Source: a virus | Length of the DNA stretch: 23,041 nt | Strand: one strand, 5' to 3' | IMG/VR virus record: IMGVR_UViG_3300046003_006102 | Location: 1 to 23,041 of that record | The notes under the pieces: model-generated | The model's input: the letters and a program-made list of their open reading frames with translations, nothing else | Told to the model about the DNA's origin: nothing | The model's database searches: none | Translations under genes and position numbers: made by a program | Shown: positions 1 through 23,041 of the stretch, in pieces | How the letters are laid out: every line of letters starts with the position of its first letter | Numbering within the stretch: the stretch's first letter is position 1

Positions 1-974
1 ATGCTGTCCTTCTGCGCCTGCATGAGTTCGAGGATGCCCTGCGTCTCCTCTTGGTATTTGGTGAGGCCGTCCACTTCTCCCATATAGCTGATGGCTCGCA
101 TCAAATCGGAAGCCATAAAACCGATGGCATCGCCCGCATTCACAAACCAATCGGCGACGCCGCTGGCGCTGTCGCCGAGGAATTGCCCGGCTTGGCGGAG
201 CTTGTCATTGTTTTGATCTAGCAACCCACCGAGGCGGGACAAGCCTTCCGCGCCTTTGCCAACGAGGCCTTCAAGGAGCGCATTGGCAGCACCGCGAATG
301 CTGGTGCTGAAGTCCTGCATCTTTTCATCCAGCCCGGCCTGCGCACGTTCGAGTTTGCCAAAGCCTTCGACGAGCGTGGCGACGAAGGTTTCCGCGTCGA
401 TGTTCATGCGCTGCAAAGTTTCCGTGTCGGCGGTGCCGAACATGTCTTGCATCACGGCGCGGACTTGGGGGACGCGCTCGGCGATTTGGTTGATTTCCTC
501 GGCGCTGACTTTGCCTTTGCTAATGATTTGTGTGAGCGCGAGCACGACGCCGTCGAGATCAGCCGAGGTGCCACCGGCGAGGCTGAGGGCATTGCCCATC
601 TCGGTGATGGCTTTTTTGGATAGCTCCGCGCTGAGTCCGACGCTGCGCAGTCGGATGTCGCCTTGCACCGCCTGCTCAAAGTCGAGGCCGGGGAGTTTGC
701 TGGCCTCTCGCAGCTCGTCCATGCGGAGCTTGGCACCGGCCGCACTGCCTTCGAGCGAGGTCATGCCGCGATTCATGCGGTCGAACGTGGCGACGACTTG
801 CACGCCTTCACGGGCCAGCAGCCCGAGGCCCAGTGTGCCAATGGCGGCTTGTGCCCCGCGAAAGCTGTTTTCCGTGCTGGAGGCAAAGCGTTTGAGCTTT
901 CCTTCTTGCTGGCTGAGTCCGCGATTGAGCGCGGTGCCGTCGTAGCCGAATTTGACTGTTGCGTCGTTGCTCAT
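1..974 (-). CDS. Tail tape measure protein, N-terminal part (runs off the left edge)
   Basis: The minus strand is open from an ATG at 974 to the window edge, giving 324 residues without a stop. The protein starts MSNDATVKFGYDG and contains a stretch like the N-terminal tape-measure domain of many siphophages (LSLAGGTSADLDGVVLALTQ, then SKGKVSAEEINQIAERVPQ and a Met/Phe-rich MQDMFGT), at about residues 130-180. The family sets tail length by spanning the tube lumen and is usually many hundreds of residues long, so most of this gene lies outside the window. It follows the G/T chaperone genes and a small membrane protein, the usual position for a tape measure gene. No Shine-Dalgarno sequence precedes the ATG; a TTTGACA motif lies 31 nt upstream. 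Plus-strand open frames over this gene are shadows. Confidence 0.93.
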   Translation of the reverse strand, partial: MSNDATVKFGYDGTALNRGLSQQEGKLKRFASSTENSFRGAQAAIGTLGLGLLAREGVQVVATFDRMNRGMTSLEGSAAGAKLRMDELREASKLPGLDFEQAVQGDIRLRSVGLSAELSKKAITEMGNALSLAGGTSADLDGVVLALTQIISKGKVSAEEINQIAERVPQVRAVMQDMFGTADTETLQRMNIDAETFVATLVEGFGKLERAQAGLDEKMQDFSTSIRGAANALLEGLVGKGAEGLSRLGGLLDQNNDKLRQAGQFLGDSASGVADWFVNAGDAIGFMASDLMRAISYMGEVDGLTKYQEETQGILELMQAQKDS

Positions 975-1018
975 GCGGGATCGTCAGGGTTTGACGAGGG
1001 CCGCGTGTCAAAGGAAAA

Positions 1019-1046
1019 GGATGAAGGATGAAGGATGAAGGATGAA
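1019..1046 (-). repeat. Four tandem GGATGAA heptamers
   Basis: Four exact copies of GGATGAA on the plus strand (TTCATCC on the coding strand) lie in the spacer between the small membrane protein gene and the tape measure gene. The same heptamer recurs in other tail-region spacers. Confidence 0.95.
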
Positions 1047-1056
1047 GATCAGAGCT

Positions 1057-1227
1057 TCAGCGGCGGTTGAGTTCTTCGAGGATTTTTTGGCCGAGCTTGC
1101 GGAGCTTGATGAGCTCTTGGGCGCAAACGTAAATGTAATACGGCGCGAGGATGAGCAGCAAGCTGAAGAACAGCGCGAGGATGAGGAGGATGAGGCCGAA
1201 GGGGCCGGAGAAAGCGGAGGGGGGCAT
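1057..1227 (-). CDS. Small single-span membrane protein, 56 aa
   Basis: A 56-residue frame starts at an ATG at 1227 directly after a TC-rich repeat leader and ends with TGA at 1057. Residues 10-34 are strongly hydrophobic (GLILLILALFFSLLLILAPY and following), predicting one transmembrane helix. The C-terminal 20 residues are charged and amphipathic (LIKLRKLGQKILEELNRR). It sits between the tail assembly chaperone pair and the tape measure gene. I do not recognise a family; a short membrane or tape-measure-associated protein, or a lysis-related peptide, are possibilities without direct support. A longer reading of the same frame starting at 1383 would translate the tandem repeat and overlap the chaperone extension, so I prefer the start at 1227. 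Confidence 0.65.
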   Translation of the reverse strand: MPPSAFSGPFGLILLILALFFSLLLILAPYYIYVCAQELIKLRKLGQKILEELNRR

Positions 1228-1276
1228 GAGGTGAGAAGTGAGAAGTGAGAGGTGAGAGGTGAGAGGTGAGAGGTGC
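1228..1276 (-). repeat. Seven imperfect GAGGTGA heptamers forming a TC-rich leader
   Basis: Plus-strand units are GAGGTGA, GAAGTGA, GAAGTGA, then three GAGGTGA and a GAGGTGC. On the coding strand this is a TCACCTC/TCACTTC pyrimidine-rich array ending exactly at the ATG of the 56-aa membrane protein. It also separates that gene from the end of the chaperone extension. Confidence 0.9.
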
Positions 1277-1280
1277 AAGC

Positions 1281-1897
1281 TCAAAGAGACCACTCGCAGA
1301 GGGTGCGGGCATTGGTGGCGGCTTTGAGCTGGTAATACAAGGCGCGATGCAGGGGCATGGCGTAAATGGTTGCTTCCTGCCACCCGGTGAGGTGTGCGAT
1401 GTCGGCGACAAGGTCACACGTCTCGGGTGGCAAGGCTAGTTTCCCGGTCCTTCCACGGTTCCTCCTGTGGCGGTGTGGAATCGGGCGCGGGCGATGCATT
1501 CATTCATTTCACGAGCGGTGGTGACCGCTTCATTGAGTTCGTGAAGGCCGATGTTTTTTTCGACCCACGCATCGAAGGCGGCGAGCTGGATGTGCGGCGC
1601 GGTGATGCGGAGAGCGCGAATGCTTTCGGTCGTGAGATGGGCGCAGTAAATGACGCGGGCGGCCTCCGGCGCAAAGTCGGCGAGGGTGTCATAGGAACCG
1701 AGCGCGGGCGCGTTGCCATGCACGCGCAACTCGCGGTAATACAGCTCACTGGCGAGCGTGAGTGAGATTTCTTTGTCGTGCCAAGAAAAGACGCGATGGA
1801 AATCTTTTTCGCGTTGCTCGGGGTCGATGAGCGGCGCGGTGTCGATGAGGTTGGCGCTGGGAGCGACGGGAGTTGGGGGGTCGGAGGGGAGGAGCAT
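1281..1897 (-). CDS. G-T tail assembly chaperone fusion made by -1 frameshift
   Basis: This is the predicted long product of the chaperone gene: 153 residues from the ATG at 1897, then a -1 slip on GGGAAAC (1445-1439) and 52 more residues beginning LALPPETCDLVADIAHL and ending TLCEWSL at the stop at 1281, 205 aa in total. The extension contains a GWQEATIYAMPLHRALYY segment, similar in style to T-type domains of siphophage chaperones. In lambda the equivalent G and GT proteins coat the tape measure protein during tail assembly and are absent from the virion. The extension has no convincing start of its own. The slip site, its phase and the downstream stem support the fusion; no expression data are available. 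Confidence 0.8.
1378..1445 (-). promoter_or_regulatory. Programmed -1 frameshift signal: slippery GGGAAAC plus stem-loop
   Basis: The coding strand reads CCG GGA AAC TAG at the end of the G-like gene. G GGA AAC is an X XXY YYZ heptamer in the correct phase (1445-1439), one base different from the lambda site GGGAAAG. Six nt later a perfect 9-bp stem can form between TGCCACCCG (1432-1424) and CGGGTGGCA (1386-1378). Within its 37-nt loop GTGTG (1419-1415) can pair with CACAC (1396-1392). After the slip the reading continues as CTA GCC TTG. Confidence 0.85.
1436..1897 (-). CDS. Tail assembly chaperone, G-like product, 153 aa
   Basis: This is the zero-frame product, from the ATG at 1897 to the TAG at 1438-1436. 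It is a small, largely helical protein (for example DPEQREKDFHRVFSWHDK and FDAWVEKNIGLHELNEAV). I recognise it by position and mechanism rather than by sequence: it lies two genes before the tape measure and carries a slippery site at its last codons. The leader is TTCATCCTTTCCCCC directly before the ATG, nearly identical to the leader of the gene at 4751-5233, with no Shine-Dalgarno sequence. It would act in the host cytoplasm, keeping the tape measure protein soluble while the tail tube polymerises. Confidence 0.75.
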   Translation of the reverse strand: MLLPSDPPTPVAPSANLIDTAPLIDPEQREKDFHRVFSWHDKEISLTLASELYYRELRVHGNAPALGSYDTLADFAPEAARVIYCAHLTTESIRALRITAPHIQLAAFDAWVEKNIGLHELNEAVTTAREMNECIARARFHTATGGTVEGPGN

Positions 1898-1975
1898 GGG
1901 GGAAAGGATGAAGGTTGAAGGTTGAAGGATGAATTAGGAATGAGGAATGATGAAGGATGAAGGATAAGAATGAAT
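1898..1975. repeat. Degenerate GGATGAA-type spacer
   Basis: The spacer upstream of the chaperone gene holds decayed heptamers: GGATGAA, GGTTGAA twice, GGATGAA, then GGAATGA and GATGAAGGATGAAGGAT-like units. It looks like an aged version of the perfect array at 5243-5368. Confidence 0.7.
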
Positions 1976-2006
1976 GATGGCGAACGTCCGCTGCACCGAA
2001 CGGCGC

Positions 2007-2019
2007 TCGCTTAGGCTCA
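2007..2019. repeat. Left copy of 13-bp direct repeat TCGCTTAGGCTCA
   Basis: It is identical to 2656-2668. The two copies bracket the two-gene lower-GC cassette at 2035-2564. Confidence 0.85.
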
Positions 2020-2032
2020 CTTGTCGGTGAGC
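2015..2032 (-). terminator. Short hairpin after the XRE gene
   Basis: GCTCAC (2015-2020) pairs with GTGAGC (2027-2032) around a 6-nt loop, just downstream of the stop at 2035. There is no T-run behind it, so a terminator role is uncertain. Confidence 0.3.
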
Positions 2033-2034
2033 TC

Positions 2035-2223
2035 TTAGTTCTCTGACTTGCGTTTACCTCTCGGCCTGCGGAGCGACTGAATCGCGAGGACTGCCTCGTT
2101 GGTGATGGTCATGGTGCCGTTCTCCCGCTTCGCCACGGTTACACGGTTCACGCCCAGCAACGAGGCAACCTCGGCTTGTGTGCCGAGGTGCTCGCGGGTG
2201 GCTTTGTAGTCTTCAGGTTTCAT
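2035..2223 (-). CDS. XRE-type helix-turn-helix protein, 62 aa
   Basis: The protein starts MKPEDYKATREHLG and contains a typical helix-turn-helix: TQAEVASLLGVNRVTVAKRE, about residues 15-34, followed by NGTMTITNEAVLAIQSL and a basic tail PRGKRKSEN. XRE proteins of this size bind operator DNA as dimers. The ATG at 2223 overlaps the TGA of the upstream Cys-rich gene as ATGA, so the pair is translationally coupled. It is odd to find a DNA-binding regulator inside the tail operon. It may autoregulate the cassette or act as the antitoxin-like partner of its neighbour; the second idea is inference from gene order and size only. Confidence 0.85.
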   Translation of the reverse strand: MKPEDYKATREHLGTQAEVASLLGVNRVTVAKRENGTMTITNEAVLAIQSLRRPRGKRKSEN

Positions 2224-2564
2224 GCTGCTTTCTTGAGGCATTCTTCCCACAGCTCCCGATTTGCGCAGACTGATGAGTAAGGTGTTGCCATCTTCATTTC
2301 GCCGCCTGCCTCACGATACAACCGGCGAGCTTTTGAGTTTCTCACGGCGATCATGTGCTTCCATGCAATTTCATGCCCCTTAAGGTCTTCTTTAGTGATG
2401 CCAAAAGCTTTAGCTGGCTTGAGTGCGCAGATACAGCCGAAGTGCTGAATCTCTCCGGTTTCAGTGTCTTCAATCCAGACAACTTTTTGGAGGCCGGATT
2501 TACCGCAGCACATGCAAAAGCTTTCTTCGTCGTTGATTCCTTTAATCTTGAAGCGTTCGTTCAT
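2220..2564 (-). CDS. Cys-rich (putative zinc-binding) small protein, 114 aa
   Basis: The protein starts MNERFKIKGINDEESF. A cluster FCMCCGKSG (about residues 17-25) and a later FGCICALKP (about 42-50) give Cys pairs spaced like a small zinc ribbon, on either side of a two-strand segment (LQKVVWIEDTETGEIQH). The C-terminal half is helical and basic (AWKHMIAVRNSKARRLYRE). I do not recognise the family. An alternative in-frame ATG at 2582 falls inside a small hairpin, so I prefer 2564; neither start has a Shine-Dalgarno sequence. GC is visibly lower than in flanking genes (47% and 52% in two hand-counted lines). It is coupled to the XRE gene by ATGA and bracketed by a 13-bp direct repeat, which suggests an acquired accessory cassette. 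Confidence 0.75.
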   Translation of the reverse strand: MNERFKIKGINDEESFCMCCGKSGLQKVVWIEDTETGEIQHFGCICALKPAKAFGITKEDLKGHEIAWKHMIAVRNSKARRLYREAGGEMKMATPYSSVCANRELWEECLKKAA

Positions 2565-2574
2565 GATTGGAGTG

Positions 2575-2591
2575 TGTAGCATAAAGCTACA
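2575..2591. promoter_or_regulatory. Small inverted repeat upstream of the Cys-rich/XRE cassette
   Basis: TGTAGC and GCTACA are separated by ATAAA, in the leader 11 nt before the ATG at 2564. It could be an operator for the XRE protein or an RNA hairpin. No convincing -35/-10 pair was found in the AT-rich spacer at 2592-2655. Confidence 0.35.
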
Positions 2592-2655
2592 TTGCGCAAG
2601 TCCTTATTTGAAGATTTTTCACCAACGTCAGAGAATAATGACATGCAGTCCAACT

Positions 2656-2668
2656 TCGCTTAGGCTCA
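2656..2668. repeat. Right copy of 13-bp direct repeat TCGCTTAGGCTCA
   Basis: It is identical to 2007-2019 and lies 10 nt past the stop of the gene at 2679-2918, marking the probable right border of the inserted cassette. Confidence 0.85.
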
Positions 2669-2678
2669 GTGGCTGATC

Positions 2679-2918
2679 TCAAGCGTTCTGTGGATGAAGC
2701 GCGTAAAGTCTTTCTTGTTGGTGAGCTTCAATTTCATTTTTTAGCGCAGGATGATCTCGTTCAAGCCTCTCAAGAAACTCGCAGTGGACACCGTTCAACC
2801 TCTCCAATGATTCCAACTGCCTCCTCACGCACAATGGGTCTTCGCCGGTCAGCCTCTCCCAACACCACCGCACAAATCGGATGCAGGCAACGGGTCGAGG
2901 TTGATCTTTCGTGCTCAT
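2679..2918 (-). CDS. Orphan tail-region protein, 79 aa
   Basis: The ATG at 2918 overlaps the TGA of the upstream gene as ATGA, which decides the start over a longer reading from 3044. The protein starts MSTKDQPRPVACIRFV and is followed by a helical region with heptad-like character (CVRRQLESLERLNGV, CEFLERLERDHPALKNEIEA). I recognise no family. It is the last of three coupled genes between the tail-tube candidate and the chaperone, a place where siphophages often keep minor tail or chaperone-like genes. Without the inserted cassette at 2020-2668 it would sit directly upstream of the G-like gene. Confidence 0.7.
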   Translation of the reverse strand: MSTKDQPRPVACIRFVRWCWERLTGEDPLCVRRQLESLERLNGVHCEFLERLERDHPALKNEIEAHQQERLYALHPQNA

Positions 2919-3394
2919 AAAGTTTTGCCCTCGCGTTCCTGATCCGGGACGTTCGCCTCGTGTGCGGCTTCGAGCTTGGCGAGGCGGGCGGTCAGATTGC
3001 TCAGGTGGGTTTCTAGTGCGACGGGAGCGGGGGAGAGACGCCAAGTTTTGCAGCTTTCAACAAAGCGCATGAACATACCCGCGAGACCTTCGTGACCGAC
3101 GCGAAGACCGGCCTCGAAGAGGGCGCTGTCGATGCGTTCGAGCATCTCGCGCATGGTGCCGTGACGCTCTAGGGTGATGTGGAGATGCGGCAGGGCGGTT
3201 TGGCGGATGAATCCGCGTGTTTTTTGGGGGTCTGCGCCGTCGAAGCGGGCGGCGATGTGATCGGCTTCGCAGGGTCGGAAGCCGCGAGTGCGAAGGGAGG
3301 CAATGATTTCAACGGGCCAGCCTTCGCGGGTGAGTTCGGTGATTTCTGCGTCGCTCATGCTGACAAGAGCGCGTTGTTGGTCGGTGATGCTCAT
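2915..3394 (-). CDS. Orphan tail-region protein, 159 aa
   Basis: The ATG at 3394 is coupled to the upstream TGA as ATGA; a longer reading from 3634 would overlap the upstream gene heavily and is rejected. The protein starts MSITDQQRALVSMSDAEI. It is probably mostly helical and ends in a coiled-coil-like, charged segment (SNLTARLAKLEAAHEAN). I recognise no domain. Its opening residues resemble those of the next gene (MSITDQ versus MSTKDQ), which may be chance. It belongs to the three-gene block at 2679-4176 and is probably made in step with its neighbours through translational coupling. Confidence 0.75.
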   Translation of the reverse strand: MSITDQQRALVSMSDAEITELTREGWPVEIIASLRTRGFRPCEADHIAARFDGADPQKTRGFIRQTALPHLHITLERHGTMREMLERIDSALFEAGLRVGHEGLAGMFMRFVESCKTWRLSPAPVALETHLSNLTARLAKLEAAHEANVPDQEREGKTL

Positions 3395-4176
3395 GAGATT
3401 TTGATGCCGAGACGGCGTTGGACTTGGCTGATGGTATGGCCGGGGGCGTCGGCGCGAAAGGCGGCTCCTTTGTCGCGGAAGGTCTTGTGTGAGACGGTGA
3501 TCCATTGGTCTGACTGCTGGTGCTTGCGCAGCTCTCGCAAGCAATGGAGGGCATGAATGGCGATGGCGAAGGGCTCCCAGCGTCGGGCGGGAAAGAGAGT
3601 GTTGGAGCGCAGGGCTTTGATGAGCGGCTCGCAATCGGTGCGGGGAGCGTTTGGCTCCGTGGTGAGGGGCCTGGCGTAACGGGCGACGGTGTAGGTGTGA
3701 ACGCTGCCGTTGTGAGTGACGTTGAGCAGATCGTGACCGATGCCGATGAGGGCGAGGATGAGATCTTGATCCTGACTTTGGAAGGTGACTTCATTGACCG
3801 GATTGACGGCTTCTTTGCTGGCTTGCAGGAGGTAGCTGCCAGGAGCTTCTTCGATGAGGCGGTAAGACGCGCCTTTGTGCGACTCGATCAACCGCGTGCG
3901 ATTGACCATGGTGCGGAGCGCGATGAGGTAGGGATGGAGAAGCTGCGTGGCGAGTTCACCGATGAGTTTGCCCCCATTGAAATCGCGACGCAGAGCGCCG
4001 GTGATGAAGGCGCGGCCGTTGCGCTCGGGATCGACGCTGGAGACGCTGGCGAGGTGCCAGTCGGTGTATTGCTGGCCGGTCTTGTGATCCTGCATCGGCA
4101 CGGACTTGAGGGCGATGTCGAGGGAGCCGAGCGCGGCAGCTTCGTAGGTGTTGCGGGTGGTTTGCCAAGCGAGCAT
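3391..4176 (-). CDS. Uncharacterised tail-region protein, 261 aa
   Basis: The ATG at 4176 follows a TTCATCCTTTCAAA leader and a hairpin terminator candidate, so this gene probably opens a new translational unit. The N-terminal half looks mixed alpha/beta (LGSLDIALKSVPMQDHKTG, RNGRAFITGALRRDF). The C-terminal part is basic and ends SQVQRRLGIKIS. I see no catalytic motif, signal peptide or membrane segment. Position, between the tail-tube candidate and the chaperone pair, suggests a minor tail component, but the sequence itself does not prove this. The long plus-strand frame at 3520-4215 is a shadow. Confidence 0.75.
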   Translation of the reverse strand: MLAWQTTRNTYEAAALGSLDIALKSVPMQDHKTGQQYTDWHLASVSSVDPERNGRAFITGALRRDFNGGKLIGELATQLLHPYLIALRTMVNRTRLIESHKGASYRLIEEAPGSYLLQASKEAVNPVNEVTFQSQDQDLILALIGIGHDLLNVTHNGSVHTYTVARYARPLTTEPNAPRTDCEPLIKALRSNTLFPARRWEPFAIAIHALHCLRELRKHQQSDQWITVSHKTFRDKGAAFRADAPGHTISQVQRRLGIKIS

Positions 4177-4183
4177 TTTGAAA

Positions 4184-4211
4184 GGATGAAGGATGAAGGA
4201 GGAAGGATGAA
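4184..4211 (-). repeat. GGATGAA heptamers upstream of the 261-aa gene
   Basis: Exact GGATGAA units at 4184-4190, 4191-4197 and 4205-4211 are interrupted by one GGAGGAA unit. They form the pyrimidine-rich leader of the gene ending at 3391. Confidence 0.9.
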
Positions 4212-4218
4212 ATGAAGA

Positions 4219-4251
4219 AGCGCGTGATCGTGGGGAGGACGATCACGCGCT
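4219..4251 (-). terminator. Hairpin terminator candidate after the tail-tube candidate
   Basis: AGCGCGTGATCGT (4219-4231) and ACGATCACGCGCT (4239-4251) form a perfect 13-bp stem with a 7-nt loop. On the minus strand the stem is followed by TTCTTCATTTC, a weak T-tract. It lies between the stop at 4293 and the next ATG at 4176. Confidence 0.7.
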
Positions 4252-4292
4252 GCGTGGGAGGGGGATCGTCAGGAGATGGAGAGGGGCGGCGT

Positions 4293-4706
4293 TTAGACCA
4301 TCTGTGGGCAGTGCAGTAGATTGAAGGTGAATTCTCGACCGGTGCCGGATCGGGCTTTCTTGGCTTCGGGATCGCGGCTTTGCAGGGTGCCGACGGTGAT
4401 CTCGATGCCGAAGAGTTCGTTGTCGATGAGGTTGGCGAGACTCAGGGCGACAACTTCGGCGTCATCAAGTGCAGCGAAGCCTTGCAGCGCGCCGCTACTG
4501 GTGGGGATGGGCTGACCGACGATGGCAATCTCGGCCTTCGGGTCGTAGCCCTCGCTGTAGAGCGTGGCGGGCACGCTGCCTGCGTTGGGCACCCCCATGA
4601 CATCGTCATAGGTGCGCGTGGTTTTGACCGTGAAGTCGGTGAGGTAGAGGCCGGACTCGTTTTGGAGCGAGCCGGGACGGGTGCCTGCGGTGAAGAGAGG
4701 GGCCAT
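4293..4706 (-). CDS. Tail tube (major tail) protein candidate, 137 aa
   Basis: The protein starts MAPLFTAGTRPGSLQNESG. It seems beta-rich (GLYLTDFTVKTTRTYDDV, KAEIAIVGQPIPT, ELFGIEITVGTLQ) without membrane segments or catalytic motifs. It is placed as in lambda, after the tail-terminator candidate and before the chaperone, and is followed by a strong hairpin as expected for an abundant structural product. The size is somewhat short for a tube protein, so a minor tail protein is the main alternative. A TTTGACA motif ends 16 nt before the ATG and the leader is pyrimidine-rich (TCTCCCCCTCACTGTC), with no Shine-Dalgarno sequence. Confidence 0.5.
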   Translation of the reverse strand: MAPLFTAGTRPGSLQNESGLYLTDFTVKTTRTYDDVMGVPNAGSVPATLYSEGYDPKAEIAIVGQPIPTSSGALQGFAALDDAEVVALSLANLIDNELFGIEITVGTLQSRDPEAKKARSGTGREFTFNLLHCPQMV

Positions 4707-4722
4707 GACAGTGAGGGGGAGA

Positions 4723-4729
4723 TGTCAAA
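4723..4729 (-). promoter_or_regulatory. TTTGACA motif upstream of the tail-tube candidate
   Basis: The coding strand reads CTTTGACAT, 16 nt before the ATG at 4706. It is one of a series of such motifs in front of late genes. No -10 box follows at promoter spacing. Confidence 0.5.
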
Positions 4730-4750
4730 GGATGAAGGAGGAAGGATGAA

Positions 4751-5233
4751 TTATGAATTGTTCCAGAAGGTGACGACTTGGAAGGGGGCGGTGAGGGTGA
4801 TGAGGGATTTGGCTTCGTCGTAGTCGTCGGTGATGGTTTGGGGATAGATGGCCTGGATGTGCCAGCCTTCGCGATAGGCGTCGGTTTGCGCTTCGATGAA
4901 GGTTTGCCAGGTGGTGAGGTGGTTGTCGGAGAAGAGACTTCGGAGGGCTTGGAGCCAGGCGTGCGCTTGGGCGCGGGTGGTCTGGCCGGTTTCGGAGCCG
5001 ATGCTGATTTCGAGTTTCAGGTTGAGGGTGAGGGTGAGGAGCGTGTCGGCAGAGTCGGGATCGACTTCGACCTCAAACAGCGCGTGAGGATGGGTGATGG
5101 CGCTGGATGATGAATGGGTGCGGCGCGGCACGGCGGACGCGCTAGGGACGCCGGAAACGGCCAAAGCAGGCGTGCTGGCGGTGTAGTCGGCGAAGATGGT
5201 GGAGAAGTGAGCGGCGGGGGAGGTGGAGGGCAT
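4751..5233 (-). CDS. Tail terminator or completion protein candidate, 160 aa
   Basis: The ATG at 5233 follows CATCCTTTCCCCCC and an 18-unit heptamer array. A Ser/Ala/Pro-rich start is followed by a beta strand region (HALFEVEVDPDSADTLLTL, LTLNLKLEISIGSETGQT), a helical segment (AQAHAWLQALRSLFSDN) and a final strand (SLITLTAPFQVVTFW). This alternation and the size fit tail terminator (gpU-type) proteins, which cap the tail tube and join it to the head. Position between the gpZ-type candidate and the tail-tube candidate agrees. The assignment rests on order and general fold impression, not on a recognised motif. Confidence 0.5.
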   Translation of the reverse strand: MPSTSPAAHFSTIFADYTASTPALAVSGVPSASAVPRRTHSSSSAITHPHALFEVEVDPDSADTLLTLTLNLKLEISIGSETGQTTRAQAHAWLQALRSLFSDNHLTTWQTFIEAQTDAYREGWHIQAIYPQTITDDYDEAKSLITLTAPFQVVTFWNNS

Positions 5234-5242
5234 GGGGGGAAA

Positions 5243-5368
5243 GGATGAAGGATGAAGGATGAAGGATGAAGGATGAAGGATGAAGGATGAAGGATGAAGG
5301 ATGAAGGATGAAGGATGAAGGATGAAGGATGAAGGATGAAGGATGAAGGATGAAGGATGAAGGATGAA
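5243..5368 (-). repeat. Tandem array of 18 perfect GGATGAA heptamers
   Basis: The array is 126 bp with no mismatch, between the terminator at 5374-5409 and the ATG at 5233. On the coding strand it is (TTCATCC)18, a long pyrimidine-rich leader. Perfect identity suggests recent slippage growth. Translated frames through it give a repeating FILHPSS peptide, which I regard as an artefact. Confidence 0.97.
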
Positions 5369-5373
5369 GGCAG

Positions 5374-5409
5374 AAAAAAGCGCCGGGTCGTTTTCACGAC
5401 ACCGGCGCT
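5374..5409 (-). terminator. Intrinsic terminator after the 143-aa structural protein
   Basis: AGCGCCGG (5379-5386) pairs with CCGGCGCT (5402-5409) and GTCGT (5387-5391) with ACGAC (5396-5400), with one bulged A at 5401 and a TTTC loop (plus strand). On the minus strand the stem is followed by a T-run (A's at 5374-5379 on the plus strand), a standard Rho-independent layout. Confidence 0.85.
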
Positions 5410-5436
5410 CTCAACACATGAGGACGGGGACAGGGG

Positions 5437-5868
5437 TTAGGCGGCGACGCCGGAGGCGAGACCGGCGGCACTGTAATTGATTTTGGTGCTGCTTTTGGCG
5501 ATGGCGCAGATGCGGCCATACCAGCCGGTGGTGACATCGGCGATGGGGGCGAGCTTGCCGGGCGTGGCGGAGCCGACGATGGCACCGTTGACGGTGACGC
5601 CGTGGGTGCCGATGGTGAGATCGTCATCCTCGGTGATGTATTCGACCGGTTGACCGCTGGAGGCGGAATTGAGTGCCATGCCGACGGCGGTGCGGATGAG
5701 CGCGGAGGCTCCGTTGGCGTCTGCGAGCTTCGCGACGTTGGCGGCGGCGGTGTCGAGGTAGATTTCCTCCCCAGCGGCGAGGGTGGCACCGGCGATGGCG
5801 CGGCGGCGGCGTGCCAGGGCAGCGGTGGAGGGGATGACGGCGGAGGCGGTGATGGAGATGTCGGCCAT
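5437..5868 (-). CDS. Putative structural protein, 143 aa (decoration or tail)
   Basis: The protein starts MADISITASAVIPSTAAL. It is small-residue-rich and probably mostly beta (EEIYLDTAAANVAKL, PVEYITEDDDLTIGTHGVTV, GKLAPIADVTTGWYGRICAI). I see no catalytic residues or membrane segments. The composition and the strong terminator directly after it fit an abundant virion protein such as a capsid decoration or head-fibre protein, but I do not recognise the family. The leader is TTCATCCTTCTCTTCTC before the ATG, with a TTTGACA motif 41 nt upstream and no Shine-Dalgarno sequence. Confidence 0.6.
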   Translation of the reverse strand: MADISITASAVIPSTAALARRRRAIAGATLAAGEEIYLDTAAANVAKLADANGASALIRTAVGMALNSASSGQPVEYITEDDDLTIGTHGVTVNGAIVGSATPGKLAPIADVTTGWYGRICAIAKSSTKINYSAAGLASGVAA

Positions 5869-5878
5869 GAGAAGAGAA

Positions 5879-5906
5879 GGATGAAGGTGGAAGGATGAAG
5901 GATGAA
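5879..5906 (-). repeat. GGATGAA heptamers upstream of the 143-aa gene
   Basis: Exact units at 5879-5885, 5893-5899 and 5900-5906 are interrupted by GGTGGAA. A TTTGACA motif (5910-5916) lies just upstream on the coding strand. Confidence 0.9.
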
Positions 5907-5930
5907 GGGTGTCAAACTGAGACCTTGCGG

Positions 5931-6707
5931 CTAGGACAGGGTGAGCTGCGACTTTTTGAGGGCTGCGCGGATGCCGTAGCGGATGGAGTTTTGCAGGCGC
6001 TTTTGGCGTTTGCCGCTGTTGAGGACGAACTGCATGCGGCGACTGAGATCGTTGGCGCGACCATGACGTGCGCGATTCGTGATGATGATCGTGAATTGAT
6101 CCGGGCGAGGGATGACGGTGATGCTGCCGACGGTTTGCTGGTGACGTGTGATCCAGGTCGGAAGCGAGGTCTTCAAACGGGCGGCGGCGGGTGCGAAGCC
6201 GGAGGCGAGCAGGCCGACGCGGGATTGTTGCTGCTTGATGTAGCTTCGCACATAGCGGGCATCGCGGACATGCTCGCTTGGTTTGGTGCCGGTGACGCGA
6301 CCATTGCTGCCTCGGCGTTTTTCATGAGCGGCTCCATCGTCGCTGCCAAAGTCGATGAGCTCTTTGAGTCCGAGCGTTTTGCAAATGCGGGCAGCCTGCG
6401 GCCAGTTTTTGTGCTTCACCGCTGCCCAAAATGCGGCGGCGAGTTTTTCGTCACGCGCTTTGATGATGGCGTAAAGTTTGCCGGGGGTGGCATAGACTTT
6501 CCACACGTCGCGCATGACGGCGCTTTCGCCGCGTTTTTTGGAGGCAACGTCGGCCTTATTCATGCTGGGCGGGGTGATGGCGGCGATGTCGCGCACAAAG
6601 CCGCGTGCGTCGTCTTCGATGGCCTTCGCCATGATCGCCGCTGACTCACGCGGGACTTGCCGGAGCTTTTTGAGCAGCGGGCCGAGTTGGACGTTGGCGC
6701 TGATCAT
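5931..6707 (-). CDS. Tail completion / gpZ-like minor tail protein candidate, 258 aa
   Basis: The ATG at 6707 overlaps the upstream TGA as ATGA. The protein starts MISANVQLGPLLKKLRQVP, where the LLKKLRQVPRESAAIMAKAI segment resembles the N-terminus of gpZ and HK97-gp10 type proteins that complete the head-tail junction. It is basic, Arg/Lys-rich and ends in another amphipathic basic region (FVLNSGKRQKRLQNSIRYG). The location, after a connector candidate and before the tail-terminator candidate, matches lambda order. I see no enzymatic motif. The call is moderate because only the N-terminal flavour and position support it. Confidence 0.55.
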   Translation of the reverse strand: MISANVQLGPLLKKLRQVPRESAAIMAKAIEDDARGFVRDIAAITPPSMNKADVASKKRGESAVMRDVWKVYATPGKLYAIIKARDEKLAAAFWAAVKHKNWPQAARICKTLGLKELIDFGSDDGAAHEKRRGSNGRVTGTKPSEHVRDARYVRSYIKQQQSRVGLLASGFAPAAARLKTSLPTWITRHQQTVGSITVIPRPDQFTIIITNRARHGRANDLSRRMQFVLNSGKRQKRLQNSIRYGIRAALKKSQLTLS

Positions 6708-7063
6708 TGCGTGGTGATCTGCTGGCCGGTGAGGGTCCAGAAGACGCCGTGAGGGGAGGCGTTCGGCGCTCCGGCTTCGGTGTCCAGGGCATAGACTTTT
6801 CCGGTCTCGACGTGGGTGAAGCGGACGGCGCGGGTGGCGTCGGTGGTGGCGTCGATGATGTCGGACGCGGGCAGGAGTGCGCTGGCGACGACGATCTTGA
6901 TGGTGCGAGCCTGGATGACTCCGCCGTCCTGCTCATACTTGATGCCACGACGGGCGATGTAAGCAGCAGGGATGCTGCGAGCGCCGAGGGTGATGGTGCA
7001 GGGATTGCGCTGGCGCAGTCCTGCGAGGTGGAGCTTTTCACTGGCGACGAGAGCGGCGGACAT
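6704..7063 (-). CDS. Head-tail connector candidate, 119 aa
   Basis: The protein starts MSAALVASEKLHLAGLRQRN and is beta-rich (TITLGARSIPAAYIARRG, ARTIKIVVASALLPAS, RAVRFTHVETGKVYALD). It directly follows the coat gene and its terminator, and is coupled by ATGA to the gpZ-like gene, which is where lambda-like phages keep head-tail joining or head completion proteins. I recognise no definite family motif. A TTTGACA motif ends exactly 13 nt before the ATG (7083-7077), there is no Shine-Dalgarno sequence, and the T-run of the coat terminator is shared with this motif. Confidence 0.5.
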   Translation of the reverse strand: MSAALVASEKLHLAGLRQRNPCTITLGARSIPAAYIARRGIKYEQDGGVIQARTIKIVVASALLPASDIIDATTDATRAVRFTHVETGKVYALDTEAGAPNASPHGVFWTLTGQQITTQ

Positions 7064-7076
7064 GCGAGGGCGTGAG

Positions 7077-7083
7077 TGTCAAA
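7077..7083 (-). promoter_or_regulatory. TTTGACA motif, 13 nt before the connector-candidate ATG
   Basis: The coding strand reads TTTGACA, then 13 nt, then the ATG at 7063. It has the same spacing as before the protease, the 112-aa gene and the small terminase candidate. It overlaps the T-run of the terminator. Confidence 0.5.
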
Positions 7084-7123
7084 AAAAGCGCCGCGTCCCC
7101 CCAACCAAAAAGGGACGCGGCGC
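7081..7123 (-). terminator. Intrinsic terminator after the major coat gene
   Basis: GCGCCGCGTCCC (7088-7099) and GGGACGCGGCGC (7112-7123) make a perfect 12-bp stem with a 12-nt loop. On the minus strand it is followed by seven T's (A's at 7081-7087 on the plus strand). Confidence 0.92.
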
Positions 7124-7173
7124 AGGGGACACCGGCGGGCGAAGAATAACCGCGCCGGGTGAGAGTCTGACGA

Positions 7174-8346
7174 TTAGCCGAGGAGCGTGGCGACAAACTC
7201 AGGCTTCCAGACCTTGACGCCGTAGAATGCCATGAGCTTGATCTCGCTCATGCCGTAGCCTTTGTAGAGGCGGGCGGAGAAAGAGAGACCGGTGTCAGCG
7301 TCCACCAGCACCGCGATCTCTTCGCCGACATCGCCGCCGGGAGGTTGTGCAGGCGGGCGCATCGCGAGCTCGATGGCGGTCTTGTGGAAGGCGACGTTGG
7401 CGGTGTAGCTGTTGCCGACGGTGACGGCCTTGTCGTTGACGATGGCACCACGCAGGCCGGGATGATTGATCACCAAGCTGCCAGAGGTCGCGGTGAGTCC
7501 GGTCTTGACGACGTAGTTGCCTGCGGTCGGCTCGTCGGCCACGGTGATGATGTCGCCAGCTTTGATGCCGGTGCTGTTCACGGTGCCGCCGTCAACGGTG
7601 AGAGTCGTGCTGCCGACGGCGATGTTGCCGTTGTTGATGAGGTAGCCTGTGCCTGCGCCCTTCGTGTGAGCCTGCACACCCGCGCTGGCGCGGATGGACA
7701 TGTTGAAGAGGTTCAGCAATTCACCACGGCGCAGCGTTGCGTCTGTGCCAGCATCGCCCACGTTGGTGAGGGTCGAACGCTTGCGCAGATTGGCTCCAGC
7801 GGCGGTGTTGAGGATGAGCGAGAGCATGCCGTCAGACATGGGGGTGCCGTTGTCTTCGAGGATGCGGTAGAGATCCGCGAGGATCTCGAAGTTGGAGCCG
7901 AATGGCGTGGTGCCAGCGGTGCCGACGGCGCGGCTTGCGCCTTGATAGGCAGCGAGTCCGATTGCGGCTTCGATGCTGTTGCGCATTTTGCGGATGGCCT
8001 GCTTATAGAGCTGCTGGAGAGCAAGCTCTGCGCCGACGGTTTTGGAGAGCTGAGCGAATTGCTCGCCTTTGAGCGGGATGGATGCTCCCGCGTAGGAGGA
8101 GAGAGTCAGCGTCTCGGTGCTGGTGGTGATGTCGGCTGCGTCAGGCACCGTCATGGCTGGGGTGTAGCTGGTCTCGAGCGTGGGCTCGGTGGTGCGCAGC
8201 GAGGTGACGGTGCCGCCAGCGGAGATGCCTTCGGAACCGCCGTTGACGATCACGCCTTGCGAAAAGCCGGATGGTTCCATCGCGACTTGATCGCGAGCGG
8301 CATAGAGGATTTCGGTGAGTCCAGTGAGTGAGATGTCGTTAGCCAT
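7174..8346 (-). CDS. Major coat protein, P22-gp5-like HK97 fold, 390 aa
   Basis: The protein starts MANDISLTGLTEILYAARDQ. Features typical of P22-type coat proteins are an early segment asking for substitution of test surfaces (SLRTTEPTLETSYTPAM), a helical spine (QLSKTVGAELALQQLYKQAI), a Thr/Gly-rich beta insertion at about residues 239-312 (TTLTVDGGT, KAGDIITVADEP) and a C-terminal DTGLSFSARLYKGYGMSEIK followed by YGVKVWKPEF. The P22 counterpart ends with a very similar pattern. About 415 copies form the procapsid shell in that family. It follows the protease/scaffold gene and is followed by the strongest terminator in the window, as expected for the most abundant late product. A related ATTGACA motif lies 42 nt before the ATG; no Shine-Dalgarno sequence is visible. 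Confidence 0.85.
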   Translation of the reverse strand: MANDISLTGLTEILYAARDQVAMEPSGFSQGVIVNGGSEGISAGGTVTSLRTTEPTLETSYTPAMTVPDAADITTSTETLTLSSYAGASIPLKGEQFAQLSKTVGAELALQQLYKQAIRKMRNSIEAAIGLAAYQGASRAVGTAGTTPFGSNFEILADLYRILEDNGTPMSDGMLSLILNTAAGANLRKRSTLTNVGDAGTDATLRRGELLNLFNMSIRASAGVQAHTKGAGTGYLINNGNIAVGSTTLTVDGGTVNSTGIKAGDIITVADEPTAGNYVVKTGLTATSGSLVINHPGLRGAIVNDKAVTVGNSYTANVAFHKTAIELAMRPPAQPPGGDVGEEIAVLVDADTGLSFSARLYKGYGMSEIKLMAFYGVKVWKPEFVATLLG

Positions 8347-8401
8347 ATGTTTGGATCAGTGAGAGTTGGGGGTGTGTTGGATTTGAGGTGTCAATCTGCG
8401 A

Positions 8402-8803
8402 TCAGTCTTCGAGCTTGCCTTTGGCTGCCATGAACGCATTGCGCTCGGCGTGTGGGAGCTGGTTGAAGGCGGCGCGGGTCATGGTGTTGACGGGGGTGCC
8501 GCTGCCACCTTGAGCGCCTTGGATGGGAGCGTTGCCACCGGCAGCACCGGCGGCTCCGTTGGTGAGCAAGGCGGTGATTTTTGTGAGCTCAGTTTCCAGC
8601 GCGGCGAGCTTGGCTTTGTCGCCCTTTGTGGCCTCAGTGATGCTGGCAGCGAAGGCGGCTTTCACGGCGGTGTCTTCAAAGTCGATGACGACGTTCGGAG
8701 ACTGCGGCTTGTGCGCGGTGATGGCAGCGGTGAGCTGGTCTTCAGTTTCATCACCCTTGACGGTGATGCCGACGAGTGAGGCGAGGGCGAGGAGTGCTTT
8801 CAT
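8402..8803 (-). CDS. Possible internally started scaffold protein, 133 aa
   Basis: In-frame Met219 of the protease gene starts MKALLALASLVGITVKGDET right after the Pro/Ser linker, at the protease-scaffold border. In lambda, scaffold Nu3 is made from an internal start in C in the same way. A TTTGACA motif (8848-8842) lies 38 nt before this ATG, although there it also encodes Phe-Asp of the protease. No Shine-Dalgarno sequence is seen, so this is a hypothesis from family knowledge and position. Confidence 0.4.
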   Translation of the reverse strand: MKALLALASLVGITVKGDETEDQLTAAITAHKPQSPNVVIDFEDTAVKAAFAASITEATKGDKAKLAALETELTKITALLTNGAAGAAGGNAPIQGAQGGSGTPVNTMTRAAFNQLPHAERNAFMAAKGKLED

Positions 8804-9457
8804 TGGGGTGGGAGTGCGCGATGGCGACGGTGGCGGCGCGATGTCAAAGAGGGCACTCGGCACATGACGCAGCGCGGCGGTGATGCGGGCGGTCTTGAAA
8901 GCGGAGGCACTGAGGGCGACTTCGTCGCTGGTGGCATCGGCAAAACCGTGCTCGACGGCTTCTTCACCTGTCAGCCAGGTCTCGGCGTCCATCATCGCGG
9001 TGAGGTCTTCGTCGCTCTTTTTCGTGCGCTCACGATAAGCGGCGAGGAGGCTGCCTTTGATCTTGTCGAGCAGGTCGGCGAGCTGGCGCATGTCAGCAGA
9101 GTCACCCACCGCGAAGCCGCTGGGGTTGTGGATCATCATGAACGCATTGCGCGGCATCTCGATCCGCGTGCCTGCCATGGCGATGACGGACGCCATGGAG
9201 GCGGCGAGGCCTTCGATGCGCACGGTGACGTTGCCGCGTGCCTTCAGCGCGTGATAGATGGCAAGACCATCAAAGACCTCACCGCCAGGCGAGTGGATGG
9301 AGAGAGTGATCGGAGTCGCAGCCGCGATGCTGCGGAGCTGGGCGAGGAAGTCTTTGGCGCTGACACCCCACGCGCCGATCTCATCGTGGATGGAGATTTC
9401 AGCGGGGGCTTCGGCGGTGGCGGCGTTGCGAATGGTGAACCAGGTCTTGCGGGACAT
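8402..9457 (-). CDS. Prohead protease, ClpP/S14-type, with scaffold-like C-terminus, 351 aa
   Basis: Residues 1-180 are a ClpP-type serine protease: IHSPGGEVFDG (54-64), nucleophile Ser87 in GLAASMAS, His110 in MMIHNPSG and an acidic candidate Asp157 before WLTGEEAVEHGFAD. Phage enzymes of this type cleave scaffold and other head proteins during prohead maturation. After a Pro/Ser linker (PPPSPSRTPTP) the remaining 133 residues are Ala/Thr-rich and helical (TKGDKAKLAALETELTKITA), with a Gly-rich stretch, like the scaffold part of lambda C/Nu3. An internal ATG at 8803 may give the scaffold alone. The gene lies between portal and coat. TTTGACA ends 13 nt before the ATG and no Shine-Dalgarno sequence is present. 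Confidence 0.92.
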   Translation of the reverse strand: MSRKTWFTIRNAATAEAPAEISIHDEIGAWGVSAKDFLAQLRSIAAATPITLSIHSPGGEVFDGLAIYHALKARGNVTVRIEGLAASMASVIAMAGTRIEMPRNAFMMIHNPSGFAVGDSADMRQLADLLDKIKGSLLAAYRERTKKSDEDLTAMMDAETWLTGEEAVEHGFADATSDEVALSASAFKTARITAALRHVPSALFDIAPPPSPSRTPTPMKALLALASLVGITVKGDETEDQLTAAITAHKPQSPNVVIDFEDTAVKAAFAASITEATKGDKAKLAALETELTKITALLTNGAAGAAGGNAPIQGAQGGSGTPVNTMTRAAFNQLPHAERNAFMAAKGKLED

Positions 9458-9470
9458 GCTGGCGGGCGCA

Positions 9471-9477
9471 TGTCAAA
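9471..9477 (-). promoter_or_regulatory. TTTGACA motif, 13 nt before the protease ATG
   Basis: The coding strand reads TTTGACA, 13 nt, then the ATG at 9457. It belongs to the series before late genes. Confidence 0.5.
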
Positions 9478-9518
9478 GCGGCGTGGACACGCTGAAGCGT
9501 GAACAACGAACTCTAGGC

Positions 9519-9530
9519 ATCCATTGCGGC
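9519..9530. repeat. Left copy of 12-bp direct repeat ATCCATTGCGGC
   Basis: It is identical to 9931-9942, the last codons of the portal gene. On the coding strand this copy is followed by GCC TAG, so it could have supplied the original portal stop before insertion of the 400-bp cassette. Confidence 0.85.
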
Positions 9531-9829
9531 TAGTCTTTAACCCTCTCTCCTTTTGGTCCCGTAATATGAACAAAAAGCTCCATTTCTACTTCGAGACTTT
9601 TTTGCTGCTGCATCGCTCCAACTGCATGCGAGAGCACATTATACATCACACAATGCTTTGAATTGTGTTTGTTTTTGGATAAAGCCGCTTGCTTACCAAG
9701 CACATGAGTGAGCGCAAAAATTGCATCTTGCGCACACCTACGCTCTCCATCTTCGCCGAGGTCAAGGCAGTGATCTTGAATGGTTTCCTCGAATTTTTCA
9801 ATTAGACTATCTGCTAAATTCTTTTTCAT
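9530..9829 (-). CDS. AT-rich moron gene between portal and protease, 99 aa
   Basis: The ATG at 9829 gives a protein starting MKKNLADSLIEKFEETIQDH; a longer frame from 9919 would translate the inverted repeat and is less likely. The product is probably helical, slightly acidic at the N-terminus, with two Cys near the middle, and ends ELFVHITGPKGERVKD. I recognise no family. Base composition differs sharply from the neighbours: the line 9661-9720 is 40% GC by hand count. It has no Shine-Dalgarno sequence. It lies inside a cassette framed by a 12-bp direct repeat, with a long inverted repeat on its upstream side, so a recently acquired accessory gene is the best reading. No function can be given. 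Confidence 0.65.
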   Translation of the reverse strand: MKKNLADSLIEKFEETIQDHCLDLGEDGERRCAQDAIFALTHVLGKQAALSKNKHNSKHCVMYNVLSHAVGAMQQQKSLEVEMELFVHITGPKGERVKD

Positions 9830-9864
9830 GCTGTTTAGTGCGTTGTAAGGTCGGTGTGAGGATA

Positions 9865-9927
9865 GCAAGGGAATGGGTGGCAAAGGAATGCCGGAGGTTT
9901 TTATTCCATTGCCACCCATTCCCTTGC
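9865..9927. repeat. Long inverted repeat directly after the portal stop
   Basis: The 19-nt arms GCAAGGGAATGGGTGGCAA (9865-9883) and TTGCCACCCATTCCCTTGC (9909-9927) are perfectly complementary. Inside, after an A-A mismatch, GGAAT (9885-9889) pairs with ATTCC (9903-9907), leaving a 13-nt loop. The structure starts immediately after the portal TAG. There is no T-run on the minus-strand side, so it is not a standard intrinsic terminator. It may be a mobile palindromic repeat carried with the cassette or a transcription roadblock that isolates the moron. Confidence 0.9.
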
Positions 9928-11544
9928 CTAATCCATTGCGGCGATGTCGGCGGCGAGGGTAGCGGGATTGAGGGCGGTGAGGATGCCGGAAGCGGGCTGC
10001 AATGTTTTCAGACCCATGCCGATGGCCAGGGCGACGGAGGCGGGGATTTCGACCTGGTCGAGCGGCAAATTTTTAGCGCGGGCGATCGCGTAGCGGATGC
10101 TGTCGAGCTTTTGGTCGATGGCGGCATGACGCACGGCTTCGCCATCCTGGCCGGTGCTGCGCTCGATGAGGTCGTCGGGCGTGATGAGGTTTTCGCCGAG
10201 GCTTTCGAGGTCGGCGCGTTTGTCGCGGCCGGCATCGACGGTGGGGTCGGGATCGGTGACGAAGTCGATCTGATTCCAGTCTGGAATGTTGGCATACTGG
10301 AACAGCGGGCCGCCGGGCATCATGGCCGTGCCGATGACTTTTTCCCACAGCCATTCCAGGAAGGGATACAAGCGGGCGCGGAGGCCCTCATGAGCGCGGG
10401 CGACCTGCTGGAGGAGGCCACGATATTCCACGCCACCGACTTTGCCACGGGTGAAGATCCACTCGGGTGGATACTTCAACTCAAACATGAAGGGGTGGAG
10501 GAGATCGGCGAGAATTTCGCGGAAAGGGATGCCTTCTTGCGGGTTGTTGAAAAAGTTGAAGCTCTCGTTGTCCGACATCGGCAGGAACACTGCGCCTTCA
10601 GCCACCTCGACAAAGCGGCGGCCCGTGTCGGCGGTGGGGTTGCCACCTTGCTCGGCGAGTGCGATCTGCTGCATCGCATTGAGCATCTTGCCGTCGCGGG
10701 TGGTGGTGGCACCGAGGAGCGAGGCGCGGACCTTGGCCGAGTGCTTGCGCAGGGCTTTGAGATCGAGCGAATCGAGCAGGTCGCGACCACTCGCGAAGAT
10801 CACGGGATCACCGTGATACTGGTGGATTCGCGTCGGGTCTTTGAGATGGAAAATGTTGCGGTGCCCCATGGCATTGACTGCCGGGATGTCGGTGAATGCT
10901 TTGGAGAGCAGGTAACCACTGGCGTCGGGGTCTTGGTTGAGGCGCAGGAGCTGGAGCTGGTCGAGACCGTTGTATTGGAGGCCGTCAAACCAGCGCAGCT
11001 TGCGGGCGGCGACGCTTTGCACGTCGCCATTGGTGAGCTGGTCGCGGCTCACGAGTTGAATTTGAAAGGCTCGCTTGCTGCGATCATTGAGTGACCACGA
11101 AGCGCCGGTCGGCTCATACACGGGCAAGATGAAAAGCTCACCATCGCCGAGCATGGCGGAGAGCAGCATGGGCTGGATCGCGAAGAGGTTGTGCTCTTTG
11201 CGGATGTCGATGGCGGGGGAATCAGCCCATTTTTTGAAGAGGGCGGTGGCCTCGCGGCGGAAGTCGGCATCTTGCGAAATCGACTTGCAGCCGATGCCTT
11301 TGCCGACGGCCTCACGCGGCAGTTGCTGGATGCCGTAACGCACCTGGGGAATGCCTTCTTCACTTTGCAGGAAGCGGGAGATTTGCACGATGTCCTTCGA
11401 CCGCTGCATGCGCTCGACGCTTTTCGAATTCCACGCGGTGTAGTGCGGCGTGGAGCGATAGCTGCCACCGGAGGTGGTGGTCGTTGTCGCGGCGTTGGTG
11501 ATGGGCGCGGGTGCGGTGGGCTTGAGTGTTTTGCGACGTGACAT
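9928..11544 (-). CDS. Portal protein, lambda B type, 538 aa
   Basis: The protein starts MSRRKTLKPTAPAPITNAAT and has a typical lambda-family portal layout: after a Thr/Ser-rich start, a YTAWNSKSVERM region and an RYGIQQLPREAVGKGIGCK segment, an FAIQPMLLSAMLGDGELFIL block, an acidic/aromatic mid region (NIFHLKDPTRIHQYHGDPVI) and an FMFELKYPPEWIFTRGKVGG wing-stem region. Portal proteins form the 12-subunit ring through which terminase pumps DNA. Length agrees with lambda B (about 530 aa). It now ends AAMD-TAG; without the adjacent 400-bp cassette it would end AAMDA-TAG. A TCTGACA variant of the late motif lies 32 nt before the ATG. Confidence 0.92.
   Translation of the reverse strand: MSRRKTLKPTAPAPITNAATTTTTSGGSYRSTPHYTAWNSKSVERMQRSKDIVQISRFLQSEEGIPQVRYGIQQLPREAVGKGIGCKSISQDADFRREATALFKKWADSPAIDIRKEHNLFAIQPMLLSAMLGDGELFILPVYEPTGASWSLNDRSKRAFQIQLVSRDQLTNGDVQSVAARKLRWFDGLQYNGLDQLQLLRLNQDPDASGYLLSKAFTDIPAVNAMGHRNIFHLKDPTRIHQYHGDPVIFASGRDLLDSLDLKALRKHSAKVRASLLGATTTRDGKMLNAMQQIALAEQGGNPTADTGRRFVEVAEGAVFLPMSDNESFNFFNNPQEGIPFREILADLLHPFMFELKYPPEWIFTRGKVGGVEYRGLLQQVARAHEGLRARLYPFLEWLWEKVIGTAMMPGGPLFQYANIPDWNQIDFVTDPDPTVDAGRDKRADLESLGENLITPDDLIERSTGQDGEAVRHAAIDQKLDSIRYAIARAKNLPLDQVEIPASVALAIGMGLKTLQPASGILTALNPATLAADIAAMD
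9931..9942. repeat. Right copy of 12-bp direct repeat ATCCATTGCGGC (portal 3' end)
   Basis: This copy encodes Ala-Ala-Met-Asp, the last four portal residues, followed by TAG. The other copy is at 9519-9530. Confidence 0.85.
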
Positions 11545-11585
11545 CGGGCGGCGAAAGTAAGAGGTGAGACGTGAGATGTCAGAGA

Positions 11586-11924
11586 TCAGCCGAGCAGGGT
11601 GGCAGGCTCGTAGCCAGGCCGGAAGCGGAAGCCGAACGGACGGGAGAGCGACTTGGCGACTTGGCCGGCAATCTCGGCCTCGAGGTCTTCAATGGCGGCC
11701 TGCACGGCTTGCCGCCGCTGCTCCGGCGAGGAATCGCGAAACTGCGCCGAGTGCGAGGAGCCTTCAAAAGCCTGCGCGGTGATCTCGGCACCGCTGCGAT
11801 CCTCAGCCAGGAGGAGGTATTGCTCCGTCAGCCATTGCCGCTGTGCGTTTGCGTCGTCCGCATACAAGATGCGGGCGTGAAAACGGAAGTCCGAAGTGAG
11901 GTCGGCGATGGTGACTGCGGCCAT
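11586..11924 (-). CDS. Connector-like small protein between terminase and portal, 112 aa
   Basis: The protein starts MAAVTIADLTSDFRFHARIL. The C-terminal half carries a helical segment (QRRQAVQAAIEDLEAEIAG) followed by a basic aromatic tail (SLSRPFGFRFRPGYEP). In lambda the same slot between A (terminase) and B (portal) holds gpW, a small head-tail joining protein. The size here is larger than gpW (68 aa) and similarity is only impressionistic, so I call it a candidate. A TTTGACA motif ends exactly 13 nt before the ATG; no Shine-Dalgarno sequence is present. Confidence 0.55.
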   Translation of the reverse strand: MAAVTIADLTSDFRFHARILYADDANAQRQWLTEQYLLLAEDRSGAEITAQAFEGSSHSAQFRDSSPEQRRQAVQAAIEDLEAEIAGQVAKSLSRPFGFRFRPGYEPATLLG

Positions 11925-11937
11925 GCAGCGACCCGGA

Positions 11938-11944
11938 TGTCAAA
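11938..11944 (-). promoter_or_regulatory. TTTGACA motif, 13 nt before the 112-aa gene
   Basis: The coding strand reads TTTGACA, 13 nt, then the ATG at 11924. It is part of the series in front of late genes. Confidence 0.5.
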
Positions 11945-12003
11945 GGGGCCGAGCATGAGGCAGGGATGGTTGCCGCAGGGTGGGCGGGGTTAATTAGGTC
12001 TCG

Positions 12004-14055
12004 TCAAAGCATCCCACCAGCGCGTAGCAGCTGGTAGTCGATGCAGGTGTATTTAGAGCAGTCGCCGAAGTGGTCGTGGGGGACGCGTTGCCACTCGCCA
12101 TCGGCGTCGCGTTTTTGGCCTGTGTGGCCGAGTTTGACTTCGGGATCGGCGTCGGTGGGCAAGTGGAAGGCTCCGTCGATGCGCTTCATCATCCGATTCG
12201 CGTAGAGCATGTTTTTGATCTCGCGGTCGTTGAAGACGAGCAACGACATCTGCGGACGAGTGGCGACGCGGGTCTCGTGGAGTTGACCATGCTTGGCATC
12301 GGAACCTTTGACAGGAATGAAAAAGCCTTTCGAAGCGGCGCACACGTCGAGCTGATCGTCCTGCTGCCAGCCTGTGTCGAGGTAACCTCGGACGGGGAAG
12401 ATTTTTTCGCCGGTGCCCTCGACGATGATGTGACGGGCGCGGAGGAAGTCGGTGGTGAGGAGGTCTTTCGATGAGACGACGGTGCCCCAGTCGCAGATCC
12501 AGACGCCGCCGTCGTGGGCGAGGGCGGCGAGTTCCCAGTGCGTGGTGGCTTCACCGGGATCGGCATTGAGGAGCAGGCGGAGGGGCTTGAATGGCAAGGT
12601 GCCGCGTCGATACAATGGGCGTCCGTTTTTGCCGTCGGCAATGGCTTTGACCACGTCATCCATCCTGAGGTTGACGTTGAACTCGGTCCACGGGCGAGCC
12701 AGGCGGCTGTTGTGATAGTCCTGCAAGCCGAACATGTCCTTGAGTGAATCGAGGAAGTCCCAGGCCATGGTGCCGAAGCTCTTGGTGGGTGAGTAAAACG
12801 AGGGCAGGATAAAGGTGCGGCGGTTTTTGGCGGCGAGTAAGTTGTGGCGTTTTTCAAGACAGCCTTCGACCATGGCTTGCTTGTGCAGCTCGGTGATCTC
12901 GCAGCCGTTGTGCGGGCAGAGGTAGCGGACGGATTCACGCACGCGGGTCTCGTCCCACTGGCCGGAGGCTTCACGGGCGGACTTGTCCCAGGTGAGCGAT
13001 TGATAGTCGCTGGGAAGCGTGAGGCCAAGGTGCGTGTTGTAGTCTTCGACATCCTCGGGGCGGCCAATGAAATCGAGATAAAACCAGCCGTGGCAGTGCG
13101 GGCACTCGACATAAAAATGCGTCTGGTCACCGGCGAGGATGTAGCGCCAGAAGGGGTGCGTGGGGCTGTTTGGCGTGCTGCTGTAATAGTGGAACTCCAG
13201 CGCGCCAAAGCCGTCGGTGCGCTTCGCGATGAGGTGGAAGGGGTGGGCCTCGGGGGCTTGCTCGCTCTCGCTCTGGATGAGCTTCGAGGCTTCGTCGCAA
13301 AGGGTGATGCCGTAGGAACCGCCGGAGAGGGCACCGGGGGAATTGCCGCCGACCAGGTTGACCATGCCGCCGGAGAGGTCCATCGACATCGAGCGATAGC
13401 GGTCGGAGTTGGCGGGCTTGCAGGCGGCGAGGATGGGATTTTCGTCGATGAGCACCTGCATGCGCTTTTCGCTGAGTTCGGTCTTGGTCCAATCGCGTGA
13501 GCTGCCGATCATGAGGATGGGCATGGGTGCGTTTACCAAGCGATACGCGGCCCCGAGCGTGAGCATGGTCGTTTTTGCGATCTGCACACCGGCGGAGACG
13601 CCGCACTCGTTGATGCCGACCTCGGGGTTGAAACATTCGAGAATCGGCCGCTGAAACGGACGCGAGGCGGTGCGAAAGGGACCGGCGGAGTTCGGGGCCA
13701 TCTTGCGCGGGAGGATGATGTTTTCCTCCAGCCAGGGCACGACGGCCTTACGCCGCTGGGTGCGGAACATGCCGAGGACTTCGCTTTGCACTGCGGCGGC
13801 GCGGCGTTGCTGCGGGGTGTAGGGCACACGCGAGGCCGTGTAGATGATCTGCGGGGCGGGTGCCGTGGGCGCGGCCTCGGGCGTGACAGCGACGGCGCGA
13901 GGAGGCAGCAGGGCGGCGATCTGCGCGTCGGCATAGAGTTCGTCGATCTCGGCCTTGCTGGCGCTTCCGCGACCGTATTTGTCGAGCAAGGCGGCGAGAC
14001 GCCGACGATTGAGCGCACTGGCGGCGGCGGTGAGGTCTGCGGGCGGGGCGGTCAT
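12004..14055 (-). CDS. Large terminase subunit, GpA family, 683 aa
   Basis: This is the packaging ATPase and nuclease. The ATPase core shows FQRPILECFNPEVGINECGV, a Walker A-like GVQIAKTTM (156-164), a Walker B region LCDEASK (252-258) and a motif III-type YSSTPNSPTH (291-300). Two Cys pairs, CPHC (318-321) and CPHNGC (380-385), form a likely zinc site as in other GpA proteins. The nuclease half begins near LLLNADPGEATTHWELAAL (495 onward), with DWG and YLDTGWQQDDQLD acidic positions typical of an RNase H-like fold. The ATG at 14055 overlaps the methyltransferase TGA as ATGA. The Walker A segment lacks the usual Gly before Lys, a known kind of deviation in this family. About 80 bp separate it from the next gene. 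Confidence 0.95.
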   Translation of the reverse strand: MTAPPADLTAAASALNRRRLAALLDKYGRGSASKAEIDELYADAQIAALLPPRAVAVTPEAAPTAPAPQIIYTASRVPYTPQQRRAAAVQSEVLGMFRTQRRKAVVPWLEENIILPRKMAPNSAGPFRTASRPFQRPILECFNPEVGINECGVSAGVQIAKTTMLTLGAAYRLVNAPMPILMIGSSRDWTKTELSEKRMQVLIDENPILAACKPANSDRYRSMSMDLSGGMVNLVGGNSPGALSGGSYGITLCDEASKLIQSESEQAPEAHPFHLIAKRTDGFGALEFHYYSSTPNSPTHPFWRYILAGDQTHFYVECPHCHGWFYLDFIGRPEDVEDYNTHLGLTLPSDYQSLTWDKSAREASGQWDETRVRESVRYLCPHNGCEITELHKQAMVEGCLEKRHNLLAAKNRRTFILPSFYSPTKSFGTMAWDFLDSLKDMFGLQDYHNSRLARPWTEFNVNLRMDDVVKAIADGKNGRPLYRRGTLPFKPLRLLLNADPGEATTHWELAALAHDGGVWICDWGTVVSSKDLLTTDFLRARHIIVEGTGEKIFPVRGYLDTGWQQDDQLDVCAASKGFFIPVKGSDAKHGQLHETRVATRPQMSLLVFNDREIKNMLYANRMMKRIDGAFHLPTDADPEVKLGHTGQKRDADGEWQRVPHDHFGDCSKYTCIDYQLLRAGGML

Positions 14056-15371
14056 GCGACGCGCTTGATTTCGAGATCAGGGAAGGCGCGGTGCATGCGG
14101 TCGAGGATGACGGCGCAGTAGTCGGGGCTGATCTCCATGCCGTAGCAGATGCGGTGGAGGTTTTGGGCGGCGAGCATGGTGGTGCCGGATCCGAGGAAAG
14201 GATCGTAGCATGCGCCCTCCCATGATTGAAGAAAGAAGGAGGGAAACTGAGGTGGAAAAATCGCAGGGTGCTCAATACCGTGACCGCCTGGCATTCTGTT
14301 TACTCGCACAACAGAATCACCCAACTTATTCGGCTGTGCAGATGCTTCAGGTGAAGAAAAATCGCGGCACTTCCCATCAGCACCACGCATTGTGCTGTTG
14401 CCTTTCCCTCTTGCTTTGATGTTTTCTTCCTTTTTTGGGAGGAATTTAAGCGCTTTCGTCGGCTTCCTTGTGAAGTGGAAAACAAATTCATGCGAAGGTG
14501 CAAGCCTTCCATTCCAGTCTCCAGGTAAACCAAAACCTTGATCCCAAACATACCAACCAAAGCGCAGCCAGCCTTGCGCCCGCATCCATTGAATCCATTC
14601 ATCAAAGTATGGCACAACCTCGCATTCGCGGTGGATGAGCCCTAAATTGACAAATATTTGAACGTCATCAGCGAGGACTGGCGCAGCGAACACTCCACGC
14701 ATCAAACCTTGCCAGTCTTTCACCACGCCAGATGTATCACGATATTCACGCTGCTGGTCGTAGGGCGGAGACGTGAATAGAATGCGCGGTTGATTTTGAT
14801 CGAGCAACAAAGATACACTTTCAGCACTGCAAGAGTTGCCACACATGAGGCGGTGCGGGCCGATCTGCCAGACCTGGCCGGTTTCCACCTGCCAGATTTT
14901 ATTCAGCTCGGCGGCGCGGTCGGTGTCGGGCTCGGCGTCGGCATCGCCTGCGGCTGGTGGCGGTGCGGGTGGCAGTGCGGACAGTAGCGCGAGAACGGGA
15001 TCGACCGAGGCATCGCGAAGGCTGGCAAGCAGGGCATCGAGCTTGTCTTCGTCGTTTTTGCCGGAGTGGGCATTGGCTGCCAGCATGCGGGCGAGGTGCG
15101 TCTCCTCATCGTAATCGACGACGACGACATCGGCATGGGTGAAGCCGAGTGCGGTCATGCGCCAGGCGCGAACGTGACCGGAGACCCACATGCGGTTTCG
15201 TTTGTTCCAGATGAGCGGATCAAAGTAGTCGTGCTCCAGGCTGGCATCCAGGGTGCGGACTTCCTCGCTGTCGGCGTCTGGAATGACGCGGGGATTTTTC
15301 GGGTGCGGATGGTTGATCTCCGCGAGAGGGGCGGATTTCCAGAGTTCGAGGTTGGCGTGTTTTTCGGTCAT
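14052..15371 (-). CDS. ParB-domain DNA methyltransferase (beta-type motif order), 439 aa
   Basis: Residues 1-100 form a ParB/Srx-like domain with the box-II motif GHVRAWRM (65-72). After an Ala/Pro linker (about 131-150) comes an S-adenosylmethionine-dependent methyltransferase with catalytic motif IV SPPY (201-204) before the cofactor motif I DPFLGSGTT (390-398), the order of beta-class N6-adenine or N4-cytosine enzymes; SPPY favours N4-cytosine without proof. Such phage enzymes usually modify phage DNA against restriction. I chose the ATG at 15371, 4 nt after the upstream stop; an upstream reading from 15458 would overlap the small terminase candidate. The gene lies between the two terminase genes. 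Residues ~181-386 are encoded by clearly AT-richer DNA than both ends, suggesting allelic exchange of the catalytic/target-recognition part. Confidence 0.92.
   Translation of the reverse strand: MTEKHANLELWKSAPLAEINHPHPKNPRVIPDADSEEVRTLDASLEHDYFDPLIWNKRNRMWVSGHVRAWRMTALGFTHADVVVVDYDEETHLARMLAANAHSGKNDEDKLDALLASLRDASVDPVLALLSALPPAPPPAAGDADAEPDTDRAAELNKIWQVETGQVWQIGPHRLMCGNSCSAESVSLLLDQNQPRILFTSPPYDQQREYRDTSGVVKDWQGLMRGVFAAPVLADDVQIFVNLGLIHRECEVVPYFDEWIQWMRAQGWLRFGWYVWDQGFGLPGDWNGRLAPSHEFVFHFTRKPTKALKFLPKKEENIKARGKGNSTMRGADGKCRDFSSPEASAQPNKLGDSVVRVNRMPGGHGIEHPAIFPPQFPSFFLQSWEGACYDPFLGSGTTMLAAQNLHRICYGMEISPDYCAVILDRMHRAFPDLEIKRVA
14216..14830 (-). other. Low-GC mosaic segment inside the methyltransferase gene
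   Basis: One hand-counted line here (14401-14460) is 42% GC, against 72% for a line in the adjoining terminase gene (13981-14040). The borders are sharp and approximate, near residues 181 and 386. The reading frame is intact across both borders. Confidence 0.75.
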
Positions 15372-15375
15372 GGGA

Positions 15376-16032
15376 TCACAAAGCCAGCTCGGCGAGGACG
15401 TTTTCGAGCGCGGGATTGAATTCCTCCTCGCGCCACTGGCTGATCGCTCGCATGGCATGCTGGGGGTTGTCAGGGTTCGCCTTCTGGGCGATGCGGCCTT
15501 CGAAGGAGGCGAAGAGCGAGACGAATTTCATGAGCGCGGCTTTGGCGTCCTGCCAGGCAGACATGGGCTGAAGGCGACCGCTTTCCAGCTCGGCCTGCAC
15601 TCGGCGCTGGCGGGCGAGGTGGTAGGACTTGAGGGAGTCGGCGGCGATCTTCACGAAGCCGATGGCGGCCATGGGATCACCGCGATCCAGCGCGACCTGC
15701 CGCTGCGCATTGGCAGCTACCATGCCCGCCCAGCACTGACACTCGGCATATTCCTCGGGCGTCCACTGGTCCTGTGGCTTCTCCATCGCGGGCGGGGCCA
15801 CATGCACCAGCCGATCTCCGGGTGGTGTCTGCCCACCCATCACGGCGACCAGGGCGCGTTTTTGCTCTTCGCTCGGGTCGGCGACTTCGAGCGCCTTCGC
15901 TCCTTGCGTCGCCAGAAACGCCACGTAATCGCCGTGCCGGTTCTTGGCATGGAGTTGCGCCGTGCGAAGGGCCACCCCCTTCGCAGCCATGTAGAGCTTC
16001 ACCAGCCCCGATTCTGCATGCGACCGCGCCAT
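15376..16032 (-). CDS. Small terminase subunit candidate, 218 aa
   Basis: The protein starts MARSHAESGLVKLYMAAKG. Its N-terminal region (GLVKLYMAAKGVALRTAQLH) looks like a helix-turn-helix, and the rest is mostly helical (EEYAECQCWAGMVAANAQ, SLKSYHLARQRRVQAELE), the plan of small terminase subunits that bind the packaging site. It opens the late operon, two genes before the large subunit, next to a long noncoding region that could hold the packaging site. The start is chosen at 16032, not the in-frame ATG at 16041, because it puts TTTGACA exactly 13 nt upstream as in three other late genes. No family motif is certain, so the name rests mainly on position and general architecture. Confidence 0.6.
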   Translation of the reverse strand: MARSHAESGLVKLYMAAKGVALRTAQLHAKNRHGDYVAFLATQGAKALEVADPSEEQKRALVAVMGGQTPPGDRLVHVAPPAMEKPQDQWTPEEYAECQCWAGMVAANAQRQVALDRGDPMAAIGFVKIAADSLKSYHLARQRRVQAELESGRLQPMSAWQDAKAALMKFVSLFASFEGRIAQKANPDNPQHAMRAISQWREEEFNPALENVLAELAL

Positions 16033-16045
16033 GATGCGCATCTGG

Positions 16046-16052
16046 TGTCAAA
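16046..16052 (-). promoter_or_regulatory. TTTGACA motif, 13 nt before the first late gene
   Basis: The coding strand reads TTTGACA, 13 nt, then the ATG at 16032. It is the first of the late-gene series and used here to choose between two ATGs. Confidence 0.5.
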
Positions 16053-16096
16053 GCGCACCGAAACCGCGCAAAACGCAACGCATGCGCCCAAACCAT

Positions 16097-16114
16097 GCGC
16101 AAACACGTTTGCGC
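16097..16114. promoter_or_regulatory. Near-palindrome GCGCAAACACGTTTGCGC
   Basis: GCGCAAAC and GTTTGCGC are complementary 8-nt arms around a central AC. The site lies about 65 bp before the first late ATG and could be an operator or a terminase-binding site. Confidence 0.45.
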
Positions 16115-16158
16115 GTCTGCTCGCACAAAGGCCGGGAGACATTAAACCCGAGTGGATA

Positions 16159-16195
16159 GGGGGGGGCGAAAAAAGATTCCTTACCACCCCCCCCC
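16159..16195. repeat. G8 ... C9 inverted homopolymer pair
   Basis: Eight G (16159-16166) and nine C (16187-16195) are separated by 20 nt, able to form a very stable all-GC stem in either strand. Confidence 0.8.
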
Positions 16196-16332
16196 ACCTT
16201 ATGAGGGTCGCGACGCTCAAACCCACACCCACAGCCACCTACTCCAGAAGTCGCCTCAGTCACACAATCCTTCAAAACCCTCATAGACCCTCAAAACCCT
16301 CTCACTTCCTTGGAAAATCAAGGGTTGCAGCG

Positions 16333-16444
16333 CGAGAGGGTGGCCATTCAAAAGCTTCATTCGAGAGGGTAGCCTCTTGAAATGGCTCCCACTTCCGCCG
16401 TCATCGTTCAAATCAGCCTGAAAAGCCGAGAGGGTCGAGAGGGT
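16333..16444. repeat. Iteron-like CGAGAGGGT repeats
   Basis: Exact copies lie at 16333-16341, 16362-16370, 16427-16435 and 16436-16444, the last two in tandem. The core GAGGGT also occurs at 16203 and 16471, and inverted (ACCCTC) at 16277, 16287 and 16296, where two copies of TCAAAACCCTC are 19 nt apart. Confidence 0.8.
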
Positions 16445-16608
16445 CGCCGTTTGATTGGTGGGAATAAAAAGAGGGTCGGGCGGCGGCGGCGAGCCGTCTG
16501 CATTCCGCCTCCGGCGATGCTGCCGCACACGCGGAACGATAGCTATGGTGCGCCGTTCGCGGCGTTGCGTTCGTGCCTCACCTCTCACCCCTCGCTTACC
16601 CCACACCC

Positions 16609-16632
16609 CACGAGCGCATCATGGCGCTCGTG
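16609..16632 (-). terminator. 9-bp hairpin downstream of the helicase gene
   Basis: CACGAGCGC (16609-16617) and GCGCTCGTG (16624-16632) pair perfectly around a 6-nt loop, 12 nt past the helicase stop. No T-run follows on the minus strand, so an early terminator role is only possible. It is flanked by a 17-nt direct repeat (16577-16593 and 16637-16653). Confidence 0.45.
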
Positions 16633-16644
16633 CTCACTCACCTC

Positions 16645-18510
16645 TCACCCCTCCGCATCGCGGACCTTCTCGACCAGGAGCCTGCGAGGGTTCGACCCTG
16701 CGAGGTTCTTGAATGCCCACACGCTGCCGTCGCTGGCTTTGAAATGCCGCTCGTGCATCTGCGTCTTGAGCGCCTTGCCAAAGCTCGCGGTGCTCTTGCT
16801 CCCCATGAATTCCGCCGCCGCTGCCATCGTGGCCGCATCCACCGTGCCCTGCCCACCGTCCTCGGTCCACAGTGCATCGACATCCTCCGCCGCTGCCTTT
16901 TCCGCCGACTTCGCCGGTGCTTTGAAGTCCTTGCACGCCAGCACCGCCTCGATGCTCGTCTCGGGCCACAGATAGCCCGTCACCGCGTCCAGCCCATGCC
17001 GTCTCGCAATGCCCGCAAATTGCCGCACCAGCACCTCAAAGCGATCGCGTGGCTTACCATCACCGTCCTTGGTGTATTCCTCGACCGCAATCTGCGCCAG
17101 TCGCGCAAAGTCCCGGCTCTGCTTGTCGCCGATCTCATCATTGCCGCTCGCGATCATGCAGTCCCATTGCTGCTTAAAAAGTCCACCCGTGTGCCACACC
17201 ACCGCCGGTGCGAACCGCGCCCAACTCTCGAAGCTCCCCAGCAATCGCCCAGGCTTCAGCGGTCGCCCCGACTTGTCCCACTCACGCACCATCGCCCAGC
17301 AGGCTGAGAGCACCATCTTGCGGTTGCCTTCATTGCGGAAAAAATCATCGTCGATCAGTGTCGCCGTCGCAGGCAGCACACGATCCGTCCCCGTCATCGG
17401 GTTCCACAAATCAACGAGCAAACCACGACGCTGCAAGTCTCGACTCAGCGTGATATTGTTGCCGCTGCCCATCACCGTCGTCCGGTTCACATAGCGACCC
17501 AGCTCCGTGTTGTTGCCCATCTTACGCAGCTCGTGCTCGTCCTCTTGGATAAAGGTATCGAGTAAGGCTGTTTTGATCGGCTTGCCACCCCAGTCGATAT
17601 TATCAAAATTCACATACGGCGAGTGCGTGCGGCACACGGTGTCCAGATACTTCGCTAGCTCCTCCTCCTTCTCGTCCTCGAGCGTCTTCACCGCTCTGCT
17701 GCCATGGATCGCCCAGGTGATGAGCCACGTCAGATTCGTCTTCCCACTCTCTTGAATGTTCGCATTCACAAAAAACGCCGGAGCACGACCCCCAAACAGA
17801 CCGCGCCCAAACATCGTCACCAGGGCCGCCAACCAGATCGCGAAGTCACGCTCCTTCTGCCGCCACGCGAAATACTGCACCAGGTCGTGCAGCCACATCA
17901 CCGCGTCCGTCACCTCCATGTTCTCGTCATACATCACCTCGCCCGTCGTCCACGTCTTCGAGTGCGCGTCGTAGCCTTTGCGGCATAGTCGTATCATCGG
18001 CAGACCGCGCTCGTCCTGCTCATCGGTAAAGGTCGGCAGGCACACTGGAGCCACATGCTCCACCTCTGGCAGGCTCCGCTTAAAGTCCTCGCTCGCCAAA
18101 ATGATCGACGCCTGATGAATGCTCAGATCACTCTCCACGAGGATTTCCTTCCCCGTCAGCGCACCCTCCGCATTCGTCTCCTTCTTCGTCCCCGCATGCA
18201 GCACCACCTGCCCTCCTTGGCTCGATGGCAGCCAGGTGCAAAACGCCAGCGGCTTCATCACCTGAAACGCTCTTTCGCTCTCACTCCACGTCACCACCTC
18301 GCCACCACTGCGGAAGATCAAATCACGCCCACGCAGCACCTCGATCACCCGCAGCACCAGCTTCTGCGGCACCGGTCTCGACTTCTCCTTGCCCACATAC
18401 AGCGAGAAGGCCAGCCGCGCCGCACCCTCCGGCACCTCCACGCCAGCCGTCCGCGCCAGCGGCTCAAACGCCGCCGCGATCCGTTGCGCTCCATCACTCG
18501 CGATCACCAT
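16645..18510 (-). CDS. Replicative helicase/ATPase, SF3-like, 621 aa
   Basis: The central part is a P-loop ATPase: Walker A-like NIQESGKTNL (251-260), Walker B VNFDNID (300-306), a TTVMGSGNNITL sensor segment (344-355) and an arginine-finger region RDLQRRG (357-363). The order and the GNN...RDLxRR pattern resemble D5/SF3-like helicases in phage primase-helicases. The N-terminal ~240 residues lack a recognised primase motif. The start at 18510 overlaps the upstream gene by 7 nt and is preceded by a clear Shine-Dalgarno GAGGAGG at 10 nt. With the upstream primase-like gene it probably forms a split primase-helicase that unwinds phage DNA. The Walker A has Glu in place of the usual first Gly of GSGKT. 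Confidence 0.82.
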   Translation of the reverse strand: MVIASDGAQRIAAAFEPLARTAGVEVPEGAARLAFSLYVGKEKSRPVPQKLVLRVIEVLRGRDLIFRSGGEVVTWSESERAFQVMKPLAFCTWLPSSQGGQVVLHAGTKKETNAEGALTGKEILVESDLSIHQASIILASEDFKRSLPEVEHVAPVCLPTFTDEQDERGLPMIRLCRKGYDAHSKTWTTGEVMYDENMEVTDAVMWLHDLVQYFAWRQKERDFAIWLAALVTMFGRGLFGGRAPAFFVNANIQESGKTNLTWLITWAIHGSRAVKTLEDEKEEELAKYLDTVCRTHSPYVNFDNIDWGGKPIKTALLDTFIQEDEHELRKMGNNTELGRYVNRTTVMGSGNNITLSRDLQRRGLLVDLWNPMTGTDRVLPATATLIDDDFFRNEGNRKMVLSACWAMVREWDKSGRPLKPGRLLGSFESWARFAPAVVWHTGGLFKQQWDCMIASGNDEIGDKQSRDFARLAQIAVEEYTKDGDGKPRDRFEVLVRQFAGIARRHGLDAVTGYLWPETSIEAVLACKDFKAPAKSAEKAAAEDVDALWTEDGGQGTVDAATMAAAAEFMGSKSTASFGKALKTQMHERHFKASDGSVWAFKNLAGSNPRRLLVEKVRDAEG

Positions 18511-19595
18511 GCTCTGACGGCCTCCTCACCGATGCAGCCACCGTTGATCGTCGCGCTGGGGTTAAAATACAGCAGCCGCTGCTTTTTCGCCCCGTGCTCA
18601 AACGGCACAAATCGCCCCTCCTTCATCTTGCCCTCGCGCATCGTGTTCGGCATCCGCATCGCTGCCGTTGGGTTGCTGAGGCTTTGAGGGTCGAAGCCCA
18701 GCATCGTCATCACATCACGTGCTGCCGTGCGCATCGCACTCCACTCGTCATAGTCACGCGCATCCACCCGCACCAGCGCATGCAGACTGCGGCCTGCGCT
18801 GCTCGTGATCGCTACAATCGGCAGCCGCACTTGAGCGATTGCATTCAGCCACATCGCCGCCGGTGCCTCGTCAGATTCCCACAGCATGTAGCGAAAAGCC
18901 GCCACACTCTGGATCGTCCGACGGCTCAGTCGCGGTGGCGTCGTCCCCTGCACCGCATGCCACTTGCCGTCCACCGGCTGGATCATCATCACACAGCCCT
19001 CACGGCTGCCACGTGGCCCGTCCTTCACCCGCTGCGCCTTCACTTGCGGGTCTTTGCCCAAGGCAAACCACGCGCCCTTGTAGCGCATGTAGTCGCCCAT
19101 TGAGCGCATCGAGGTGAAACACATCACCATCTCCTGCGGCGCATAGATCGCATCAATGAACGCCCCCGTGTCCACCGTCCACGGGTCCACACTCGATCTC
19201 GCCCTCAGCCAGGCATGATCACACGTCCACTCCACGCACTGCACCTTCTTGAGGATCTCCGCATCGTAGAGCAACTTCTCCTTCTTCTTCGCAGGCACAT
19301 ACAGCGGCGCATTCTCATCACTCGACCCATCCACCATCCAGCCACGCGGCTTCGAGTGCGATGCCCGCGCCGCCGACTGGATTTTGTGCAACAGATCACG
19401 CTCCGTCCAGTGCGGTGCGCAGGCCTGGTTGTATTCCTGCATCAGCATCATCGCATCCACCTCATTGAGTGCGAAGCCATGCACCAGCGCACACGCCACG
19501 CCGAACGTCGTCCCGTGCCCACCGCTGCCAGCGATGGCAGGCGGACACGCCGCCACATACTTCCGCGCCCTGCCGATGATGTCCCCTCCAGTCAT
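18504..19595 (-). CDS. Primase-like replication protein, 363 aa
   Basis: The start chosen is the ATG at 19595, with GGGAG 10 nt upstream; a GTG at 19649 would add 18 poorly conserved-looking residues. The N-terminus (DIIGRARKYVAACPPAIAGS, then GGHGTTFGVACALVHGFAL and WTERDLLHKIQSAARAS) looks like the small helical domain often found with phage and plasmid primases. Further on, SAGRSLHALVRVDARDYDEW and AMRMPNTMREGK resemble the active-site strands of archaeo-eukaryotic-type primases. It overlaps the helicase gene by 7 nt, so the two are probably translated together. The exact catalytic residues cannot be fixed by eye. It would lay primers at the phage replication fork. Confidence 0.68.
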   Translation of the reverse strand: MTGGDIIGRARKYVAACPPAIAGSGGHGTTFGVACALVHGFALNEVDAMMLMQEYNQACAPHWTERDLLHKIQSAARASHSKPRGWMVDGSSDENAPLYVPAKKKEKLLYDAEILKKVQCVEWTCDHAWLRARSSVDPWTVDTGAFIDAIYAPQEMVMCFTSMRSMGDYMRYKGAWFALGKDPQVKAQRVKDGPRGSREGCVMMIQPVDGKWHAVQGTTPPRLSRRTIQSVAAFRYMLWESDEAPAAMWLNAIAQVRLPIVAITSSAGRSLHALVRVDARDYDEWSAMRTAARDVMTMLGFDPQSLSNPTAAMRMPNTMREGKMKEGRFVPFEHGAKKQRLLYFNPSATINGGCIGEEAVRAW

Positions 19596-19655
19596 GCTAG
19601 ATCGTCTCCCGTCGTTGAATTTTGGTTGTTTTCTCCCTGCCTCAATCACCGCCCG

Positions 19656-21038
19656 TCAAATCGGCCCCACCCCGATCGCCTTCGCCACCTCGCTGATCAC
19701 CTTCATCGGCTCATCGCTTGAGTCGCTCTCCGCGCACAGCAGCAGCATCAGAGCGCAGCGCATCGGGGCGCGTTGCTTCTTGTCGCCACGCATCCACTCC
19801 ATCGCCGCCTCGCGGTCAGTGATGCCACGCCAGGCCTCCAGTGCTCCGGCATCCACATCCGTCGTCAGATGCGCCAGGAAATCGCGCAGCGGCTCCCACG
19901 GCGCACTCGTCATCACCAGCGTTGGGTTCTCCAGCAGCTCGTCATAAATTGCGCCCAGGTTGGTGCGCAGCCATTGCCGCAGTTGCTCCACCTCCTCCAT
20001 GGCATCAGTCTTGATCGGCATCGTGCTCACCGGCGGCGACAGCACCTCCATCGTGGTCTCCTGCTCGTTATCGGCGTCGTCATCGCTCACCTCGGTCGGC
20101 GGCTTCACACTCAGCGCATCGCGCATCATGGACGAGTTCACCAGCCGCACATGCCCCTCCGCATGCAGCGGAGCCGCCACCACATACACCGGCACCCCGA
20201 TCTCCAGTGCCACCTGTTCCCAGGTGCGGCCTTCGCGATCCTTCGGCATCATCACATCGCCAAACTCAAACTCCGGCTGCGGTTGCCCGCTTTCACCCAT
20301 CGCAAATTCACGTCGCCCCGCCCACTCCACGAAGTGATAACCCTTCGCCACCTTGTATTTCTTGCGCAGCGCGACCTCACGCGCCAGCCACTCTTTCCGC
20401 CGCTTCTCCGGCAGCACATAATGCGCCTGGATGTAGGCCTTTGCCTGTCCATGCGCCATCGGCTCCCCGGTCTCCAGATCCTTGAGGATCATCTGCGTCG
20501 CTGCACGTCGGTCCTTCGCATCCAGCACCTCCAGCAGCAGCTCTGCCGTGTTCATGCTGAGTCTGCCATCACTCAGGGCCGCTCTCGCCGACTGCGGCAG
20601 TTGCTCGCCCAGCTCGAACCATAGCTGCGCACGCTCGGCAGACACCCCCAGACTCGGAGCCAGTTCGTCCGTTCGCATGCCCAGCTTCACACCGTTCTCC
20701 ACCGCCACGATCTTTTCTTCCGCATCCAGCGGATCATTGTGCCCGTGATCCTCCAGCAGGAAGCGATACGCCGCCGCCTCGTCTTCGTAGTGATGCACCA
20801 CCTGCGCACACTCCGTCCAGCCCAGCGTGCTCATCGCCTCAAAGCGGCGGTGCCCTTTGAGCAAATAGTCACCATCCACCCGCTCCCACACGTGTATCGC
20901 GTCTTGCAGGCCCTCACGCGCCAGCGACGACACCAGCTCCGGCATGCCACGATAATTCGAGCCACGCGGATTCCATTCCCAGAATTTCACACGCTCCAAA
21001 GAGCGCACCACCACTTCATTTTTTGTTTGTTCGTTCAT
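19656..21038 (-). CDS. ParB/Srx-domain protein, 460 aa
   Basis: Residues ~10-95 are a ParB N-terminal domain with the box-II motif GHRRFEA (62-68) and an upstream NPRGSNYRGMPELVSSLARE region. A helix-turn-helix like that of KorB/ParB follows (MRTDELAPSLGVSAERAQLW). The C-terminal half is Asp/Glu-rich in the middle (SDDDADNEQET) and helical at the end, without a family I know. No ParA ATPase gene is next to it, so plasmid-like partition is not supported; phage ParB-domain proteins may act as DNA-binding, CTPase or nuclease proteins. The ATG at 21038 is preferred; a TTG at 21056 overlapping the upstream TGA is an alternative. No Shine-Dalgarno sequence precedes the ATG. Confidence 0.82.
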   Translation of the reverse strand: MNEQTKNEVVVRSLERVKFWEWNPRGSNYRGMPELVSSLAREGLQDAIHVWERVDGDYLLKGHRRFEAMSTLGWTECAQVVHHYEDEAAAYRFLLEDHGHNDPLDAEEKIVAVENGVKLGMRTDELAPSLGVSAERAQLWFELGEQLPQSARAALSDGRLSMNTAELLLEVLDAKDRRAATQMILKDLETGEPMAHGQAKAYIQAHYVLPEKRRKEWLAREVALRKKYKVAKGYHFVEWAGRREFAMGESGQPQPEFEFGDVMMPKDREGRTWEQVALEIGVPVYVVAAPLHAEGHVRLVNSSMMRDALSVKPPTEVSDDDADNEQETTMEVLSPPVSTMPIKTDAMEEVEQLRQWLRTNLGAIYDELLENPTLVMTSAPWEPLRDFLAHLTTDVDAGALEAWRGITDREAAMEWMRGDKKQRAPMRCALMLLLCAESDSSDEPMKVISEVAKAIGVGPI

Positions 21039-21052
21039 CGTTTTTGATTGGT

Positions 21053-21808
21053 TCAAATTCCCAGCCGTCTTGCCTCCGCCGCCTCGTGTAGCTCATTGAG
21101 CACACGTCTTCTTTGCCGCTCATCGAGCCGCGCAAATGCCTGCTTCATCGGCACCCCTTCATAGGTCTCCACTGCCTCCTTACTGCCGCCCGTGCGGTTG
21201 TGGTTCCCGAGTTGGACCGACTCATACACAGCCCGCGCCTCGTCCGATTTTTCAAACCAGAATCGAAAGCCTCGCGGCAGCTTGCCCGTGCGCATCATCT
21301 CCTCACGCAGCTTGTTCATCGCGGCACACACCGCACTCCGCTTGTTCTCCGCCTTGAGTTGCCACAGCAGGCCGATGCTCTCAAAGCTCGGTAGCACCTC
21401 ACGCACCACCAAGCCGCGATTCAAGGCATAGGCCAGCAGCGTCACGCGGCGTCCTGTCTCCCACGGCGTCTGCGTCCCCAGCATCAGCAGTTCAAACACC
21501 GCCTCGGCATCCGCCGCTCTCGGCAGTGCCAGCCCACCATTGCACCGCACCGCGATCCGTTGCATCTCCCGCACCATCGCCGCAGTCATGGGTGGACAGG
21601 CCACAAAAAAGCGCAGCGCCATGATCCACACTCGATACCCCATCTCGGTGATGGGTGGCCGACCCACCACGGCATTGTTCGTCACCACCGCAAACAGCGA
21701 ATCCTTCGCCAAAGTTTCTTCGTCATCACGACGGCCTTGATGCAGCGCATCAAAGCTCAGTCCACCCTGGCCGCGCAGCGCAGCGATGTCGTGATGCTCA
21801 TTGCTCAC
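21053..21808 (-). CDS. Uncharacterised early protein, 251 aa
   Basis: A GTG at 21808 overlaps the upstream TGA as GTGA, in line with the coupling of its neighbours; a GTG at 21823 is the alternative. The protein starts MSNEHHDIAALRGQGG. It is mostly helical (MGYRVWIMALRFFVACPPM, ADAEAVFELLMLGTQ) and ends in a charged helical segment (FARLDERQRRRVLNEL). I see no enzymatic motif, signal peptide or clear membrane span. It is in the replication block just upstream of the ParB-domain gene. Confidence 0.7.
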   Translation of the reverse strand: MSNEHHDIAALRGQGGLSFDALHQGRRDDEETLAKDSLFAVVTNNAVVGRPPITEMGYRVWIMALRFFVACPPMTAAMVREMQRIAVRCNGGLALPRAADAEAVFELLMLGTQTPWETGRRVTLLAYALNRGLVVREVLPSFESIGLLWQLKAENKRSAVCAAMNKLREEMMRTGKLPRGFRFWFEKSDEARAVYESVQLGNHNRTGGSKEAVETYEGVPMKQAFARLDERQRRRVLNELHEAAEARRLGI

Positions 21809-22080
21809 AGCAGCCACCCCCACTTCGTTTGCAGTTGCTTGCTCGCCGCCTTCGCGCTGATCTCACACACTTGGATGCCATTCACGCAGGCCGTCGCATT
21901 GCACGTCGCCGTCTTGAGCTCACTCAGCAGTTGCCGCTTATCTTCCAGGCTCACCAGACTCGGCTCCATCGCCAGCAGCTTGCCGATGCCGTCGATCACA
22001 CCTGCCCACTTGACCAGGCCTGCATGAAACTCCGCCCGCAGATGCTCTGGGTGCGTCGCAATTTGTTGCGTCAGACTCAT
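21805..22080 (-). CDS. Orphan early protein, 91 aa
   Basis: The ATG at 22080 overlaps the upstream TGA as ATGA and is preceded by a good Shine-Dalgarno GGGAGGG at 7 nt. The protein starts MSLTQQIATHPEHLRAEFHA and is predicted helical, with two Cys in TATCNATACVNGIQVCEIS. I recognise no family. Confidence 0.7.
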   Translation of the reverse strand: MSLTQQIATHPEHLRAEFHAGLVKWAGVIDGIGKLLAMEPSLVSLEDKRQLLSELKTATCNATACVNGIQVCEISAKAASKQLQTKWGWLL

Positions 22081-22361
22081 CTCGCAGCCCTCCCTTCATC
22101 CTGGGCCTTCAACGCCTCCATCACCCGCAGCTCCTCCGCCTTGCGTTCCGTCGCCTCACGCTGCTGCCGCCACACGACGCTCTCACAACCGCCCGCGATG
22201 ATGCTCAGCACCGTCACCAGCTCCATCGCCTTCGATTCCTCAATCGCCAGGCTCACCGGCTCCGAGTCTGCCTGCATCATGATCGCCGCCAAATTGATGC
22301 GCCCCAGGCACAACACGCCCTCCACGCCTTCGACCGTCACTTTGTATTCACCCGGTTTCAT
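22077..22361 (-). CDS. Orphan early protein, 94 aa
   Basis: The ATG at 22361 overlaps the upstream TGA as ATGA, with a purine-rich AAAAAGG Shine-Dalgarno candidate. It begins with a short beta segment (MKPGEYKVTVEGVEGVLCLG), has a moderately hydrophobic middle (AMELVTVLSIIAGG) and ends in a charged helix (REATERKAEELRVMEALKAQ). The hydrophobic part is short for a membrane span. I recognise no family. Confidence 0.7.
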   Translation of the reverse strand: MKPGEYKVTVEGVEGVLCLGRINLAAIMMQADSEPVSLAIEESKAMELVTVLSIIAGGCESVVWRQQREATERKAEELRVMEALKAQDEGRAAR

Positions 22362-22714
22362 GCCGCCTTTTTCCTTTCCAGTTCGTGTTTCACACCCTCA
22401 AACACTTGATCAAAAACCGCCCGCAAATGCGCCAGCCCCACATCCGTCACTCCGGTCATTCCGGTCAATCCGGTCCCGTCCTGCGCCGCTTCGATCTCCG
22501 CCGCCAGTGCCTCCACACTCATGAAGGCCACGCCATCGTGCCGTTGAGACATCCACGCATGCAGCCCATGCAGCGTGATCTTCCTCACCGGCTTCTTCTC
22601 GCCCGGCAGCTTCACCACCGGCAGACCATCGTCCTTGATCATCCGCGCCACCTCCTGCGGCCGTGATCCGAAATATCGGGCGATCTCCGCCACCGTGTAA
22701 AGCCCCCGGCTCAT
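22358..22714 (-). CDS. Helix-turn-helix (MerR/excisionase-like) protein, 118 aa
   Basis: The ATG at 22714 overlaps the upstream TGA as ATGA and has GGGAGG 10 nt before it, so I prefer it over an earlier start at 22732. Residues 1-50 (LYTVAEIARYFGSRPQEVAR, MIKDDGLPVVKLPGEKKPVR) match the winged-helix DNA-binding domain shared by MerR, excisionases and DNA-packaging Nu1-type proteins. The rest is Thr/Gly-rich and then helical (LRAVFDQVFEGVKHELERKK). It may regulate early genes or guide another protein to DNA; with no integrase in view an excisionase role is not shown. Confidence 0.78.
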   Translation of the reverse strand: MSRGLYTVAEIARYFGSRPQEVARMIKDDGLPVVKLPGEKKPVRKITLHGLHAWMSQRHDGVAFMSVEALAAEIEAAQDGTGLTGMTGVTDVGLAHLRAVFDQVFEGVKHELERKKAA

Positions 22715-23041
22715 GACTTCCGCGCCTCCCACACACTCAGAGGTTCACCCTTGATCGCCTTCGCCACGGCGTTCTTGCTCGTGTCCCGGTCGATGTATCC
22801 CTCTGCCGGCCGCATCACAAACGCACGGCCTCGATACATCACCACCTTCGCCGCCAGGCCACCCGCCAGCGCGTCCCGCTTCGCCTTCAGCGCCAGCCTC
22901 TGCTCTTCGCGCTGATACTGTCCCGAGCCACGCTCCACCTCAAACGGCCCCGCCAGCATCCGCCAGCCATGGCACCGCTGCTCAACCGCATGAATCAAAT
23001 CATTCGCCTCCAGCACCCGCGCCTTTTTCCGCTTCCCCAGG
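22711..23041 (-). CDS. Orphan early protein, at least 101 aa (5' end may lie outside)
   Basis: The frame ends with TGA at 22711 and stays open to the right window edge. A GTG at 23016 could start it, but the codons before it (GKRKKAR) look like protein, so the true start may lie outside. The protein contains a basic helical region (YQREEQRLALKAKRDALAGG), then VVMYRGRAFVMRPAEGYIDR and ends GEPLSVWEARKS. I recognise no family. It is coupled by ATGA to the helix-turn-helix gene. Confidence 0.65.
   Translation of the reverse strand, partial: LGKRKKARVLEANDLIHAVEQRCHGWRMLAGPFEVERGSGQYQREEQRLALKAKRDALAGGLAAKVVMYRGRAFVMRPAEGYIDRDTSKNAVAKAIKGEPLSVWEARKS

Follow-up and report, generated by a model that had tools for sequence, protein, structure and literature searches.

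A conserved, predicted G/GT-type -1 ribosomal frameshift site with an adjacent zero-frame stop codon in the tail genes of uncultured phages

The -1 frameshift by which phage lambda makes its tail assembly chaperones G and GT, and the ratio of the two proteins, are treated in passages of a review (PMC5009743). In lambda, the heptamer GGGAAAG lies near the end of the first tail chaperone gene, a -1 frame open reading frame (ORF) is joined to the end of this gene, the zero-frame stop codon follows 5 codons after the heptamer, and the tape measure gene adjoins. According to the same passages, the tail chaperone pair g-t of the haloarchaeal virus HCTV-1, which has an archaeal host, uses the heptamer G_GGA_AAC, and a stop codon directly past the shift site occurs in a different gene, dnaX, of some bacteria. 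The same stop placement is described in passages of PMC4373837 for Rous sarcoma and barley yellow dwarf viruses, where it concerns other genes and eukaryotic ribosomes. These passages also report on an HIV-derived construct without stem-loop in bacteria, in which a stop after the slip site lowered frameshifting and extra cognate release factor abolished it. Among other phages, the GGGAAAG candidate of TP901-1 lies 8 codons from the stop, and the annotated slippery sequence of N15 lies 5 codons ahead of it; in HK97 and Bxb1 the heptamer pattern found nothing in phase, and their ends, read by eye, give about 5 and 6 codons. The PRFect paper (PMC10885494) reports mean distances of 26 nt for its own training set and of 36 nt for that of Xu et al. 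Searches of open-licence papers brought up no account in which an adjacent stop characterises the frameshift sites of phage tail chaperone genes.

The window analysed here, 23,041 bases long, is an entire virus record whose minus strand carries a structural operon (Pfam and PHROGs). This operon includes genes for the terminase (12004-14055) and the P22-type coat protein (7174-8346), as well as the portion of a tape measure gene that encodes the N terminus of its product (3..974; Pfam TMP_3, E 1.6e-19, and PHROG tape measure families); the tape measure gene is incomplete and extends past the window end. About 460 nt ahead of the tape measure gene ends a zero-frame ORF of 153 aa (1436..1897, minus strand) for a putative G-like tail assembly chaperone, hereafter G. 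Its last codons are GGA CCG GGA AAC TAG, so that the heptamer G_GGA_AAC (1439..1445, minus strand) stands in the X_XXY_YYZ phase and the stop TAG (1436..1438) abuts its 3' side. A spacer of 6 nt, TAGCCT (1433..1438), leads to a stem whose 5' arm TGCCACCCG (1424..1432, read 1432-1424) forms 9 of 9 pairs with the 3' arm CGGGTGGCA (1378..1386, read 1386-1378), and the 37-nt loop between them (1387..1423) contains a nested stem. The -1 frame is open from CTA for 52 codons (1281..1439, minus strand, stop at 1283-1281) and would encode a T-like domain, hereafter T. Each of these elements had been pointed out in a first-pass annotation of the sequence and was found as described, including the phase of the heptamer, the stop as the very next codon, the spacer with its perfect 9-bp stem and the 52 open codons. 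Slippage of two tRNAs yields GPGN-LALPPE, the junction peptide predicted there; as an alternative that we add, slippage of a single P-site tRNA would yield GPGK-LALPPE. Between T and the tape measure gene there is a small hydrophobic ORF (1057..1227, minus strand; 56 aa from the ATG at 1227) with no significant family in Pfam or PHROGs. The same family searches confirmed the downstream tape measure gene and identified no tail tube gene in the window.

This locus resembles lambda in its same-class heptamer near the end of the first chaperone gene, its joined -1 ORF and the adjoining tape measure gene. It differs from lambda in the second codon of the heptamer (AAC instead of AAG), in a hairpin with covariation, in the distance to the zero-frame stop (0 instead of 5 codons) and in its G and T sequences, which have no detectable homology to those of lambda. 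Among named phages with a related coat protein, three of the five fetched were assessed (two Rhizobium phages were left out), and the heptamer-to-stop distance is 26 codons in Acinetobacter phage qsb1, 1 codon in Escherichia phage 673R7 and 7 codons in Microcystis phage Me-ZS1. In the last of these, whose coat protein is 35.7% identical to that of the window, GGGAAAC likewise stands in phase close to the end of the annotated chaperone gene, and the -1 frame is open over a long stretch; unlike in the window, the stop lies 7 codons past the heptamer and no joined gene is annotated in the record.

Relatives were collected by searching viral contigs with the fusion protein and with alignments of the fusion, tape measure and coat proteins, and contigs present under second locus numbers were counted once. 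Fourteen contigs possess a relative of the G-T pair (L001, L002, L003, L004, L008, L009, L010, L011, L049, L050, L051, L053, L081 and L099), and their G proteins are 46-94% identical to that of the window (13 of the 14 aligned; L002 was omitted as a near copy of L001). The heptamer is identical and in phase, and the -1 ORF spans 52-53 codons, in all 15 records including the window, which are not independent and fall into about six clades by our grouping. TAG abuts the heptamer in 14 of the 15 records (the window and 13 of its 14 relatives); the exception, L003, has TCG in its place and a zero-frame stop 5 codons later. The check on related phages proposed in the first-pass annotation was therefore passed: none of these relatives has lost the in-phase heptamer or the open -1 ORF, and the stem covaries (see below). 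Two scans of cellular genome contigs, with 127 and 17 pattern matches, confirmed no relative, and none of 50,697 named phage records matched the G-T fusion at E <= 1.

The first ~107 nt of G are near-identical between the window (1897-1791) and L003 (6001-6107), and the whole proteins are only 65% identical, which suggests recombination at this gene start. In a further contig, L012, the coat protein is 100% identical to that of the window, but the 9.5 kb beyond the coat gene yielded neither a frameshift candidate nor any counterpart of the window's G, T or tape measure proteins; the tail module seems to have been exchanged.

The T region shows the signs of a protein-coding sequence. Among the 14 aligned sequences its invariant residues include L1, A2, P4, C8, D13, A15, G19 and W20. 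Over the full length of T, dN is lower than dS in ten of ten pairs, and over the portion beyond the stem in seven of ten, the other three pairs being either saturated (two) or without changes (one). Changes at codon positions 1, 2 and 3 number 864, 555 and 1231, respectively (11 sequences). By these substitution patterns, T is under purifying selection and evolves as a protein. The window's T matches weakly phrog_1756, a 'tail protein' family (E 0.0021; two of 14 members match at E <= 1), and phrog_10636, a family annotated as unknown (E 0.0018; ten of 14 members match at E <= 1). In L081 and L099 there is no ATG, GTG or TTG upstream in the -1 ORF or within T codons 1-30, i.e., the long -1 ORF does without a start codon of its own, as in lambda-type G/GT frameshifting. 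Since some relatives lack such a start codon, the T part would easily be missed by a gene finder.

The region downstream of the heptamer folds into a stable hairpin. In the window, the folding energy of the 65 nt that follow the heptamer is -33.6 kcal/mol, compared with -17.97 +/- 2.58 for 200 dinucleotide shuffles (z -6.06), none of which was as good. The corresponding z-scores are -6.11 in L003, -4.92 in L008, -2.62 in L049, -4.55 in L081 and -4.59 in L099, giving a range of -2.6 to -6.1 over the six family members tested. A stricter null model, in which the T peptide was fixed and codons were redrawn by the window's usage, equalled the window fold in 3 of 1000 synonymous recodings that encode the same peptide. 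Under this model the z-scores of nine members extend from -0.9 (L049) to -3.8 (L099) and are weak in L049 (-0.9), L051 (-1.5), L004 (-1.8) and L008 (-1.8), so that part of the hairpin stability stems from the peptide. When the 15 sites are aligned without gaps (14 distinct rows), 97.6% of the 126 cells of the 9-bp stem are paired, and sliding the partner by 1-3 columns reduces this to 34.9-51.6%. Three of the nine stem pairs changed on both sides, with compensatory changes from G-C to C-G in L049, L081 and L099, from C-G to U-A in L049 and from U-A to C-G in L099, and the outermost pair is broken in three of 14 rows. Of 500 column shuffles, none matched the covariation score or the percentage paired, nine reached three double-changed pairs and 45 matched the observed number of pair types; it should be noted that kin sequences can beat such shuffles without any structure. 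The hairpin, kept by compensatory change, begins 6 nt from the heptamer, within the 5-9 nt usual for a ribosomal stimulator as given in a portion of PMC8211752.

An upstream Shine-Dalgarno stimulator was considered as a further common part of the site. AGGAGG is present upstream of the slip site in the window and L001, and purine-rich motifs are present in L003, L004, L049 and L081. No such motif was found in L008, L009, L051 and L099 (four of the nine relatives checked), and the element was rejected as a shared part of the site.

Since the -1 ORF is protein-like and has no start codon in some relatives, this locus is best read as a -1 ribosomal frameshift site, and we put the probability of a programmed frameshift of the G/GT type here at about nine in ten. 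The lambda-style frameshift in a tail chaperone gene proposed by the first-pass annotation is supported by the heptamer and ORF in all 15 records, the covarying stem and the tape measure neighbour. Comparative evidence indicates that the site is real, conserved and new in sequence. Under the proposed mechanism, most ribosomes would read GGA AAC TAG and stop, releasing the 153-aa G-like protein, whereas a minority, delayed by the hairpin that lies 6 nt downstream, would slip back by one base on G_GGA_AAC and read on through CTA GCC to produce a G-T fusion of 205 aa; slippage in cells is what we infer from these features. By analogy with lambda, G would bind the tape measure protein, the T part would recruit the tail tube protein, and the ratio of G to G-T would matter for tail assembly. 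The adjacent stop may tune slippage through competition with release factor 1. These phages thus add a well-conserved, predicted G/GT frameshift with a covariation-supported hairpin in uncultured phages, in a G-T pair without a match in the named phage collection searched.

The adjacent stop, placed directly 3' of the heptamer in the window and 13 of 14 relatives, occupies the 'intercodon' position of the Rous sarcoma type. In the -1 frame, TAG is overlapped by CTA (Leu), a codon that accounts for 12 of 596 Leu codons (2.0%) in 24 ORFs picked from the window and for 0.9-11% of Leu codons in the 13 family loci measured, and it encodes the invariant first Leu of T in 14 of 15 records. One account is neutral: the zero frame past the slip site would be free to change and the stop simply inherited by the lineage. 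In its favour, the substitution that removed the stop in L003 leaves the T peptide unaltered (CTA to CTC), and L003 shows no other sign of damage. Against this, the rare CTA persists in 14 of 15 records despite strongly diverged synonymous sites of T, for which dS exceeds 0.8 in five of six between-clade pairs (0.50 for the window and L008).

The recurrence of the same placement in other chaperone types bears on this question as well. Two scans of related loci targeted heptamers, mainly NNNAAAN and NNNTTTN, with a short zero-frame tail (stops within 20 codons in the first scan and within 30 in the second) and a long -1 ORF. Among the candidate chaperone frameshifts of the window's phages and their coat-sharing relatives, the stop is at distance 0 in 29 of 40 (29 of 38 without L074 and L077, which came from a wider look), a proportion biased upward by the distance limit and by our judging chaperone-likeness by eye; in the remaining 11 the stop follows 4-25 codons after the heptamer. 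With G and T proteins other than those of the window, GGGAAAC is abutted by TAG in four of the five contigs of one group (L061, L083, L104 and L105; the fifth, L106, identified by a 39-residue match, has no candidate) and by TAA in two of two contigs of another (L073 and L075). GGGAAAG is abutted by TAA in eight of ten contigs (L026, L029, L040, L041, L085, L111, L112 and L115), the exceptions being L027 (5 codons) and L067 (12 codons), and AAAAAAA is abutted by TAG in one of one (L056). Longer distances were found in L089, L090 and L091 (4 codons), L036 (14), L088 (17) and L024 (18), as well as at the AAAAAAA sites with T-like -1 ORFs that the wider look detected in L074 (24) and L077 (25).

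Of 80 loci, 30 had a counted candidate in the first scan and 50 had none, most of the latter being short. The wider look, with distances up to 60 codons and more heptamers, was applied to the seven of these 50 loci with 5000 nt or more of sequence past the coat gene; it revealed no site in L012, L030, L031, L037 and L038, whose coat proteins are identical or related to that of the window and whose tail genes appear to be different. A separate search detected no G or T relative in these five contigs. As an antisense control, 808,567 bases of related loci yielded one stop-abutting heptamer with the same ORF architecture, compared with 23 in the sense orientation; one of these 23 (CCCTTTT in L081) is probably due to chance as well.

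Several pattern matches were dropped as not chaperone-like by our judgement, namely AAAAAAA in L010, L016 and L018; AAAAAAC in L039, L040, L041, L085 and L108-L110; CCCAAAA in L024; CCCTTTG in L053 and L055; GGTTTTT in L069; AAAAAAT in L074; CCCTTTT in L081; TTTTTTG in L088; GGGTTTG in L089 and L090; and GGGAAAC inside a 608-codon ORF of L088. The AAAAAAC sites at L039:3930, L040:2531, L041:12493 and L085:8051 follow an ORF of ~298 codons, with the stop 8 codons on and a -1 ORF of 159 codons, and those of L040, L041 and L085 are located ~1.6 kb before the chaperone site; they perhaps represent a second frameshift that extends a tail protein.

The chaperone types compared are not all independent. 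The G proteins of L061 and L083 are distantly related to that of the window (hhalign E 2.2e-5, probability 76%), so these two types do not count as independent; their T proteins are not related (hhalign probability 2%). This comparison covered L061/L083 only, out of a set that also holds the L073/L075, L029 and L056 groups. Hairpins at the other GGGAAAC sites have z-scores of -2.5 (L061), -2.9 (L083) and -2.8 (L075), the AAAAAAA site of L056 has -1.9, and no hairpin was detected at the GGGAAAG site of L029 (z +0.6).

The neutral account is favoured further by the absence of the adjacent stop in two of the ten GGGAAAG contigs and by the distances of 4-25 codons in other chaperone types. On the other side, the same placement is realized with TAG or TAA, with GGGAAAC, GGGAAAG or AAAAAAA, and with other G and T proteins. 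On balance, selection appears to maintain the adjacent stop and with it the exact end of G at the slip site, and we regard simple inheritance as unlikely, though well within reason. A more specific proposal, in which the stop is a working part of a switch, with release factor and slippage competing to set the G:GT ratio, and is kept by selection in several chaperone types, is put forward tentatively. In this model, UAG or UAA would occupy the A site once translocation is complete, at a time when the tRNA in the P site could still slip. If true, the ratio would respond to the termination capacity of the host, and several chaperone types in this phage group would have been selected to keep a release-factor-gated design.

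The first-pass annotation had called the abutting stop distinctive and possibly a source of unusual efficiency. It is conserved in 14 of 15 records and recurs in other chaperone types, but stops at this position are known from other -1 sites. The placement is thus a variant that these phages conserve and for which genes other than phage tail genes provide precedents; it is ordinary in principle. As to efficiency, 'unusual' need not mean high, because a stop lowered frameshifting in the HIV-derived bacterial test. These phages offer natural bacterial -1 sites with a stop at the next codon, plus a natural variant without it (L003), and such sites suit tests of the timing of slippage relative to entry of the next codon into the A site, and of competition by release factor.

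Alternatively, T might be made as a separate protein, without any frameshift, by termination at TAG and reinitiation just past it. This had to be considered since T codon 3, 2 nt past the stop position, is TTG or ATG in 12 of 15 members; in addition, the window has an ATG 20 codons upstream within the -1 ORF. Yet codon 3 is not a start codon in L049, L081 and L099, the last two of which have no start upstream or within 30 codons either. T residues 1 and 2 (L and A), which precede any such start, are invariant among the 14 aligned sequences, and reinitiation requires neither GGGAAAC, which is invariant in 15 of 15, nor the hairpin. The stretch open in both frames is short, with 13 nt in seven L008-type members and 7 nt in L075, which has another chaperone type. 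The missing starts of L081 and L099, the short two-frame overlap and the invariant heptamer strongly favour frameshifting over a separate start, and reinitiation is very unlikely.

Slippage by RNA polymerase rather than the ribosome could in principle change the frame at homopolymers. The GGG and AAA of the window's heptamer are short homopolymers for slippage during transcription, and polymerase slippage is very unlikely at this site. The covarying hairpin at 6 nt fits a ribosomal stimulator (5-9 nt in the consulted portion of PMC8211752). In the distant relative L056 the heptamer AAAAAAA, directly before TAG (L056:15437), lies inside a run of eight A, so that polymerase slippage is also possible there. 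Finally, a sequencing error or decayed gene, conceivable as the record and its relatives are metagenome assemblies, is extremely unlikely given that 15 separate records, with identities as low as 46%, agree in the relation of the two frames and that T is under purifying selection.

The identity of the two products was addressed by homology and structure. Neither G nor T showed convincing homology to lambda G or T or a Pfam match of note. The structural model of G is fair (pLDDT 77.9, pTM 0.67) and that of T is poor (pLDDT 65.6). No Foldseek match of the G model was obtained at E <= 0.001 in PDB or BFVD; the top BFVD hit, at E 0.026, is a phage protein that is uncharacterised, followed by GT of phage N15 (E 0.5), and the best VIA Z is 3.3. 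The tail chaperone role is thus a putative one, suggested by position, architecture and the weak match of T to phrog_1756 (E 0.0021).

Several further features of the window were observed around this locus. A small HTH_3 protein (2035-2250, E 7.6e-6) lies amid the tail genes beside an ORF without known function (2220-2582), and the pair resembles an inserted cassette (2035-2582). Upstream and in the same direction are a DNA methylase (N6_N4_Mtase, 14052-15458, E 4.9e-18) and a ParB_N-like protein (19656-21056, E 0.00083, below the curated cut-off). Tandem arrays of period 7 are located at 1017-1047, 1228-1275, 1904-1979, 4182-4211, 5241-5370 and 5876-5908, at the boundaries between genes of the structural operon or close to them, with the unit AAGGATG (GAGGTGA at 1228-1275) and a maximum of 18.6 perfect copies. 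No such arrays were found in L049, L081, L099, L056, L075 and L029. Several relatives possess period-7 arrays with other units, e.g., GATCCTA, AGCATCC, TAGATGC, AACCATC and TTCGTCA, and across the relatives with arrays the 7-base period is kept and the unit is not.
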